Shown here: piece after piece, positions 1 through 64,000 of the stretch | Layout: every line of letters begins with the position of its first letter | Numbering within the stretch: position 1 is the stretch's first letter | Source of the DNA: Micromonospora parva | Lineage (GTDB): Bacteria; Actinomycetota; Actinomycetes; Mycobacteriales; Micromonosporaceae | Direction of reading: 5' to 3' | DNA: 64,000 nt | Assembly: GCF_000718515.1 (NCBI RefSeq) | Contig: NZ_JNZS01000010.1 | Coordinates: 186,001-250,000 of the forward strand | Made by a program: the position numbers and the translations under genes | Notes under the pieces: model-generated | What the model was told of the DNA's origin: nothing | The model's database searches: none | What the model saw: the letters and a program-made list of their open reading frames with translations, nothing else

Positions 1-1467
1 TACGACGAGGAGCACGTCGCGCAGCTCTCCGCTGTCAACGTGGCGCTGCACGCCCACGCCCTGCTGCACCGCGACGTGGACTACATCGTCCGCGACGGCA
101 CCGTCGAGCTGGTCGACGAGATGCGCGGCCGGGTGGCCCAGCGCCGCCGCTGGCCGGACGGCCTCCAGGCCGCTGTCGAGGCCAAGGAGGGGCTGGACGC
201 CACCGCCGAGGGTGAGGTGCTCGGCACCATCGCCATGCAGGCGTACATCGCGCTCTACCCGAAGGTGTGCGGGATGACCGCCACCGCCGTGCACGTCGGC
301 GACCAGCTGCGGGAGTTCTTCAACCTCGAGGTCGCGGTGATCCCGCCGAACACCCCGTGCATCCGTGAGGACGAGCCGGACCGCATCTACGCCACCCGGG
401 CCGAGAAGGACGAGGCGCTCGTCGACGAGATCCAGCGCGCGCACGCCAAGGGGCGGCCGGTGCTGGTCGGCACCCTGGACGTCAAGGAGTCCGAAGGGCT
501 GGCCGCCGGGCTGAACGCTGCCGGGGTGCCCTGCGTCGTGCTGAACGCCAAGAACGACGACGAGGAGGCGGCGATCATCGCCGAGGCCGGCGCGTACGGC
601 GCGGTCACCGTCTCCACCCAGATGGCCGGCCGGGGCGTCGACATCCGGCTCGGCGGCAGCGACCAGAGCGACAGGGAGCGGGTCGCCGAGCTGGGCGGGC
701 TCTACGTGATCGGCAGCGGCCGGCACGACAGCCGCCGGGTGGACGACCAGCTGCGCGGCCGGGCCGGCCGGCAGGGCGACCCCGGTGGCTCGGTCTTCTT
801 CGTCAGCCTGGAGGACGACCTCGTGGTCCGGCACGCCGCCGACTCGGTGCCGGCCTCGCCGCGGATGAACGCCGACGGCCTGGTGACCGACGACCAGGTC
901 GACTACGCGGTGGAGCACGCCCAGCGGGTCGCCGAGGGCGTCAACCACGAGATCCACCGCAACACCTGGCGCTACAGCGTGGTGATCGAGCAGCAGCGCA
1001 AGGCCCTCGCCGCGCGCCGGGAGCGATTGCTGACCAGCGACGTGGCAGCGGTGATGCTGCTGGAGAAGGAGCCCGAGAAGGCCGGCGAGATGGACGAGGA
1101 CCTGCTCGCCCGTGCCGCGCGGTCGATCGCGCTCTACCACCTGGACCGGCTCTGGGCCGAGCACCTGGCCGAGCTGTCGGAGGTCCGTGAGGGCGTGCAC
1201 CTGCGCGCCCTGGGCCGGCTCGACCCGCTGGACGAGTTCCACCGGGCTGCGGTGCCCGCGTTCAACGACCTGATCCCGGAGATCGAGGCCCGCACCATCG
1301 CCACCTTCAACGAGACCGAATTCGATGAGGATTGGCAGCCCGACGACGGCACCCTGGTCCGGCCCACCGCCACGTGGACGTACCTGGTGCACGACAACCC
1401 GTTCGGGTCCGAGCTCGACCGCCTGATCGCGTCGATCGGGCGGCGGCTCAGCGGCACCTCGCGCTGA
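1..1467 (+). CDS. secA2: Accessory Sec translocase ATPase SecA2, C-terminal part (cut by window edge)
   Basis: The open frame runs in from the left edge, so only the last 488 residues are seen. It carries SecA hallmarks: the second helicase-like domain with STQMAGRGVDIRLGG near visible residues 205-220 and QLRGRAGRQGDPGGSVFF (arginine-finger motif) near 250-270, followed by helical scaffold/wing sequence. It ends without the Cys-rich zinc tail of canonical SecA, which fits SecA2. SecA2 is a peripheral membrane ATPase that helps export a subset of proteins. The assignment to SecA2 rather than SecA1 rests on the short, tail-less C-terminus and is likely, not certain. A strong hairpin follows directly. 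Confidence 0.88.
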   Translation, partial: YDEEHVAQLSAVNVALHAHALLHRDVDYIVRDGTVELVDEMRGRVAQRRRWPDGLQAAVEAKEGLDATAEGEVLGTIAMQAYIALYPKVCGMTATAVHVGDQLREFFNLEVAVIPPNTPCIREDEPDRIYATRAEKDEALVDEIQRAHAKGRPVLVGTLDVKESEGLAAGLNAAGVPCVVLNAKNDDEEAAIIAEAGAYGAVTVSTQMAGRGVDIRLGGSDQSDRERVAELGGLYVIGSGRHDSRRVDDQLRGRAGRQGDPGGSVFFVSLEDDLVVRHAADSVPASPRMNADGLVTDDQVDYAVEHAQRVAEGVNHEIHRNTWRYSVVIEQQRKALAARRERLLTSDVAAVMLLEKEPEKAGEMDEDLLARAARSIALYHLDRLWAEHLAELSEVREGVHLRALGRLDPLDEFHRAAVPAFNDLIPEIEARTIATFNETEFDEDWQPDDGTLVRPTATWTYLVHDNPFGSELDRLIASIGRRLSGTSR

Positions 1468-1480
1468 GTTACCGGACGTC

Positions 1481-1518
1481 GGGGCCCCGTCGCGCCTTCC
1501 GGCGCGACAGGGGCCCCG
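1481..1518 (+). terminator. Hairpin terminator after secA2
   Basis: Arms GGGGCCCC-GTCGCGCC and GGCGCGAC-A-GGGGCCCC pair over 16 bp with one bulged A and a 4-nt loop, 14 nt after the secA2 stop. There is no T-run, as is usual in high-GC actinomycetes. Confidence 0.8.
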
Positions 1519-1588
1519 ATTTACGCCGTTTCGACCCGGGTTTCCGAGGGTAGTAGGGCTGGTCGGTCGAGTCGGGAGAGAGCAGACG

Positions 1589-1651
1589 ATGACACAGGTG
1601 ACGATGCGTGCCGGGCAGGCGCGAAACGGCACGGAGGCTGCACACCGGTGA
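1589..1651 (+). CDS. Possible 20-codon leader peptide overlapping the GAF-ANTAR start
   Basis: An ATG 15 nt after the start of a GGGAGAG stretch opens a 20-residue frame (begins MTQVTMRAGQ). Its TGA lies inside the GTGA of the downstream GTG start, the layout of translational coupling. No homology can be claimed for so short a peptide. It may be chance, or the real gene could be regulated through it. Confidence 0.2.
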   Translation: MTQVTMRAGQARNGTEAAHR

Positions 1652-2388
1652 ACCTCGACACGCGGGAACCGGTGGTGCAGACACTCGGCGTCCTGGAAGC
1701 AGCCGCGCTGTTACGGGAGCTGACCGCCGGGCTGATCGCCCTGACCGACTTTGATGAGGCTCTGCTGGCCCTGGTCCGGGTCACCCGGGACGCCGTCGCC
1801 GGGGTGCGCTGGTGCGGGTTCACCGCGCTGCGGGCCGGCGAGCCGGCCGGGGTGGCCGCCTCCGACGAAGGGCTGGCCGGGCTCGACGATCTGCGACACG
1901 GTCCGGACTCGCCGGCGATGAGCGCGATCCGTCGCCGCGAGATGATCCTCGCCGCCGACCTGGACCGTGAGCCCCGCTGGCCGGCCTGGACGGCGCGCGC
2001 CCGCGACCTCGGCGTACGCGGGGTGATCTCCGCGCCGGTCGACATCGACGACCAGGTGATCGGCGCGATCAACCTGTACGCCGCCGCGCCGGACCTGTTG
2101 ACCCCGCAACACCAGTTGACCGCGATGCTGCTCGCCGAACACGCCGGACTGCTGCTCGCCGCCGTCCGCGACCGCAGCCGGCAGCTCACCCTCGCAGGTG
2201 TTCGGGACGCCTCGCTCCTGCAGGACGGAGTGGTCGGCCAGGCCGTCGGCGTGATCATGACGCAGCGCGGTTGCCCGCCGGCCGAGGCCCTCGACGTGCT
2301 GCGGACCGCCGCGTCGTCACTGGACATACCGCTGCGCGAGGTGGCCGAACGGCTGGTCCGGACAGTCTCCCGCTCACGCGACACCTGA
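1648..2388 (+). CDS. GAF and ANTAR domain RNA-binding antitermination regulator
   Basis: This 246-residue protein has an N-terminal GAF sensor domain (about residues 20-170; VISAPVDIDDQVIGAINLYA is typical GAF core) and a C-terminal ANTAR three-helix domain (about 185-240; VVGQAVGVIMTQRGCPPAEA then ALDVLRTAASSLDIPL). ANTAR domains bind paired hairpins in nascent RNA and prevent termination; the GAF domain probably senses a small ligand or redox state. The GTG start is chosen because GGAGG lies 10 nt upstream. No phosphoacceptor domain is present. The target RNAs cannot be seen here. Confidence 0.9.
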   Translation: MNLDTREPVVQTLGVLEAAALLRELTAGLIALTDFDEALLALVRVTRDAVAGVRWCGFTALRAGEPAGVAASDEGLAGLDDLRHGPDSPAMSAIRRREMILAADLDREPRWPAWTARARDLGVRGVISAPVDIDDQVIGAINLYAAAPDLLTPQHQLTAMLLAEHAGLLLAAVRDRSRQLTLAGVRDASLLQDGVVGQAVGVIMTQRGCPPAEALDVLRTAASSLDIPLREVAERLVRTVSRSRDT

Positions 2389-2401
2389 CCACCCCGGCCC
2401 G

Positions 2402-2583
2402 GCGTCCCGCGCGGTCCCCGCATTCCGGCGTCCCCGCGTTCCGCGCGGTCCTGGCGTTCCGCGCGGTCCTGGCGTTCCGCGCGGTCCGCGCCTCCCGGCG
2501 TCCCCGTGTCCGCGCGGTCCCCGCGTCCTGGCGTTCCGCGCGGTCCCCGGGTCCTCGGGTCCGCGCGTCCGCGCGGTCCCCGC
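2402..2583. repeat. GC-rich degenerate tandem repeat (about 18-bp unit)
   Basis: The gap between the GAF-ANTAR gene and the DUF2231 gene opens with copies of GGCGTTCCGCGCGGTCCT, two of them adjacent and nearly perfect, the rest expanded or degenerate. All frames through it translate to Arg/Ala/Pro-rich low complexity, so it is not coding. Confidence 0.75.
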
Positions 2584-2584
2584 T

Positions 2585-2661
2585 TGATCGACTCGCGTTT
2601 CTTGAAGTCGGGGTGTCCGGGTCGGTGGGACGGCCCGGTTTTCTGAAACCCGAGTGGATCA
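2585..2661. repeat. Dispersed palindromic element, family A, copy 1
   Basis: The ends TGATCGACTCGCGTTTC and GAAACCCGAGTGGATCA are imperfect inverted repeats of about 17 bp around a GTCGGGGTGTCC-containing core. Related copies occur near 14.5 kb and 49.3 kb, always in intergenic DNA, so this is a dispersed element rather than a private terminator. Confidence 0.8.
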
Positions 2662-2665
2662 CTCC

Positions 2666-2724
2666 TGATGTCGGGGTGTCCCGGCCGCCCGGATGGCGCG
2701 GTTTTCTGAAACGCGAGTGGATCA
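2666..2724. repeat. Family A element, partial copy lacking the left arm
   Basis: It repeats the core (GTCGGGGTGTCCCGG) and right arm (GGTTTTCTGAAACGCGAGTG) of the preceding element almost exactly, giving a tandem one-and-a-half copy. The rest of the gap to 2839 shows nothing recognisable apart from the GGAGG of the next gene. Confidence 0.7.
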
Positions 2725-2839
2725 GGGCGGGTGGTGTCCGTTCGTCCGGTCAGCGACGAGTCGGACCGTTTCGTTTCGTCTCGACCGACCCCGGGTAGCA
2801 CTCTGGTCAGGTGAGCTGCGCCGACCCGGGGGAGGACCG

Positions 2840-3325
2840 ATGCAGAGCCGGCTGCGGGTGCAGGGGCATCCGATCCAACCGATGCTGGTGACGTTCCCGC
2901 TCGGGCTGTTCGTCAGTGCCACCGTCTTCGATCTCACCGACGTCGTCGGCGGGCCCGCGTTCTTCGGCGAGGTCGGCTACTGGACGGGCATCGCCGCGCT
3001 CGTCGCTGCCGCGCTGACCGCCGTGGCCGGCATGGTCGACCTGTGGGACGTTCCGGGTGACCGTACCCGCCGCACCGCAGTCGCCTTCAATCTGGTGAAC
3101 GCGGTCATGGCCGCCATGTTCCTGCTCACCTGCCTGGTCCGGTCACATTCCCCGCAGCGCGGCGCGTCGGTCGCGATCCTGGTCACCGAGCTGGTCGCGT
3201 TGGCCGTCGGCGGGGTCGGCGTGCACCTGGGCGCCCGGCTGATGCGTCAGTTCGACAGCGGCCGTGTCGAGGCTGGCGGCCTGGACGCGCTCGCCGGCTC
3301 CACCGGCGAGATCGCCCGCCCCTGA
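2840..3325 (+). CDS. DUF2231 family membrane protein
   Basis: The ATG at 2840 follows GGGGGAGG with good spacing and gives 161 residues. The start RVQGHPIQPMLVTFPLGLF is the DUF2231 signature (HPxHP-like motif before the first helix). About four hydrophobic segments follow (around residues 12-32, 45-65, 80-100 and 110-130), then a polar tail. It is an inner-membrane protein whose family is sometimes linked to redox or cytochrome-like functions, but no haem ligand set beyond the N-terminal His is evident. Function unknown. Confidence 0.8.
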   Translation: MQSRLRVQGHPIQPMLVTFPLGLFVSATVFDLTDVVGGPAFFGEVGYWTGIAALVAAALTAVAGMVDLWDVPGDRTRRTAVAFNLVNAVMAAMFLLTCLVRSHSPQRGASVAILVTELVALAVGGVGVHLGARLMRQFDSGRVEAGGLDALAGSTGEIARP

Positions 3326-3440
3326 CCGACCCGCCCGCAAGAACGCCGTGCGCGTGAGCCGGGCCGCTGGTCATCCGCACGGCGTCAAGTCACCCGCACC
3401 GGGTCGAGCATCCGGGCGGTTTGCGGTCTACCATCCGCGG

Positions 3441-3635
3441 ATGACCTCCTCGCTGGACACGCTGCCGAAGATCGGTGCGCCGGCCACCCGGGCCCTGCAC
3501 GGCGCCGGCTACACCGCGTTGCGTCAGCTCGCGGGCGTCCCCCGGGCGGATCTGGCCAGGCTGCACGGCATGGGCCCGAAGGCGCTCGACATCCTGCAGT
3601 CCGCCCTCGAAGAGCACAGGCTCGGTCTCGGCTGA
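3441..3635 (+). CDS. Small helix-hairpin-helix protein
   Basis: A 64-residue protein with two helix-hairpin-helix turns, LPKIGAPATRALHGAGYTA and ARLHGMGPKALDILQSAL, resembling the RNA polymerase alpha C-terminal/HhH fold found in many short actinobacterial proteins. This suggests binding to the DNA backbone without sequence preference. TACCAT lies exactly 6 nt before the ATG and there is no ribosome binding site, so the mRNA is probably leaderless. Precise role unknown. Confidence 0.75.
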   Translation: MTSSLDTLPKIGAPATRALHGAGYTALRQLAGVPRADLARLHGMGPKALDILQSALEEHRLGLG

Positions 3636-3704
3636 GGCACCGCCGCCGCTCAGCCGGCGGCAAATGGGTTGCCGCCCGGGTGACCGGCCGCGAGGCTGAC
3701 CGCC

Positions 3705-4463
3705 ATGACTGTCGAGCGTGACGCCGAGGACCTGATAGCGGAGGCCGCCGCGGCGCCCGTCGATGGTTGGGGCTTCGGTTGGCTGGCCGGCCGGGCCACC
3801 GAGGAACGTCCACCCTGGGGGTACGCGCGGCTCGTCGCCGACCGGATGGCGTCCGCCGATGCGGCACTGGACGTGGACACCGGCGGCGGGGAGGTGCTCG
3901 CCGAGGTGCCGCGTCGACCGAGGCTGCTGACGGCGACCGAGGCGTGGCCGCCGAACGTCGAGGTCGCCCGACGGACCCTGCGTCGGATCGGTGCGTCGGT
4001 GGTGGCGGTCGCGCCGGACGGGCCGCTGCCGTTTCGCGACGCCTCGTTCGACCTGGTGGTCAGTCGGCATCCGGTGCGTACCGACTGGGTGCAGACGGCC
4101 CGGGTGCTGCGGCCGGGCGGGACGTTCCTGTCGCAGCAGATCGGGGCCGGCACCATGCGGGAGTTGAGTGAGGCGATGCTCGGGCCGTTGCCGCCGCCGG
4201 CGCAGCGCCACCCCGAGCAGGCGGCCGCCGCTGCCGAAGCCGCTGGCCTGCGGGTGGTCGACCTGCGTCGGGCCACCCTGCGGGCGACCTTCGCCGACAT
4301 CGGCGCGGTGGTCTGGTTCCTGCGCAAGGTGATCTGGACGGTGCCCGGGTTCACTGTCGAGCGCTACCGCGCACCCCTGGCCAACCTGCACCGCCGCATC
4401 GTCGACGAGGGCCCCTTCGTCGCCCACGCCCACCGTTTCCTCATCGAGGCCACCCACCCCTGA
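3705..4463 (+). CDS. Class I SAM-dependent methyltransferase
   Basis: This 252-residue protein has the class I methyltransferase pattern: ALDVDTGGGEVL (motif I, SAM loop) near residues 53-64, an acidic/hydrophobic segment FDLVVSRHPV (motif IV region) near 116-125, and ARVLRPGGTFLSQQIG (post-motif) near 132-147. The substrate cannot be read from the sequence. It stands alone on the plus strand and converges on the DUF3500 gene; a long palindrome fills the gap. Confidence 0.85.
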   Translation: MTVERDAEDLIAEAAAAPVDGWGFGWLAGRATEERPPWGYARLVADRMASADAALDVDTGGGEVLAEVPRRPRLLTATEAWPPNVEVARRTLRRIGASVVAVAPDGPLPFRDASFDLVVSRHPVRTDWVQTARVLRPGGTFLSQQIGAGTMRELSEAMLGPLPPPAQRHPEQAAAAAEAAGLRVVDLRRATLRATFADIGAVVWFLRKVIWTVPGFTVERYRAPLANLHRRIVDEGPFVAHAHRFLIEATHP

Positions 4464-4477
4464 CCCCCTGGACATGC

Positions 4478-4551
4478 GCCGATCTTGCACTTTCGGTCGC
4501 CGCAAAAGCCGCCCACCCGGACAGACCGACCACCGAAACTGCAAGATCGGC
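4478..4551. repeat. Long palindrome, family B, between convergent genes
   Basis: GCCGATCTTGCACTTTCGGT (4478-4497) and ACCGAAACTGCAAGATCGGC (4532-4551) are 20-bp arms with one mismatch around a 34-nt loop. It may end both convergent transcripts. A run of GGGAGT repeats follows at about 4553-4575. Confidence 0.85.
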
Positions 4552-4593
4552 GGGAGTGGGAGTGGGAGTGGGGCGCGGGTGGGGGCGCGGGGG

Positions 4594-5544
4594 TCAGTGG
4601 GGGTGGGTGTGGTGGTGGGTGGCCAGGACGTCGGCGCCGAAGTCGCTGGCGGGGCGGCGCAGCACTGTGTGCGCGTGGTTGCCGTCCGCTGTGGTGTTGT
4701 CGTACTCGATCAGCAGGTCGTCGCCCTGCACCCGGTAGTAGTGCCGCCGCCCGGGTTGGGTCGGGCCGGCCCAGGCGAAGTGCAGCGCGCCGGCGTCCAG
4801 TCGGGTCGCCTCCCGGATGGCCAGCTCGGGCGGCAGCCGGTCGAGGTAGAGGGCGACCACCTGGTCGAGCAGCGCGCGGCCGGTCGGTCCGAGCCGCCGC
4901 GCCGGTACGCCGAGCGGCTCCAGCGGCCCGTCGACCCGCCCACGGGTGGCGCTGATGATGTCCGCCGGCGCCTCTTCGGCGATGATGGCGGCGGCCCGTT
5001 CGGCCGGGCCCAGCGCGTCGAGCAGGGCGCGGGCCAGGTCCTCCTCGACGCCCAGTGGGCGGGAGACCGGCCGGCCGGCGTAGCGGACGGCGGCCGGGTT
5101 GGCGCCGAAGAAGATCGGCGCGGGGGAGACCTGACCGTCCACCACTGTCATGTTCACCGACAGGTGGTGGCCTTCGAGTCGCCACGCCCAGCGGTCGTCG
5201 CGCGCCGGGTCGCCGAACACGGCCACCCAGTAGTCGGCGCTGTGCCGCCCGCGCTGCCAGCCCTCGGCCCGGTCCAGCACCTCCTCCAGGGAGATGATGG
5301 CCATGGCCTGCGCGTACGCCGAGGGGCTGAGCGCGGTGGCCAGCAGCCGGTGCGCGGCCTTGCGGGCGGTGACGTCGAGGTCGGCGAGGCAGACGCCCGG
5401 TCGGGGTCGGGGCCGGTATTCCAGCCAGCGGCGGGCCGCCTCGTCGTCGAACGAGTGCGCGGCGCGCTCGCGGGCGGCGGGGTCGAGCGCGGTCAGCAGC
5501 GCGGTGCCGGCGGCCCGCATCTGCTCCGGCAAGGGATCTTCCAC
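4594..5544 (-). CDS. DUF3500 domain protein
   Basis: A 316-residue protein matching the DUF3500 pattern: a helical N-terminus, RLEGHHLSVNMTVVDG near residues 126-141, APIFFGANPAAVRYAG shortly after, and a C-terminal half with GRRHYYRVQGDDLLIEYDN and a His-rich end (THHHTHPH). No enzyme activity is established for the family, but the clustered His residues could bind metal. TATACA sits 6 nt before the GTG start without a ribosome binding site. It lies 31 bp downstream of the ankyrin gene on the same strand and may be cotranscribed with it. Confidence 0.78.
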   Translation of the reverse strand: MEDPLPEQMRAAGTALLTALDPAARERAAHSFDDEAARRWLEYRPRPRPGVCLADLDVTARKAAHRLLATALSPSAYAQAMAIISLEEVLDRAEGWQRGRHSADYWVAVFGDPARDDRWAWRLEGHHLSVNMTVVDGQVSPAPIFFGANPAAVRYAGRPVSRPLGVEEDLARALLDALGPAERAAAIIAEEAPADIISATRGRVDGPLEPLGVPARRLGPTGRALLDQVVALYLDRLPPELAIREATRLDAGALHFAWAGPTQPGRRHYYRVQGDDLLIEYDNTTADGNHAHTVLRRPASDFGADVLATHHHTHPH

Positions 5545-5575
5545 CGCCCCTGTATACCGCCAGGCCGGGCCGGTG

Positions 5576-5968
5576 TCAGCCGACGCGCAGCAGCTCGGTC
5601 ATCTCCGGCAGGTCGAAGAAGCGCGCGGTTTCGAGGGCCGACGGGTTGCCGTGTGCCGGGTCGGCGCCGGCGGCGAGCAGCGCGCGGACCGCTTCGGTGC
5701 TGCTGCGGAAGACCGCCGCGGCCAGCGCGGTCTGACCCCGGTCGTTGGCCCGGGTGTGGTCGGCGCCGCGGCTGAGCAGGGCGGCCACCGTGTCCGGGTG
5801 GGAGTGGTACGCGGCGAGGATGAGCAGCGTGTCGCCCTTGTCGTTGGTGAGGTTGACCGGCAGGCCGGCGTCGAGTTGTGCCGCCAGTTCGTCGGTGGAG
5901 CCGGCCCGGGCCAGGTCGAACATCCGGTGCGCGAACGCCAGCGTCTCGGCGTCGAGGTCCTCGGTCAC
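5576..5968 (-). CDS. Ankyrin repeat protein
   Basis: A 130-residue protein with about three ankyrin units, each with the (N/D)xxGxTxLxxA pattern: NDKGDTLLILAAYHSH, NDRGQTALAAAVFRSS and a degenerate third one. It probably mediates protein contacts in the cytoplasm; no enzymatic domain is fused. The start is GTG with TAACCT placed exactly 6 nt upstream and no ribosome binding site, suggesting a leaderless message. It precedes the DUF3500 gene in the same direction. Confidence 0.85.
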   Translation of the reverse strand: MTEDLDAETLAFAHRMFDLARAGSTDELAAQLDAGLPVNLTNDKGDTLLILAAYHSHPDTVAALLSRGADHTRANDRGQTALAAAVFRSSTEAVRALLAAGADPAHGNPSALETARFFDLPEMTELLRVG

Positions 5969-6032
5969 CGCCCCAGGTTAGTCGCACCGCTGCTGATAGG
6001 TTGCTCGGCCGGCGCGCTGGGGGAGGGATCCG

Positions 6033-6410
6033 ATGGGTGAGACGGTGTACGTGGGCAACGCGGGTGTCGACGGCGCCACCAACGCCGGTTGGCTGCTCGG
6101 GCATTTCGCGCCGCCGGGGGAGATCCGGCACAGCACCGACGTCGAGGTGAAGTGGGGTGTGCATCCGCCCGGGCAGGCGCGGTCGCGGTGGGCGACCGGC
6201 GAGCTGCGCACCACGCTGCTCGTCCTCGTCGAGGGGTGTTTCCGGGTGGAGCTGCCGGACCGGACGGTACGGCTGGCCGCGCCGGGCGACTACGTGGTGT
6301 GGGCTCGTGGGGTGGACCATTCCTGGTTCGCCGAGAGCGCGTCGGTGGTGTTGACAGTGCGGTGGCCGTCGTTGCCGGGCTACCGGGTGGACCCGCCCGT
6401 GCTGCGCTGA
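6033..6410 (+). CDS. Cupin-fold protein
   Basis: A 125-residue protein with a single cupin barrel: VKWGVHPPGQARSRWATGEL (motif 1 region) and VRLAAPGDYVVWARGVDHSWF (motif 2, with the PGD turn and His). Homologues in actinomycetes are often mislabelled 'signal peptidase I', but no signal-peptidase motif or membrane segment is present. It may bind a small ligand or metal. GGGGGAGGGA precedes the ATG. Confidence 0.7.
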   Translation: MGETVYVGNAGVDGATNAGWLLGHFAPPGEIRHSTDVEVKWGVHPPGQARSRWATGELRTTLLVLVEGCFRVELPDRTVRLAAPGDYVVWARGVDHSWFAESASVVLTVRWPSLPGYRVDPPVLR

Positions 6411-6450
6411 TCGACCCGTGGGGCTGACCGGCGTCCCACCAGGCGGAATT

Positions 6451-6484
6451 ACCTACTAAACCTATAGGCTTTGCCGTCTAGAGT
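6451..6484 (+). promoter_or_regulatory. AT-rich promoter/operator candidate upstream of cysteine dioxygenase
   Basis: The short gap between the cupin and dioxygenase genes holds an unusually AT-rich patch with the 8-bp palindrome CCTATAGG (6461-6468) inside CTACTAAACCTATAGG, and a possible -10 TAGAGT at 6479. In this GC-rich genome the patch is conspicuous. The regulator is unknown. Confidence 0.4.
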
Positions 6485-6522
6485 ACGAGGGCACCCCGCC
6501 GAACGACCCGCGAGGAACCGCC

Positions 6523-6978
6523 ATGACGCACCACCGTCCGGAGCTCGACCTGCTCACCGTTGCCGCCGGGTGGGCCGACCCGGCCGGCTGGCCGGTGGCG
6601 CTGCGGTTCGACCCCGCCGAGCGCTGGTACGCCCGCCTCGCCGTCACCGACGAGCACGAGGTGTGGGCGCTGAGCTGGCTGCCCGGGCAGGGCACCGACC
6701 TGCACGACCACGGCGGCTCCTCCGGAGCGTTCCGGGTGGTCGCCGGCGTGCTCACCGAGGAGACGGTCAGCGCCGGCCGCCTCCGCCCCCGACTGCTGCC
6801 CGCCGGTGCCGGCCGGCGCTTCGGCCCCCGGCACGTGCACCAGGTGACCAACCGGGGCGCGGACCCGGCGGTCAGCGTGCACGTCTACCGACCGGCACTG
6901 CTGCGCATGACCCGCTACCACCTGCGGGACGGTCGGCTGCGGGTCGCCGAGATCGCCGAGGCCGGCCGGTCCTGGTAG
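6523..6978 (+). CDS. Cysteine dioxygenase family protein
   Basis: A 151-residue cupin of the bacterial cysteine dioxygenase type I family. The metal site is visible as TDLHDHGGSSGAF (HxH near residues 65-67) and a later His in FGPRHVHQVTN. The enzyme would oxidise cysteine, or a related thiol, to the sulfinate with Fe(II) and oxygen. It is followed 41 bp later by a rhodanese-domain gene, so the pair probably serves sulfur turnover. The exact thiol substrate cannot be assigned. Confidence 0.85.
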   Translation: MTHHRPELDLLTVAAGWADPAGWPVALRFDPAERWYARLAVTDEHEVWALSWLPGQGTDLHDHGGSSGAFRVVAGVLTEETVSAGRLRPRLLPAGAGRRFGPRHVHQVTNRGADPAVSVHVYRPALLRMTRYHLRDGRLRVAEIAEAGRSW

Positions 6979-7019
6979 GTCGGCGCACCGAGATCCCCTG
7001 TCACCGGAAGGAACCGAGA

Positions 7020-7508
7020 ATGCAGATGACCGCCGAGCACTGTCCCGCCCCCGTGCCGCCGCCGGGCTCCCGGGGCATCGACGAGATCCTGGCCGCCGCC
7101 CGGGCCCGGCTGCGTCGACTGGACCCGGAGCGGGCGCACCTGGCGTACCGGAGCGGTGCGCTGCTGGTCGACATCCGCCCGGCCGCCCAGCGGGCCGCGC
7201 ACGGCGTGGTGCCGGGCTCGCTCATCGTCGAGCGCAACGTGCTGGAGTGGCGCTTCGACCCGCGCTGCCCAGCCCGGCTGCCGCAGGCCGTCGACTACGA
7301 CGTACCGGTGGTGATCCTCTGCCAGGAGGGCTACACCTCGTCGCTGGCCGCCGCCGCGTTGCAGGACGTCGGCCTGCACCGGGCCACCGACGTGGTCGGT
7401 GGGTTCGCGGCCTGGCGGATCGCCGGCCTGCCCGCCCTCGGCCCGACCCCCCTGCACCACCGCGCACCCCACGCGTCCCCGGTCAACGCCGGCCGGACGC
7501 GCCGCTGA
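7020..7508 (+). CDS. Rhodanese-domain sulfurtransferase
   Basis: A 162-residue protein with one rhodanese domain: YRSGALLVDIRPAAQRAAHG (N-terminal signature) and the active loop VVILCQEGYTSSLAA, whose Cys would carry the persulfide. The end (DVVGGFAAWRIAGLP) is the usual C-terminal signature. It would transfer sulfane sulfur, fitting its position just behind the cysteine dioxygenase. The ATG at 7020 is chosen because GGAAGGA lies about 8 nt upstream. Confidence 0.88.
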   Translation: MQMTAEHCPAPVPPPGSRGIDEILAAARARLRRLDPERAHLAYRSGALLVDIRPAAQRAAHGVVPGSLIVERNVLEWRFDPRCPARLPQAVDYDVPVVILCQEGYTSSLAAAALQDVGLHRATDVVGGFAAWRIAGLPALGPTPLHHRAPHASPVNAGRTRR

Positions 7509-7557
7509 CCGTCACGCCACACCCGGCGTGGCGGCCCACCGCCACTCAGGAGGCACC

Positions 7558-8106
7558 ATGTCCGTCGTCGCCATCCCCACCCGCCGCCACCCTGGGGTAC
7601 GCCCGGCCCGCCCGCGCACCGGCCCGACCCTGACCATCACCCTCGACCTCGCCCCGGGGCCGCTGAGCCCGCGGTTGGCCCGGCTGGTGCAGCTGCTCGG
7701 TGAGCTGGCCGAGTCGGGGGAGGGTCAACTGCGTGCCGTGCGGGACGCCACGCCGGGGCCGCACCCGGTCCCATCTCCCGCCACCGCCGAGCCGTCCGCC
7801 GACGAGGACCATGTCCGCATCCTGGCCGGGTCGCGGACGGTCCGCCGGGGCGACCACGTCATCGCGCTGACGCGCATCGAGTACGAGCTGCTGCTGTTCC
7901 TGGCCGAGCGGCCGCGCCGGGTCTTCACGCGCCTGCAACTGCTCTCCAGCGTCTGGGGCTACGAGCACGCGGTGGCCCGGACGGTGGACGTGCACGTCCG
8001 TCGGCTGCGCGCCAAGCTGGACGGCTCGGAGGTGATCACCACGGTCTACGGGGTCGGTTACCGGCTGGCCGACGCGGCGGCGATCAGCGTGGACCACAGC
8101 GGCTGA
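7558..8106 (+). CDS. Orphan OmpR/PhoB-type winged-helix protein (copy 1)
   Basis: This 182-residue protein has only the output half of a response regulator: a proline-rich N-terminus without a receiver domain or phosphoacceptor Asp, then a winged helix (about residues 90-175) with [39 protein letters not shown] and [10 protein letters not shown]. It should bind DNA. AGGAGG precedes the ATG. It lies 50 bp after the rhodanese gene, possibly in the same operon. A paralogue follows. Confidence 0.85.
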   Translation: MSVVAIPTRRHPGVRPARPRTGPTLTITLDLAPGPLSPRLARLVQLLGELAESGEGQLRAVRDATPGPHPVPSPATAEPSADEDHVRILAGSRTVRRGDHVIALTRIEYELLLFLAERPRRVFTRLQLLSSVWGYEHAVARTVDVHVRRLRAKLDGSEVITTVYGVGYRLADAAAISVDHSG

Positions 8107-8353
8107 GCGCTGGTCCGGCGGCACGTGACCGGCCTGGTGAACCGGTCGGGGACCCCCGTATCGGGGCATCTCGGCGACTCTGCTGTAATCATCAGGCCTC
8201 GTACGCAGAGCGAGCATCTGGCTCCGATGTGTTCGTCAATTGTCACATTCATGCAACGCAGCCGCCTCTTGACCCTCGCCCAGGCGCCGGGAAGCATCGA
8301 TGAAGCGGCGTCCCGGGCCGTGGGGAGATACCCGGACCAGCCCAAGGAGGACC

Positions 8354-8959
8354 ATGTCGGTCAGCCCCGCCTCGTCGCGCGCCGGATGGCATACGTCCCA
8401 GCCCGCGGTGCCCGGTCGACCTCCCGGCGGGCAGCGTCGCCCGGCGAACACCGCCGCGCCCGTGCTCACCGTGACGCTGTCCATCCCGCTGGCCTGTGAG
8501 GAGTCGCTGACCCCGGCGGCACGGCGGCTGCTCGAGGCCGCTCGGGAGATGCTCGAACGGGGCGAAGGCGTGATCATCGGTTCGGTCCCGGCCGAACGCC
8601 GCCCCGACCAGGCGCCCGCCGCCCGGTCGGCGGCCCGCCCGATGAGCCCGACCATTCCCGCCCTGCACATCCTCGCGTCGTCGCGCTCGGTGCTGCGCGA
8701 CGACGAGCCGCTGCCGTTGACCCGGCTGGAGTTCGACCTGCTGCTGCACCTGGTCGCGCACCCGCGTCGGGTGTTCACCCGGCTGCAACTGCTCAACGCC
8801 GTCTGGGGCTACGAGCACGCCGGCGTGCGTACCGTCGACGTGCACGTGCGTCGGCTGCGCGGCAAGGTCGGCGTGGACGTTCCGCTGGTCACCACCGTCT
8901 ACGGCGTCGGCTACCGGCTGGCCGACGACGCCCGGGTCACCATCGACCGCACCGGCTGA
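8354..8959 (+). CDS. Orphan OmpR/PhoB-type winged-helix protein (copy 2)
   Basis: A 201-residue paralogue of the preceding gene with the same plan: a disordered N-terminus, a short helical stretch ([19 protein letters not shown]) and a C-terminal winged helix ([52 protein letters not shown]). The winged helices of the two proteins are nearly superimposable by eye; the N-termini are diverged. The ATG follows AAGGAGG. The 247-bp gap before it has no gene; an AT-richer stretch near 8185-8260 may hold its promoter. Confidence 0.85.
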
Positions 8960-9000
8960 CCGACGTCGCCGAGCCGCCCGGCGCGGGGCAGGATGGTCCG

Positions 9001-9663
9001 GTGCGCATCCGCCCCATCTCGCCCGACCTGCTCGTCACCGAGCTGACCGGTCGGCTGGCCGACGCGGCCACCCGCGTCGCGAGCGCCGCCGCCGGGCCCG
9101 CGCGGCTACGGGTGGCAGTGGACGGCGCTCCCGCCGCCGGCGCCGACGAACTGGCCGCGGCGCTCGTCGACCCGCTGCGCGCCCAGGGCCACCCGGTGCT
9201 GCACGTCCGCGCCACCGACTTCCTGCGCCCGGCGTCGCTGCGCTTCGAGTTGGGCCGCACCAACCCGGACTCCTTCTACGAGGCCTGGGTCGACGAGGCC
9301 GGGCTGCGCCGCGAGGTGCTGGACCCGGCCGGTCCGGGCGGCAGCGGCCGACTGCTCCCGTCGCTCTGGGACGCCGACGCCGACCGGGCCAGCCGCGCCC
9401 GCTACGTCGACCTGGCACCCGGCGGCGTCGTCCTGGTCAGCGGCCCCCTGCTGCTCGGCGGCGGCCTGCCCTTCGACGTGACCGTCCACCTGGAGCTGTC
9501 CCCGGCGGCACTGCGCCGGCGTACCGAAGCAGCCCAGGAGTGGGCGCTGCCGGCCTTCGACAGGTACGCCGAGGAGGTCGTCCCGGCGAGCTTCGCCGAC
9601 GTGGTGGTACGCGCCGACGACCCCCGCCGACCGGCGCTCGTGGAGCCCGACCAGGACGGCTGA
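9001..9663 (+). CDS. Uridine kinase-like protein with degenerate P-loop
   Basis: A 220-residue protein that follows the actinobacterial 'uridine kinase' plan: LRVAVDGAPAAGADELAAAL at the P-loop position, a lid-like YVDLAPGGVVLVSGPLLLGG segment, and a C-terminal RRRTEAAQEWALPAFDRYAEEV helix. The Walker A lysine and the GxxxxGK(S/T) pattern are missing, so ATP binding in the usual way is doubtful. CAGGAT lies 6 nt before the GTG with no ribosome binding site, consistent with a leaderless message. Confidence 0.65.
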   Translation: MRIRPISPDLLVTELTGRLADAATRVASAAAGPARLRVAVDGAPAAGADELAAALVDPLRAQGHPVLHVRATDFLRPASLRFELGRTNPDSFYEAWVDEAGLRREVLDPAGPGGSGRLLPSLWDADADRASRARYVDLAPGGVVLVSGPLLLGGGLPFDVTVHLELSPAALRRRTEAAQEWALPAFDRYAEEVVPASFADVVVRADDPRRPALVEPDQDG

Positions 9664-9826
9664 CAACAACCGAGAATCTGTCGGTTTGCGCGGCTGATCG
9701 GGCGGGTACTCGCCCGGCTCACAGAGCGCGGGTGATCGCCCGCGCACCGAACGCGACCGTGACCGAGGCCCCGTGCCGCCGGCATCCGGTTCAGCTTGAG
9801 GCAGAGGCCCAGAAAGGCAGGCAGCG

Positions 9827-10225
9827 ATGCTCGTCCACGACACGGTCGGTACGACCCGGTCCCAGACGGAGATCGACCAGATCCGGCAGTCGCTCCAGGC
9901 GCGCTACGACGAGCTGACCGGCGAGTACGACCAGGCGGTGCTCCAGAGCCAGGTGCTGCGGCTGGTGGAGGTCGGCGACACCGCCGGCGACGACCAGGCC
10001 GACAGCGGCACCAAGACGGCCGAGCGGGACACCGCCCAGTCCCTGTTGCGCACCATCCTCGACCGCCGCGCCCAGTACGAGCACGCCCTCGGCCGGCTCG
10101 AGGAGGGCACCTACGGCTGGTGCGAGGGCTGTTCGGCGGCGATCCCGGTGGAGCGGTTGGAGATCTTCCCGTCCGCCACCACCTGCGTGACGTGCAAGCA
10201 GACGCGCGAGCGGCGGGCGGCCTGA
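9827..10225 (+). CDS. TraR/DksA-type zinc-finger protein
   Basis: A 132-residue protein with an N-terminal coiled coil (about residues 12-90) and a C-terminal four-cysteine zinc finger, GWCEGC...TTCVTC (near 102-125), the DksA/TraR layout. Such proteins enter the RNA polymerase secondary channel and modulate initiation. The coiled-coil tip lacks the classical DxxDxA of E. coli DksA as far as I can see, so mechanism is uncertain. The 163-bp gap upstream contains only the presumed promoter. Confidence 0.85.
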   Translation: MLVHDTVGTTRSQTEIDQIRQSLQARYDELTGEYDQAVLQSQVLRLVEVGDTAGDDQADSGTKTAERDTAQSLLRTILDRRAQYEHALGRLEEGTYGWCEGCSAAIPVERLEIFPSATTCVTCKQTRERRAA

Positions 10226-10273
10226 GCCACGCCAGCGGTTGCCGGTCGGTCCGCGACGCGATGGACTGCACCA

Positions 10274-11146
10274 ATGGGTGACATCCTGGTGGGCACCGCG
10301 TCCTGGACCGACCGCACACTGCTGGACTCGGGGTGGTACCCGCAGACCGCAGACACCCCGGAGAAGCGGTTGGCGTACTACGCCCGGCAGTTCCCACTCG
10401 TCGAAGTGGACGCCACCTACTACTCCCCGCCGGCCGAGGCGACCGCGCGGCTGTGGGCCGAGCGCACCCCGCCCGGCTTCACCTTCAACATCAAGGCGTT
10501 CAGCCTGCTCACCGGGCACCCCACCCGGGTCAGCGCGCTCTACAAGGACCTGCGCCCCGAGACCGACAAGAAGAACGTCTACCCCGACGACCTGCCCGCG
10601 CAGTCGTACGAGGAGGTGTGGACGCGCTTCCTGTCCGCGTTGGACCCGCTGGTAGAGGCCGGCAAACTGGGTGCGCTGCTGTTCCAGTTCCCGCCCTGGT
10701 TCACCATCAAGCGGGCCAACAAGCAGTACCTGCTGGAGGTGGCGAAGCGCTGCGCGCCCCTGCGCCCGGTGTACGAGTTCCGGCACGCCTCCTGGTTCGA
10801 CGGCGACAACGCCGACGAGACCCTGGCCTTCCTGCGCGAGCACCACCTGCCGTACGTGTGCGTGGACATGCCGCAGGGCCACCGCTCGTCGCTCCCCCCG
10901 GTGCTGGCCGCCACCGCGGACCTCGCGGTGATGCGTTTCCACGGCCACAGCGACAAGTGGACCAGCAAGGACATCCACGAGAAGTTCGGCTACCACTACT
11001 CCAAGCGGGAGTTGGCCGACTGGGCGCCGAAGCTGCGCGAGCTGGCCGACGAGGCCGGGCAGACCCACGTGCTCATGAACAACTGCTACCGCGACTATGC
11101 GCAGACCAACGCGAAGACCCTCGCCGGTCTCCTCGACGTGGACTGA
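10274..11146 (+). CDS. DUF72 family protein (copy 1)
   Basis: A 290-residue TIM-barrel-like protein of the DUF72 (YecE) family: ILVGTASWTDRTLLDSGWYP at the start, QFPLVEVDATYYSPPAEATA, FTFNIKAFSLLTGHP and a C-terminal VLMNNCYRDYAQTNAKTL. Biochemical role is unestablished. TGGACT sits 6 nt before the ATG without a clear ribosome binding site. A second, divergent DUF72 gene lies 760 bp away on the other strand. Confidence 0.88.
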   Translation: MGDILVGTASWTDRTLLDSGWYPQTADTPEKRLAYYARQFPLVEVDATYYSPPAEATARLWAERTPPGFTFNIKAFSLLTGHPTRVSALYKDLRPETDKKNVYPDDLPAQSYEEVWTRFLSALDPLVEAGKLGALLFQFPPWFTIKRANKQYLLEVAKRCAPLRPVYEFRHASWFDGDNADETLAFLREHHLPYVCVDMPQGHRSSLPPVLAATADLAVMRFHGHSDKWTSKDIHEKFGYHYSKRELADWAPKLRELADEAGQTHVLMNNCYRDYAQTNAKTLAGLLDVD

Positions 11147-11257
11147 CCTCACCCGATCCGGGTGGTGCCGCATCACCCGCCCCGCGGCGAGGGTGGACGC
11201 GGTGGGTACGGCCGTCCGCAGACGGTCGACGCCGGAGACGACACGGAGGTGACGGGG

Positions 11258-11443
11258 ATGACGGTTCGACTGGTGACGGATCGACGGCGTGGTGCCGTCC
11301 TGCACGTGGTCGGCTCGGCCGACAACGCCCGGCGAGCACCGCAGGGCAGCCCGGTGCGGGCCCGCCGTGGGCCGGCGGGGCCGCCGCGCCGCGCCGATGA
11401 CCGACGGTGGGACACCACGGAACGGGGGTCGACCAATGGCTGA
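11258..11443 (+). CDS. Possible small Arg-rich protein
   Basis: An ATG behind GGAGGTGACGGGG opens a 61-residue frame (MTVRLVTDRRRGAVLHVVGS at the start) that overlaps the start of the DUF2267 gene by 8 bp. The first 20 residues look protein-like; the rest is Arg/Pro-rich low complexity. It may be real but could be chance. Confidence 0.25.
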   Translation: MTVRLVTDRRRGAVLHVVGSADNARRAPQGSPVRARRGPAGPPRRADDRRWDTTERGSTNG

Positions 11444-11864
11444 CTCGATGATCTCTGCGTTCGAGTCCTCGCTGGACAAGACGAACATCATTCTCAAGGA
11501 CATCGAGGACGCCTACGGTTGGCCGAAGGAGCGACGCAACCAGTCGTACGCGGCCCTGCGCACGGTGCTGCACCTGCTGCGCGACCGGCTGCCGGTGAAC
11601 GAGAGCGTGGAGTTCGCCCAGCAGTTGCCGGTGCTGGTCCGGGGCATCTACTTCGACGGCTGGGTGCCGTCGGACGTGCCGATCAAGCTCAACCGCGACG
11701 ACTTCCTGTACGAGGTGCGGCAGGGCTTCCCGTACGACGCGGAGGGTGGCCCGGAGCGGGTGACGCAGGTGGTGCTGGACACGCTGCGCCGCCACGTCAC
11801 CCAGGGTGAGTGGCAGGACGTGAAGGACACCATGCCCAGGGATCTCGCGGTGATGATGCCGTGA
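11436..11864 (+). CDS. DUF2267 domain protein
   Basis: A 142-residue, all-helical protein with the DUF2267 pattern: NQSYAALRTVLHLLRDRLPV near residues 33-52, AQQLPVLVRGIYFDGWVPSD near 60-80, and RVTQVVLDTLRRHVTQGEW near the end. The family is cytoplasmic and of unknown function. The ATG is taken because it lines up with the family N-terminus; no strong ribosome binding site is evident beyond GGGGGT. Confidence 0.85.
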   Translation: MADSMISAFESSLDKTNIILKDIEDAYGWPKERRNQSYAALRTVLHLLRDRLPVNESVEFAQQLPVLVRGIYFDGWVPSDVPIKLNRDDFLYEVRQGFPYDAEGGPERVTQVVLDTLRRHVTQGEWQDVKDTMPRDLAVMMP

Positions 11865-11878
11865 CGGCCTGACAGCGT

Positions 11879-11908
11879 GGGCCCGCCCGACCGTCGTCGG
11901 GCGGGCTC
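11879..11908. terminator. Bidirectional hairpin between DUF2267 and DUF72 genes
   Basis: GCCCGCCCGAC and GTCGGGCGGGC pair perfectly over 11 bp with a CGTC loop, 15 nt after the DUF2267 stop. It touches the stop codon of the converging DUF72 gene. Confidence 0.75.
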
Positions 11909-12686
11909 AGTCGTCGGTGCCGGCTGCCTCGGCAGCGGTGGGCACCCGCGACACCGGGTGCCCGGCCCGGCGGGCCAGCGCGGCGAACGCGACAGCGTCC
12001 ACGACCGCCGCGCCGCCCGGATCGTTGTTGAAATAGACGTACGCCGGCTCGTCCGGGCCGAAGTCGTCGGTCAGCCGGCGCACCCAGGACCGCAGCGCGG
12101 CGCGACCATAGCGGGGCCAGGGCCGCGCCCGCCCCTCGTGCAGCCGCAGGTAGCCGAAGTCGGTGGTGCGCCAGCGGGGGGCGACCGGCCGTCCGAGCCG
12201 GTCCGCCCACACCAGCGCGGCCCGACGCCGTTCCAGCACCGCCCGGGTCGCGTCGGTCCACCAGGAGGGGTGCCGGGGCTCGACAGCGACCCGCACCTGC
12301 GCCGGGAACAGTCGCAGCGTCGCGTCCAGCGCCTCGACGTCCGCCCGCAGGTTCGGTGGGAGTTGCAGCAGCACCGGGCCGAGCCGGTCACCGAGCGCGG
12401 TGGCCCGGCCGAGGAACCGGGCCACCGGCTCCGCCGGGTCGCGCAGTCGCTTGATGTGGGTGAGGTAGCGGCTCATCTTCACCGCCACGCAGAAGTCCGC
12501 CGGGGTCCGCGCCCGCCAGGCGGCGAAGGTGTCCCGCTCGGGCAGCCGGTAGAAGGCGTTGTTGACCTCGACAGTGGCGAACCCGGCCGCGAAGTGCTCC
12601 AGCCAGAGCCGCTGGGGCAGACCCCGCGGGTAGAAACGGCCGCGCCAGTCCCGGTACTGCCAGCCGGACGTGCCCACCACGATCAC
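11907..12686 (-). CDS. DUF72 family protein (copy 2)
   Basis: A 259-residue DUF72 protein: IVVGTSGWQYRDWRGRFYP at the start, FATVEVNNAFYRLPERDTFA, FCVAVKMSRYLTHIKRL, and a C-terminal AYVYFNNDPGGAAVVDA. It belongs to the shorter YecE-like branch and differs from the plus-strand copy at 10.3 kb. The GTG at 12686 is chosen because the family begins at this point and CAGGAT lies 6 nt upstream; an upstream in-frame extension to 12875 is Ser/Arg-rich and not family-like. Confidence 0.85.
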   Translation of the reverse strand: MIVVGTSGWQYRDWRGRFYPRGLPQRLWLEHFAAGFATVEVNNAFYRLPERDTFAAWRARTPADFCVAVKMSRYLTHIKRLRDPAEPVARFLGRATALGDRLGPVLLQLPPNLRADVEALDATLRLFPAQVRVAVEPRHPSWWTDATRAVLERRRAALVWADRLGRPVAPRWRTTDFGYLRLHEGRARPWPRYGRAALRSWVRRLTDDFGPDEPAYVYFNNDPGGAAVVDAVAFAALARRAGHPVSRVPTAAEAAGTDD

Positions 12687-12843
12687 CAGCCCATCCTGGC
12701 ACTCTGCGCCGCCGCTCGCGAACCGCCCGTGTCGCCCCGGTTCGGCGTCTACGGTGAGGGTTAGAGAAGATCGCGCGTGGGGTACCACCCGCAGCACGAC
12801 GGACCCCGGCGCACGGCGGGGCGGCACACCCGAGGGAGTACCG

Positions 12844-13149
12844 ATGGCACTCAACGATGACGACATGCAGACCACTGGCGGCGGCGGCGTGGAGGGCCCG
12901 GCCGACGGTGGCGCGACCCCCGGTCAGCACGACGGTGGTGCTGACGGTGGCGCGGAGGGTCCCGCCGACGGTGGTGCCACCCCGGGTCAGCACGACGGTG
13001 GCGCTGACGGCAGCGCGGAGGGTCCCGCCGACGGTGGTGCCACCCCGGGTCAGCACGACGGTGGCGCCGACGGCAGCGCGGAGGGTCCCGCCGACGGCGG
13101 TGCCACCCCGGGCCAGCAGGACGGTGGCGCTGACGGCAGCGCCCGGTAG
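12844..13149 (+). CDS. Acidic tandem-repeat peptide, possible substrate of the adjacent hydroxylase
   Basis: A 101-residue protein: a short leader-like start (MALNDDDMQTTGGGGV) then four 21-residue units beginning EGPADGGATPGQHDGG. It consists almost only of Gly, Ala, Asp, Glu, Pro, Thr, Gln and His. His occurs once in each of units 1-3 and is Gln in unit 4. There is no signal peptide or hydrophobic stretch, so it should be soluble and disordered. GAGGGAG precedes the ATG. The stop is 9 bp before the JmjC/cupin-4 gene, which implies co-expression. Similar Gly/Asp-rich small proteins exist in streptomycetes without a clear function, as far as I recall. Confidence 0.75.
   Translation: MALNDDDMQTTGGGGVEGPADGGATPGQHDGGADGGAEGPADGGATPGQHDGGADGSAEGPADGGATPGQHDGGADGSAEGPADGGATPGQQDGGADGSAR
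12892..13143 (+). repeat. Four in-frame 63-bp tandem repeats
   Basis: Four head-to-tail 63-bp copies encode the repeat units of the acidic peptide. Copies differ mainly at third positions, plus Gly/Ser before the last Ala and His/Gln in copy 4, which suggests selection for the protein sequence. Confidence 0.9.
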
Positions 13150-13158
13150 CGGCACGCC

Positions 13159-14445
13159 ATGACGTACCTCGACCCGCCGGGCGGCCACCACGGCCGCCCG
13201 GCGGTTCCGTCCGCCGAGGCCACCGCCGCGTTGGCCCGCTGCGTCTCGGTCGAACCGGCCAAGTTCGCCGCCGCGCACTGGGGGCACACCCCGCTGCTCT
13301 CGCGCGCCGCCGACCTGCCCGACCCGTCCGGCTTCACCGACCTGCTCAGCCCCGCCGACGCCGACGAACTGCTGAGTCGGCGCGGTCTGCGTACCCCGTT
13401 CCTGCGCGTGGCCAAGGACGGCCAGTTGGTCGCGGCGTCGCGCTGGACCGGCGGCGGCGGCGCGGGCGCCGAGATCGGCGACCAGGTCCTCGACGAGCGG
13501 GTCCTGGAGCAGTACGCCTCCGGGGCCACCCTGGTGTTGCAGGGTCTGCACCGGATCTGGCCACCGCTCGTCGACTTCGCCCGCGATCTGGGCCTCGCGC
13601 TCAACCAGCCGTTGCAGATCAACGCCTACCTGACCCCGGCCGGCAGTCAGGGCTTCGCCACCCACTACGACACCCACGACGTGTTCGTGCTCCAGGTCGA
13701 CGGCCGCAAGCACTGGCGCATCCACCCGCCGGTGCTGCCCGACCCGCTGGAGAAGCAGCAGTGGGGTGGCCGCGCCGACGAGGTCGGTGCCACCGCGCAG
13801 GGCCCGGCCGCGCTGGACGTGGTGCTCGCCCCCGGTGACGCCCTCTACCTGCCCCGGGGGTGGCTGCACAGCGCGCAGGCGCAGGACGCCAGCTCGCTGC
13901 ACCTGACCGTGGGCATCCGCGCGTTCACCCGCTACGCCCTGGTCGAGGAGTTGTTGGCGCTGGCCGCCGAGGACCAGCGACTGCGAGCCAGCCTGCCGTT
14001 CGGCACCGACGTCGCCGACCCGGACGCCATCGAGCCGGAGCTGACCGAGACCGTGGAGGCGTTGCGGGACTGGCTGCTGCGCGTCGACCCGGGCGCGGTC
14101 GCCGCGCGGCTGCGCCAGCGCGCCTGGCCGGCCGCCCGCCCGGCGCCGATCCGGCCGCTCGCCCAGGCCGACGCGCTGGCCACCCTGGACGCCGACTCCC
14201 GGCTCACACTGCGGCCGGGCCTGCGCTGGCAGTTGGTGCCGCACGATCCGGAGACGGTGGCGGTGCGGCTTTTCGATCGCACCATCACCCTGCCGGCGAG
14301 CTGCGAGCCGGCCACCCGCGCCCTGCTCACCGGCACCGTCACCCGGGTCGGTGACCTGCCGGGTCTACCCGACGACGCCGACCGGGTCACCCTGGCCCGA
14401 CGGCTGCTCCGCGAGGCAGTGCTCGTCCCGGCTCTGACCGGCTGA
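13159..14445 (+). CDS. JmjC/cupin-4 Fe(II)/2-oxoglutarate-dependent protein hydroxylase
   Basis: A 428-residue enzyme of the cupin-4 family (ROXA/MINA53/NO66-like). The iron triad is intact: H169-x-D171 in THYDTHDVFVLQVDGRKHW and H237 in LYLPRGWLHSAQAQD; K186 or nearby basic residues could hold 2-oxoglutarate. A helical/winged C-terminal region (about 255-428) matches the dimerisation and winged-helix parts of the family. Known members hydroxylate Arg or His side chains, mostly on ribosomal proteins. Its tight linkage to a His-containing repeat peptide suggests a dedicated substrate, which is inference. The gene ends inside a 20-bp repeat. Confidence 0.9.
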   Translation: MTYLDPPGGHHGRPAVPSAEATAALARCVSVEPAKFAAAHWGHTPLLSRAADLPDPSGFTDLLSPADADELLSRRGLRTPFLRVAKDGQLVAASRWTGGGGAGAEIGDQVLDERVLEQYASGATLVLQGLHRIWPPLVDFARDLGLALNQPLQINAYLTPAGSQGFATHYDTHDVFVLQVDGRKHWRIHPPVLPDPLEKQQWGGRADEVGATAQGPAALDVVLAPGDALYLPRGWLHSAQAQDASSLHLTVGIRAFTRYALVEELLALAAEDQRLRASLPFGTDVADPDAIEPELTETVEALRDWLLRVDPGAVAARLRQRAWPAARPAPIRPLAQADALATLDADSRLTLRPGLRWQLVPHDPETVAVRLFDRTITLPASCEPATRALLTGTVTRVGDLPGLPDDADRVTLARRLLREAVLVPALTG

Positions 14446-14482
14446 TCGAGCGGTCCCGGCCGTGATCGAGCGGTCCCGGCCG
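14443..14482. repeat. Two perfect 20-bp direct repeats
   Basis: TGATCGAGCGGTCCCGGCCG occurs twice head to tail, starting on the stop codon of the hydroxylase gene; a third TGATCGA begins the palindrome that follows. Confidence 0.85.
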
Positions 14483-14560
14483 TGATCGACTCGCTTTTCA
14501 GGAAGTCGCGGTGTCCGGGAGGCAGGGACAGCGCGGTTTCCAGGAAGCCGAGTCGATCAC
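14482..14560. repeat. Dispersed palindromic element, family A, copy 2
   Basis: Ends GTGATCGACTCG and CGAGTCGATCAC are perfect 12-bp inverted repeats. The interior (TTTTCAGGAAGTCGCGGTGT) matches the elements at 2.6 and 49.3 kb. It lies between the convergent hydroxylase and membrane-protein genes; the rest of the gap to 14614 shows nothing else. Confidence 0.85.
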
Positions 14561-14614
14561 GACGGGGCGCGCACGGCGCGAGGGCCCGCGCCGGCGGGAC
14601 CGCCGCACGCGGGG

Positions 14615-15277
14615 TCAGCGGCCAAGGACCAGCAGCAGCACGGTGGTCAGCAGACCGGCACCGAGGACCACGGTGATCGGCCGGGGACCGAGCACCGCGT
14701 GCCGGCGGTCGGCCAGCACCCGCGCCGGCACCAGACCCACCAGCGGGCCGAGCAGCGTCACCACCAGCGCCAGCACCGGCAGACCGACCGCCAGGTCGCC
14801 GCCGTAGCCGACACCGAGCGCGCGGGCACCGGCACCCAGCGCGTACGCCAGCACCCCGCCGGCCACCCCGCAGAGCGCCAGCAGCGGGTTGACCGAGCCC
14901 GGCAGCTCGCCCGGCTGACCGGCCCGGTCCAGCAGGTCGCGGGCCTTGGCGAGCAGCGGCACCGGGTCGGTGGCCCCGACGCCGTTCGCCGGGGCGGGCG
15001 GGCCGCCGAGGCGACGGGCGCCGAGGCGCGAACGGACCAGCTGCCACAGGTGGGCCACCTCGGCGTCGACCCGTTCCTGCAGCTCACGGGCGGCGACCAG
15101 CTCCTCCTCGGCGCTGCGGAGCTGCTCGGCCGCGTCGGCGACGGCCCGCTCGGCGGCGGCGCACTGCCGCTCGTGCCAGGTGTGCGCCTCGGCGCGCTGT
15201 TCGCGCACCCGCGCGGTGAGGTCGGCCAGCCGCCGCAGCTGCGCCGCGTACGTCTCGCTGGTCACCGGTTCGTTCAT
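14615..15277 (-). CDS. Coiled-coil membrane protein of the FtsK cassette
   Basis: A 220-residue protein with a long coiled coil (about residues 8-85, rich in Glu/Ala/Arg/Gln) followed by three hydrophobic segments near 130-155, 163-190 and 200-219, so the coil should face the cytoplasm. The start overlaps the stop of the FtsK gene (ATGA), implying coupled translation. A role as membrane anchor or channel partner for the soluble ATPase is plausible but not shown. No family name is assigned. Confidence 0.7.
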   Translation of the reverse strand: MNEPVTSETYAAQLRRLADLTARVREQRAEAHTWHERQCAAAERAVADAAEQLRSAEEELVAARELQERVDAEVAHLWQLVRSRLGARRLGGPPAPANGVGATDPVPLLAKARDLLDRAGQPGELPGSVNPLLALCGVAGGVLAYALGAGARALGVGYGGDLAVGLPVLALVVTLLGPLVGLVPARVLADRRHAVLGPRPITVVLGAGLLTTVLLLVLGR

Positions 15278-17952
15278 CGCGTCGGTCCATACGGGATGAT
15301 CACCTGTCCGGTGCGGTGGACCGCCCGGTCGAAGAAGAGGCCCCGCCACGGGCGGGGATACCAGTCCGGGCCGCCGGTGCCCGGGTAGAGCGAGGAACCC
15401 AGCTCCCCGCCGTGCGCGTCCAGGGCCACCCACGCGCCGATCTGGTCCGTGCGGGCGGCCGGCCCACCCAGGTCGGCGCGCATCCGGGCGACACCCCGCC
15501 ACCAGGCCAGCACGTGCGTGCGCCGCTCCGGCCCGTCGTGCAGGATCCGGCGCAGCTGCTCCAGACCGGTCCGCCGACCCGCCCGGACGGCCAGCGCGCC
15601 CGCTGCCGCGTCGACTGCGAACAACAGCAGGTAGTGCGGGCTCCCCGGGCCGCCGCTGAGCCCGTCGGCCGTCTCGGCCATCAGCTCGCCGACGGTCTCC
15701 TCGTCGTACCAGGCGGCGTCGTCGGCCAGGTCGTCGTAGAGGGCGCGGGCGACCGGGTCGGCGTCCGCGTCGAGGCAGGCGATGGAGAACCGGGCGGTGC
15801 CCGGCGGGTGCTGGCGGGCCAGCGACCGGGCCGCCGCGTCCAGCACCGCGCACGCCTCGTCGACCCGGGTGCCGAGCACCGCGAGGTTGCGGCCCGGGGC
15901 GCGCGGCAGCCGCAGCGCCGCCGAGCGGGACTGCACGTCGATGATCTCGCCGAGCAGCGCCACCGGGTTACGCGGCGCGCTGCCGTCCGGCGGCGCGGCC
16001 AGCGCCCGGAAGTCCGGGGCGTCGGTCAGCCGGGGGATCGCGTCGCCGTCGAAGAGCCGGGCGGGCGCCGCGTCGGGGGCGCGCATCCGCCACAGCCGGT
16101 GCTGCAACCCGCTCCAGGTCTCCCAGTCGCTGGCCGACGGGATGCGGGCGACCTCGTTGCCCTCCACCATGCCCGACTCCGCGTTGACCACCGCGTGCCA
16201 ACGCGGCAGGGACTGCGCGGCGTCGTTGCGCTCGGCCAGGATCCGCAACGCCTTGGGCAGCGCGATCCGCAACGTGAACTGGGCGACCAGCGCCGGACGG
16301 CCCCACAGCGCCTCGATGCCCCGCACGTCCTGCGAGGCGAGCACCAGGTGGATGCCCTGGGACCGGCCGCGGCGAGCCAGGTCCTCCAACAGGTCGGCCG
16401 CCTCCCGGGCGACCACGTCCCGGCCGGCCAGCAGCATCTGGAACTCGTCGACGACGGCGACGATCCGGGGCCAGTGCCCGGTCGGGTCGACCGCGCGCAG
16501 CTCGGCCAGCTTGGTCACCTCGTGCTTCTTGGCCGCGTCGGCGCGTCGGCGCAACTCCTCGGCGAGGAAGCGCAGCAGCGCCAGCCCGAACTCCCGGTCG
16601 GTGTTGACGTTGATGCCGACCAGGCGCATGTGCGGCAACCAGCTCGGGTCGCGCCGGCCCTGCGCGAACCGCGCGAAGGAGACCCCCTCCTTGAAATCCA
16701 GCAGGTAGAACTCCAGCTCGGCGGGGGAGTAGCGGGCCGCCAGGGCGCCGATCCAGGCGAAGATCAGGTTGGTCTTGCCGGTGCCGGACGGCCCACCGAT
16801 CAGCGCGTGCGGTGGATAGTCGCCCAGCGTCACCCGCACCGGCCGGCCGTGCGGGCCCTCACCGATCGGCGCGGTCAACCCGTCGGCGGAGTCCTCCCGC
16901 CACATCAGCTCGGGCGGGGGCAGCAGGTCGGTGAAGGGGGTCGGCGGCGGGCCCGCGTTCACCCGGGCGGCCACGTCCCGGCAGGTCTCGGTGACCAGCG
17001 TCGCCGGTGGCGGAGGGTCCAGCCGGACCGGCAGCCCGGCCGAACCGCCGATCCGCGCGCCGGACGCTTCGGCCACCACCCGGGTCACCGTCGGGTCCTC
17101 CGGCAACGGCGCACCGTGCACCACCAGGTGTACGCCGCAGGCGGCGCCGGCACGCACCACCCGGTCCAGTTGCCCGCGCTCGTGCCGGTTCAGCTCCTCC
17201 CCGCCGAGCAGCACCGCCACCCGCCACGGTTCGGGTCGTCGGCCGGTCGCCGCCGCCAGTTCGCGCAGCGACGCGTACTCCCCGGCGAGGACCGTCTCGT
17301 TGATCCGGCGGATCTGCTCCACCAGGTCGTCCAGCAGCGGACCCAACCCGCCCGGGCCGACGAAGGTGAGCAGCCCCGCCGTGCCCAACGGGGCGAACCC
17401 GGCCAGACCACCGCCGAGCTGGTCCGGGTCGTACCCGATCAGTCGTACCGCCCCGGGGTCGGCGCGGCCGACGGCCCGCAGCAGCAACGCGGCCACCACC
17501 GCGTCGCAGCCGGCGCGGTCGTTTCCGGAGAGGTGGACGTGCCCGGCGTCGAGCAGCGGCACCAGCGCGGGCACCGGGTCGACGCCGTCGATCCCGACCG
17601 TGCCGACCCGCAGCGCGCCGGGCGGCTCGGCCCGGCGGGCGGGCGTCGGCGCCCACCCGGCCCAGTCGGCCCCCGCGCAGCCGGGGGCCTCCTGCCGGGC
17701 CGCGTCGGCGGCCCGCCGGGCCAGCTCCGCGATCCGGGCCGAGTAGCGGGCGTCGATCTCGGCGATGCGGCGGTCGCGTTGGGCGCCCACCCGCTGCGGT
17801 ACGGCGGCGGCCGCCCGCTGGACCCGGGCCAGTCGTTCCCGGCCGGCGGTCAGCTCGGCCTGGGCGGCGGACAGCCGGGTACGGGTGGCGCCGAGCGCCT
17901 CGGCGAGGATGTCCCGGACCCGGCTGGCCAGCTGACCGCGCCGGTCAGCCAT
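15274..17952 (-). CDS. Soluble FtsK/SpoIIIE-type ATPase
   Basis: An 892-residue protein. Residues 1-90 form a coiled coil; about 110-350 is a cassette-specific region (VHLSGNDRAGCDAVVAALLL); the FtsK motor lies at about 370-620 with Walker A GGPSGTGKTN near residue 388 and Walker B RIVAVVDEFQMLL near 498. It has no N-terminal membrane helices and no DNA-reading gamma domain, unlike the chromosome translocase FtsK. It sits in a four-gene run with 4- and 8-bp overlaps. It may pump protein, as in type VII systems, or DNA. The ATG overlaps the upstream stop (ATGGCTGA). Confidence 0.85.
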   Translation of the reverse strand: MADRRGQLASRVRDILAEALGATRTRLSAAQAELTAGRERLARVQRAAAAVPQRVGAQRDRRIAEIDARYSARIAELARRAADAARQEAPGCAGADWAGWAPTPARRAEPPGALRVGTVGIDGVDPVPALVPLLDAGHVHLSGNDRAGCDAVVAALLLRAVGRADPGAVRLIGYDPDQLGGGLAGFAPLGTAGLLTFVGPGGLGPLLDDLVEQIRRINETVLAGEYASLRELAAATGRRPEPWRVAVLLGGEELNRHERGQLDRVVRAGAACGVHLVVHGAPLPEDPTVTRVVAEASGARIGGSAGLPVRLDPPPPATLVTETCRDVAARVNAGPPPTPFTDLLPPPELMWREDSADGLTAPIGEGPHGRPVRVTLGDYPPHALIGGPSGTGKTNLIFAWIGALAARYSPAELEFYLLDFKEGVSFARFAQGRRDPSWLPHMRLVGINVNTDREFGLALLRFLAEELRRRADAAKKHEVTKLAELRAVDPTGHWPRIVAVVDEFQMLLAGRDVVAREAADLLEDLARRGRSQGIHLVLASQDVRGIEALWGRPALVAQFTLRIALPKALRILAERNDAAQSLPRWHAVVNAESGMVEGNEVARIPSASDWETWSGLQHRLWRMRAPDAAPARLFDGDAIPRLTDAPDFRALAAPPDGSAPRNPVALLGEIIDVQSRSAALRLPRAPGRNLAVLGTRVDEACAVLDAAARSLARQHPPGTARFSIACLDADADPVARALYDDLADDAAWYDEETVGELMAETADGLSGGPGSPHYLLLFAVDAAAGALAVRAGRRTGLEQLRRILHDGPERRTHVLAWWRGVARMRADLGGPAARTDQIGAWVALDAHGGELGSSLYPGTGGPDWYPRPWRGLFFDRAVHRTGQVIIPYGPTR

Positions 17953-19081
17953 CAGAGCCCCGACGCGTCGGCGCGTCCCGCCACGGGCTGCCCGAGCGCG
18001 GGGGTGGCCCGCCGGGGCGCGGCGACAGCCCGTCCGGGCGCGGCGGCAGGCCACCGGAGCGCTGCGCGGCGGGCGTGCCCGGCCGCTGCACCGCACCGCC
18101 GGGGCGGGGAACCCCGACCGCTGGCCGTCCGGTCCCACCCGGTCGCTGCGCGCCCGCCGGTTGCCCGGTGCGCGCCGGCTGCCCCGCGTCGCCTCGCGGA
18201 CCCGCGCCCGCCGGTTCTCTCGCGCCGCCGGCTTCTCTCGCGCCGCCGACCGGCAGGTCCCGCCCGAGGCGGGCGAGCAGCAGCCCGGTCGCCACCCCGG
18301 CGGTCACCGCGGAGTCGGCGGCGTGCGGTGGCTCCCCTGAGGAGCGCGGCGGCGGCATCCGGCACACCCGGGTCAGCAGCGTCTCCAGCACCGGCGCCGG
18401 CAGCCCGGGCAGCAGGTCACGGACGCGCCCGTCCAACTCGCCGCGCAGCCGACCGAGGTCGCTGGCGCGGGGTGGGTGACCGAGCAGCTCACCGGCCAGC
18501 TCGCGCAGCAGCGGTGGCGCCAGCGCCGCCATGCCCAGCCCCACGTCGGCGGAGGCCCGGCGCAGCTCCGTGCGGAGCCGGTCCCGGTCGCCGGAGCGGA
18601 CCCCACCCGCCACCCGGCGCAGCAACTCCTGGGAGTCGCCCACCCGCTCGTCGGGTTCGTCGTCGGTGCCCTCGCGCCCGCCGGTCAGCTCGGCCACCCG
18701 CACCGACCACCAGCGGCGCATCCGCACCTGCTCGGCCGGCTCCGGTGCCACGGCGGTCGGCCCGGCGGCCGGTGGCGTGTCGTGTCGGGGAGCGCGTTGC
18801 TCGGGTCGGGGGGCCGGGCCGCCGTCCGCGCCGAGCCCGATCGCCGTCAGGTAGGCCGACAGCTGCTCCTGCGCCACCCGCAGCGCGTAGCCGGCGCTCT
18901 CGGCGTGCTCGGTGGCGGCGGACAGCTCGGGCACCCCCATCGGGTTGGCCGACTCCTGTCGTACCCAGCGCAGCCGCTCCGCGGCCAGGCCGAACTTCTC
19001 CAGCGCCTGCCCGAGCAGGGCGTGCGGGAACTCCTCGGTGGCGGCACGGACCTGCCCGCCGACATCCTCGATGATGGACAT
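17945..19081 (-). CDS. Pro/Gly-rich hypothetical protein of the FtsK cassette
   Basis: A 378-residue protein. The N-terminus (1-85) is helical (ALLGQALEKFGLAAERLRWV), the middle (about 115-265) is helical and ordered (LLRELAGELLGHPPRASDLG), and the last 100 residues are a low-complexity Pro/Gly/Arg tail (RPGGTGRPAVGVPRPGG). No known domain is recognised. Tight overlap with the FtsK gene and a 6-bp gap to the helical gene upstream place it in one operon. Confidence 0.65.
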   Translation of the reverse strand: MSIIEDVGGQVRAATEEFPHALLGQALEKFGLAAERLRWVRQESANPMGVPELSAATEHAESAGYALRVAQEQLSAYLTAIGLGADGGPAPRPEQRAPRHDTPPAAGPTAVAPEPAEQVRMRRWWSVRVAELTGGREGTDDEPDERVGDSQELLRRVAGGVRSGDRDRLRTELRRASADVGLGMAALAPPLLRELAGELLGHPPRASDLGRLRGELDGRVRDLLPGLPAPVLETLLTRVCRMPPPRSSGEPPHAADSAVTAGVATGLLLARLGRDLPVGGAREAGGAREPAGAGPRGDAGQPARTGQPAGAQRPGGTGRPAVGVPRPGGAVQRPGTPAAQRSGGLPPRPDGLSPRPGGPPPRSGSPWRDAPTRRGSDG

Positions 19082-19087
19082 GACGGC

Positions 19088-19348
19088 CTACAGGGTGGAG
19101 ACGTAGAGCTGCGCCTGCTCCACCGCGACAAGTGTCGCGGCGAGACACTCCTCCAGCTCCTGGCTGGCCTGGGTCAGCGAGGCCTGGGCCGCCTCGACGG
19201 TCTCGTGCCCGCTGCCCTCCAGCGCCCCGGCCAGGGTCTGCTGGGCCTCGGACAGTTTCTCGCCGGCCGCCTGCACGGCTGTCTGTCCGTCTCCGATCTG
19301 TTGGAGGGCGACATCGATGGCAGCCTTCAGCTCGGCGACGCTCGCCAC
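19088..19348 (-). CDS. Small helical WXG100-sized protein of the FtsK cassette
   Basis: An 86-residue, almost entirely helical protein (VASVAELKAAIDVALQQIGD at the start, then two long amphipathic helices). The size and helical-hairpin pattern resemble WXG100 proteins, but there is no WxG turn; the midpoint reads LEGSGHETVEAA. Its linkage to an FtsK-type ATPase supports a type VII-like relation. The GTG is chosen because AGGAGG lies 7 nt upstream. It heads the operon. Confidence 0.7.
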   Translation of the reverse strand: MASVAELKAAIDVALQQIGDGQTAVQAAGEKLSEAQQTLAGALEGSGHETVEAAQASLTQASQELEECLAATLVAVEQAQLYVSTL

Positions 19349-19500
19349 GGCGAAACCTCCTGGGGGCGGGGAGATCTCCATTAGAGCCTATCGGCGGTCG
19401 GGAAAGAACATCCGCCCTGTCGGTGTTCCTGCCCGCCTGTCCGGAAGGCCCTCGGAAGTGCCGGGAGTCCGATCTGTGGGAGTCCCAGTGCGAGAATTTC

Positions 19501-19893
19501 TCAGTTGCTGGTCGGGTTCTCGCGAAGCCAGCGCGGCCCGTACACCTCCGCGCCCAGCGCCGTCACCCGCCCGCGCAACTCCCGGTCGGCGGTGACCACC
19601 AGCCGACGACGCCGCGGCTCCGCCTCCACCAGCTCGACCACCGTGTCGTCGCCGGAGCCGGCCGCGGAGACCACCCGTACGCCCTCGGTGCCCGGCACGT
19701 CCCGCGCGGCCCCCTCGACCACCAGGACCACCTCCACCGGGGCGGGCAGCCGGGCCGGTAACCCGACGGTCGCCACCGGGGCGAGCGAGTCGCGCAAGCG
19801 GGCCGCGGCACCGGCACGGTCACGCCACCACCCGTTCGGGCGGGAGCCGACCACGTTGGCGCCATCCACGATCAGCAGCGGGGTCTCATCCAT
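19501..19893 (-). CDS. NYN/PIN-like nuclease domain protein
   Basis: A 130-residue protein with the acidic residues of the NYN (YacP-like) nuclease fold: LLIVDGANVVGSRPNGWW near residues 5-22, GSGDDTVVELVEAEP near 79-93 and LVVTADRELRGRVTALGAEV near 97-116. It probably cleaves RNA in a metal-dependent way. No antitoxin-like neighbour is present. CAGGCT lies 6 nt before the ATG with no ribosome binding site. The 119-bp gap to the FtsK cassette shows no gene. Confidence 0.78.
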   Translation of the reverse strand: MDETPLLIVDGANVVGSRPNGWWRDRAGAAARLRDSLAPVATVGLPARLPAPVEVVLVVEGAARDVPGTEGVRVVSAAGSGDDTVVELVEAEPRRRRLVVTADRELRGRVTALGAEVYGPRWLRENPTSN

Positions 19894-20033
19894 CCCGCCA
19901 GCCTGCCACCACCGTGCGGCAGTGGCCCGACGCCACTCCCGGAATGCCGGTGCACCGTCACCTGCGGCGTTTGTCGGGGCGCGCGCCGGGTAGCCCCTGC
20001 CGACCGTGCCGAGCCCTACCGCGGAGGACAGAC

Positions 20034-22592
20034 ATGATGGGACCCGGTGACATCGGCTCCGACCCGTGGGACGAATTCCTGGCCAGGTACTTCGGCCGGG
20101 GCGAGGGAGGGCGCCGACCGCCGCACCGGGTCGACATCACCCGACTGATGACGGCCGACGCCCGGGAGATGCTGGCCGACGCCGCCCGGCGGGCCGCGCA
20201 ACGGCACAGCAGCGACCTGGACACCGACCACCTGCTCTGGGCGGCGCTGCAACGCGAACCGCTGCGCGACCTGGTACGCCGGGCCGGGGCCGACCCGGAC
20301 ACCCTGCTCAACGCCCTCGGCGGAAAGGGTGACGGCGCGCCGCGCGGGGAGGTGCCGCCCAACCTGTCGTTGACCCCGGCCGCCAAGCGGGCGCTGCTCG
20401 ACGCCCACCAGCTGTCCCGGGCGATGGGCGCCAACTACATCGGCCCGGAGCACATCCTGATGGCGCTGCCGCTCAACCCGGAGTCACCCGCCGGGCGGAT
20501 GCTGGCCGCCGGCCGGATCCAACCCGAGTCGTTGCAGGCCGCCAACGCCGAGCGCGGGCCGATGGCCGGGCCGAAGCCGGACCGCGGCACCCCCACCCTG
20601 GACCAGTACGGGCAGGACCTCACCGACCTGGCCCGCAACGACCAGATCGACCCGGTGATCGGGCGCGCCGACGAGATCGAGCAGGCGGTGGAGATCCTGT
20701 CCCGGCGTACCAAGAACAACCCGGTGCTGATCGGCGAGGCCGGCGTCGGCAAGACCGCCATCGTCGAGGGGCTGGCCGAACGGATCTGCGACGGCGACGT
20801 ACCGCAGACCCTGCTCGGCAAGCGGGTCGTCCAACTCGACCTGGCCGGCCTGGTCGCCGGCACCCGCTACCGGGGCGACTTCGAGGAGCGGCTGAAGAAG
20901 GTGATCGACGAGATCCGGGCGCACCGGGACGAGCTGATCATCTTCATGGACGAGATCCACACCCTGGTCGGTGCCGGCGGCGCCGGCAGCGAGGGCGGGA
21001 TGGACGCGTCCAACATGCTCAAACCCGCCCTCGCCCGCGGTGAGTTGCGGGTGATCGGCGCGACGACGCTGGACGAGTACCGCAAGAGCATCGAGAAGGA
21101 CGCCGCCCTGGCCCGACGCTTCCAGCCGGTGCTGGTGCCCGAGCCCAGCGTCGACGACACCATCGCCATCCTGCGGGGGCTGCGCGACCGGTACGAGGCC
21201 CACCACCAGGTGCGCTTCACCGACGAGGCGCTGGTCGCCGCCGCCGAGCTGTCCGACCGGTACGTCACCGACCGGTTCCTGCCGGACAAGGCGATCGACC
21301 TGATCGACCAGGCCGGCGCCCGGGTGCGGTTGCGCACCCGTACCCCCGCGTCCGACGTGCGGGAGCTGGAACAGGAGCTCGACGAGGTACGCCGGGACAA
21401 GGAACAGGCGGTCACCGACGAGCAGTACGAGCGGGCCTCCGCGCTGCGTGACCGGATCGCCGAGCTGGAACAGCAGATCCGCCAGGCCAACGGCGAGGAC
21501 GGGATGTCCTCCTCGCAGGTGCCCGAGGTGGGCCCGCAGGAGATCGCCGAGGTGGTCTCCCGGGCCACCGGCATCCCGGTCAGCCAGCTCACCGAGGAGG
21601 AACGCGACCGGCTGCTGCGCCTGGAGGGTCACCTGCACCAGAAGGTCGTCGGTCAGGACGACGCGGTCACCGCGGTCGCCGAGGCCGTCCGCCGCTCCCG
21701 GGCCGGGCTGGCCGACCCGGAGCGGCCGATGGGCAGTTTCCTGTTCCTCGGCCCGACCGGTGTCGGCAAGACCGAGTTGGCGCGGGCGCTGGCCGAGGCG
21801 TTGTTCGGCGAGGCGGACCGGATGGTCCGGGTGGACATGAGCGAGTTCCAGGAACGGCACACGGTCAGTCGGCTGGTCGGCGCGCCGCCCGGATACGTCG
21901 GCTACGAGGAGGCCGGCCAGCTCACCGAGGCGGTGCGTCGCCGCCCGTACGCGGTGGTGCTGCTCGACGAGATCGAGAAGGCCCACCCGGACGTGTTCAA
22001 CATCCTGCTCCAGGTGCTCGACGACGGGCGGCTCACCGACAGCCAGGGTCGCACCGTGAACTTCAAGAACACCGTACTGATCATGACGAGCAACCTCGGC
22101 TCCGAGCTGATCACCGGCGCCCAACGCTCGGTCGGCTTCGGCACCGGGGACGTGGGCAGCGAGCAGGAGAGCAACGAGCTGCGGGAGCGGCTCATGCGCC
22201 GGCTGCAGGAGAACTTCCGCCCGGAGTTCCTGAACCGCATCGACGAGGTCATCATCTTCCGCCGGCTGGAGGCCGAGCAGCTGCGCGACATCACCGCGCT
22301 GCTGCTGGAGGAGACCCGCCGCCGCATGCACGCCCAGGACCTCCAGGTGGAGTTCACCACCGCCGGCATCGACTGGCTCGCCGAGCACGGCTACCAGCCG
22401 GAGTTCGGCGCCCGCCCGCTGCGCCGGGTGATCCAGCGGGAGGTGGACAACCACCTGTCCCGGATGCTGCTGGAGTCGGCGATCTCGCCCGGGCAGAAGG
22501 TCACCGTGGACGTCCGCGACGGCGCGCTCACCTTCGACGTGACAGCGGGCGAGCGGGGGTACACCGCCGCCACGACCACCCACCCGCGATGA
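20034..22592 (+). CDS. ClpC-like ATP-dependent Clp unfoldase
   Basis: An 852-residue class I Hsp100. It has a Clp N domain (about 35-170), first AAA+ module with Walker [10 protein letters not shown] near 235-243, a UVR motif ([20 protein letters not shown] near 465-484) typical of ClpC, and a second AAA+ module with GPTGVGKTE near 573. The first 35 residues are atypical ([19 protein letters not shown]). It unfolds proteins for ClpP or acts as a disaggregase. GGAGG precedes the tandem ATGs. Many actinomycetes carry such an extra ClpC-like gene besides clpC1. Two small genes overlap downstream. Confidence 0.9.
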
Positions 22593-22804
22593 GCGGGCCG
22601 GCGCGAAGGGACGACCACGAGGACCCGCACGAGCCCGCGGAGGCCGCGAAACCCCGGGACGAGGACGACGAGCATCCCGACCCGATCCTGGCGCCGCCCA
22701 CCGCCAATCCCCGCCGGACACGGGTGCCCGCGGAGGGCCTGCATCCGAAGACCGACCAGGACGACCCGGAGACGTCCGGGCCGCCACCCGAAGAGGAGAC
22801 CTGA
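22589..22804 (+). CDS. Small acidic disordered protein
   Basis: A 71-residue hydrophilic protein ([20 protein letters not shown] at the start), nearly half Asp, Glu, Pro and Ala, with no fold predicted by eye. ATGA overlap with the Clp gene and TGATG overlap with the next gene show translational coupling. It could be an adaptor or a dispensable linker gene; nothing recognisable. Confidence 0.6.
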   Translation: MSGPARRDDHEDPHEPAEAAKPRDEDDEHPDPILAPPTANPRRTRVPAEGLHPKTDQDDPETSGPPPEEET

Positions 22805-23154
22805 TGGTACGCGAAGCGCGGCTCGACCCCGAGGTGGAAGTGCTCTGGGAGGACTTCCACGCCGAGGTCAACGTCCCGTCGGAGCAGCTGCGGACCTGGC
22901 TGCTGACCCGGGGCTCGGGGGAGGACTCGTTCGGCCCGAACCCGAACCTCGACCTGCCCCAACCGGGCCGGGAGATCCTCAAGGTGCTCAACAAGCGCAA
23001 GGTGGACCTCACCCCGGAGGACATCGAGGTGATGCGGGAGGCGGTCGAGCGCATCCGCGAGCTGATGGACGCCAAGCCCTCGCGCGGCAACGCCGACGAC
23101 ACCTGGCGGCACTCCCTGCTCGACCTGGGGCACGACCCGCTCGTCGAACGCTGA
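22804..23154 (+). CDS. DUF3140 family protein
   Basis: A 116-residue protein with the DUF3140 pattern VEVLWEDFHAEVNVPSEQLRTWLL near residues 11-34, a Pro-rich turn and LTPEDIEVMREAVERIRELM near 68-87. DUF3140 proteins are small, cytoplasmic and uncharacterised. The start overlaps the preceding stop, so it is the third cistron of the Clp operon. A hairpin follows the stop. Confidence 0.8.
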   Translation: MVREARLDPEVEVLWEDFHAEVNVPSEQLRTWLLTRGSGEDSFGPNPNLDLPQPGREILKVLNKRKVDLTPEDIEVMREAVERIRELMDAKPSRGNADDTWRHSLLDLGHDPLVER

Positions 23155-23168
23155 ACGAAGCTCACCCA

Positions 23169-23204
23169 CGACGGTGCCGTCCCGAGCCGGGGACGGCACC
23201 GTCG
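23169..23204. terminator. Hairpin terminator after the Clp operon
   Basis: CGACGGTGCCGTCCC and GGGACGGCACCGTCG pair perfectly over 15 bp around a short loop, placed between the converging DUF3140 gene and the small minus-strand gene. Confidence 0.85.
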
Positions 23205-23212
23205 CGGTGGTG

Positions 23213-23458
23213 CTACTGACCCTTGTCGGACTCCAGGCTGCCGATGGTCAGGCCCGCCGCGTCGGCGGCGGCGTCCCGGTCACCGCGGGTCTGGTCCTCC
23301 CGGGTGAGCAGGTTCGCGTACTCGGTCACGTCGGCCGGGTCGGGCACCGTCGGCAGGCGGCGCAGGAACGCCTCCACCGCACGGGTGGCGGCGGTGTGCG
23401 CGGCAGCCGCCTGGCGCAGCAGTTCGCGGTCGTCGGCGGGCGGGTAGAGGTCGGTCAT
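23213..23458 (-). CDS. Small hypothetical helical protein
   Basis: An 81-residue protein starting MTDLYPPADDRELLRQAAAA, with helices to about residue 55 and a polar end. No domain recognised. TATCTG lies exactly 6 nt before the ATG with no ribosome binding site, as at many starts in this window, which supports it as a real gene. Confidence 0.6.
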   Translation of the reverse strand: MTDLYPPADDRELLRQAAAAHTAATRAVEAFLRRLPTVPDPADVTEYANLLTREDQTRGDRDAAADAAGLTIGSLESDKGQ

Positions 23459-23518
23459 GTCCGCCAGATACCCGGCCCACGGCGGTTCGCACCGCCAGCG
23501 GCCGGGAATACCGGCAGC

Positions 23519-24499
23519 TCAGCCCGGTCGGACCCCGGTGGGTTGCCGCACGCCGAACCCCGGGTTGCGCGGCAGCCAGGCCAGGTACGCCGGATGCGGC
23601 GCCAACGAGTCGACGTACGCCGCCTTCGCCGTCTCCAGCACCAGCTCCGCGCCCTGGGCGGCGGGGGAGTCCGGATGCCAGCCGAGCAGCAGCCGCCACC
23701 GCAGCGGCGTCCCGGCGAGTTGTCGGGTGACCAGGCCGCTCACCGGGCGGAATGTCGCCTGGCACAGGGCCACCGCCACGCCGGCCTCCACCAGGTCGAC
23801 GCAGCCGCGGATGTCGGTCTCGTACACCTTGCGGGGGGTGAAGCCGGCGCGGGCGCAGGCGGCGGCGAAGCAGTCGGCGAAGCAGCCGTCGCCCGGCGCG
23901 GCGACCCACTGCTCGTGGCGCAGGTCCGCCAGGCGTACCTCGTCCTGCGCCGCGAGGGGATGGGTCTCCGGCAGCAGCACCAGCACCGGGTCGACGGCCA
24001 CCTCCTGCCAGCTCAACCCGAACCCGGCCGACGGGCTGGCGTCGCCACACACGCCGGCCAGCGCGAAGTCCAGTCGACCGCCGGCCACCAGCTGCGCCAA
24101 CTCGTCGACCGACCAGGACGCGTACGTGGTGATCTGGGCCGGCGGCTGCTCGGCGGCCAACCGGTGCACCAGCCGGCCCAGGATCGGGCTGTTCACCCCG
24201 CCGAAGCGGTAGCACGGCGGCGCGTCGCCCGCCCCGGCCAGCCGGGCGGCCTCGTCCTGCAACCCCTTCATCGCCGGCAGCAGCACCCGGGCGCGGGCCA
24301 GCACCAACTCACCGAGCGCGGTGGGCCGGGCCCCACGCCGGTCCCGGTCGAACAGCGGGCCGCCCAGCGTCCGCTCGATGCGTTGAAGCTGGGCGGTGAG
24401 CGCTGGCTGGGCCAGGCCGAGCGCCGACGCCGCCTTCGTCACACTTCCCGTCTCCGCGATCGCGCAGACCACCCGCAGGTGACGCAGCTCCAGGTTCAT
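23519..24499 (-). CDS. LysR family transcriptional regulator
   Basis: A 326-residue LysR protein: winged helix at residues 1-60 (LRHLRVVCAIAETGSVTKAA, LAQPALTAQLQRIERTLGG) and a two-lobed co-inducer domain from about 90. TACCGT is 6 nt before the ATG, so the message is probably leaderless. The 84-bp gap to the hemerythrin gene contains an AT-rich AATGAATGCATT that could be an operator. Because the hemerythrin gene runs in the same direction upstream of it, the usual divergent target is absent and the target is unknown. Confidence 0.88.
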   Translation of the reverse strand: MNLELRHLRVVCAIAETGSVTKAASALGLAQPALTAQLQRIERTLGGPLFDRDRRGARPTALGELVLARARVLLPAMKGLQDEAARLAGAGDAPPCYRFGGVNSPILGRLVHRLAAEQPPAQITTYASWSVDELAQLVAGGRLDFALAGVCGDASPSAGFGLSWQEVAVDPVLVLLPETHPLAAQDEVRLADLRHEQWVAAPGDGCFADCFAAACARAGFTPRKVYETDIRGCVDLVEAGVAVALCQATFRPVSGLVTRQLAGTPLRWRLLLGWHPDSPAAQGAELVLETAKAAYVDSLAPHPAYLAWLPRNPGFGVRQPTGVRPG

Positions 24500-24583
24500 A
24501 GGGTGACGGTAGGACTACGGGGTCTGCTGGCGGAATAGCCCGAGCGGATCGGTGATAATGAATGCATTGCCGGTGGTCGCCGA

Positions 24584-25195
24584 TCACTGCTCGCGCGGTG
24601 CCTCCGGCAGGTCCGCCAGGTACGTCGGGCGTCCGGTCACCGCGTCGAGGACCTTGTCCACCACCCCGACCGCCGGCTCCACGATCCGGTTCCACGGTGG
24701 GGTGGCCGGCGTGCCCGGGTGCGGTCGGGTCGGCGCGGCCTCCTCGGCGATCTCCAGCCGGTTGCCGAGCCGGATCAGCTCCTCCTCGGTGGCCACCGCG
24801 CGCAGCTCGGTGATCAACCCGCCCACCCCGTCGACGTGCCGGCGAACCCGTTCGGCGACCTCCGTCAGCGACTCGTCGGTGAGCCCCTTCAGGGCGCCGA
24901 GCAGCGCCGCATCGGCGTTGATCTCCGCGTCCACCCGCTCGGTGGCCGTCGGCAGCGCCGCCCGGACCGCCGGCAACAGGTACTGCTCCTCGGCGGACAG
25001 GTGCCGCGACAGTGCGGCGGTGAGCACCGCCAGCCCCTCCTGTGGCGTGCTGTCCGGGCCGGCCAGCTGGTCCAGCAGCGCCAGCAGTTGCCGGTGCTCC
25101 CGGTCCACGATGTCGGCGATGCTGCTACCGGCGGGCCGGTAGCCCTCCTCGGGTGCGGGCGTGGGCGGCAGCGGCGGCAGGGGAACAGCGGACAT
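24584..25195 (-). CDS. Hemerythrin HHE domain protein
   Basis: A 203-residue protein with a four-helix HHE domain at about residues 30-150: IVDREHRQLLALLDQLAG and LSRHLSAEEQYLLPAVRAAL supply the His/Glu ligands for a di-iron site; VRRHVDGVGGLITEL adds another His. A C-terminal extension (about 165-203) is unique. It could bind oxygen or buffer iron/NO stress. GAGGAGG precedes the ATG at 25195. It diverges from the peptidase gene across a 148-bp promoter region. Confidence 0.85.
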   Translation of the reverse strand: MSAVPLPPLPPTPAPEEGYRPAGSSIADIVDREHRQLLALLDQLAGPDSTPQEGLAVLTAALSRHLSAEEQYLLPAVRAALPTATERVDAEINADAALLGALKGLTDESLTEVAERVRRHVDGVGGLITELRAVATEEELIRLGNRLEIAEEAAPTRPHPGTPATPPWNRIVEPAVGVVDKVLDAVTGRPTYLADLPEAPREQ

Positions 25196-25343
25196 GGTGC
25201 CCTCCTCGACTGGCGGGCGGAAGCTCCGGCAGGGACGTACGGTCGTCGGCGGCGGTACCCGAACGCGGCCACGGCGAAACCGACCCGTCGATGCGTCCAC
25301 CCGCGCCGGCCTGTCCACCGGCTCGGGCTGGTATGAAGAGGCG

Positions 25344-26672
25344 ATGACGAGCGACGCCGCCTCCGCCCGACCCGACCCCACCGCAGAGGTCGTGGACCTC
25401 TGCCGCGACCTGCTGCGCATCGACACCACCAACACCGGTGACAACGACACCAGCGTCGGCGAGCGCCGCGCGGCCGAGTACGTGGCGGAGAAGCTCGCCG
25501 AGGTGGGCGTGGAGTCCGTCCTGCACGAGTCCGCGCCGGGCCGGGCGAACGTGGTGGCCCGCATCCCGGGCACCGACCCGAGCCGGGGCGCGCTGCTGGT
25601 GCACGGCCACCTGGACGTGGTGCCCGCCGACGCCGACGAGTGGTCGGTGGGCCCGTTCTCCGGCGAGCTGCGCGACGGCTACCTGTGGGGCCGGGGCGCG
25701 ATCGACATGAAGGACTTCGACGCGATGGTGCTCGCCGTGGTCCGCCACTGGCAGCGCACCGGCGTACGGCCCCCGCGCGACATCGTGCTCGCGTACACCG
25801 CCGACGAGGAGGCCGGCAGCGACTACGGCGCGCGCTTCCTGGTGGAGAACCACCGCGACCTCTTCGACGGCTGCACCGAGGCGATCGGTGAGGTCGGGGG
25901 CTTCTCCTACTCGGTCAACGACAACCAGCGGCTCTATCTCATCGAGACCGCCGAGAAGGGCATCGACTGGCTGCGGCTGCACGCCAAGGGTCGCCCCGGG
26001 CACGGCTCGATGGTGCACGACGACAACGCCGTCACCGCGCTCGCCGAGGCGGTCGCCCGGATCGGCCGGCACCGCTTCCCGGTGGTGGTCACCGACACCG
26101 TACGGGCCTTCCTGACCGAGGTCTCCGACCTGCTCGGCATCGAGTTGGACCCGGACGACCCGGAGACGGCCATCGCCAAGCTCGGCCCGATCGCCAACAT
26201 CATCGGCGCGACCATCCGCAACACCGCCAACCCGACCCGGTTGAGCGCCGGCTACAAGGACAACGTCATCCCCGGCCGGGCCACCGCCACCATCGACTGC
26301 CGCAGCCTTCCCGGCCAGTCCGAGCTGCTGGAGCGGCAGCTGCGCGAGCTGGTCGGCCCGGACATCGCGATCGAGTACGTCCAGCGGCAACCGGCGCTGG
26401 AGACCACCTTCGACGGTGACCTGGTCGAGGCCATGTCTGCGGCCCTGCGGGCGGAGGACCCGGGGGCGCGGCCGGTTCCGTACATGCTCTCCGGGGGCAC
26501 CGACGCCAAGGCGTTCTCGCAGCTCGGCATCCGCTGCTTCGGGTTCGCCCCGCTCCGGCTGCCCGCCGACCTGAACTTCTCGGCGTTGTTCCACGGCATC
26601 GACGAGCGCGTTCCGGTGGACGGACTACAGTTCGGCGTGCGGGTTCTCGACCGGTTCCTCCGCACCTGCTAG
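25344..26672 (+). CDS. M20 family metallopeptidase (ArgE/DapE type)
   Basis: A 442-residue M20 enzyme with all metal residues in place: LLVHGHLDVVPADADEW near residues 77-93, LWGRGAIDMKDFDAM near 104-118, YTADEEAGSDYGARF near 145-160 and a late His in FHGIDERVPV. The inserted dimerisation domain spans about 190-330. It would hydrolyse small N-acyl amino acids or dipeptides; the exact substrate is unknown. TATGAA lies 6 nt before the ATG without a ribosome binding site. Confidence 0.88.
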   Translation: MTSDAASARPDPTAEVVDLCRDLLRIDTTNTGDNDTSVGERRAAEYVAEKLAEVGVESVLHESAPGRANVVARIPGTDPSRGALLVHGHLDVVPADADEWSVGPFSGELRDGYLWGRGAIDMKDFDAMVLAVVRHWQRTGVRPPRDIVLAYTADEEAGSDYGARFLVENHRDLFDGCTEAIGEVGGFSYSVNDNQRLYLIETAEKGIDWLRLHAKGRPGHGSMVHDDNAVTALAEAVARIGRHRFPVVVTDTVRAFLTEVSDLLGIELDPDDPETAIAKLGPIANIIGATIRNTANPTRLSAGYKDNVIPGRATATIDCRSLPGQSELLERQLRELVGPDIAIEYVQRQPALETTFDGDLVEAMSAALRAEDPGARPVPYMLSGGTDAKAFSQLGIRCFGFAPLRLPADLNFSALFHGIDERVPVDGLQFGVRVLDRFLRTC

Positions 26673-26730
26673 TCGTGTCCGGCCCTGTCCGCCGGCGCGC
26701 AATCTCCCCATCGTGAAGGGACTGCCCCAC

Positions 26731-27393
26731 ATGACCGACCAGCATGGTGAGCTGGACGCCGCTCTCGAGCGGGTGATCGAAGCGGCCCGCCACCACCTGG
26801 CCGCCGTACGCGCCGCGCAGGGCCGCGTCGACGACGACGACGTCTGGCAGGCGTACGTGGCGTTGAACAACGCCTCCTTCGCGTACGACGAGCGGCTGCT
26901 CGACGCCTTCGGCGAGGTGACGCCGTGGGATGTCGACTCGATCGACCCGGACGAGGCCGACGAGCGTTTCGGCGGCGGCGAGGGCGCCGAGGCCAGCGAC
27001 CCGCACCCCCGGGTGATCTCGGTTCGTCAGCGTCGCGACTACCGGGTGCCGAGCGTCTCCGCGCTGCTGCGGGCGGCCGAGGCGGCCCGTCGCGAGGGCA
27101 CCCCGGAGGACGACGAGCCGGCTCCGGTGGAGGGCGTCGGCGAGGCGGTGCTGGAACTGCTGCAGAGCGGTGACGGCTCGCTCGGCGCGTTGGACGTCCC
27201 CGAGTTGGAACCGCTCGACGGGGTGGTCATGGTCAGCGAGGTCGGCACCCCGGTCGACCTGGAGTCGTTCGACGACGACGACGCTGTCGGCCCGTTCCAG
27301 CCGGCGGCCGACGACCGGCTGGTCGGTCGGCTCGACGAGCACCCGTTCCTGGAGCTCGACGACGACCACGACCACGCCGGGCACCAGCACTAG
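26731..27393 (+). CDS. Conserved actinobacterial hypothetical protein, acidic
   Basis: A 220-residue protein with a helical N-terminus (LDAALERVIEAARHHLAAVR; VDDDDVWQAYVALNNASFAY) and a long acidic second half (SFDDDDAVGPFQPAADDRLV), ending in DDDHDHAGHQH, which may bind metal. It is of the type found as a single-copy conserved gene in many actinomycetes. No domain with known function is recognised. AAGGGA lies about 14 nt upstream of the ATG; a GTG at 26713 is an alternative start. Confidence 0.65.
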   Translation: MTDQHGELDAALERVIEAARHHLAAVRAAQGRVDDDDVWQAYVALNNASFAYDERLLDAFGEVTPWDVDSIDPDEADERFGGGEGAEASDPHPRVISVRQRRDYRVPSVSALLRAAEAARREGTPEDDEPAPVEGVGEAVLELLQSGDGSLGALDVPELEPLDGVVMVSEVGTPVDLESFDDDDAVGPFQPAADDRLVGRLDEHPFLELDDDHDHAGHQH

Positions 27394-27397
27394 GCAG

Positions 27398-27435
27398 GGT
27401 GCCGCCCGGGGCCGAACCCGGCCCTGGGCGGCACC
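27398..27435. terminator. Bidirectional hairpin terminator
   Basis: GGTGCCGCCCGGGGCCG and CGGCCCTGGGCGGCACC pair over 17 bp with one mismatch and an AACC loop, between two convergent genes. Confidence 0.85.
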
Positions 27436-27444
27436 GCCCGGTCG

Positions 27445-27636
27445 TCAGTACGACAGGCCCGGCTGCGGCTGGTTGATCCGCCGACGGCGCAGCACCACCT
27501 GGCGCGTGCCGTCGCGGTACAGCCGCACCCGGGCCAACTCCCATCCGGAGAACTCCGCCTGGATCGCCAACTGCGCCGCGGCGGTCAACCGGTCGACGTT
27601 CGGCGGCAGCCGCAGCGGCGCGTACTCGTAGTCCAT
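27445..27636 (-). CDS. DUF5703-type small protein
   Basis: A 63-residue protein (MDYEYAPLRLPPNVDRLTAA at the start; FSGWELARVRLYRDGTRQVV and a basic LRRRRIN end), matching the short actinobacterial DUF5703 pattern. Function unknown. The start could be three codons further upstream (MDGMDYEY); no ribosome binding site is visible and CAGCAT lies 7 nt before the chosen ATG. The 189-bp gap upstream holds nothing recognised. Confidence 0.7.
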   Translation of the reverse strand: MDYEYAPLRLPPNVDRLTAAAQLAIQAEFSGWELARVRLYRDGTRQVVLRRRRINQPQPGLSY

Positions 27637-27825
27637 GCCATCCATGCTGCCCAGCCCAGCGGCCGTTCGCCACCCCCTCCCGAGTGACCAACGACGCCCC
27701 CGGGGCGGTTCGTGCCGCCCCGTGCCCCTCTCCCGCCGATCGAGCGGTTCCGGTTGCCGGAATGGGCGAGAAGCCCGCTGTGCCACGACAGCAAGCGCAA
27801 GATCGCCGAAGAGGGCCTCGGGGCG

Positions 27826-28776
27826 TTAGTTCGTGGGGAGGTTGGCGCTCAGGAGAGCGGTGAGGGCTGGCGCGGCCAGGGCTACCGCCCGGGTGCTGCC
27901 CGGGTCGACCGCCAGCCCCCAGGACGGGTCCGGCCAGTCCTCGAACAACTCGACGCACGGCAGCGCGATGAACGGCACCCCGTCGCCGGTGAACGCGGCG
28001 AGCGCCCCGGGCGAGGTGAAGACCGGCAGCAGCGGCGCGCCGGTCGCGTCGCCGATGACCGCCCACGGGAAGTCGGCATCCGGCGTCGGTTCCCCGGCCA
28101 GCGGGACGCACACCGTGGCGCCGGCCAGCACGGCGAGATAGCCGGGCAGGTCACGCCGGTCGGCCGCCGCCGCGAGCACCGCCACCACCGCCGGCTCCGC
28201 CACCCCGGCGGGTGCCGCCTCGGCGGGTGTCGCCCCGGCGGGTGTGGCCGCAGCTGGCGTCGGCCCGGCTGGCGTCGGCCCGGCTGGCGTCGGCCCGGCT
28301 GGCGCCGCCCCGGCTGGTGTCGCCCCGGCCGGTGTCGGCTCGGAATGGATCACAGGGACCGGTGCGGACCCGACCGGTGCGGACCCGACCGGTGCGGGCC
28401 GGTCGGGCGTCGATCGCGTGGCCGGGCCTGGCCGGGCGGCCGGCGGCACCGCCCGGCAGGAGAGCGCGCCGGGCTCGTTGGTCAGCACCTCGGCGGCGGT
28501 ACGGGTCACGAAGACACTGAGCCGTTCCAGCTGCTCCGGGGTGCGCGGCGCCTCGTACCACCAGCCCTCGTCCCCGCTCGGGCGGTGCCAGCCGAGCGCG
28601 GCCAGGCGGGCGTGGTCGGGGCCGGGGCAGACCACCCGTACCACCTGGCGGCGCACCAGCAGCCGGATCCCGCGCGGACCCGCGGTGAGCTCCAGGTCGG
28701 TGTCCCGGTCGCAGCGGGCCACGGTGTCCCGCAGCCGGGCGGCGATCTCCGGCCAGGTCGGCGACGGCGACGTCAC
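27826..28776 (-). CDS. SseB-like protein with repeat linker, type VII-like locus
   Basis: A 316-residue protein in three parts: an N-terminal chaperone-like domain (about 5-95; WPEIAARLRDTVARCDRDTD ... GWWYEAPRTPEQLERLSVFV), a low-complexity linker (about 115-195) of TPAGP/TPAGA pentapeptides, and a C-terminal SseB-like domain (about 215-310; LPVFTSPGALAAFTGDGVPF). Such modules accompany secretion systems as chaperones. The GTG overlaps the preceding stop (GTGA). It is the last gene of the minus arm of a divergent locus. Confidence 0.7.
   Translation of the reverse strand: MTSPSPTWPEIAARLRDTVARCDRDTDLELTAGPRGIRLLVRRQVVRVVCPGPDHARLAALGWHRPSGDEGWWYEAPRTPEQLERLSVFVTRTAAEVLTNEPGALSCRAVPPAARPGPATRSTPDRPAPVGSAPVGSAPVPVIHSEPTPAGATPAGAAPAGPTPAGPTPAGPTPAAATPAGATPAEAAPAGVAEPAVVAVLAAAADRRDLPGYLAVLAGATVCVPLAGEPTPDADFPWAVIGDATGAPLLPVFTSPGALAAFTGDGVPFIALPCVELFEDWPDPSWGLAVDPGSTRAVALAAPALTALLSANLPTN
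28204..28338. repeat. 15-bp tandem repeats encoding the SseB-like linker
   Basis: About nine copies of a unit close to GTCGGCCCGGCTGGC run through the gene, three of them identical, coding for Pro-Ala-Gly-Pro-Thr type pentapeptides. Copy number is likely variable between strains. Confidence 0.8.
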
Positions 28777-29192
28777 GCCGGTGCACCCGGCAGGCGGTCG
28801 TCCAGCCGTCCGAGCCGGGCCACCGTCTCCTCCAGCCGGCCCAGCGCCGAGAAGTCTCCCGGCGTGCCGAACAGGTCGCCGAGCCCCGCGCCGAGCGCGA
28901 CGTCCAACCCCTCGGTGTGCTCGTCGACGTGCGCGGAAGCGACCTCGCGAGCCCGCCGGTACGCCTCCAGCACCAGTTCGGCCACGCCCTCCGTGCCGGC
29001 GCGCAGGGCGGCGGGCGCGAGGGTGAGGCCGGTCAGCGCGCCGGTGGCGTCGACTGTCGCCGAGACCAGTCCACTCTCGTCGGCGGCGGTGCCGGACAGC
29101 TCGGCCAGATCGTCGCGGAGGCCGGCGAACCGGCGCTCGATGTCGGCGATCCGCCCGGCGAGCGCGTCGAACGCCGACGTCGGGTCCGTCAT
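28773..29192 (-). CDS. YbaB/EbfC-like protein of the type VII-like locus
   Basis: A 139-residue protein with an N-terminal coiled segment (DALAGRIADIERRFAGLRDD) and a YbaB-like core (ESGLVSATVDATGALTGLTL, VAELVLEAYRRAREVA). In actinomycete type VII loci such genes sit beside EspC/WXG100 genes and may act as chaperones; DNA binding as in EbfC is the alternative. It is the first gene of the minus arm, 93 bp from the divergent EspC-like gene, so the gap should hold a two-way promoter. Confidence 0.78.
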   Translation of the reverse strand: MTDPTSAFDALAGRIADIERRFAGLRDDLAELSGTAADESGLVSATVDATGALTGLTLAPAALRAGTEGVAELVLEAYRRAREVASAHVDEHTEGLDVALGAGLGDLFGTPGDFSALGRLEETVARLGRLDDRLPGAPA

Positions 29193-29285
29193 GAGATTCC
29201 TCCCCGTGGATCGTGCGACCGGGTGGTGCCCGGCGGCCGGGAGATCGTATCGTCGGTGCGCTCGACTCATGGGGGGAGGAACGGC

Positions 29286-29618
29286 ATGGCACCGGATATC
29301 GATGTGGACGTGCTGGCGGTCCGTCGACTGGAGACAGCCGCCAAGCAGGTCGCCAGCTCGCTCGCCGCGCTGGAGGGGCAGATCGTCTCGGCCGGCGACG
29401 TGCCGTCGGACGCGTTCGGTCATCTGCCGTTCGCCAGCGACATGCTCCGCGACAAGTACACCGAGCAGGTCACCGGCGGCAAGGAGCTGTTCGCCGCCGC
29501 GAACGCCGCGTTCGGCCGGGTCGCGAAGGCGCTGGCCGACACGGTCGAGGCGTACGAGGTCAACGAACGGGACCTGGACGCCGGGTTCAAGGCCATCCAG
29601 GCGGGACTGCCCGGATGA
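29286..29618 (+). CDS. EspC-like type VII secretion target
   Basis: A 110-residue helical protein (VDVLAVRRLETAAKQVASSL ... DVPSDAFGHLPFASDMLRDK ... ADTVEAYEVNERDLDAGFKA) with the ESX-1 EspC/WXG100-superfamily plan: two long helices joined by a turn, no WxG but the typical C-terminal YxxxD/E-like run (YEVNERD). It probably pairs with the next, larger protein for export. GGGGGGAGGA precedes the ATG. ATGA overlap with the next gene shows coupling. Confidence 0.8.
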   Translation: MAPDIDVDVLAVRRLETAAKQVASSLAALEGQIVSAGDVPSDAFGHLPFASDMLRDKYTEQVTGGKELFAAANAAFGRVAKALADTVEAYEVNERDLDAGFKAIQAGLPG

Positions 29619-30676
29619 GCGGCCCGGCTGGCAGCGCCGTTCAGCTGTGGAACGGTCTCGACAGCGCGCTCTCCGGTGTGCAGGACGCCGTCGACAGTGT
29701 CTGCCGGACCCTGGCGTGGCCGCTGATCCAGCTCGTCGACCTGGTCGACGGTGAGCCCGCCGTGTTGCGCGCGAAGGCCGCCGAGTGGGACGCGCTGGCC
29801 ACCCAGGTGCGCGACCTGGCGCAGGGCCACCGCGGCACCCGGGAGTCCGCGCAGGTCGGGTGGCGCTCACCCGCCGGTGTGGCTTACGGCCAGCGGTTGG
29901 CCGATGTGGAGCAGCAGCTCCTCGACGTCGCCGAGCAGTTCGCCGCGACCGCGGAGTACCTGCGCAGTGTCGCCGACGGCCTGCAGACCGTGCACGACGT
30001 GCTCGTGGACCTCTGCGTGGAGTTCGTCAACTTCCTGCTGGTGACGCTGGTGACGGCGTTGCTGATGGCGCCGGTCACCATGGGCGCGTCCTGGGCGGCC
30101 GGGGTGGGCGTGGCCGTCACCAGGGGCCTGATCGTGGTCACCCGGATGCTGAAGGTCATCCGGCCGCTCGCGGTGCACCTGCAGAAGGTCATCCGCCTGC
30201 TCCAGCGGGTCCTGCTGTACCTGCGCAAGCTGCGGACGCACCTGGACAAGCTGGTCGACATGCAGAAGGCGCTGCGCACCGGCAAGAAGTACGCCGACAA
30301 GCGCCGCGCCGCCGGCAAGCTCGACAAGTGGCACCACAAGTTCCTCGACCCCACCAAGGGCACCTACAAGCTGGGCAAGTCCGGTTCCCCGTTCGACATG
30401 GGCGCCCTCGACCGGGCCGCCGCGTTGCGGGCGCACGGGGTCGCCGACGGCGCCCGGGTGATCGCCCGGGACTGGGCGACCAACCTGCCGTGGAACGTGC
30501 CGAACTCGGTCGTCCACGGTGTCACCTGGGGAACTGTCGCGTTGACCAGCGGGCTCTCCGTTCCCGGCAGCGAGCAGGTCGGCGACCAGATCGACCAGGC
30601 GGTGCAGAGCGGCGCGGACTGGATCGACCAGAATGTCTTCGGGCAGCCGCCGGCAGACCAGCCGGCGGGCCGCTAG
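29615..30676 (+). CDS. WXG100/PPE-like large protein, putative type VII substrate
   Basis: A 353-residue protein. Residues 1-130 form a helical WXG100-type domain with VGWRSPAGVAYGQRLADVEQ (W-x-(S/G) turn near residue 82), a hydrophobic segment follows (about 140-175, FLLVTLVTALLMAPVTMGAS), then a basic, Lys-rich region (LRKLRTHLDKLVDMQKALRT; KWHHKFLDPTKG) and a C-terminal domain. No toxin motif is recognised, so effector activity is open. The start overlaps the EspC-like stop. Confidence 0.72.
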   Translation: MSGPAGSAVQLWNGLDSALSGVQDAVDSVCRTLAWPLIQLVDLVDGEPAVLRAKAAEWDALATQVRDLAQGHRGTRESAQVGWRSPAGVAYGQRLADVEQQLLDVAEQFAATAEYLRSVADGLQTVHDVLVDLCVEFVNFLLVTLVTALLMAPVTMGASWAAGVGVAVTRGLIVVTRMLKVIRPLAVHLQKVIRLLQRVLLYLRKLRTHLDKLVDMQKALRTGKKYADKRRAAGKLDKWHHKFLDPTKGTYKLGKSGSPFDMGALDRAAALRAHGVADGARVIARDWATNLPWNVPNSVVHGVTWGTVALTSGLSVPGSEQVGDQIDQAVQSGADWIDQNVFGQPPADQPAGR

Positions 30677-30687
30677 GGAGGCGACGG

Positions 30688-31596
30688 GTGATGTCAGGGG
30701 AGCGCGGGCGGCTGGGTCGGTTCACCGACGCGGTGCTCGGCGGCGCGCGGGCCGCCCGGGACAAGGCCCGCGAGCTGCGCGACGAGTTCCGCACCAGCGA
30801 CGAGCCGGAGCGCGCCCTGGTGGCGCCGCTGCTGACCGGCCAGGAGCTGCGGTACGTGGGGCTGGGGCCGGTGCGCATGTCGCAGACCCACCAGGCCGGT
30901 CGGCAGCTCGCCGACGACGTCGGCGCGGAGCTGGCCGAGGCGCTCGACCCGAAGGTGCTGTTCGGGCTGCTCAACATCGTCAACCCGGTGGTCTGGGTCG
31001 ACGCGGTGCTCACGCCGGTGCGGCTGGCCGCTGGTGTGCTGATGCTGCCCGGCAGCGCCGGCGCCCTCGCCGCCGGTGTGTCGGAGTCGGCAGCGCCGGA
31101 GCCGAACCTGCCGCAGCAACCCGTGCAGCGGGAGCCGATCCCGCTCACCGAGGAGCAGGAGGCGTTCCGGGCGTTGTTCCGGCTGAGCCAGTACCGTCCG
31201 CTGGCCGAGCAGCTCGCCGAAATCGCCTACCGCCGCCGGTACGTCTTCAGCGGCGACCTCGCCACCCTCGCCGGCAGCCTGCTGCTGTTCCTGGAACGCT
31301 ACAGCGGCACGCCGCTGGCGGTGACCGACACCCACCTGCACCTGCTGCGGATGGGCCCCCGCCCGGACGCCGACCGGCCCGACCGGCGTCAGCCGCGGGT
31401 GCTGTGGAGTGTGCGCCGCGACCGGGTGATCCGGGTCGACTCCGAGCGGGGAGCGAGCGGCCTCGTGCAGCTCGCCTCCACCGTCTTCTTCGACGACGGC
31501 TCGTGGATCCGGCTCACCCAGCCGGCGCTGCGCGACGACCAGTCGCGTTTCCTGACCGCGATCCAGGACCTCCCCGGCAACCGCCCGACGCCGTGA
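30688..31596 (+). CDS. Hypothetical protein of the type VII-like locus
   Basis: A 302-residue protein. The middle has a hydrophobic stretch (VRLAAGVLMLPGSAGALAAG, about residues 111-130); the C-terminal half (about 155-300) resembles a PH-like/beta-sandwich domain (RYVFSGDLATLAGSLLLFLE; DDGSWIRLTQPALRDDQSRF). It follows the WXG100-like gene by 11 bp with GGGAGG upstream, so it is probably an immunity, chaperone or accessory partner. The ATG at 30691 is an equally good start. No family recognised. Confidence 0.6.
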   Translation: MMSGERGRLGRFTDAVLGGARAARDKARELRDEFRTSDEPERALVAPLLTGQELRYVGLGPVRMSQTHQAGRQLADDVGAELAEALDPKVLFGLLNIVNPVVWVDAVLTPVRLAAGVLMLPGSAGALAAGVSESAAPEPNLPQQPVQREPIPLTEEQEAFRALFRLSQYRPLAEQLAEIAYRRRYVFSGDLATLAGSLLLFLERYSGTPLAVTDTHLHLLRMGPRPDADRPDRRQPRVLWSVRRDRVIRVDSERGASGLVQLASTVFFDDGSWIRLTQPALRDDQSRFLTAIQDLPGNRPTP

Positions 31597-31688
31597 CCCG
31601 GCGCGCTGATCAACGGTGACCCGGCCGGCGGGTCAGGAGTGACCCGGGGGCAGGCGAAGCCGGGATTCTCCGGCGCGTCGGGCGCCGG

Positions 31689-32660
31689 TCAGCCGTCGCG
31701 TTCGGGGTAGCCGACCGGCACCGCGGAGACGTCGTCCAGCGCGGTGGTGATCTCCTCGGGCAGTGTGATCCGTTCCACCTGGAGCGCGCCGAGCAGCTGC
31801 CCCACCGTCCGGGCGCCGAGGATCGGCGCTGTCACGCCGGGCCGGTCCCGGATCCACGCCAACGCCACCTCCAGCGGCGACACCCCCAGCCCACCGGCCG
31901 CGGTCGCCACCGCCTCCACGATGCTGGAGCAGCGCGGCTCCAGGTACGTGGCGACGAATGGTTCGAAGTGCGGCGACGCGGCCCGGGAGTCGGCCGGCCG
32001 GCCGTGCCGGTACTTGCCGGTGAGTACCCCCCGGCCCAGCGGTGACCAGGGCAGCACGCCGAGCCCGAGCGCGTCGCACGCGGGCAGGACCTCCCGCTCC
32101 ACGCCCCGCTCCAGCAGCGAGTATTCGACCTGGGACGCGACCACGGGCGCCCGCCCCGGCCAGGCGGTCTGCCAGGCGGCGGCCCGCGCGGTCTGCCAGC
32201 CGGAGAAGTTCGACACCCCCACGTAGCGGACCTTGCCGCTGGCCACCGCGTGGTCCAGGGCGGCCAGGGTCTCCTCCAGCGGGGTGTCCGGGTCGTACCC
32301 GTGCACCTGGAACAGGTCGACGTGGTCGGTGCCGAGCCGGCGCAGCGACGCGTCCAACGTCCGCAGCAGGTGCCCCCGGGAGCCGTCGCGGCGTCGGCCA
32401 CTGCCGGGGCGCAACCCGGCCTTGGTGGCGATCAGCAGCTCGTCGCGGGGGACGAGGGAGCCCAGCAGCGAGCCGATCACCGACTCGGCGTCGCCGTCGC
32501 CGTACACGTCGGCGGTGTCGATCAGGTTGCCGCCGGCGTCCAGGTAACTCTTCAGCTGGGCGGCCGCATCGTCGGCGTCGGTGTCCCGGCCCCAGGTCAT
32601 GGTGCCGAGCGCGAGCCGCGAAACCGCCAGCCCGCTTCGGCCGAGCGGTCGCTGTTGCAT
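31689..32660 (-). CDS. Aldo/keto reductase
   Basis: A 323-residue TIM-barrel NAD(P)H-dependent oxidoreductase. It shows ALGTMTWGRDTDADDA at the N-terminus, NLIDTADVYGDGDAESVIG with the catalytic Asp and Tyr, LLIATKAGLRPGSG with the catalytic Lys, and DHVDLFQVHGYDPDTPLEET with the catalytic His. It belongs to the Tas/YghZ-like general branch; the substrate is unknown. It diverges from the LLM oxidoreductase gene across a 186-bp gap that should hold both promoters. Confidence 0.9.
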   Translation of the reverse strand: MQQRPLGRSGLAVSRLALGTMTWGRDTDADDAAAQLKSYLDAGGNLIDTADVYGDGDAESVIGSLLGSLVPRDELLIATKAGLRPGSGRRRDGSRGHLLRTLDASLRRLGTDHVDLFQVHGYDPDTPLEETLAALDHAVASGKVRYVGVSNFSGWQTARAAAWQTAWPGRAPVVASQVEYSLLERGVEREVLPACDALGLGVLPWSPLGRGVLTGKYRHGRPADSRAASPHFEPFVATYLEPRCSSIVEAVATAAGGLGVSPLEVALAWIRDRPGVTAPILGARTVGQLLGALQVERITLPEEITTALDDVSAVPVGYPERDG

Positions 32661-32846
32661 GGGTGAACCTTATTTCGAACCTGCCGCCACGGATATCCTC
32701 GCTCCCGTATCTCTGCCGGTTCTGCCGGTTCCGCCGCCCCGGGCTGCCCCGACGGAGGGGGGATCAAAGGTGTCGAGCCGGTGATCGAGGCCGTTATCGG
32801 CATTGCGTAACCTGGTGCGACCTGTGCCACGGATGGGGGAGGACCA

Positions 32847-33899
32847 GTGCGACTCGGGCTCAGTCTCGGATATCAGACGGCGTGGAGCACACCGGCCGAC
32901 CACCTGGCGCTGGCCCAGGAGGCGGACCGGCTGGGCTATTCGGTGGTGTGGGCTGCGGAGGCGTACGGCTCCGACTCGCCCAGCATGCTGGCGTGGATGG
33001 CCGGTCAGACCGAACGGATCGACGTCGGCGCCGCGGTGATGCAGATCCCCGCCCGTACGCCGGCGGCCACCGCGATGACCGCCGCGACCATCGACGCGCT
33101 CTCCGGCGGCCGGTTCCGGCTCGGCCTGGGCGTCTCCGGCCCGCAGGTGTCGGAGGGCTGGCACGGTGTGCGGTTCGCCAAGCCGCTCGCCCGGACCCGC
33201 GAGTTCGTCGACATCGTCAAGCTGGCCATCGCCCGCAAGGAGGTGGCGTACGACGGCGAGCACTACACGCTGCCGCTGCCGGACGGCCCCGGTAAGGCGC
33301 TGCGGCTGGGCTTCCACCCACCCCGCGAGCACATACCGATCTACCTGGCCGCGGTCGGCCCGAAGAACCTGGAGCTGGCCGGCGAGATCGCCGACGGCTG
33401 GCTGGCCGTGTTCTACGCCCCGGAGTTCGCCGAGGAGCAGCTCGCCTCGGTGCGCGCCGGGCGGGCCAAGGTCGGCAAGGAGCTGGCCGGGTTCGACGTG
33501 GTGCCGTCGGTGCCCGTGGTGATCGGCGACGACGTGGCGTCCTGCGCCGAGCTGGTGCGCTGGTACGCCGCGCTCTACGTGGGCGGGATGGGCAGCCGCC
33601 AGCAGAACTTCTACAACCAGCTCGCCACCCGGATGGGCTACGGTGACGCCGCCCGCGAGGTGCAGGACCTGTACCTGGCCAAGCGGCAGCGCGACGCCGC
33701 CGCCGCGGTGCCGATGGAGTTCATCGACCGCACCTCGCTGCTCGGCCCGAAGGAGCGCATCGCCGAGCGGATGCGGGAGTACGCCGCCGCCGGCGTCACC
33801 ACGCTGTCGGTGACCCTGTTCGTCGCCGACCGGGACAGCGGTGTGCAGACCCTGCGTACCGTCGCCGAGGCTCTGGACCTCTCGGGAGTCGGCGAGTGA
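32847..33899 (+). CDS. LLM class F420-dependent oxidoreductase
   Basis: A 350-residue luciferase-like monooxygenase-family barrel: [60 protein letters not shown] and [20 protein letters not shown] are standard F420-LLM segments. It would use F420 as hydride carrier; the substrate is unknown. GGGGAGG lies 5 nt before the GTG. The stop overlaps the uppP start by 4 bp (GTGA), so the two are cotranscribed even though no functional link is known. Confidence 0.88.
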
Positions 33900-34732
33900 C
33901 CTGGGTCGAAGCCATCGTCCTGGGCATCGTCCAGGGACTGACCGAGTTCCTGCCGGTCAGCTCGTCGGGGCATCTGCGGATCACCTCGGCGATCTTCTTC
34001 GACCGTGACGCGGGCGCGTCGTTCACAGCGGTCACCCAGCTCGGCACCGAAGCGGCCGTGTTGATCTACTTCGCGAAGGACATCTGGCGGATCACCCGGA
34101 CCTGGCTGGTGGGCATCCGGGACAGGTCGGTGCGCTCCAGCCTCGACTACCGGATGGGCTGGTACGTGATCGTCGGCTCGATCCCGATCGGGCTGTTCGG
34201 GTTCCTCTTCAAGGATCAGATCAAGACGGCTGGACGCAACCTGTGGTTGGTGGCGACCACCCTGATCGTGTTCGCGTTCGTGCTGGCGTTCGCCGAGTAC
34301 TGGGGGCGGCAGACCCGGACGTTGGAGAACTTCCGGATGAAGGACGGCGTCGTGATGGGTTTCGCCCAGGCCATGGCGTTGATCCCCGGGGTGTCCCGTT
34401 CCGGCGGGACGTTGACCGCCGGTCTGCTGCTCAACCTGACCCGGGAGGCGGCGGCCCGGTACTCGTTCCTGCTCGCCATCCCGGCGGTGGTGATGTCCGG
34501 CGTGTTCAGTCTCGGTGACGTCTTCGAGCCGTCCGCGCCGGGCACGTCCACCCCGTCGGTCGCGCAGATGATCGTGGCCACCGTCATCGCGTTCGGCATC
34601 GGGTACGCGGCCATCGCCTGGTTGCTGCGTTACGTCGCCCACCACACCCTGTACGTCTTCGTGCTGTACCGGGTCGCGCTGGGCACCCTGGTCCTCGCGC
34701 TGCTGATGACGGGCACGATCAGCGCCACCTGA
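33896..34732 (+). CDS. uppP: Undecaprenyl-diphosphate phosphatase UppP (BacA)
   Basis: A 278-residue multi-pass membrane protein with both family signatures: [20 protein letters not shown] near residues 14-33 (catalytic Glu and Ser/His) and [20 protein letters not shown] near 160-179 (second Ser-rich motif with Arg). It recycles the lipid carrier of peptidoglycan synthesis by hydrolysing undecaprenyl diphosphate and gives some bacitracin resistance. Length is normal. It is coupled to the preceding LLM gene and ends before a strong hairpin. Confidence 0.95.
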
Positions 34733-34745
34733 TCCGCCCGCGCCC

Positions 34746-34786
34746 GCACCGGCCTCCGATCCCCGCAGTGGGGTCGGAGGCCGGTG
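34746..34786 (+). terminator. Hairpin terminator after uppP
   Basis: GCACCGGCCTCCGATCCCC and GGGGTCGGAGGCCGGTGC pair over about 18 bp with a single wobble and a short loop, 13 nt after the uppP stop. Confidence 0.88.
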
Positions 34787-34821
34787 CGTGTGCGGCGTCC
34801 ACCGGATGCTGTCGTACTTCA

Positions 34822-34849
34822 TTGCATTTGGGGTGAATGGTCGTAGAAC
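34822..34849 (+). promoter_or_regulatory. Promoter candidate of the sugar transporter gene
   Basis: TTGCAT (34822-34827) and TAGAAC (34844-34849) are spaced by 16 bp in the only AT-rich part of the gap between uppP and the transporter. The match to the housekeeping consensus is moderate. Confidence 0.35.
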
Positions 34850-34911
34850 GCACCTAGTCTTTCCCTGTCGGGGATGACGTCCCGGCCCAGACGCGCGGGA
34901 GAGGGGCGACG

Positions 34912-36357
34912 GTGACCGCCAGCGGCGCGCAGCGCGGGCGGGACCGGCCGCCACGGCGCAACCTCGTCGCGGTCCTCGCGATCGTGGCGCTCTCCGGCGC
35001 GTTCTTCGGCTACGACCAGGGCGTCATCAGCGGGGCGCTGCGCGACATCCGCCAGACCTTCGACGCGAACACCTTCGCCGTCGAGGTGGCGGCGAGCTGG
35101 GTGACCCCCGGTGCGCTGGTGGGTGCGCTGCTCGGTGGTCACCTCGCGGACCGGATCGGCCGCCGGGGAGCACTGTGGGTCGCCGCCGCCGCGTTCGGGG
35201 TGGGCACCCTCGTGCAGGCGTTCGCGCCGATGATCGGGGTGATGTTCGGCGCCCGGCTGATCCTGGGTCTGGGCATCGGGGTGGCCTCGGTCGCCGGCCC
35301 GATGTACGCGGCGGAGGCGGCGCCGGAACGCATCCGGGGCAGCCTCCTGGCGCTGTACCAGTTCTCCACCACGTTCGCGATCTTCATCGGGTACCTCGCC
35401 GACGAACTGTTCGAGGCGGGCAACTCCTGGCGTTACCTTCTCGCCGCCGCGGTGCTGCTGGGGGTGGCCCTCGCCCTGGTCACCACGGTGATCCCCGACT
35501 CGGCCGTCTGGTACGTCGGGCGCGGGGACAAACGCCGGGCGGAGGCGTCGCTGAGGGCGACCGTGCCAGCGGAGAAGGTGCCCCAGCGGCTGCACGCCGT
35601 GCAGGAGAGCCTGGCGGCCGGCAAGGCGGGTTGGCGCGAGGTGCTCTCGCCCGAGTGGCGGCGTCCGTTGGCGCTGGGCGTGGGCCTGGCCCTGTTCCAG
35701 CAGTTGACCGGGATCAACGGGATCATCTACTACGCCGACGAGATCTTCTCCGCCGCCGGATTCCACACGCCGCAGGCGCAGTTGACCGCCACCACCTGGG
35801 CGATCGGCGCTGTCGACTCCCTCTTCACGCTGGTCGCCGTCGCCTTCCTGGACCGGCTGGGCCGCCGTCCACTGCTGCTGGTCGGGCTGCTGGGTATGGC
35901 GGTCTCGCTCGTGGTGGTCAGCGTCAGCTTCGCGAAGATGGATCCGGGGGCGCAGGCGGCCGGAGCGACCGGGCACCACCCCACCGACGCGGGCATCTTC
36001 CTGCTGGTCGGCGTGGTCATGTTCGTGGCGTTCTACGCGATGTCGATCGGCCCCACCGCCTGGACGGTGATCAACGAGATCTTCCCGGGCCGGATCCGGG
36101 GCCGATGTGTGGCGATCGCGTCCGCCACGCACTGGGGCACCGAGTACCTCATCACCCAGTTCTTCCTGAGCATGCTCGACGCCCTGGGGCGCTCGGGCGT
36201 GTTCGCGCTCTTCGCCGGCACCTGTGTGCTCGGCTTCCTGTTCATCTGGCGGTACCTGCCGGAGACCAGGGGCAGGACCCTCGAAGAGATCCAGCGGATG
36301 TGGCAGGCGGACGCCCGTGCTCGGCGTCCGCACCGTGCCGGCGACGGATCCCGCTGA
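34912..36357 (+). CDS. MFS sugar/H+ symporter
   Basis: A 481-residue transporter of the sugar-porter family with 12 expected membrane helices. Diagnostic pieces are [13 protein letters not shown] in helix 1, [14 protein letters not shown] after helix 2, [20 protein letters not shown] after helix 4, [17 protein letters not shown] in helix 7 and [18 protein letters not shown] at the C-terminus. It would import a monosaccharide with protons; the sugar is not predictable. GTG start with GAGAGG upstream. The 172-bp gap before the urease operon shows no gene and should contain the urease promoter. Confidence 0.92.
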
Positions 36358-36529
36358 TTCGCGGCTTCTGACCCGTGACGCAGGGGCAGGGCGTACGGTC
36401 GACCCGAAGCCGCCTAAAAGGGACCTGTTGGACAAACAGCTCATTCGGGGTGACCGTCAGCGCTCCCCGGGAGGCGAACCGTTCGGCGGGATGGCGGCCC
36501 CGACCGACCGTCGCAGAAGGACCAGGACA

Positions 36530-36832
36530 GTGCATCTGACACCACGGGAATTCGACAAGTTGACGATCCTCTCGATGGCGATGGTCGCCAACGCCCGCAA
36601 GGCCAGGGGGATCAAGCTCAACCACCCCGAGGCCGTCGCGGTCATCTGCGCCGCCGCCCTTGAGGGCGCCCGCGAGGGCAAGACCGTCGAAGAGGTCATG
36701 AACGAGGCCCGCAGCACGCTGAGCGCCGAGGACGTGATGCCGGGCGTGGCGGACATGGTGCCCATGATCCAGGTCGAGGCGGTCTTCACCGACGGCTCGC
36801 GACTGGTCACCGTGCACTCACCGATCCGATAG
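36530..36832 (+). CDS. ureA: Urease gamma subunit UreA
   Basis: A 100-residue protein of standard UreA length and sequence ([62 protein letters not shown]). It forms the small subunit of the urease trimer. The GTG at 36530 follows AGAAGGA. It is the first gene of the urease operon, 10 bp before ureB. Confidence 0.95.
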
Positions 36833-36842
36833 GGAGCAGGAC

Positions 36843-37304
36843 ATGGCCAACCAACATCCCGGCCCCAACTCGAAGCACGTGCGACCCATCGGCGGCTACG
36901 TGCTGAGCGACCAGCCACTGGAGTTGAACGCGGGCCGACCGGTCACCGAGGTCGTCGTCCACAACACCGGTGACCGGCCGATCCAGATCGGTTCGCACTT
37001 CCACTTCTTCGAGGCCAACCGGATGCTCGCCTTCGACCGTGAGGCCGCGTTCGGGCGGCGACTGAACATCCCGGCGACGACGTCCATCCGCTTCGAGCCC
37101 GGTGACAAGAAGACGGTGCAGCTCATCCCCTTCGGCGGGCAGCAGCGCGTGTACGGCTTCAACGGCCTGGTGCAGGGGTGGAGCGGCAGTGAGTCGACCC
37201 CCAGCTACCGGCCGGACCGGACCGAGGCGATCCACAACGCCAAGACCCGCGGCTTCAAGTTCGGCCCCGAGGAGCAGGACCAGCCCAAGGGCAAGAAGAA
37301 GTAG
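36843..37304 (+). CDS. ureB: Urease beta subunit UreB
   Basis: A 153-residue beta subunit: [40 protein letters not shown] and [17 protein letters not shown] are diagnostic. Compared with the usual 100-130 residues it has a short N-terminal extension and a Lys-rich C-terminal tail (QDQPKGKKK). GGGAGCAGG precedes the ATG. It assembles with UreA and UreC around the nickel centre. Confidence 0.95.
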
Positions 37305-37352
37305 ATCGACTAACCCGCAGGGCTGTGTGCCTCGGGCAGGAGAGATGATTCG

Positions 37353-39071
37353 ATGAGCCAGATTTCCCGGCAAGAGTATTCCGGCATGTACGGCCCCACG
37401 ACGGGCGATCAGATCAGGCTCGGCGACACCGACCTGTACATCGAGATCGAGAAGGATCTCCGGGTCCTCGGCGACGAGGTGATGTACGGCGGTGGCAAGA
37501 CGCTGCGCGACGGCATGGGCGTCAACAACCAGTACACCAACGCCCAGGGTGGCCTGGACCTGGTCATCACGAACGTGACCATCCTGGACGCGACCCTCGG
37601 CGTGGTGAAGGCCGACGTCGGCGTCAAGGACGGCAAGATCGCCGGCATCGGCAAGGCGGGCAACCCGAACGTGATGGACGGGGTCACCCCCGAGCTGATC
37701 ACCGGTCCGGGCACCGAGGCGATCTCCGGTGAGCACCTCATCCTGACCGCCGGGGGCATCGACACGCACGTGCACCTGGTGACGCCGCTGCAGGCGTACG
37801 CCGCCCTGAGCAACGGGGTGACCACCCTGTGGGGCGGCGGGACCGGCCCGACCGACAGCACCAACGGTGTCACCATCACTCCCGGCCCGTGGAACATCCA
37901 CGCGATGATGCGGGCCTTCGAGACCATCCCGATCAACATCGGTCTGATGGCGAAGGGCAACAGCACCGGCCGCGCGCCCCTGGTGGAGCAGATCATGGCC
38001 GGCGCGCCGAGCTTCAAGATCCATGAGGACTGGGGTGCGCCGCCGGCGGTGATCCGGGCCTGCCTGGACGTCGCCGACGAATTCGACGTGCAGGTCAGCA
38101 TCCACACCGACACCCTCAACGAGAGCGGCTACCTGGAGGACAGCATCGCCGCGTTCGAGGGCCGGACGATCCACACCTTCCACACCGAGGGTGCCGGTGG
38201 TGGGCACGCGCCGGACGTCATCAAGGTCGCCGGTCAGATGAACGTGCTGCCGAGCTCGACCACGCCGACGGTGCCCTACGGCATCAACAGCCAGTCCGAG
38301 CTGTACGACATGATCATGGTCTGCCACAACTTCAACCCGCAGGTTCCCTCGGACGTGGCCTTCGTGGAGAGCCGGATCCGCACCGAGACCATCGCGGCCG
38401 AGGACGTCCTGCTCGACGAGGGCGTCATCTCGATGATGCAGAGCGACTCGCAGGCCATGGGCCGCGTGGGTGAGACCTGGTTGCGGACCATCCAGCTCGC
38501 CGGCCAGATGAAGACCGCCCGCGGCAAGCTCGCCGAGGACTCCAGCGCCAACGACAACTTCCGGGTGCTGCGGTACGTCGCCAAGATGACCATCAACCCG
38601 GCGATCACCCAGGGAATCTCGCACGTGCTGGGCTCGGTCACGCCGGGCAAGATGGCCGACCTCGTGCTCTGGGAGCCGGCGTTCTTCGGCACGAAGCCGA
38701 AGCTGGTCCTCAAGGGCGGCATGATCGCCTGGTCGATCATGGGTGACCCGAACGCCTCCCTGCCGACGCCGCAGCCCGTGTACTACCGGCCGTCCTTCGC
38801 CGCGTACGGCAGCCAGCTCGGCAAGACCTGCGTGACCTTTGTGTCCCGGGCCGCGCACGAAGCCGGCATCGCCGAGGAACTCGGCCTGCAACGGCAGGTC
38901 ATGCCGGTGTACCGGACCCGGGGGCTCACCAAGCGGGACATGGTCCGCAACGACCGGCTGCCCACGCTCGAAGTCGACCCGGAGACCTTCGCCGTGAAGA
39001 TGGACGGCGTGCACGCGACAGTGCCGCCGGCCCGGAACCTGCCTCTGAGCCAGCTCTACTTCTTCAGCTGA
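37353..39071 (+). CDS. ureC: Urease alpha subunit UreC (nickel-containing catalytic subunit)
   Basis: A 572-residue subunit with the complete active site: H139-V-H141 in [10 protein letters not shown], the carbamylated K222 in [10 protein letters not shown]251 in [12 protein letters not shown]277 in [13 protein letters not shown], the flap C324-H325 and D365 in [15 protein letters not shown]. It hydrolyses urea to ammonia and carbamate. It is somewhat divergent: the usual GAIGFK is GAPSFK and the flap HH is H-N (CHNFNP). Catalytic residues themselves are kept, so it should be active. GGAGAG precedes the ATG. Confidence 0.95.
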
Positions 39072-39133
39072 CCCCCCCCGGACGCCCGCGCCGCCGTGTG
39101 CGGCGCCGGCGCACCCATGGAAAGGAGACGCCC

Positions 39134-39697
39134 GTGCTCGTCGAATCGGTGCTGGGCAACATGAACGAGCCGGACTGGACACTCCGGCTGAAGGAAGCGC
39201 GCATCGACGACCTGGTCCTGGACCAGTGGGACGCCCAGAAGAGCCGGATCCGCAAGATGACCAGCTCCGGCGCGGAGCTGTCGGTGGCGCTGGCCCGGGG
39301 GGTCCGGCTGCGCGACGGCGACATCCTGGCCTGGGACGACCTGACCGCCACGGCCGTGGTGGCCCGCGTCCAGCTGGGCGAGGTGATGGTGGTCCACCTC
39401 GACCAGCTGCGCGGCGAGTCCGCCGAGCTGCTGATCCGCTCGGCCGTCGAACTCGGTCACGCGATCGGCAACCAGCACTGGCCGGCGGTGGTCAAGGGCA
39501 CCCGGATGTACGTCCCGCTGACAGTGGATCGCAAGGTGATGGACTCGGTGATGCGGACCCACGCGTTCAGCGGGATCACGCACGAGTTCGTTCCGGGCAC
39601 CGAGATCATCGCGTACCTCGCCCCGCACGAGTCGCGGCGGCTGTTCGGTGGCGCCGACTCGACGCCGCACTCCCACCTCCCCGCCGACCTCAACTGA
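39134..39697 (+). CDS. ureE: Urease accessory protein UreE (nickel chaperone)
   Basis: A 187-residue UreE: an N-terminal peptide-binding domain (LVESVLGNMNEPDWTLRLKE) and a metal-binding domain (ELGHAIGNQHWPAVVKGTRM, conserved GNxHxP-like site). The C-terminal tail is only mildly His-rich (HSHLPADLN). It delivers nickel to the UreFGD complex. AAAGGAG precedes the GTG. A 7-bp hairpin (39089-39107) lies between ureC and ureE and could tune message stability. Confidence 0.9.
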   Translation: MLVESVLGNMNEPDWTLRLKEARIDDLVLDQWDAQKSRIRKMTSSGAELSVALARGVRLRDGDILAWDDLTATAVVARVQLGEVMVVHLDQLRGESAELLIRSAVELGHAIGNQHWPAVVKGTRMYVPLTVDRKVMDSVMRTHAFSGITHEFVPGTEIIAYLAPHESRRLFGGADSTPHSHLPADLN

Positions 39698-39719
39698 GCG
39701 GGGCCGGGCGGTGCGCACC

Positions 39720-40397
39720 ATGGCCGAGACCCTGAAGCTCCTGCAGTTCGGCGACTCGGTCTTCCCGGTCGGTGCCTTCTCCTTCTCCAACGGGCTGGAG
39801 ATGGCCGTCCAGCACGGTGTCGTGCACGACCGGAGCACCCTTCAGGACTTCGTCCGGACGGTCACCCGGCTCGCCGCCACGGGGGACGGGGTGGCGCTGC
39901 TCGCCGGTCACCGGGCGGCCCGGGCCGGCGACCTCGACCGGATCCGCCAGGCCGACGAGGCCGTGCACCTGCGCAAGATCAACGAAGAGATGCGCACCAT
40001 GTCGGTCCGGATGGGCCGCAAACTGGCCGAGGCCGCCACCCGGATCGTCGGGGAGACGCTGCTCAAGAAGCGGATCGACGAGTCGGCGAACGGGGTGCCG
40101 GTCACCTACCCGGTCGCGCTCGGCGTGGTCTTCGCCGACCTCGGGGTCGGCGAGCAGGACGCGTTCGCGGCCCACCAGTACGGCGCGGCGTCGACGGTGC
40201 TCAGCGCGGCGATCCGGCTGATGCCGGTGGACCACCTCGACGCGCAGTCGATCCTCTTCGCGGTCAACGAGCGGGTCGCCGACGACTACCGCGAGGTGCA
40301 CACCGCGAACCTCGACGACATGCAGACCTTCGGACCGCATGCCGACGTGCTGGCCGCCGCGCACCAGCACGTGCACGTGCGGATGTTCATGAGCTGA
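39720..40397 (+). CDS. ureF: Urease accessory protein UreF
   Basis: A 225-residue all-helical UreF ([20 protein letters not shown] near the start; [20 protein letters not shown] near residue 160). It links UreG to the apo-urease and acts as a GTPase-cycle checkpoint during nickel insertion. The ATG at 39720 is chosen; a GTG nine bases upstream is an alternative, with no strong ribosome binding site for either. It follows ureE by 22 bp. Confidence 0.92.
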
Positions 40398-40440
40398 ATC
40401 CGCAGTCCGCGCAAACGAACCCAGGAAGGACAGGCACCGC

Positions 40441-41070
40441 ATGAAGTCGGCAAGTCGTATCGGAGTGGGCGGCCCGGTGGGCAGCGGCAAGACCGCGATC
40501 ATCGAGGCCGTGGTGCCACGGCTCGTGGAGAACGGGCTGCGGATACTGGTGATCACGAACGACGTGGTCACCACGGAGGACGCGAAGCACGTCCGGCGGG
40601 CGCTGACCGGGGTCCTGGTCGAGGAGCGGATCATCGGGGTGGAAACCGGGGCCTGCCCGCACACGGCCGTGCGGGAGGACCCGAGCATGAACCTCGCCGC
40701 CGTGGAGGACATGGAGTCCAAGTTCCCGGACAGCGACGTGGTGCTGATCGAGAGCGGCGGTGACAACCTCACCCTGACCTTCAGCCCCGCCCTGGTGGAC
40801 TTCTTCATCTACGTCATCGACGTCGCCGCCGGTGACAAGATCCCGCGCAAGAACGGCCCGGGGATCTCCAAGTCCGACATCCTCGTGATCAACAAGACCG
40901 ATCTGGCGCCCTACGTGGACGCCGACCTCGACGTCATGGCCCGCGACGCGGAGCTGATGCGCAACGGCAAGCCGGTCGTCTTCACCAACTGCAAGACGGG
41001 CGAGGGCGTCGACGAGCTGGTCTCGCTGGTCCGCCGCAACGCGCTCTTCGACGCCGAAGTGGTCGCATGA
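40441..41070 (+). CDS. ureG: Urease accessory GTPase UreG
   Basis: A 209-residue SIMIBI GTPase with Walker [19 protein letters not shown] near residues 6-23, the metal-binding [19 protein letters not shown] with the CPH motif, [20 protein letters not shown] (switch region) and the base motif [14 protein letters not shown] hydrolysis drives nickel insertion into UreC. AGGAAGGA precedes the ATG. The stop overlaps the ureD start (ATGA). Confidence 0.95.
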
Positions 41071-41984
41071 TCTCACTGGACAGTGCCCGTGAGCTGGCGC
41101 CGTACCAGGACCAACCGGCGCAGCTGCCCGCCGCCGCCAACGGCAAGGTCGGCATCCTGCGCCTCGGGTTCGAGCGGCGTGGGGACCGCACGATCCTGCA
41201 CGACCTCTACCGGCAGTCGCCGCTGCTGGTGCAGCGCGCGCTCTACTGGGACGAGGAGATGCCGCAGCTGCCCTGCGTCATGATCCTCACCACCTCCGGG
41301 GGTGTCCTGCAGGGCGACCGCCTGCACCTGGACGTCACACTGGCGGCCGGCAGCCAGGCGCACCTCACCACCCAGGCCGCCACCAAGATCCAGGAGATGG
41401 ACGCGAACTACGGGACGCAGGTCCAGCGGTTCACCCTGGACGAGGACGCCTACCTCGAGTTCCTCCCGGAGCCGACGATCCCCTACCGGGCCAGCCGGTT
41501 CGCCACCGACAGCCGGGTGCGCCTGCCGGAGAGCGCCACGTTGCTCTACGGCGAGATCCTGCAACCCGGCCGCAAGTACTACCGCGACGGTGAGCTCTTC
41601 GCGTACGACCTCTTTTCCTGCTCCCTGCGGGCCGAACGCCCCGACGGCCGGCAGTTGTTCGTGGAGAAGTTCGTGGTGACCCCCCGGCAGTTCGGCGTGG
41701 AGAGGGTCGGGGTGATGGACCGCTTCCACATCTTCGGCAACGTCGTGCTGCTCACCAGCCCCGAACGGGCGGCGCGGGTCTTCGACCGGACGTCGACGCC
41801 GGTCTGGGACGAGCAGACCCCCCTGGCCAGCGCCGTCGGCCGGCTGCCGAACGACGCCGGGCTCATCTTCAAGGTGCTCGGTCAGGAGACCGAGCCGGTT
41901 CGCGCCGCGGTCCGCGCCTTCTGCGTGGCCGCCCGGGAAGAGGTGACCGGCCGGACCTTCCCGCCGGCGTTCAGCTGGCGTTGA
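41067..41984 (+). CDS. ureD: Urease accessory protein UreD (UreH)
   Basis: A 305-residue UreD scaffold: [40 protein letters not shown] and [20 protein letters not shown] are family hallmarks. It binds apo-urease and channels nickel from UreG/UreF. It is coupled to ureG by a 4-bp overlap and lies 19 bp before the urea channel gene, placing transport in the same unit. Confidence 0.92.
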
Positions 41985-42003
41985 TCTGGCGAGGAGACGT
42001 TCC

Positions 42004-43029
42004 GTGACCGCAGTGGCGCACCGTTGGGACCGGCTCGGTGACGGCAACCCGCTTGTCGGGTTCGTCGACGCCTGCCTGCGCGGGCCGGCGCAGGTCCTGC
42101 TGCAGAACAACCCGCTCACCGGCCTCCTGGTCCTCGTCGCGGTCGCGTGGGGGGCGGTCGAGAACGGGCAGCCACGGATTTTCGGGGGAGGGGTCGTCGG
42201 CCTGCTCGTCGGCACCGCCACCGCGCTCGCCCTGCGGGTGGACGAGCCCTCCCTGCGCAAGGGACTGTTCGGCTTCAGCCCGTTCCTCACCGGCATCGCC
42301 GTGCCGACGTTCCTCGACGACCGGCCGCTGATGTGGCTCTACCTGGTGCTCGGCGCGATCGGCACGACGGTGGTCACGCTGGCCCTGAACACGATCTTCA
42401 AGACCTGGGGCCTGACCGCGTTCACCATGCCGTTCGTGCTGACGACGTGGGTGCTGCTGCTGGCCGCGTACCAGTTCGACCGCTTCACGGTGCTGACCAA
42501 CCTCAAGCCGATGTTCCCCGGTGAGGGGCAGTTGACCGGTGGCCGTTTCGACTGGGACCTGATCCCGACCTTCCTGCGCGGGGTGTCCCAGGTCTTCCTG
42601 ATCGACAGCTGGGTCACCGGGCTGATCATCCTGGTCGCGCTGCTGGTCAACTCCCGCTGGTCGGCGCTGTTCGCGGTGATCGGCGCGGTCGGGGCCACCC
42701 TGCTGGCGCTCTGGTTCGGCGCCGACTCGGCCTCGCTGGACAAGGGACTGTTCGGCTTCAACGCGGTGCTGACGGCGATCGCCGTGGGCGCGGTGCTGCA
42801 CCGCCCCGGCGCGCTGGTGACCCTCTACACCCTCTTCGGCATCGCCCTGACGCTCTTCGTCCAGCTGGCCCTGGCGAGCGTGCTCACCCCACTCGCCATC
42901 CCGGTGCTGACCGGACCGTTCAACATCACCACCTGGCTGTTGCTGCTGCCCAAACGGCACTTCGCGCCGGTGCCCAACCACGAACGCGTCAAGGAGTCCG
43001 TCGTCACCGCGGTGCGACACACCGTCTGA
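42004..43029 (+). CDS. Urea channel/transporter (UT family)
   Basis: A 341-residue membrane protein with the internal duplication of the UT family: LLQNNPLTGLLVLVAVAWGA with LFGFSPFLTGIAVPTFLDD in the first half, and FLIDSWVTGLIILVALLVNS with LFGFNAVLTAIAVGAVLHRP in the second. It would let urea into the cell for the urease encoded just upstream. GAGGAG precedes the GTG. A few residues of the N-terminus are polar; no signal peptide is needed. Confidence 0.9.
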   Translation: MTAVAHRWDRLGDGNPLVGFVDACLRGPAQVLLQNNPLTGLLVLVAVAWGAVENGQPRIFGGGVVGLLVGTATALALRVDEPSLRKGLFGFSPFLTGIAVPTFLDDRPLMWLYLVLGAIGTTVVTLALNTIFKTWGLTAFTMPFVLTTWVLLLAAYQFDRFTVLTNLKPMFPGEGQLTGGRFDWDLIPTFLRGVSQVFLIDSWVTGLIILVALLVNSRWSALFAVIGAVGATLLALWFGADSASLDKGLFGFNAVLTAIAVGAVLHRPGALVTLYTLFGIALTLFVQLALASVLTPLAIPVLTGPFNITTWLLLLPKRHFAPVPNHERVKESVVTAVRHTV

Positions 43030-43055
43030 CGTCCCGACAGGAGAGGTGGGCCCCC

Positions 43056-44717
43056 ATGCTCGCTCAGGAAGCGGTGAACTCGGGCGACACCGCCTGGGTG
43101 CTCGTCTGCACCGGCCTGGTGTTGTTCATGACCCCCGGCCTGGCCGCCTTCTACGGCGGTATGGTCCGCACCCGCAACGTCCTCGCGATGTTGCAGCAGA
43201 ACATGGTCGCGCTGGGCGTCGTCAGCCTGACCTGGGTCCTGGTGGGATACACCATCGCCTTCGGCGACGACGCGGGCAGCGGCCTCTTCGGCAACCTCGA
43301 ACTCTTCGGACTGACCGACCTCAAGACCCCACCCGCACCCCACCTGCACGTGGTCGCCGGCCAGGTGACCATTCCGACGCTGGCCTTCGTCGCCTACCAG
43401 ATGATGTTCGCGGTGATCACCCCCGCGCTCGTCACCGGCGCCACGGCCGGTCGGCTGAGGTTCGCCGGCTGGGTGGCGTTCCTGGCGATCTGGTCCATCG
43501 TCGTCTACGCGCCGATCGCGCACTGGCTCTGGCACCCGGACGGCTGGTTGGCCGCGTTCGGCACCCAGGACTGGGCCGGTGGAATGGTGGTGCACGCCTC
43601 GGCGGGCGCCGCCGTGCTGGGCACGTTGCTGGTCGTCGGACGCCGTCGTGGCTGGCCACGCACCGCCTCCCCACCCAACTCCATCCCGCTGACCATCCTC
43701 GGGGCGGGCATCCTGTGGTTCGGGTGGTTCGGTTTCAACGGGGGAGACGGACTCCAGGCCAACGGCCTGGCCGCCCAGGCGCTGATCAACACCCACCTGG
43801 CGGCCGCCGCCGGCATGATCGTCTGGCTGGTGGCGGAGCGGCTGAAGGACGGCCACAGCACCGTCGTCGGCGGCGTCTCCGGGGCGGTCGCGGGGCTCGC
43901 GACCGTCACCCCCGCCGCCGGGTACGTCAACACGCTCTCCGCCATCGCCATCGGCGCGATCGCCGGGTTCGTCTGCCACTTCGCGCTGCGGCTGAAGTAC
44001 CTGCTGCGGCTCGACGACGCGTTGGACGTCCTCGCGGTCCACTTCGTCGGCGGCATGCTCGGCTCGCTGCTGGTCGGCTTCTTCGGCGACAGCGGTGTCA
44101 ACCCGCTCGGCAAGGACGGACTCTTCTTCGGCGGCGGCGGATCCCTGCTCTGGCACCAGGTCGTCGGCGTGGTCACCGTGGTGGTCTTCTCCTTCGTGCT
44201 CAGTTGGGCGATCGCCGCCGGCGTGCAGGCCACGCTCGGGCTGCGGGCCCGCGCCGAGGTGCAGGACAACCTCGACCACGCCCAGCAGGACGCCGACGCG
44301 TACCACCTGGGCGGTGTGGCGGGTCTCAACGGCAGCGGCGCGCCCCAGCGTCGGCGCGAACCCGAACGCGGGCGCGACGCGCAACGACCGGCCCGGCCGC
44401 CGCAGGACGCCCGACTGGTGACCGCGACGGTCGACCCGACCCTGCTGCCGACCACCCGGGAGCTACGCGACGCGCTGGTCGGCGCCGGCGCCACCGCCAT
44501 CGTGCTCTTCGACGCCACGGTCTCCACCGCCGAGCCGGCCGCCCGTTCGCTGCCCCGAGGGTTCTGGCAGGACCAGGACCTCGTGGGCCGGGCCCGGGTC
44601 GAGGTGGTGGTGGAACGCGCGGCGGTGCCCGCGGTGCTGGACGTGCTGGTCCGCTACGGCGCGGACCGCTCCGAGTGCTTCGTGCAGGACGTTCAGCTCG
44701 CGACGGACGTGCGCTGA
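43056..44717 (+). CDS. Ammonium transporter Amt with C-terminal PII-like domain
   Basis: A 553-residue protein. Residues 1-405 are a full Amt channel: FMTPGLAAFYGGMVRTRNVL, twin-His pore segments GGMVVHASAGAAVLG and DVLAVHFVGGMLGSLLVGFF, FGWFGFNGGDGLQANGLAAQ. The usual cytoplasmic tail ends near VQDNLDHAQQDADAYHLGG; after a charged linker, residues about 455-553 look like a PII ferredoxin-like fold (RVEVVVERAAVPAVLDVLVR then ECFVQDVQLATDVR matches the second half of GlnB/GlnK). Thus the channel may carry its own regulator. GGAGAGG precedes the ATG. Confidence 0.85.
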   Translation: MLAQEAVNSGDTAWVLVCTGLVLFMTPGLAAFYGGMVRTRNVLAMLQQNMVALGVVSLTWVLVGYTIAFGDDAGSGLFGNLELFGLTDLKTPPAPHLHVVAGQVTIPTLAFVAYQMMFAVITPALVTGATAGRLRFAGWVAFLAIWSIVVYAPIAHWLWHPDGWLAAFGTQDWAGGMVVHASAGAAVLGTLLVVGRRRGWPRTASPPNSIPLTILGAGILWFGWFGFNGGDGLQANGLAAQALINTHLAAAAGMIVWLVAERLKDGHSTVVGGVSGAVAGLATVTPAAGYVNTLSAIAIGAIAGFVCHFALRLKYLLRLDDALDVLAVHFVGGMLGSLLVGFFGDSGVNPLGKDGLFFGGGGSLLWHQVVGVVTVVVFSFVLSWAIAAGVQATLGLRARAEVQDNLDHAQQDADAYHLGGVAGLNGSGAPQRRREPERGRDAQRPARPPQDARLVTATVDPTLLPTTRELRDALVGAGATAIVLFDATVSTAEPAARSLPRGFWQDQDLVGRARVEVVVERAAVPAVLDVLVRYGADRSECFVQDVQLATDVR

Positions 44718-44749
44718 ACAGGTACGCCCCGGCGCGACACCGACCACCG

Positions 44750-45469
44750 TCACCGGCCGGTACGCAGCAGCAGCGACAGGCTGGCCAGGGCCAGCGTTCC
44801 CCAGGCCGGCACCCAGAGCGGCTGTTGCTGTGCCACGGTGCCGAGGCCGCCCCCGGCGGCGTAGCAGGTCAACGCCAGCAGCCCCAGGAAGGTGCCCTGC
44901 CGGGCCCGCGATCGGCCGGTGTCCGGTCCGACCAGCCACCGTCCGATGCGTTCACCGAGCTTGGCCACCGTGCCCGACTGGTAGGTGACGGCAGTGGTGA
45001 TCCCGGCGGTACGGGCAAACAGCGTCGCCAGCGCGCCCATGGCGAGACCGCCGGCGGCGGCCAGCCCGACCCGCGCCGGCCCGCCCTCCCGGCCGTAGTC
45101 GAGCAGCACGTTGAGCGCCGTCCAGAGGGCCATGGCGAGCACGGCGCAGGCGAGCCCTCGCGAGGACTGCGACCACCGGCCCGGTGCCGTTCGGACCTGC
45201 GAGACGACGCCCGTCCCGACGGCGAACGCGACCAGCGAGGCCGCGGATTCGGGCCAGGCGGCGTGTCTGCCGGCCAGGCCGATGCCCAGCAGGACGGCGT
45301 TGCCCGACTGGTTGGCGACGAAGGCCCCGTAGTGCAGGAAGGCGAAGGCGTCGACGAAGCCGGCGGTGCCGGTGGTGAGGGCGAGGACCAGCAGCGGATG
45401 GCGGAACTCCCGGTACACGTCCTGGGGGTCCGCGGTGAACGACGGCCGCGCGGATGCCGAGTCGCCCAT
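44750..45469 (-). CDS. DUF1275 (YoaK-like) membrane protein
   Basis: A 239-residue protein with six or so hydrophobic segments and the DUF1275 signature GFVDAFAFLHYGAFVANQSG near residues 35-54, plus ALATLFARTAGITTAVTYQS. Members are inner-membrane proteins of unknown substrate. It converges with the amt gene across 32 bp where I see no clean terminator. The ATG at 45469 follows the promoter-like gap shared with the phosphatase gene. Confidence 0.85.
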   Translation of the reverse strand: MGDSASARPSFTADPQDVYREFRHPLLVLALTTGTAGFVDAFAFLHYGAFVANQSGNAVLLGIGLAGRHAAWPESAASLVAFAVGTGVVSQVRTAPGRWSQSSRGLACAVLAMALWTALNVLLDYGREGGPARVGLAAAGGLAMGALATLFARTAGITTAVTYQSGTVAKLGERIGRWLVGPDTGRSRARQGTFLGLLALTCYAAGGGLGTVAQQQPLWVPAWGTLALASLSLLLRTGR

Positions 45470-45676
45470 CGCGTTGCGCACCCTCCGACAGCGGCCCCGG
45501 ACACGCCAGGCACAACGCACTGTACCGAACCGGTCACGCGGCTCAGCCCGTTTCGCGGCGGCTCGACGGTTTCACGCCTGGTCGGCGCTCTCGCGCCGGG
45601 TCGGCCTGGGCGACGCGAACCCGGCCGGGGCGGCGGGCGACGACCCCGGTCGGGCGCAGGTCATAGGGTGGTCCCC

Positions 45677-46381
45677 GTGGCGACCCTCCTGCTTCTGCGA
45701 CACGGCCGGACGACAGCGAACGCGGACGGCGGTCTGGCCGGCCGCCAGCCGGTCGAGTTGGACGACACCGGGCGCGCCCAGGCCAGCGCGGTCGGCGAGC
45801 GGCTGCGGCAGGTGCCGCTGGCCGCCGTGGTGACCAGCCCGCTGATCCGCTGCCGGCAGACCCTGGAGTTGGCGCTCCCGCAGGCCACCCCGGTCGTCGA
45901 GGACGGCCTGATCGAGTGCGACTACGGCAGTTGGGAGGGTCAGCCGCTGAAGAAGCTCGCCAAGGAGCCGCTCTGGCCGGTGGTGCAGCAGCACCCCAGC
46001 GCGGCCGTCTTCCCGGGCGGGGAGGCGATGGCGGCGATGGCGGCGCGGGCCGTGGCGGCGGTGCGCTCCTGGGATGCCCGGGTGAACGCCGAACACGGGC
46101 CCGAGGCGGTCTGGCTGGCCTGCAGCCACGGCGACGTGATCAAGGCCATCGTGGCGGACGCGCTCGGCGTACACCTGGACGCCTTTCAGCGGATCGTGGC
46201 CGACCCGGCGTCGGTGACGGCGATCCGGTTCACGCCGCTGCGTCCGTTTCTGGTGCGTCTCAACGACACCGGCGGCGACCTGACGGCGCTGGTGCCGCCC
46301 CCGGCCAAGCGGCGTCGGCGTGCGAGCCGGGTGGCCGACTCGGACGCGGCCGTCGGCGGCGGGGCGGGTGCGTCGCGGTGA
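45677..46381 (+). CDS. Histidine phosphatase family protein (MSMEG_4193-like)
   Basis: A 234-residue phosphoglycerate-mutase-like phosphatase: LLLLRHGRTTANADGGLAGR with the catalytic RHG, LIECDYGSWEGQPLKKLAKE, and the second His in VWLACSHGDVIKAIVADALG. The tail after residue 210 is Arg/Ala-rich. In actinomycetes this branch is next to DUF3090 and mshC, as here. TAGGGT lies 7 nt before the GTG, with no ribosome binding site. The substrate is unknown. Confidence 0.88.
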   Translation: MATLLLLRHGRTTANADGGLAGRQPVELDDTGRAQASAVGERLRQVPLAAVVTSPLIRCRQTLELALPQATPVVEDGLIECDYGSWEGQPLKKLAKEPLWPVVQQHPSAAVFPGGEAMAAMAARAVAAVRSWDARVNAEHGPEAVWLACSHGDVIKAIVADALGVHLDAFQRIVADPASVTAIRFTPLRPFLVRLNDTGGDLTALVPPPAKRRRRASRVADSDAAVGGGAGASR

Positions 46382-46526
46382 GGCGGGTCACCACACCACC
46401 CCCGGCCGCTGCGTCAACGCCCGCCACGCCCGGGTGCAGCCCCTGGTACGCCGGGCGCGCCGCCACTGCGGCGATTCGCGTCGGTGGGGTGCGCGGTGCC
46501 CAGGCGGGCCGGATAGGGTCGTGGGT

Positions 46527-47108
46527 ATGACCCACCAGGTGCACGCCTTCGAACCGCCGGAGCGGTTCGTCGCCGGGACTGTCGGGCCGCCGGGGGAGCG
46601 CACGTTCTTCCTGCAGGCCCGCGGCGGCGGCAGGCTGGTCAGCGTCGCGCTGGAGAAGGTCCAGGTGTCCCTGCTCGCCGAGAAGCTGGAGGAGCTGCTC
46701 ACCGAGGCGCAGCGTCGCTTCGGGGTGGACCTCCCCGAGCTGGCGCCGGTGATCGGCGACAACGAGCCGCTGGACACTCCGGTCGACGAGGAGTTCCGGG
46801 TCGGGACCCTCGGGCTGGCCTTCGACGTGGACACCGCGACCGTGGTGATCGAGGCGATCGCGGCGGGCGAGGTGGAGCCCGAGGTCGAGCTCGGCGACGA
46901 GGACGACGACGAAGACGACGAGGACGACGACGAGCCGGACGAGGACCTCGATCGCCTCCGGGTCCGACTCACCCCGCAGGCGACCCGCCAGTTCATCGAG
47001 CGGGCCCGGCGAGTGGTCAACGCGGGCCGGCCACCGTGCCCGCTCTGCGGCCAACCGTTGGACCCCGCCGGGCACCTCTGCCCGCGGCACAACGGTTACC
47101 ACCGGTGA
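46527..47108 (+). CDS. DUF3090 family protein
   Basis: A 193-residue protein: MTHQVHAFEPPERFVAGTVG, GERTFFLQARGGGRLVSVAL, an acidic Asp/Glu run (residues about 128-148) and a C-terminal four-ligand zinc ribbon CPLCGQPLDPAGHLCPRHNG. The family is universal in mycothiol-making actinomycetes and uncharacterised. TAGGGT is 7 nt before the ATG. The stop overlaps the next start (GTGA), so both are translated together. Confidence 0.88.
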   Translation: MTHQVHAFEPPERFVAGTVGPPGERTFFLQARGGGRLVSVALEKVQVSLLAEKLEELLTEAQRRFGVDLPELAPVIGDNEPLDTPVDEEFRVGTLGLAFDVDTATVVIEAIAAGEVEPEVELGDEDDDEDDEDDDEPDEDLDRLRVRLTPQATRQFIERARRVVNAGRPPCPLCGQPLDPAGHLCPRHNGYHR

Positions 47109-47923
47109 CCTCGTCCGGCCTCCAGCCTCGCCAGGACGGCGACGCCGCGCTGCGGCTGCTGCGTGACGGCGTCCTCGACCTGGAGGGTCGGCTGGTCGAC
47201 GCGTCGAACACGACGCTGCGCGGCATCCTGACCCTGGACGGGATGACCGCCCGCTGCGTCTACAAGCCGGTCCGTGGCGAGCGCCCCCTCTGGGACTTTC
47301 CCGACGGCACCCTGGCCGGTCGGGAAGTGTCGGCGTACCTGGTCTCCCGGGCCACCGGGTGGGGCCTGGTGCCGCCCACCGTGCTGCGTGACGGCCCGCT
47401 CGGCCCCGGCTCCTGCCAGCTCTGGATCGACGAGCCGGAGGACGCCGAAGCGCTCGTCGGTTTCCTGCCCGCCGGGGAACTGCCGCCGCGCTGGATCCCG
47501 ATCGCCGCGGCCCGGGACGACGACGGCGCCGCGTACGCCCTGGCCCACGCCGACGACCCACGGCTGGCCCGGCTCGCGGTGCTCGACGCGGTGCTCAACA
47601 ACGCCGACCGCAAGGGCGGTCACGTGCTCGTCGGCGCCGACGACCGGATCTACGGCGTGGACCACGGGGTGAGCTTCCACGTGGAGGACAAGCTGCGCAC
47701 GGTGCTCTGGGGTTGGGCCGGCAAGCAGTTGCCCCCGGACGCCGTGGAGATGCTCGACGCGCTGGCCGGGCAGGTCGCCGGGCCGCTCGGCGCGGAGCTG
47801 GCCGACCACCTGACGATCAGCGAGGTGGCCGGGGTGGCCGCCCGGGTCGACCGGCTGCGCGAGACCGGCAGCTTCCCGCTGCCACCGGAGGACTGGCCGG
47901 CGATGCCCTGGCCACCCATGTGA
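47105..47923 (+). CDS. SCO1664 family protein (PI3/4-kinase-like fold)
   Basis: A 272-residue protein of the actinobacterial SCO1664 family. It resembles distant PI3/4- or HipA-like kinases: CVYKPVRGERPLWDFPDGTL (nucleotide-binding Lys), VLDAVLNNADRKGGHVLVGA (catalytic-loop-like D and N) and IYGVDHGVSFHVEDKLRT (DxG-like metal motif). No activity is proven. It is coupled to the DUF3090 gene and lies 66 bp before mshC, a conserved arrangement. Confidence 0.85.
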   Translation: MTSSGLQPRQDGDAALRLLRDGVLDLEGRLVDASNTTLRGILTLDGMTARCVYKPVRGERPLWDFPDGTLAGREVSAYLVSRATGWGLVPPTVLRDGPLGPGSCQLWIDEPEDAEALVGFLPAGELPPRWIPIAAARDDDGAAYALAHADDPRLARLAVLDAVLNNADRKGGHVLVGADDRIYGVDHGVSFHVEDKLRTVLWGWAGKQLPPDAVEMLDALAGQVAGPLGAELADHLTISEVAGVAARVDRLRETGSFPLPPEDWPAMPWPPM

Positions 47924-47989
47924 GCCGCTGTCATCTTGATCACCCGTGGGGTGCTCCGGCGTCGTCGCCGGGCTGGCTAGGCTGATCCC

Positions 47990-49228
47990 ATGGAGTCTTG
48001 GGCGGGACACGAGGTGCCACGGCTGCCGGGCAGGGGCGAGCCGCTGGCGTTGTACGACTCGGCGCGGCAGGGTGTCCACCCGAGTGAGCCGGCCGACGCG
48101 GGAAGCATGTACGTCTGCGGCATCACCCCGTACGACGCCACCCACCTCGGCCACGCCGCCACCATGATCACGTTCGACCTGGTGCAGCGGATGTGGCGCG
48201 ACTCCGGCCGCCCGGTGCGCTACGTGCAGAACGTCACCGACATCGACGACCCGCTGCTGGAGCGGGCCACCCGCGACGGCGAGGACTGGGTGGTCCTGGC
48301 GATGCGCGAGACGGCGCTGTTCCGGGAGGACATGGAAGCGCTGCGGATCATCCCGCCGGCGCACTACGTGGGCGCCGTCGAGTCCATCCCGGACATCGTC
48401 GAGAAGGTCGAGGTGCTGCTCAAGGACGGCGCCGCGTACCGGCTCGACGACGGCACCGGCGACGTCTACTTCGACATCTCCGCCACGCCCCGCTTCGGCT
48501 ACGAGTCGAACCTGACCCGCGAGCAGATGCTGGAGATCTTCCCGGAGCGCGGCGGCGACCCCGACCGGGCCGGCAAGCGGGACCCACTGGACCCGCTGCT
48601 GTGGCGCGGAGCCCGCGAGGGCGAGCCGTCCTGGCCGGGCGGCGAGCTGGGCCCGGGCCGCCCCGGCTGGCACATCGAGTGCGCGGTGATCGCGCTCAAC
48701 CTGCTCGGCGACCGGATCGACGTGCAGGGCGGCGGCAACGACCTGCTCTTCCCGCACCACGAGGCGTCCGCCGCGCACGCCGAGCGGCTCACCGGTCAGG
48801 CGCCGTTCGCCGAGCACTACGTGCACGCCGGGATGATCGGCCTGGACGGCGAGAAGATGTCCAAGTCCCGCGGCAACCTGGTCTTCGTGTCCCGGCTGCG
48901 CGCCGACAAGGTCGACCCGATGGCGATCCGGCTGGCGCTGATCTCCGGGCACTACCGCAGCGACCGTACCTGGACCGACGAGCTGCTCGCCGCCGCGTAC
49001 GAGCGTCTGGACCGTTGGCGGCGGGCCGCCGCCGCGCCCGCCGGGCCGTCCGGGGCTGAGCTGCTGGCCGAGGTACGCGCCCGACTGGCCGACGACCTCG
49101 ACACCCCCGGCGCGCTGGCGGTGGCCGACCGCTGGGCCGAGGCGGCCCTGGCCGGCGCCACGGACGACCCGGAGGCCCCCGCGCTCTTCGCGAACACGGT
49201 GGACGCTCTCCTGGGCATCCGCCTCTAG
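47990..49228 (+). CDS. mshC: Mycothiol ligase MshC (cysteine:1D-myo-inosityl 2-amino-2-deoxy-alpha-D-glucopyranoside ligase)
   Basis: A 412-residue enzyme related to cysteinyl-tRNA synthetase. It has the HIGH-like [20 protein letters not shown] near residues 43-62, the Cys ligand for zinc in this motif, [20 protein letters not shown] with further zinc ligands, and KMSKSRGN near 287-294. It joins cysteine to GlcN-Ins in the mycothiol pathway. TAGGCT lies exactly 6 nt before the ATG and there is no ribosome binding site, so a leaderless message is likely. Confidence 0.95.
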
Positions 49229-49293
49229 CCCATCGGCCCCGGCGGCGGACACCCGCGCCGCGCTGTGCCGTGCGCCATGTCGCGGCGGGAGGA

Positions 49294-49370
49294 TGATCGA
49301 CTCGGTTTTCAGGAAGTCGCGGCGTCCCGACCAGTGCGATGCCCCGACTTCCACAAAGCCGAGTCGATCA
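49294..49370. repeat. Dispersed palindromic element, family A, copy 3
   Basis: TGATCGACTCGG and CCGAGTCGATCA are perfect 12-bp ends; pairing continues inward through AGGAAGTCG / CGACTTCC with few mismatches, giving an arm of over 30 bp. This is the most complete copy of the family and follows the mshC stop by 65 bp. Confidence 0.88.
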
Positions 49371-49425
49371 CCCCAAGACACCCGATCGACCCCGACAAGA
49401 CGCCGCACAGTTAACCCCGACCGCG

Positions 49426-49484
49426 TTGATCATGAGGTTGGCGGGCATTTCGATCTCTGCCGGACCCGTCAACCTCATGATCGA
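49426..49484. repeat. Long palindrome, family C
   Basis: TTGATCATGAGGTTGGCGGG (49426-49445) and CCCGTCAACCTCATGATCGA (49465-49484) are 20-bp arms with two mismatches around a 19-nt loop. It could end the converging mshC and GntR transcripts. It is unlike the other palindromes in sequence. Confidence 0.85.
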
Positions 49485-49485
49485 C

Positions 49486-49545
49486 CGGGGTGCGCGCGGG
49501 GTGCGCGCGGGGTCGCGCGGGGTGCGCGCGGGGTCGCGCGGGGTT
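49486..49545. repeat. GC-rich tandem repeat of 10- and 11-bp units
   Basis: Alternating GTGCGCGCGGG and GTCGCGCGGG units, five in all, lie between the family C palindrome and the end of the GntR gene. With the two palindromes they fill the 334-bp gap between mshC and the GntR gene; I see no gene in it. Confidence 0.8.
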
Positions 49546-49562
49546 GTGGTCCGTGGGGACCG

Positions 49563-50354
49563 TCAGCCCAGGACCAGGCCGGGGTCGGGTTCTGGGTCGG
49601 GGGTCGGGCCCGGGATCTTGTACTCCTCGGTGAGCGTGGTCATCGGGCCGGGCCAGGTCGCCTGGGACACCTCGATCGGCTTCCGGTGCGCGTCGTACGC
49701 GATGTGCAGCAGGTGCAGCACGGGGGTGTCGGGTCGGATCTGGAGGATCTCGGCCTCCTCCCGGCTCGGCTGGCGGGCGCTGATCGTGTCGGTGGCCGAG
49801 ACGTAGCGCCGCCCGGTGGCTTCCTCGGCCTCCTGGTAGAGCGGTCGGCCGAACGCCTCGGTGCGCTCCAGGGAGGTGCCCGCGGTGTCGCGGGGCAGGA
49901 ACCAGGAGGCGCCCACCTCGACGGGGGAGTCGTCGGTGCGTACGAGGTGCCGGCGGCACAGCAGGCTGGTGCCGTCGGACACGCCGAAGGCGTCGGCCAC
50001 CTCGGCGGGGGCGGGGGCGGGCCCGACGGAGACGAGCTGCTGCCGGTATCGGGCGGCCAGGTCGGTGTGGTAGCCGCGGAAGCCGCCGTAGCGGCCCCGG
50101 GAGAGGCGGTTGAGTCGGCGGCGGGTGCCCCGGACGTACGTACCGGAGCCGGGTTTGGTGATCAGGATGCCCTCGACCCGCAGCTGGTCGACGGCGCGTT
50201 GCACGGTCTGCTTGGCGACGCCGAACATCTCGGCGATGGCCGGGATGGACGGCAGCCGCTCGCCCGGCCCCCAGTCGCCGCGGCGGACCTGGGCCTTGAG
50301 CTGCGCGGCGATCTGTCGGTGCGGGAACTCGGCGGCCCCGGGGTTGATCTGCAC
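49563..50354 (-). CDS. GntR/HutC-type transcriptional regulator
   Basis: A 263-residue regulator: an N-terminal winged helix (EFPHRQIAAQLKAQVRRGDW, GERLPSIPAIAEMFGVAKQT, IKPGSGTYVRG-like ILITKPGSGTYVRG) and a C-terminal UTRA effector domain (about 95-250; VLHLLHIAYDAHRKPIEVSQ). The GTG at 50354 is chosen because GGAGG lies 5 nt upstream. It probably senses a small carbon compound and represses nearby or distant genes. A CTAGGTTCCTAG inverted repeat lies just upstream. Confidence 0.88.
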   Translation of the reverse strand: MQINPGAAEFPHRQIAAQLKAQVRRGDWGPGERLPSIPAIAEMFGVAKQTVQRAVDQLRVEGILITKPGSGTYVRGTRRRLNRLSRGRYGGFRGYHTDLAARYRQQLVSVGPAPAPAEVADAFGVSDGTSLLCRRHLVRTDDSPVEVGASWFLPRDTAGTSLERTEAFGRPLYQEAEEATGRRYVSATDTISARQPSREEAEILQIRPDTPVLHLLHIAYDAHRKPIEVSQATWPGPMTTLTEEYKIPGPTPDPEPDPGLVLG

Positions 50355-50374
50355 ACCCGCCTCCTTGATCACAT

Positions 50375-50386
50375 CTAGGTTCCTAG
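50375..50386 (-). promoter_or_regulatory. Inverted repeat, candidate GntR operator or promoter element
   Basis: CTAGG-TT-CCTAG sits 21 bp upstream of the GntR start in an AT-richer stretch containing several CTAG steps (another CCTAG at 50392). It is well placed for autoregulation. No experimental match is known to me. Confidence 0.45.
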
Positions 50387-50430
50387 GATGCCCTAGCGGG
50401 TGTGACGGCGCCACCCCGGACACGCCAAAA

Positions 50431-50463
50431 CGGGCCCCCGGACCACAAAGGTCCGAAGGCCCG
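50431..50463 (-). terminator. Hairpin terminator of the PAC2 gene
   Basis: CGGGCC...GGACC and GGTCC...GGCCCG form a two-part stem with a small internal loop and an ACAAA loop, 15 nt beyond the PAC2 stop and upstream of the GntR promoter. Confidence 0.75.
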
Positions 50464-50477
50464 CAGGGGAGCGGCGG

Positions 50478-51347
50478 CTACCAGGAACCGGCGGTGGGGC
50501 CGGCGGAACCGCCCCGGCGGCGCAGGTACTTCTCGAACTCCTGGGCGATCTCGTCACCGGTCAACGGGGTGATGCCCTCGTCGCCGACCCGTTCCTCCAG
50601 CTCGCGGACGTACTCGCCCAACTCGGCGTCCTGCTCGGCGGCGCTGCGCACCCGCTGCTCCCACTCGGCGGACTCCTCGGCCAGGTCGGCCATCGGCACC
50701 GGCAGGTCGACGACCTCCTCGACCCGGTGCAGCAGGGCGAGGGTGGCTTTCGGGCAGGGCGGGTTGTTGGCGTAGTGCGGCACGTGCACCCAGAACGAGA
50801 CGGCGTCCACCTCGGCGCGGGTGCACGCGTCGTGCAGCACGCCGACGATGCCGGTCGGGCCGTCGTACCGGGTGGGGGTGAGCTGGTAGCGCTCGGCGGC
50901 CTGCGCGTCCGAGGCGCTGCCGCTGATCGGCAACGGCCGAGTGTATGGAACGTCGGCCAGCAACGCGCCGAGCAGCACCACCCGTTCCACCTCCAGGCTG
51001 TGGCAGATCTCCAGCACCTGCTCGCAGAACGTCCGCCAGCGCATGCTCGGCTCGATGCCGCGGATCAGCACCACGTCGCGGTCGGTGCCCTCCGGGCTGG
51101 CCACCATGAACCGGGTCGTCGGCCACTCCACCCGCCGGGTCTCCCCGTCGGCCATGGTGATGGTGGGCCGGCTGACCTGGAAGTCGTAGAAGTCCTCCGG
51201 ATCCAACTCGGCGATCTGCCGGGCGTTCCAGACCTGCTCCAGGTGCTCGACAGCGGCGGTGGACGCGTCGGCGGCGTCGTTCCAGCCCTCGAACGCGGCG
51301 ATCGCCACGGGGGACCGCAGCACCGGCAGTCCGTCGAACTCGGTCAC
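50478..51347 (-). CDS. PAC2 family protein
   Basis: A 289-residue member of the PAC2 (proteasome assembly chaperone 2-like) family: PVAIAAFEGWNDAADASTAA near residues 12-31, RDVVLIRGIEPSMRWRTFCE near 89-108 and AVSFWVHVPHYANNPPCPKA near 180-199. In actinomycetes this gene is close to mshC and metH, as here. Its bacterial role is not settled; a link to proteasome or protein turnover is only suggested by the name. GTG start, overlapped by the stop of a small upstream frame. Confidence 0.85.
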   Translation of the reverse strand: MTEFDGLPVLRSPVAIAAFEGWNDAADASTAAVEHLEQVWNARQIAELDPEDFYDFQVSRPTITMADGETRRVEWPTTRFMVASPEGTDRDVVLIRGIEPSMRWRTFCEQVLEICHSLEVERVVLLGALLADVPYTRPLPISGSASDAQAAERYQLTPTRYDGPTGIVGVLHDACTRAEVDAVSFWVHVPHYANNPPCPKATLALLHRVEEVVDLPVPMADLAEESAEWEQRVRSAAEQDAELGEYVRELEERVGDEGITPLTGDEIAQEFEKYLRRRGGSAGPTAGSW

Positions 51348-51439
51348 GCCGTCACCTCACCCTGCTCGTCGCGGCTGGCGCCGGGACCGCGCCCGGTCGT
51401 CATGCCGTGGTGCACGGTGGCGTCCCTGTTGTCCTTCAC
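51344..51439 (-). CDS. Possible 31-residue peptide upstream of PAC2
   Basis: A GTG (or the internal ATG at 51403) opens a short frame, VKDNRDATVHHGMTTGRGPG at the start, whose TGA overlaps the PAC2 GTG. The overlap suggests coupling. The rest of the 261-bp gap to metH contains one hairpin and the metH promoter. Confidence 0.25.
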   Translation of the reverse strand: MKDNRDATVHHGMTTGRGPGASRDEQGEVTA

Positions 51440-51533
51440 GTCCGTCAGCCTACGTGCAGGGCGGGGGCACGGCCCGTCGGCCGCGCCGGTCGGCCGCTCC
51501 GACAGCAGGTCATACCCGAACGAACCAGACAGG

Positions 51534-51562
51534 GTGATCCCCGTGACACAATAGGGGATCGC
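51534..51562. promoter_or_regulatory. Hairpin/inverted repeat upstream of metH
   Basis: GATCCCC and GGGGATC are perfect 7-bp arms (extendable by a G-T pair) around 11 nt, 47 nt before the metH start. It could be an operator. I see no cobalamin-riboswitch (B12 box) features. Confidence 0.35.
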
Positions 51563-51608
51563 TCGAGGATGGTCGTGGAGTCCGGCCGAATCGCACTAAC
51601 CTGAACGG

Positions 51609-54600
51609 GTGCGGACTTCATTGATGGATGTGCTGGCTGAGCGGGTTCTCATCGCCGACGGTGCGATGGGCACGATGCTCCAGGCCGCGGACCTCACGCT
51701 CGACGACTTCGACGGGCTCGAGGGGTGCAACGAGATCCTCAACGTCACCCGCCCGGACGTGGTGCGCGGGGTGCACGACGCCTACCTGGCCGCCGGTGCG
51801 GACTGCGTGGAGACCAACACCTTCGGCGCCAACCTCGCCAACCTCGCCGAGTACGACATCCCGCAGCGCATCCGCGAGTTGTCCGAGGCGGGCGCGCGGA
51901 TCGCCCGGGAGGCCGCCGACGCGGCCAGCACCCCGCAGCGGCCCCGGTTCGTGCTCGGCTCGATCGGGCCGGGCACCAAGCTGCCCACCCTCGGGCACGC
52001 CGACTACTCGACCCTGCGCGACGCCTACCAGGAGAACGCCGCCGGTCTGATCGCTGGCGGCGCGGACGCGCTGATCATCGAGACCTGCCAGGACCTGCTC
52101 CAGGTCAAGGCGGCGGTGGTCGGGTCGAAGCGGGCGATGGCCGAGCTGGGCCAGTCGGTGCCGATCATCTGTCACGTCGCCGTGGAGACCACCGGCACGA
52201 TGCTGGTCGGCAGCGAGATCGGTGCGGCCCTGGCCGCGATCGAACCGCTGGGCGTGGACCTGATCGGGCTCAACTGCTCGACCGGCCCGGCCGAGATGAG
52301 CGAGCACCTGCGGTACCTGTCGCAGCACTCCCGCATCCCGCTGTCGGTGATGCCGAACGCCGGCCTGCCGGTGTTGACCGCCGACGGGGCGTACTTCCCG
52401 CTGACTCCCGTGGAGCTGGCCGAGGCCCTGGAGCGGTTCGTCACCGAGTACGGCGTGGGGCTTGTCGGCGGCTGCTGCGGCACCACCCCGGAGCACATCC
52501 AGGTGCTGTCCGAGCGGCTGCACGGCGTGACCGCCCCGGCCCGCGAGCCCCGACACGAGGCGGGTGTGTCCTCGGTGTACCACCCGGTGCCGTTCGCCCA
52601 GGACGCGTCGGTGCTGATGGTGGGGGAGCGGACCAACGCCAACGGCTCGAAGGCGTTCCGGGAGGCGATGCTCGCCGGTGACTGGCGGGCCTGTGTGGAG
52701 ATCGCCCGCAGCCAGGCGCGCGACGGCTCGCACCTGCTCGACCTCTGCGTGGACTACGTCGGCCGTGACGGCACCCAGGACATGCGGGAGCTGGCCGGCC
52801 GGTTCGCCACCGCGTCGACCCTGCCGATCATGTTGGACTCCACCGAGCCGGCGGTCGTCGAGGCCGGGCTGGAGATGCTCGGCGGCCGCTGTGTGGTCAA
52901 CTCGGTGAACTTCGAGGACGGCGACGGCCCCGAGTCCCGGTACGCGCGGGTGATGCCGATCGTCCGTGAGCACGGCGCGGCGGTGGTGGCGCTGCTCATC
53001 GACGAGGAGGGCCAGGCCCGTACCCAGGAGTGGAAGGTCCGGGTCGCGGCCCGGTTGATCGACGACCTGACCGGCCGGTGGGGGATGGACCGCTCCGACA
53101 TCCTAATCGACGCGCTGACCTTCCCGATCGCCACCGGGCAGGAGGAGACCCGCCGCGACGGCCTCGAGACGATCGAGGCGATCCGCGAGATCGCCCGCCG
53201 CTACCCGGGCGTCAACTTCACCCTGGGCATCTCGAACATCTCCTTCGGCCTCAACCCGGCGGCCCGGCAGGTGCTCAACTCGGTGTTCCTGCACGAGTGC
53301 GTGCAGGCCGGCCTGACCTCGGCGATCGTGCACGCCAGCAAGATCCTGCCGATGTCGAAGATCCCCGACGAGCAGCGCGAGGTCGCCCTGGACCTGGTCT
53401 ACGACCGGCGCCGCGAGGGGTACGACCCGGTGCAGCGGTTCCTGGAGCTCTTCGAGGGCGTCGACGTGACCAGCGCCCGGGCCAGCCGGGCCCAGGAGTT
53501 GGCCGCGCTGCCGCTGGACGAACGGCTCAAGCGGCGGATCATCGACGGTGAGCGCAACGGCCTGGAGGCCGACCTGGACGACGCGATGGCCGGCGGCCGG
53601 TCCCCGCTGTCGATCATCAACGACATCCTGCTGGACGGCATGAAGGTGGTCGGTGAGCTGTTCGGCTCCGGCCAGATGCAGCTGCCGTTCGTGCTCCAGT
53701 CCGCCGAGGTGATGAAGACCGCGGTGGCCTACCTGGAACCGCACATGGAGACCGCGGAGGACGGCGGCAAGGGCCGCATCGTGCTCGCCACAGTGCGCGG
53801 CGACGTGCACGACATCGGCAAGAACCTGGTCGACATCATCCTGTCCAACAACGGCTACGAGGTGGTGAACATCGGCATCAAGCAGCCGATCAGCGCCATC
53901 CTGGATGCCGCCGAGCAGCACCGCGCCGACGCGATCGGCATGTCCGGGCTGCTGGTGAAGAGCACCGTCATCATGAAGGAGAACCTGGCCGAGATGGCCA
54001 CCCGCGGGGTCGCCGAGCGGTGGCCCGTCCTGCTGGGTGGGGCGGCGCTGACCCGCGCGTACGTCGAGGACGACCTGCGCGCGATGTTCCCCGGGCAGGT
54101 GCACTACGCGCGGGACGCGTTCGAGGGTCTGTCCCTGATGGACAGGGTGATGACCGCCAAGCGTGGCGGCGCGCCGGTGATCGACCCCGAGCGGGAGGCG
54201 GCCCTCGCGGCCCGGCGGGCGCGCCGGGAACGGCAGCGCTCGGTGGTCAGCACGTCGCTGCCGGAGCTGCACGACTCCTCGGTCCGCTCCGACGTCGCCG
54301 CCGACGTGGCGGTGCCCACCCCGCCGTTCTTCGGCACCCGGGTGGTCAAGGGCGTGCCGATGGCCGACTACGCGGCACTGCTCGACGAGCGGGCCACCTT
54401 CTCCGGGCAGTGGGGCCTGCGCGGCGCCCGGGGCGGCAGCGGACCCTCCTACGAGGAGCTTGTCGAGACCGAGGGCCGCCCGCGCCTGCGGTACTGGCTG
54501 GACCGGTTGATCGCCGACCAGGTCCTTGAGGCAGCCGTGGTGTACGGCTACTTCCCGGCGTACTCCGAAGGCAATGACCTGGTGGTGCTCGACGAGAACG

Positions 54601-55124
54601 GGCACGCGGAGCGCGCCCGGTTCTCGTTCCCCCGGCAGCGGCAGGAGCGGCGGCTCTGCCTGGCGGACTTCTTCAAGCCCCGGGGCGAGCAGCTCGATGT
54701 GGTCGCGTTGCAACTGGTCACCGTGGGTCAGCCGGTCAGCGAGTACGCGGCGAAGCTGTTCGCCCGCAACGAGTACCGCGACTACCTGGAGGTGCACGGG
54801 CTCTCCGTGCAGCTCACCGAGGCGCTCGCCGAATACTGGCACCAGCGCATCCGCGCCGAGATGACCCTGCCCGACGGCCGCCCGCTGGGGCACGACGACC
54901 CGGCGGACCTGGCCGGCATCCTGCACAACGACTACCGGGGTTGCCGGTACGCGTTCGGCTACCCGGCCTGCCCGGACCTGGAGGACCGGGCGAAGATCAT
55001 GGACCTGCTCGGGGCGGACCGGATCGGGGTCGAGCTGTCCGAGGAGTTCCAGCTGATGCCGGAGCAGGCCACCGACGCGATCGTCGTCCACCACCCGGAG
55101 GCCAACTACTTCAACGCCAAATAA
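51609..55124 (+). CDS. metH: Cobalamin-dependent methionine synthase MetH
   Basis: A 1171-residue four-module enzyme: homocysteine module (about 1-310) with zinc cysteines in IGLNCSTGP near 218 and GGCCGT near 286; methyltetrahydrofolate module (about 325-590); B12 module (about 640-880) with GDVHDIGKN near 731, whose His binds cobalt, and GMSGLLVKS; and a C-terminal reactivation module (about 900-1165; GVELSEEFQLMPEQA). It methylates homocysteine to methionine. TAACCT lies 6 nt before the GTG and no ribosome binding site is seen; the ATG at 51624 is a less likely start. Confidence 0.95.
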   Translation: MRTSLMDVLAERVLIADGAMGTMLQAADLTLDDFDGLEGCNEILNVTRPDVVRGVHDAYLAAGADCVETNTFGANLANLAEYDIPQRIRELSEAGARIAREAADAASTPQRPRFVLGSIGPGTKLPTLGHADYSTLRDAYQENAAGLIAGGADALIIETCQDLLQVKAAVVGSKRAMAELGQSVPIICHVAVETTGTMLVGSEIGAALAAIEPLGVDLIGLNCSTGPAEMSEHLRYLSQHSRIPLSVMPNAGLPVLTADGAYFPLTPVELAEALERFVTEYGVGLVGGCCGTTPEHIQVLSERLHGVTAPAREPRHEAGVSSVYHPVPFAQDASVLMVGERTNANGSKAFREAMLAGDWRACVEIARSQARDGSHLLDLCVDYVGRDGTQDMRELAGRFATASTLPIMLDSTEPAVVEAGLEMLGGRCVVNSVNFEDGDGPESRYARVMPIVREHGAAVVALLIDEEGQARTQEWKVRVAARLIDDLTGRWGMDRSDILIDALTFPIATGQEETRRDGLETIEAIREIARRYPGVNFTLGISNISFGLNPAARQVLNSVFLHECVQAGLTSAIVHASKILPMSKIPDEQREVALDLVYDRRREGYDPVQRFLELFEGVDVTSARASRAQELAALPLDERLKRRIIDGERNGLEADLDDAMAGGRSPLSIINDILLDGMKVVGELFGSGQMQLPFVLQSAEVMKTAVAYLEPHMETAEDGGKGRIVLATVRGDVHDIGKNLVDIILSNNGYEVVNIGIKQPISAILDAAEQHRADAIGMSGLLVKSTVIMKENLAEMATRGVAERWPVLLGGAALTRAYVEDDLRAMFPGQVHYARDAFEGLSLMDRVMTAKRGGAPVIDPEREAALAARRARRERQRSVVSTSLPELHDSSVRSDVAADVAVPTPPFFGTRVVKGVPMADYAALLDERATFSGQWGLRGARGGSGPSYEELVETEGRPRLRYWLDRLIADQVLEAAVVYGYFPAYSEGNDLVVLDENGHAERARFSFPRQRQERRLCLADFFKPRGEQLDVVALQLVTVGQPVSEYAAKLFARNEYRDYLEVHGLSVQLTEALAEYWHQRIRAEMTLPDGRPLGHDDPADLAGILHNDYRGCRYAFGYPACPDLEDRAKIMDLLGADRIGVELSEEFQLMPEQATDAIVVHHPEANYFNAK

Positions 55125-55269
55125 CGGCGCAAGTGCCCTGACCTGCATGTGAGCTCGTCCGAACGGCGGCTGAGTCATGATCATGCCGCGGTCAGATGTG
55201 CTAGTCCGTTTGCCGCGATCGATGCTGCTCGCACCACGGCAGCTGAGGCAAGGCCCTAGCATCGGCCCC

Positions 55270-56895
55270 ATGATCGAGGACTTCGCGGGTCGGCTCCTGC
55301 GCGACATGGCCGGCCTCGACCCGTGCACAGCGGTCGTCGAGGCCGGCGAGCAGGATGTCGACGGGCTTACCGACTACAGCCCGGAGGGCCACCAGGCCCG
55401 CGCCGACCTCGCGGCCCGCGCCCTGCACGAACTCGAGACCGTGGGTGACGCACTGCCGGCCGCGACCGCGCTGCACGCCCACCTCGCCGAACGGCTGAGT
55501 GCGCGGATCGCCGTGCATGACGCCGGGGAGGACCTGCGCGAACTGCACGCGGCGGCCACCGGTCCGCTCCAGCTCATCCGCCAGGCCGTCGAGGCTGCGG
55601 TTCCGGGCCACGGCGCCGAGGGCGCGGCCTTCGAGGAGGGTTGGGCTCGTGTCTGCGCACGCCTGGCCGCGATTCCCACGGCCCTGGACGGGTACGCCCG
55701 CAGCCTCCTGCTTTCTGCGGAGCGCGGCAATGTGCCGGCCCGGCGTCAGGTGGAGCTCGTCACGCAGCGCTGTCGCACCTGGATCGACGACGATGTCGCC
55801 TTGGTGGATCGCTACGGCGATGGGCGTCAGCGGGCGTCGTTGCAGGCCGCAGCGACGGGCGCGCGAGCGGCGTACCAGAGACTGGCCGAGATGCTGACCG
55901 CAGACCTGGCACCACGGGCCGTTGAGGAGGAGGCGTTCGGTCAGCAGCGGTACGCACTCTGGGTGCGTACCTTCCTCGCGGCCCGCCCTGATCTGCGCGA
56001 GTTGTACGACTGGGGCTGGGACGAGTTCCGAGCGACAGAGGCAGAACTGATCGCGGAAGCGAAGGCCCTGGGCGGGAGCGTGCCCGAGGTGCTCGCCTGG
56101 CTCGCCAGCCCCGACGCGCCTGGCACGCTGCACAGCAGGGAGGCATTCGGCGGGTGGTTGCAGGAGCTGTTGGAGGCCACCACCGAGCGACTGGACGGCG
56201 TACATTTTGACATTCCCGCCCCGCTGCGGCGCATCGAGTCGCGGTTGACCACGTCGTCCGGTATTGCCTACATCGGGCCGTCGCGGGACGTGGCGCGGCC
56301 GGGCCGGGTCTGGTGGTCCGTCCTCGAGGACGCGACGAGTTTCCCCACCTGGTACGCGTACAGCACCGCCTATCACGAGGGCGTTCCCGGGCACCACCTC
56401 CACCTCGGCTCCGAGGTCTGCCGGGGAGGCCTCGGACAGCGGCTGAACCTGCTCGGCGGCCTTGCCGGCAGCCAGGAGGGCTGGGCCCTGTACGCCGAGC
56501 GGTTCATGGACGAGCTCGGGCTCTACGACCAGCCGGGTGCTCGACTGGGCTATCTGTACATGCAGCTCCTGCGGGCGGCACGGGTCGTGCTCGACATCGG
56601 TCTGCACCTGCGGCTGCCGGTGCCGTCTGGTGACGGAGCAGTGTGGACGCCGGATGCTGCGCTGCAGCTGCTGCGGGACCGCTGTCATCAGGGGCCGTAC
56701 GCGTCCGCCGAGCTTGCGCGTTACCTGGGCCGGCCAGGGCAGGCGCTGGCTTACAAGGTGGGTGAGCGCGTGTGGCTGGCAGGCCGCTCGTCCTTCCCCG
56801 GCGACCGGCGCGCATTCCATCGCTACGCGCTGGGGCTGGGTTCGCTGGGGCTGGACCAGTTGACGGCGGCCCTTGAGGTTGGCCGCGCGCCGTAG
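55270..56895 (+). CDS. DUF885 family, metallopeptidase-like protein
   Basis: A 541-residue protein of the DUF885 family (all-helical, gluzincin-like). The signature is AYHEGVPGHHLHLGSE near residues 374-389, where the HExxxxHH pattern would bind zinc, preceded by SFPTWYAYST and followed by LNLLGGLAGSQEGWALYAER. It probably hydrolyses a small peptide or ester. TAGCAT is 7 nt before the ATG at 55270; an in-frame extension to 55177 is less family-like. Codon use has slightly lower GC than its left neighbours. Confidence 0.85.
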   Translation: MIEDFAGRLLRDMAGLDPCTAVVEAGEQDVDGLTDYSPEGHQARADLAARALHELETVGDALPAATALHAHLAERLSARIAVHDAGEDLRELHAAATGPLQLIRQAVEAAVPGHGAEGAAFEEGWARVCARLAAIPTALDGYARSLLLSAERGNVPARRQVELVTQRCRTWIDDDVALVDRYGDGRQRASLQAAATGARAAYQRLAEMLTADLAPRAVEEEAFGQQRYALWVRTFLAARPDLRELYDWGWDEFRATEAELIAEAKALGGSVPEVLAWLASPDAPGTLHSREAFGGWLQELLEATTERLDGVHFDIPAPLRRIESRLTTSSGIAYIGPSRDVARPGRVWWSVLEDATSFPTWYAYSTAYHEGVPGHHLHLGSEVCRGGLGQRLNLLGGLAGSQEGWALYAERFMDELGLYDQPGARLGYLYMQLLRAARVVLDIGLHLRLPVPSGDGAVWTPDAALQLLRDRCHQGPYASAELARYLGRPGQALAYKVGERVWLAGRSSFPGDRRAFHRYALGLGSLGLDQLTAALEVGRAP

Positions 56896-56944
56896 GGCGA
56901 TCGCCAGGGGTGGTCAGGTGGTGTGCACGCCGCGCGCTCTGGCA

Positions 56945-56979
56945 TTGTGATAGGTACCTTGCCATGACAAGGTAGTGGT
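56945..56979 (+). promoter_or_regulatory. PadR promoter with overlapping operator
   Basis: TTGTGA (-35, 56945-56950), a 17-bp spacer, CAAGGT (-10, 56968-56973), 6 nt, then the ATG: a complete leaderless promoter. The 20-bp palindrome TACCTTG-CCATGA-CAAGGTA (56955-56974) covers the spacer and -10 and is a good candidate operator for the PadR protein itself. Confidence 0.7.
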
Positions 56980-57303
56980 ATGCAGCCCGATCCGAAGCTC
57001 ATTGCGTTGCGGCGCGGCCTGCTCGAACCACTCGTCCTGGCTGCCGTCGAGTCCCAGCAGCGGTACGCGGCCGAGATCCTCGCCGCTCTACAGCAGGCAG
57101 GTTTTCCCGCCCAGGAGGGCACGCTGTATCCGCTGCTGAGCAAACTCCGTCGAGACGGGCTCGTGCACCACGAGTGGCGTGAGTCGCCGTCCGGGCCACC
57201 CCGGAAGTACTTCTCCCTCACGGATGCCGGCAGGGGGCAGCTCACCGCGTTCCGCGACTACTGGGGCGAACTGACCCTCATGATCAACACGATTGGACGA
57301 TGA
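56980..57303 (+). CDS. PadR family transcriptional regulator
   Basis: A 107-residue winged-helix PadR-s1 protein: LRRGLLEPLVLAAVESQQRY, AEILAALQQAGFPAQEGTLY, PLLSKLRRDGLVHHEWRESP and PPRKYFSLTDAGRGQLTAF. Such proteins repress their own gene and a neighbour in response to a lipophilic signal or membrane stress. The start is followed by no leader. The next gene, 37 bp on, encodes a PspC membrane protein, the common partner of PadR in actinomycetes. Confidence 0.9.
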   Translation: MQPDPKLIALRRGLLEPLVLAAVESQQRYAAEILAALQQAGFPAQEGTLYPLLSKLRRDGLVHHEWRESPSGPPRKYFSLTDAGRGQLTAFRDYWGELTLMINTIGR

Positions 57304-57340
57304 TTCATGAACGAGTCGGTATCCATCCGCCTCACCGGGC

Positions 57341-57835
57341 ATGTCACGGCCTTCCCCGGCTACCCCCGACGCGCGCGACGCCCTGCGGCAGTACCTCGAC
57401 GACGCGCGACGCGCGCTGCGCACCGACCCGGACGCTGACGAGATCGTCCGAGACCTCGAATCAGCGATCGGCGACCGGCTGAGCGCTCGCACGGCCTCGG
57501 GCGACGACGCGGTGACCGGTGCCCGGATGACGGCGATCCTGGCCGAGCTGGGGCCGGTGAGCCCGGCACGCCCCGCGCCGCCGTCCGCCCAGGGGAGGTC
57601 GCGTGGCCGGTTCTGGTGTCGGATCAACGAGGGCAAGTGGTTCGGCGGCATCTGTCTCGGCGTCGCGGCGTACGGCGAGTTCGCTGTCGACTGGGTACGA
57701 ACCGTCGTGCTGCTGCTGACCCTGGTCACCGGCGGGCTGCTCGGCGTGGCGTACCTGGTCCTGCTGCTCGTGCTGCCCGTCGTCCCGACGGTCGCCGACT
57801 ATGAGCGCCAACGGGACGCACCGCGATACCCGTGA
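57341..57835 (+). CDS. PspC domain membrane protein
   Basis: A 164-residue protein with a helical HAAS-like N-terminus (about 10-70; ALRQYLDDARRALRTDPDAD, VRDLESAIGDRLSARTASGD) and a PspC domain (about 95-150; KWFGGICLGVAAYGEFAVDW followed by a transmembrane hairpin LLLTLVTGGLLGVAYLVLLL). It likely senses or reports membrane stress together with the PadR regulator. A different reading frame opens at 57307 but ends soon and is not the gene. Confidence 0.82.
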   Translation: MSRPSPATPDARDALRQYLDDARRALRTDPDADEIVRDLESAIGDRLSARTASGDDAVTGARMTAILAELGPVSPARPAPPSAQGRSRGRFWCRINEGKWFGGICLGVAAYGEFAVDWVRTVVLLLTLVTGGLLGVAYLVLLLVLPVVPTVADYERQRDAPRYP

Positions 57836-57911
57836 ACCGACAGCGCACAGCCGGAAGGGACAGTCCCGCCCGGGCATGCGGCGCCGGCCCTTCAGGTGCG
57901 ACGCTGCCGGG

Positions 57912-58688
57912 ATGCGACAGGTCACAGTGCTCGGAAGTTGCGGTGGCTTCCCCGAACCCGGCCGCGCCTGCAGCGGTTTCGCCGTGGACTGGGACGGCTA
58001 CCGCTTGGTGCTGGACCTGGGCTATGCCACGCTGCCGCGGCTGCTCGGACACTGGCCGGACGGCGTGCTGGACGCTGTCGTCGTCACCCACGAGCACCCG
58101 GATCACTGCGTCGACCTGCACGGTCTGTTCAGGATGCGGTTCTACGGTCAACCCGGGGGACCACGGCTGCCGTTGTTCTGCCCGCCCGGCGTGCTCGACC
58201 GGCTCAGCGGCTTGGAGCCCGATGTCGATCTACAGGCGGTCTTCGACCTGCACCCGTTACCCGGCGGGTACCGGGTCGGGCCGTTCGACCTGACCGGGCT
58301 GTCTCTCCCGCACTTCGTGCCCAACGCCGGCGTCCGGATCGCGGCCGACGGGATTGTCCTGGCCTACTCCGGGGACACCGGGCCGACTCCCGCGCTGGCC
58401 GAGCTGGGACGTGACGCTGACCTGTTCATCGTCGAGGCGACGGACCGCGACGGCGAGACGAGCCGTCCCACCCGAAACCTGTTGACCTCCACCGAGGCTG
58501 GTCGGTGGGCTCGTCGGGCGGGCGCCCGCCGCCTGGTGCTCACCCACTTCTGGCCGGGCAACGACCGGGAGGTGGCGGTGGCGGCCGCGCAGGTGGAGTT
58601 CGGCAGTGCCGTTATGGCGGCTGAGGAAGGGCTCACGCTGATGCTCGGGACGCCAGACAGCGGATGCGCCTGTCGCCGCTGCGGCTGA
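57912..58688 (+). CDS. MBL-fold metallohydrolase
   Basis: A 258-residue metallo-beta-lactamase-fold protein: VTLGSCGGFPEPGRACSGF-like start, THEHPDHCVDLHGLFRMRF with the HxHxDH motif near residues 61-66, AYSGDTGPTPALAELG with the metal-bridging Asp, and RLVLTHFWPGND with the last His. It belongs to the RNase Z/AtsA-like branch without extra domains. The C-terminus has a Cys pair (CACRRC). Substrate unknown. No strong ribosome binding site is visible. Confidence 0.85.
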   Translation: MRQVTVLGSCGGFPEPGRACSGFAVDWDGYRLVLDLGYATLPRLLGHWPDGVLDAVVVTHEHPDHCVDLHGLFRMRFYGQPGGPRLPLFCPPGVLDRLSGLEPDVDLQAVFDLHPLPGGYRVGPFDLTGLSLPHFVPNAGVRIAADGIVLAYSGDTGPTPALAELGRDADLFIVEATDRDGETSRPTRNLLTSTEAGRWARRAGARRLVLTHFWPGNDREVAVAAAQVEFGSAVMAAEEGLTLMLGTPDSGCACRRCG

Positions 58689-58755
58689 TCAGCCCCGTTT
58701 GTCGCTTGAAGGTCAAGGGGTCGCCGGGCCACACGGGCACCGGCAAGATGGTGGC

Positions 58756-58980
58756 GTGGAGACTGAGCCCGTCACAGCTGGCCGGGCGGTGTTCGTGGAC
58801 GGGCTGGAGGGCTTGCCTGGCAGCTCGGGCGGCTGTCGCCTTGCCCTGACGTTGGCATGTCCGGTTCTTCTTCGTGCCGCTGACGTCTGGTGGGTTGAGG
58901 ATGATGTGCTGTACGTCCGGCGCGGTGACGCCCCGGCGGTGGCGCATCGGGGTGGCCTCGAATGGCGTCGGCACTGGTAG
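58756..58980 (+). CDS. Small hypothetical protein
   Basis: A 74-residue frame (VETEPVTAGRAVFVDGLEGL at the start, ending LYVRRGDAPAVAHRGGLEWR...). The sequence looks protein-like and CAAGAT lies exactly 6 nt before the GTG, as at other leaderless starts here. No family recognised. Confidence 0.4.
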   Translation: METEPVTAGRAVFVDGLEGLPGSSGGCRLALTLACPVLLRAADVWWVEDDVLYVRRGDAPAVAHRGGLEWRRHW

Positions 58981-59014
58981 CGCGCAGGGGCCTGGTTCCC
59001 GCTACGGTGTCGCT

Positions 59015-59227
59015 GTGTCTCGATTCAGCATGATGGCCCGCGTCGACATCCCCAGCGAGGTGGCCGACGCCGAAGCCTGGATCGCGCGATATCGCGAGTC
59101 GTTGACCTCAATCGCGGAGAGCGGCTGCGGCTGCTGCGTACGTGCGTGGCAGATCGAGGGACCGCAAGAGTTGGTCGACACGATCCCGCTGGTGCTCACG
59201 GCCTCGACGGAGTGGGACCGGGACTAG
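59015..59227 (+). CDS. Small hypothetical Cys-containing protein
   Basis: A 70-residue protein: VSRFSMMARVDIPSEVADAE, then AWIARYRESLTSIAESGCGC with a CGCC cluster that may bind metal or form disulfides, and VDTIPLVLTASTEWDRD. TACGGT is 6 nt before the GTG with no ribosome binding site. The stop overlaps the end of the converging minus-strand gene. Confidence 0.5.
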   Translation: MSRFSMMARVDIPSEVADAEAWIARYRESLTSIAESGCGCCVRAWQIEGPQELVDTIPLVLTASTEWDRD

Positions 59228-59454
59228 TCACCGCGGGGCCGCAGCTCGGCCAAGGGCCTCAGGTTTGCGGCGTACTGGTCGACGTCGAACGTCAACGTGC
59301 CACGATCTCCAACGTCGGGCAGCTGGCGACCGACGTCGGTCCACTGCACTTGCCGCTCCCTCGCAGCAGCCGGGCAGACAGCACGCCGCAGCCCCCAGTT
59401 CCGCAACTGGGGCAGGATGTTAGAGCCCTGGGATGCCGTAATCGGGGGTGTCAC
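59224..59454 (-). CDS. Small hypothetical protein
   Basis: A 76-residue frame (VTPPITASQGSNILPQLRNW at the start; GTLTFDVDQYAANLRPLAEL near the end). It begins inside the end of the next gene on the same strand; an ATG at 59493 is an alternative start. The C-terminal half looks like real protein, but support is limited. Confidence 0.4.
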   Translation of the reverse strand: MTPPITASQGSNILPQLRNWGLRRAVCPAAARERQVQWTDVGRQLPDVGDRGTLTFDVDQYAANLRPLAELRPRGD

Positions 59455-59944
59455 GCTCACGGTTCGGTGGATCGTGCTTCTCTCCGTGCTCATCGGACGG
59501 CATCATTCTATCTATTTCTTCTATGAGTTCTTGGTAGGACGGGCGTTCCGTCGGCTCTCTGCCCGCTGGTTCCGGTGCGTGCGCGCGGTCTTTCTCGGGT
59601 TGCGCGATTGACCGTTGACGTGGAGAGTCGCCGTCGGATCGTTTCGGTGGTCGCGGCGCTGGCGGGACATGTCGTGGCTGGGCGGGTCTTGTCCACTGTC
59701 GTCCGCTGATGTCCGGGCCTCGCTTCCTGCGCGATTCGTTCCACGCCGAGGGCATGATCGACAGGATCATCTCGATCAGGCGCAGGATGTGCGCGAGCAG
59801 CGCAGGGGTTTCCACATCACGTCCGTTCCTCCTCGCCTCTTCGGTTTGGAGGTGATAAATATGATAAGTTACGAAAATTGCTGCCAGGCTCATCAGAAGG
59901 CCGCCCGCGGTGCCTGCCAGGGCTATCCAGTCGGATATCTGCAT
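59420..59944 (-). CDS. Hypothetical single-pass membrane protein
   Basis: A 174-residue protein with one N-terminal membrane segment (WIALAGTAGGLLMSLAAIFV, about residues 6-25), a short helical part (AHILRLIEMILSIMPSAWNE) and a long charged, disordered tail (about 70-174; Arg/Pro/Glu-rich). It should lie in the inner membrane with the tail in the cytoplasm. The region is less GC-rich than the rest of the window, hinting at a different origin. No family recognised. The 262-bp gap to the VOC gene shows no gene. Confidence 0.55.
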   Translation of the reverse strand: MQISDWIALAGTAGGLLMSLAAIFVTYHIYHLQTEEARRNGRDVETPALLAHILRLIEMILSIMPSAWNESRRKRGPDISGRQWTRPAQPRHVPPAPRPPKRSDGDSPRQRSIAQPEKDRAHAPEPAGREPTERPSYQELIEEIDRMMPSDEHGEKHDPPNRERDTPDYGIPGL

Positions 59945-60206
59945 GGATCGATTCTGCACGCCGGCCGCAACTGCCGATCTTGCGGTATCTCCCTGGTCGA
60001 CAGCCCGGTTGCTGTGGCACACCAGATGCGGTGACCGCACGTCACCCGGCGAGCGTGCCGTCCGCATTCATGATCTGGTCCCGTACCAGCGGTGCGACAG
60101 CCGCGACGCGGCAGACGGTCTGCTCTGAATGTCGAAGACCGCCGGGTGGCTCCGTCCTCGGGGAGGATGCGGTCATCGTGATCGCAGCAGAGCAGGGAGA
60201 TCCGGC

Positions 60207-60647
60207 ATGGCGATCCAGCGGATGGACAACGTCCTCATCGTGGTCGAGGACCTTGACGCGGTCATCGCGTTCTTCGTCGAACTCGGCATGGAGGTGGAGG
60301 GGCGGGGGCCGGTCGAGGGGCGGTGGGTGGAGCGGGTCATCGGGATCGACGACGTCCGGCAGGAGGTGGCGATGCTGCGGACCCCGGACGGCCACGGCAA
60401 GGTCGAGTTGGCGATGTTCCACCGACCAGCGGCGATCATCACGGCACCGAGGGACGCGCCGGCGAACACGCTGGGCATTCGGCGGATCATGTTCGCCGTC
60501 GACGACATCGAGGACGTGGTCGCCCGGCTGCGCGGCCACGGCGCCGAACTGGTCGGCGAGGTGGAGCGGTACGAGGACATCTTCCGGCTCTGCTACGTCC
60601 GCGGCCCCGAGGGCATCGTCGTCGGCCTGGCCGAACAGCTCCGCTGA
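60207..60647 (+). CDS. VOC (glyoxalase/bleomycin-resistance fold) protein
   Basis: A 146-residue protein with two beta-alpha-beta-beta-beta units: MDNVLIVVEDLDAVIAFFVE and FAVDDIEDVVARLRGHGAEL. Metal-ligand candidates are the Glu in KVELAMFHRP and the Glu near the end (YVRGPEGIVVGLAEQL). It could be a dioxygenase, isomerase or binding protein. AGGGAGA precedes the ATG. It converges on the SDR gene, with a palindrome between them. Confidence 0.82.
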   Translation: MAIQRMDNVLIVVEDLDAVIAFFVELGMEVEGRGPVEGRWVERVIGIDDVRQEVAMLRTPDGHGKVELAMFHRPAAIITAPRDAPANTLGIRRIMFAVDDIEDVVARLRGHGAELVGEVERYEDIFRLCYVRGPEGIVVGLAEQLR

Positions 60648-60669
60648 CGCCGCCGCCGGTCGGTCCCAC

Positions 60670-60737
60670 CCGCACCACTTCACTGTTGTCGGGGCCTCGC
60701 GAGCGGCGCAGACCACTACATCAGTGAAGTAGTGCGG
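60670..60737. repeat. Long palindrome, family D, between convergent genes
   Basis: CCGCACCACTTCACTGTTGT (60670-60689) and ACATCAGTGAAGTAGTGCGG (60718-60737) are 20-bp arms with two mismatches around 28 nt. It may terminate both the VOC and SDR transcripts, or be a dispersed element. Confidence 0.8.
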
Positions 60738-60772
60738 CCCTTGGCGACGCCACGCCACCGCCGACGGCGGGC

Positions 60773-61492
60773 TCAGGAGATCAGGGTGCCGCCGTCCACC
60801 GTCACCACGGTCCCGGTGGCGTAGGTCGCCCGCAGGAGGTAGACGAACGCCTCGGCGACCTCCTCGGGCTCACCCACCCGACCGAGCGGAAGGGACTCGC
60901 TGAGCTGCGCGTACATCTGCTCTCGGGTTTCTTCGGGCAGGGAGTCCCACAGCGGTGAGCGGATCACGCCGGCGGAGACGGCGTTGACCCGGATCGGGGC
61001 GAGTTCGACGGCGAGCGCGCGGACCAGCGCGTCGATCGCCCCGGTGATGCTGGCCGCTACCGACCAGCCGGCGTTGGGCCGGTGGTTGGCGGTGCCGGTG
61101 GTGAGGGTGATCGACCCGCCGGGGCGCAGGTGCGGCAGTGCCGCGTTGACCGCCGACAGGGAGCCGAAGTAGCGCAGGTCGAAGGCGGTCCGGGCGGCGT
61201 CGAGGTCGAGGGCGTCGACGGCCATCAGCGCGAGGGGTTCCCCGGCGGTGTAGACGAGGTGGTCGAACGAGCCGAGGTCGCGGAACAGCCGGGACACGGC
61301 ACCCGGATCGGTGAGGTTGGCGACGTACCCCTGGGTGGTGGTCGGCAGGGTCGTCAGGGCGCGGTCCACGCTGCGCTGGTTGCTGGAGGCGACCACGACC
61401 TGGGCGCCCTCGCGGGCGGCGCGGGCGGCGGTGGCGAGGCCGATCCCCGAGGTTCCGCCGAGTACGACGACGCGCTTGTCGATGAGGGTCAT
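60773..61492 (-). CDS. Short-chain dehydrogenase/reductase-like protein
   Basis: A 239-residue Rossmann-fold SDR: VVVLGGTSGIGLATAARA with the TGxxxGxG cofactor loop, FDHLVYTAGEPLALM with the NAG-like motif, and RVNAVSAGVIRSPLWDSLPE. The catalytic YxxxK is replaced by VAASI in GWSVAASITGAIDALVRALA, a feature of one SDR branch, so classic proton transfer is not possible as written. GGAAGGA precedes the ATG. It diverges from a LysR gene and is its likely target. Confidence 0.85.
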   Translation of the reverse strand: MTLIDKRVVVLGGTSGIGLATAARAAREGAQVVVASSNQRSVDRALTTLPTTTQGYVANLTDPGAVSRLFRDLGSFDHLVYTAGEPLALMAVDALDLDAARTAFDLRYFGSLSAVNAALPHLRPGGSITLTTGTANHRPNAGWSVAASITGAIDALVRALAVELAPIRVNAVSAGVIRSPLWDSLPEETREQMYAQLSESLPLGRVGEPEEVAEAFVYLLRATYATGTVVTVDGGTLIS

Positions 61493-61579
61493 GATCGTGT
61501 CCTTCCGGGTCGGGTGATGGAGACGGCTACCACCGTGCTCCGCCGGGAACGTCCGCGTCCAAGACCTCTTTCACCTCCT

Positions 61580-61622
61580 GTGATGCCCGTTGGGCATCAC
61601 TCCACTCATACCCGTCGGGTAT
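61580..61622. promoter_or_regulatory. Two palindromic LysR-type boxes
   Basis: ATGCCCGTTGGGCAT (61583-61597, extending to GTGATGCCC/GGGCATCAC) and ATACCCGTCGGGTAT (61608-61622) are perfect palindromes with the same consensus ATRCCCGTYGGGYAT, 25 bp apart start to start, in the SDR/LysR intergenic region. Confidence 0.75.
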
Positions 61623-61660
61623 CGTGGAACCGCCCGGAGCGGCAACCGGACGGGGGCGCT

Positions 61661-62566
61661 GTGGACGTCGATCTGCGCAAGCTCCGCTACTTCGTGGCGG
61701 TCGCGGAGGAGCTGCACTTCGGTCGGGCCGCCGCCCGGCTGCACATCGCCCAGCCGGTCCTGTCACGGCAGATCCGGGCGTTCGAGCACGAACTGCGCGC
61801 CGAGCTCTTCGTTCGGGACCGCCGCTCCACGGTGCTGACCGAGGCCGGTCGGCAGCTGCTGACCGACGCCCGTGCGCTGCTCGCCTCGGCGGAGGCCCTA
61901 CGGCGGCGGGTGCAGCGGGCCGCCCACGGCAGGCCGACGTTCACCATCGCGTTCATGCCCGGCCTGCTCGTCACCGCCGACGCCCGCGCCATCGGCCAGC
62001 GACACCCCGACCTGGCCGTCAACGTCGTCCGGACCTCCTTCGACGACCAGGCCGACATCGTCCGTGACGGGCGCGCGGACGTCAGTTACGTCCGGCTTCC
62101 GGTCGACCAGCGCGGCCTGCGCCTGCGGCCACTGTTCAGCGAACCCCGCGTCGTCGTCCTGCCCACCGATCACCGGCTGGCCGGCAAGGAGTCGGTCGAC
62201 CTCGCCGAGCTGGCCGGGGAACGGCTGTTGCAGGACCCGGACGCGGTGCCGGAGTGGCGGGACCTGCCGAACCGTCCCATCGACAGCGACCCTCGCCCTC
62301 GGCCCGCGCTGAACTCCGTCGAGGAGAAGCTGGAGCATGTCGCCGCGTACGCCGGGACGGTGATCCTGCCGCTGTCGACGGCGACGTTCTACACCAGACC
62401 GGACGTCGTTCACGTGCCCGTCGCCGACCTCGGCCCCAACCAGGTGTGCCTGGCCTGGGCCGAGGACAACCGGTCACCGCTGGTGCACGAGTTCGTCGAC
62501 CTCGCGGCGCCACCACCGGGTGATCGGTGCCAAGGAGGGTCAGGCGCTCCGGAAGGTCTCGCGTAG
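61661..62566 (+). CDS. LysR family transcriptional regulator
   Basis: A 301-residue LysR: LRKLRYFVAVAEELHFGRAA and LHIAQPVLSRQIRAFEHELR form the winged helix (residues 5-60); the effector domain follows (about 90-295; VVVLPTDHRLAGKESVDLAE). It is transcribed away from the SDR gene, with two matching palindromes between, the classical LysR layout. The GTG is chosen because GTG matches the family start; GGGGGCG lies just upstream. Its 3' end overlaps the converging epimerase gene by 27 bp. Confidence 0.9.
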   Translation: MDVDLRKLRYFVAVAEELHFGRAAARLHIAQPVLSRQIRAFEHELRAELFVRDRRSTVLTEAGRQLLTDARALLASAEALRRRVQRAAHGRPTFTIAFMPGLLVTADARAIGQRHPDLAVNVVRTSFDDQADIVRDGRADVSYVRLPVDQRGLRLRPLFSEPRVVVLPTDHRLAGKESVDLAELAGERLLQDPDAVPEWRDLPNRPIDSDPRPRPALNSVEEKLEHVAAYAGTVILPLSTATFYTRPDVVHVPVADLGPNQVCLAWAEDNRSPLVHEFVDLAAPPPGDRCQGGSGAPEGLA

Positions 62567-63451
62567 CGCCGGGTCCAGCGGGCGGCCACTCGTCGGCTCG
62601 ATGAACAGGTCGGCGAGCAGGAGATCGCCCAGGTAGGTCGGGTTCACCCCGGACTCCTTGCGGCCGAGGGCCTGCGCCGCACCGCCGAGTCGCAGGGCGG
62701 CCCGCGCCGCGCCGGCCGGCAGGCGGCCGACCCGGCGGGGCCGGCCGACCGCCGCGGCGATGCGCGCGAGCATGTCGTGCCAGCTGAGGTTCTCGTCGGC
62801 GACCGGGAGGTCGGCGCCGCTGGCCTGCTCCAGGGCGTCGACGGCGACCTCGGCCACGCTGCGCGCGGAGGCCGCGGCGCTGCCGCCGACCGGGGCGACC
62901 AGCGGGGTACGCGAGCGCGCCCACCGGTCCAGCGGACCGGCCCAGTTGGGCAGCCGGTCGCCGGCCCGACCGAAGACGAAAGGCAGTTCGAGGACGGCGA
63001 CCGGCAGGCCCTCGCCGGCGGCGGCCCGCCCCTCCCGGGCCTGCTCCAGGCGACACCGGATGTACGTGTGCCGCTCGGCCAGGCGCCACTGGGGGTGGAG
63101 CCGGTCGAAGTAGGTGTAGTAGGAGCCCATCACCACGCCCCGGGTGAGACCTTCCAGGCGGGCGGCGGTGAACAGGCGTACCACCGGGTCGACGTTGTCG
63201 CGGCGGAACTCCGGATAGATTGGCTTGGGCAGCGGCCGTTGCTCGTCGGTGCGGGTGGCGTACACGACACCGTCGTGACCGGCGAGCACCTGCCGCAGGT
63301 CCTCGATCGAGGCGGACCCGACATCGAGCAGATGGTCGACGCCCGGCTGGGCGGTACGCGCCACAGTTGTCGCGGCGTGGCCACGCTCCCGCAGGACGTC
63401 CACCACGTGAGCGCCGATCAGGCCGCTGCCACCCACCACGAGAATGCGCAC
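62540..63451 (-). CDS. NAD(P)-dependent epimerase/dehydratase-like protein (extended SDR)
   Basis: A 303-residue extended SDR: ILVVGGSGLIGAHVVDVLRE with GGxxGxxG at the start, HLLDVGSASIEDLRQVLAGH with the Asp that meets the cofactor, and a YxxxK-like site (YTYFDRLHPQWRLAERHTYI) that is not clear. The C-terminus matches sugar-nucleotide epimerase-like members. The GTG at 63451 lies at the Rossmann start. It diverges from the partial gene at the right edge across 173 bp. Confidence 0.82.
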   Translation of the reverse strand: MRILVVGGSGLIGAHVVDVLRERGHAATTVARTAQPGVDHLLDVGSASIEDLRQVLAGHDGVVYATRTDEQRPLPKPIYPEFRRDNVDPVVRLFTAARLEGLTRGVVMGSYYTYFDRLHPQWRLAERHTYIRCRLEQAREGRAAAGEGLPVAVLELPFVFGRAGDRLPNWAGPLDRWARSRTPLVAPVGGSAAASARSVAEVAVDALEQASGADLPVADENLSWHDMLARIAAAVGRPRRVGRLPAGAARAALRLGGAAQALGRKESGVNPTYLGDLLLADLFIEPTSGRPLDPALRETFRSA

Positions 63452-63624
63452 GGTGCATCGTCCACTCTGGAACCCACTCCTTGTCAAGCGTCTGCCGCTG
63501 CGGCGGCGGCAGCCGACGGGCTGCTCCGGCGCGGGTCGACAACCGGTGAGGATGCCGTCCACACCCCGACATTCGCCTAGATTCGAGGGTGCGGGACACC
63601 ATCACTGGCGAAACGGGGTTGAGG

Positions 63625-64000
63625 ATGCCGGATCCGCGCGCTTTCTGGCTGGACGAGCAGTTCGACCGCGAGCACGGCGTCGAGGGGCGCGGCCGGTACG
63701 AGGCCGAGGTGCTGCGGCGGATCGACGACTTCGCCGACACCTGGGGCGACTTCGCGCCGGTGGCGTTCGCGGTGACGGCCTGGCGGCTGGCCACCGAGCT
63801 GTCGCCGGGCTTCGTCCGCTGGCACCGGCGGATCATCTCGGCGACCTGCGCCCGCAGCCCCTGGGACGGCAGCCTGGTCTGTGCGGTGACGGTGGCCTCC
63901 CGCTGGCCGGCCGAGCTGACCTGGACCAAGCAGTGGCAGCGCGACCGTGGTTGGCAGGACTGGCCCCAGATGTTCGGCCAGTTCACCACACCCACCGAGC
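63625..64000 (+). CDS. Hypothetical protein, cut by the right window edge
   Basis: An ATG behind GGGTTGAGG opens a frame running off the window: MPDPRAFWLDEQFDREHGVE, then VAFAVTAWRLATELSPGFVR and VTVASRWPAELTWTKQWQRD. It is rich in Trp, Phe and Arg and looks coding. No family recognised in the 125 residues seen. Confidence 0.6.
   Translation, partial: MPDPRAFWLDEQFDREHGVEGRGRYEAEVLRRIDDFADTWGDFAPVAFAVTAWRLATELSPGFVRWHRRIISATCARSPWDGSLVCAVTVASRWPAELTWTKQWQRDRGWQDWPQMFGQFTTPTE

Follow-up and report, generated by a model that had tools for sequence, protein, structure and literature searches.

A small repeat peptide and a JmjC/cupin-4 oxygenase, encoded side by side in the soil actinomycete Micromonospora parva, appear to form a dedicated substrate-enzyme pair, a view that is well supported by our genomic comparisons. 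In the explanation that we favor and consider fairly probable, an N-terminal leader directs the repeated hydroxylation of a stress peptide that is disordered and probably stays inside the cell, most likely on its Asp residues and probably at their C-beta. The pair would be the Micromonosporaceae form of an Actinomycetota-wide cassette made up of a precursor, a JmjC oxygenase and usually a Suc_Fer-like protein, a cassette that is apparently widespread in actinobacteria and undescribed.

The peptide and oxygenase genes

Both genes are found on the same strand of the window, the whole stretch of 64,000 nucleotides that was analyzed (Table 1), and they share a reading frame, with 9 bp between the stop codon of the peptide and the ATG of the enzyme. 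The original prediction, made from this DNA alone, had described a 101-residue peptide with four 21-residue units, a 9-bp gap and a 428-residue enzyme, and this description proved exact to the base. The peptide is composed of a 16-residue leader, the four 21-residue units, which are spaced by 63 nt (TRF score 424), and a final Arg; PGQHDGG is present in units 1-3 and PGQQDGG in unit 4, also as predicted.

Table 1. Features of the peptide-oxygenase pair in the window
Feature	Position	Strand	Remarks
Putative SigB-type promoter motif, -35 GTTAGA, N14, -10 GGGTAC	12760..12785	+	Resembles SCO5555p
Ribosome-binding site GAGGGAG	12832..12838	+	By-eye reading of sequence
Peptide ORF (precursor or substrate)	12844-13149	+	101 aa, ATG start, computed pI 4.05
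Leader MALNDDDMQTTGGGGV, motif LxDDDMxT	12844..12891	+	
Core unit 1, EGPADGGATPGQHDGGADGGA	12892..12954	+	
Core unit 2	12955..13017	+	
Core unit 3	13018..13080	+	
Core unit 4	13081..13143	+	Gln replacing His
JmjC/cupin-4 oxygenase	13159-14445	+	428 aa
JmjC_2 domain match	13612..13929	+	Residues 152-257, with H169, D171, K184, H237
C-terminal winged-helix-like domain	14170..14442	+	Three strands then helices; secondary structure of model

Differences among the four units of the peptide are mainly silent (pS 0.333 versus pN 0.022), and comparison with 13 orthologous 101-aa peptides gave a pooled pS of 0.379 and a pooled pN of 0.040, with a pN/pS for the peptide of about 0.1. By this measure purifying selection acts on the peptide, and its ORF is a real gene. 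A chance or antisense ORF was rejected because of this selection and because the peptide recurs in relatives against downstream and antisense controls, as described below. The source genome (7.1 Mb in 87 contigs) contains one peptide match and one PF08007 match. Searches of Pfam and NCBIfam with the peptide matched no model at E up to 1, and neither did searches of NCBIfam with six of its relatives or of Pfam with 19 relatives (E up to 1). Two other candidates were set aside, namely plasmid cargo, the peptide having no match in a plasmid collection, and an RNA element, an Rfam search of positions 9000-19000 having given no match. Two relatives of the peptide (P0008 and P0017) bear the database name 'BatC protein', and P0017 matched none of the NCBIfam models. 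In another database protein (P0025) the leader and one repeat unit form an in-frame fusion with the beginning of the enzyme, which could be the result of a deletion or of an assembly collapse of the repeats.

The oxygenase matches JmjC_2 (PF08007) with an E of 1.7e-29 and 102.3 bits, the curated cut-off being 22, as well as Cupin_8 with an E of 7.4e-10, and it is 96-97% identical to Micromonospora proteins. Its H169-x-D171...H237 iron site, previously read as intact, is indeed so, since these three residues are invariant across 22 aligned sequences and, together with K184, are kept in 40/40 peptide-bearing enzymes of the phylum survey described below. The conserved Lys of the JmjC site has a role with 2-oxoglutarate. 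Most peptide-less enzymes keep the catalytic residues equally. Among the matches listed, NO66 and MINA53 are the closest solved relatives, and the enzyme has the NO66/MINA53/YcfD fold with a C-terminal winged helix. Database names of related enzymes include 'NO66', 'MINA' and 'L16 Arg81 hydroxylase'.

Recurrence of the pair in relatives and across the phylum

An enzyme-profile scan of named genome contigs gave at least 553 relatives, of which the best 80 were kept as named loci. In 79 of these best 80, a repeat core is present on the same strand within 1.2 kb upstream of the enzyme, and the one exception (L127) is a contig end with 123 bases upstream. The same search in this set returned 0/75 downstream and 0/80 antisense. 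The peptide is at most 60 nt from the start of the enzyme match in 66 of 74 of these loci, with the match often starting about 20 codons into the gene. As assembled, L079, L100 and L119 have an interrupted peptide frame, and the contig starts within the peptide in L065 and L114; these five were dropped along with L099 and L127, and the complete named peptides numbered 72. Three or four units are present in 50 of the 75 called peptides of this best-80 set. Among the sampled genomes of the genus, the source genome included, the peptide was found in 81/81 and the enzyme in 79/81; in the two with no enzyme match (G305 and G344) the peptide match is at most 60 bases from a contig end, and in G316 and G332 the enzyme match is weak or partial only.

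In a survey of 296 evenly drawn actinobacterial genomes, 46 had an enzyme relative and 12 had the peptide by profile. All 11 strong peptide-profile matches are beside an enzyme, and the weakest one (G072) is on another contig. Fifty-two distinct enzyme places were taken, and with two of them (L047 and L131) cut by contig ends, 50 loci were testable. Forty of them have an Asp-rich ORF on the strand of the enzyme in the 900 nt before it, including a weak member (L032) that is acidic and has no leader, and 10 have none. As a control, applying the test downstream and antisense at all 52 loci yielded 4 Asp-rich ORFs, 1 of them with the leader motif. In a tree of the survey enzymes, 8 of the 10 peptide-less relatives fall outside the peptide-bearing clade and two (L133 and L147) fall inside. 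The dedicated pair had been proposed beforehand, together with a search of actinomycete cupin-4 homologues for an upstream Gly/Asp repeat ORF and with the warning that homologous enzymes mostly lacking the peptide would count against it. The upstream core in 79/80 named loci (best 80 of at least 553) and the Asp-rich ORF in 40/50 survey loci give that proposal genomic support.

The leader pattern [LIVMP]x[DEN][DENQA][DEQ][IM], followed by at least 5 Asp, was found in 34 of the 40 survey peptides against 0.23 expected from shuffles, a somewhat generous contrast, as the shuffles covered 60 residues per peptide and the real search the whole ORF. Those outside the 34 are L030, L031 and L032, which have no motif, L027 and L029, which have variants, and L153, whose peptide carries ITDNDI in its correct frame. 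The cores behind the shared leader differ, with EGPADGGANPGGHDGGADGSA, DGTDGDATDG, SADGTDQGVxGGTYGPRDA and PTEDDENLDAPGEHSQDTGDE as examples. A constant leader with changing cores is the pattern that would be expected from leader-guided modification, and it supports the RiPP-like layout that had been suggested for the pair; as in RiPPs, a small precursor with a conserved leader and a separate core is encoded beside a putative modifying enzyme. When a divergent core was used as search query it gave a single match, perhaps because small ORFs are rarely annotated.

Two other arrangements were seen around related JmjC enzymes. In L133, whose JmjC enzyme is a distant relative with no peptide, a TfuA-like gene (2516-3085, minus strand; PF07812, E 6.5e-29) lies immediately upstream of the enzyme, a hint that a further type of RiPP cluster employs the JmjC family. 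In L144 (from about 1191, plus strand) and L148 (from about 1214, reverse complement), small ORFs upstream of JmjC enzymes share the tail RSDGND and are perhaps a different precursor family.

Putative promoter and gene neighborhood

The motif upstream of the peptide (Table 1) resembles SCO5555p, which is given as a SigB-type promoter, GTTAGA-N13-GGGTAC, in the available text of PMC8346170. With a pattern that was set after viewing an alignment of upstream regions, GTT-N15..18-GGGTA was found in the 250 nt preceding the peptide at 39 of 72 named loci (from the best of at least 553 relatives) versus 129/7220 control windows. All 39 loci are in genera that, going by genus name, we take to be Micromonosporaceae; the motif is absent in Salinispora, in several Actinoplanes relatives and in other families. 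The window holds seven sites of this pattern over both strands, the one at the pair included. The putative SigB-type promoter may drive stress expression of the pair. A further GTT-N-GGGTA promoter-like site was noted at 9684-9708, before a DksA/TraR zinc-finger gene (9827-10222) that is possibly a stress gene near the cassette.

The pair has as neighbors a DUF2267 gene with a DUF72 gene on either side, the DksA/TraR zinc finger and an FtsK-like gene. The DUF72 genes lie just before the cassette (10274-11146, plus strand, and 11910-12686, minus strand), and several Micromonosporaceae loci have DUF72 neighbors too. Among the families listed, relatives of the local neighbors were found in Micromonosporaceae loci only, so their presence was taken as synteny and they were rejected as partner genes. 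ORF families of at least 90 aa common to three or more of 21 loci were also compared, in flanks of up to 6 kb and with families partly annotated, and no peptidase or transporter was recognized at a constant place. The sole transporter-like family recognized by eye, an ABC permease, was seen in 3 of the 21 loci, at distances of 4.8 to 6 kb and with no constant strand. Starting at the stop codon of the enzyme, 20 bp are perfectly duplicated in tandem (TGATCGAGCGGTCCCGGCCG, 2.3 copies, 14443-14489).

Possible leader recognition by the enzyme

The C-terminal domain of the enzyme is a candidate leader-binding (RRE-like) domain, and in the AlphaFold model its strand-strand-strand-helix order fits an RRE. 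The C-terminal 91 residues had no PF05402 (PqqD-type) match in Pfam, and no RRE chain was among the 50 matches listed in each of two solved-relative listings, a result that says little. Since the peptide and enzyme genes share a frame, the natural read-through chain could be folded as it stands. The alignment for the source chain had 47 rows, 14 of them paired, and in the resulting model the leader block 1-10 had a pLDDT of 87 with a strand at 9-12, the enzyme was confident, and residues 14-119 were below pLDDT 50. Because a strand has to pair with another, the leader presumably lies on the enzyme in this model. In a second chain, from Modestobacter L121 (41 rows, 10 paired), the leader block 1-10 had a pLDDT of 32 with no strand, and the leader was not docked. 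Docking of the leader on the enzyme, seen in one of the two AlphaFold models, is suggestive only.

A Suc_Fer-like third gene

Only outside Micromonosporaceae, a Suc_Fer-like gene is found downstream of the enzyme on the same strand; the Actinokineospora copy matches PF06999 with an E of 8.5e-16. A Suc_Fer partner in the source genome was rejected, with no PF06999 match in its 7.1 Mb. In the survey, this neighbor is present in 33/40 peptide-bearing versus 0/10 peptide-less loci (Fisher p 1.9e-6, ignoring kinship), the peptide-bearing loci that do not have it being L001, L022, L024, L032, L040, L045 (contig end) and L153, and it is present in 18 of the 80 named loci (best 80 of at least 553). 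PF06999 was above cut-off in 66 of the 296 survey genomes and is commoner than the pair, so PF06999 proteins would also have other roles.

Aim32 and Apd1 are described in the available text of PMC8482512 as thioredoxin-like ferredoxins with the motif CX8C-HX3H. Like them, the Suc_Fer partners have CX8C (52/52) and keep the first His. Unlike them, the second His is replaced by Asp (HX3D) in 96% of the 52, and an invariant Cys is found close to the C-terminus, so that the ligand set CX8C plus HX3H is not that of the Suc_Fer partners. Encoded next to an iron oxygenase, such an Fe-S-type protein may give redox support or carry out a second step.

Probable target residue and alternative explanations

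The original prediction favored the His of the repeat units as the target and called for a comparison of repeat number and His conservation across homologues. The number of units does vary, as shown above for the best of at least 553 relatives, and so does the His. Across 192 canonical units, the position preceding DGGADG is occupied by His 104 times, by Gln 54 times, by Arg 14 times and by other residues 20 times; besides His, it can be Q, R, S, T, V, E or A. No His follows the leader in 16 of the 72 complete named peptides (from the best 80 of at least 553), and these include peptides from Micromonospora whose enzymes are 83-94% identical to the source enzyme. The peptide of Micromonospora avicenniae (L056) is an example of a natural form free of His. 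Of the 34 leader-bearing survey cores, 20 have no His, 18 no Arg, 21 no Asn and 29 no Lys; Asp is present in 34/34, with at least 6 in each, and Gly is also present in 34/34. His was therefore rejected as target on conservation. The reading in which the His of PGQHDGG is the residue hydroxylated, by analogy with the action of NO66 and MINA53 on ribosomal proteins, draws on the fact that the closest solved homologues, among the matches listed, are histidyl hydroxylases and that His is the commonest residue at the unit position, but the His-free named peptides and survey cores make it highly improbable. Asp is also more frequent in the survey cores than any other residue (0.287), and its presence could for that reason reflect charge or disorder. 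Enzymes of the cupin-4 JmjC branch hydroxylate His or Arg at C3, and FIH hydroxylates Asn, Asp and His at this carbon, which makes C3 of Asp a natural guess, though still a guess. The modified residue would then be Asp, hydroxylated at C-beta. Asp beta-hydroxylation in RiPPs by other oxygenases has been reported (PMC13060819, PMC13097080, in their available text).

The remaining explanations bear on what the peptide is for. It could be an unmodified acidic disordered stress protectant, a hydrophilin comparable to GsiB of Bacillus, with the co-regulated enzyme acting elsewhere, for example on a ribosomal protein. Hydrophilins have Gly over 6% and a hydrophilicity index over 1; the values computed for the peptide are Gly 32.7%, GRAVY -0.94 and pI 4.05. 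In favor of this reading are this composition, the SigB-type promoter motif and the retention of the peptide in 81/81 sampled genomes of the genus. We nevertheless regard this as quite unlikely, because a constant leader with changing cores and a phylum-wide adjacency better suit a substrate, and 8/10 peptide-less relatives fall outside the peptide-bearing clade. A role of the peptide as a binding partner instead, attached to the enzyme by its leader and serving as inhibitor, iron donor or assembly factor, would agree with the AlphaFold model that places the leader alone confidently and leaves the core disordered, and Asp-rich cores could hold Fe(II); this is very unlikely in our judgment, since it leaves the selected, near-identical tandem units and their variation in number unexplained and docking failed in the L121 model. 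A classical secreted RiPP, with the core cut by general proteases into short bioactive units for export by general transporters, has in its favor the leader, the multi-unit core and the RiPP-type genes near related JmjC enzymes (the TfuA-like gene by L133 and the RSDGND ORFs by L144 and L148). Against it, the ABC permease is infrequent (3/21 loci), distant and on differing strands, no signal-like stretch was seen by eye in the peptide, and its presence in 81/81 sampled genomes is not patchy, so we give this reading hardly any chance. The absence of a recognized peptidase or transporter at a constant place among the ORFs of at least 90 aa around 21 loci, the acidic and predicted-disordered nature of the peptide and its genus-wide retention together favor a cell-internal stress protein over a secreted antibiotic.

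Proposed mechanism and relation to known systems

Under leader-guided Asp hydroxylation, the explanation that we favor, the enzyme would recognize the conserved N-terminal leader, perhaps by means of the winged-helix domain at its C-terminus. Residues along the unstructured repeat core, most likely Asp and probably at C-beta, would be hydroxylated at the Fe(II)/2-oxoglutarate site. The resulting peptide would be acidic, would carry several hydroxyl groups and would probably remain in the cell; it would be expressed from a general-stress promoter and could plausibly serve as a polymer that binds metal or protects against stress. Several points count against this explanation: the possibility that Asp is kept for charge or disorder, the presence of Gly, too, in every core, docking in one of two models, the six survey peptides outside the leader-motif set, the catalytic residues kept equally in most peptide-less enzymes, the two peptide-less enzymes inside the clade, the lack of a recognized conserved peptidase or transporter family beside the pair in the 21 loci compared, the activity on His of the nearest solved homologues and the absence of the third gene from the source genome. 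A broader form of it, a phylum-wide stress-controlled JmjC system that makes a poly-(beta-hydroxyaspartyl) intracellular metallophore or metal buffer, with a Cys/His/Asp-ligated Fe-S redox partner and a JmjC branch specialized for Asp within low-complexity repeats, seems unlikely as a whole.

The enzyme is like the human histidyl hydroxylases NO66 (RIOX1) and MINA53 (RIOX2) in its PF08007 domain, its HxD...H site and its whole fold, including the C-terminal domain. Unlike those enzymes, which act on His of ribosomal proteins, it adjoins a dedicated repeat peptide of a family that is often His-free. The L16 arginyl hydroxylase YcfD/ROXA is further in sequence (profile E of about 2e-14 versus 1e-42 for NO66) and, to our knowledge, has no repeat-peptide neighbor. 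A precedent for JmjC action on a RiPP precursor comes from PbsQ and BipG, ornithine hydroxylases of the JmjC or cupin type that belong to biphenomycin-like RiPPs (PMC12257519, PMC12707348). Like the enzyme described here, they are encoded beside the gene of a ribosomal precursor, theirs being the one they act on. As far as the available text of these sources goes, PbsQ and BipG carry out one step in a multi-enzyme antibiotic cluster with a protease and a transporter, unlike the source JmjC enzyme, which is the sole recognized modifying enzyme and which has relatives elsewhere that are accompanied by a Suc_Fer-like protein. Beta-hydroxy-Asp in a ribosomally made peptide, the product proposed here, has counterparts in the nitrilobacillins, in which an MNIO hydroxylates Asp (PMC13060819), and in a graspetide cluster, where SmaO does so (PMC13097080). 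In the available text of these two papers, the nitrilobacillin MNIO belongs to an oxygenase family unrelated to JmjC, and neither system is described with a leader and an Asp-rich tandem repeat beside a PF08007 enzyme.

A 2025 paper (PMC12710340) reports RRE-like folds in PF08007 proteins of fish and algae and states in one sentence that their closest bacterial JmjC homologues occur in RiPP-like contexts; its available text describes neither the precursor family, the leader, the Asp-rich repeats nor the Suc_Fer partner. RiPP-type JmjC hydroxylases (PbsQ and BipG) and PF08007 in RiPP-like contexts are thus already known from the available text of these sources. Our literature search, with most subscription papers outside its scope, found the precursor family and the cassette not described and returned no relevant paper for the core strings. 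The earlier view that no system of this form had been described agrees with this search in what concerns the pair itself, but has to be qualified by the mention of PF08007 in RiPP-like contexts in PMC12710340.

Bacterial cupin-4 JmjC enzymes, which are often named after ribosomal or histone modifiers, gain here a likely dedicated substrate, and the dedicated pair can be tested with two genes. The peptide family, which has no Pfam or NCBIfam match in the members tested, has divergent forms across the phylum and is now linked to Suc_Fer-like proteins. If the hydroxylation of Asp proves true, it would add a JmjC route to hydroxyaspartate-rich peptides.
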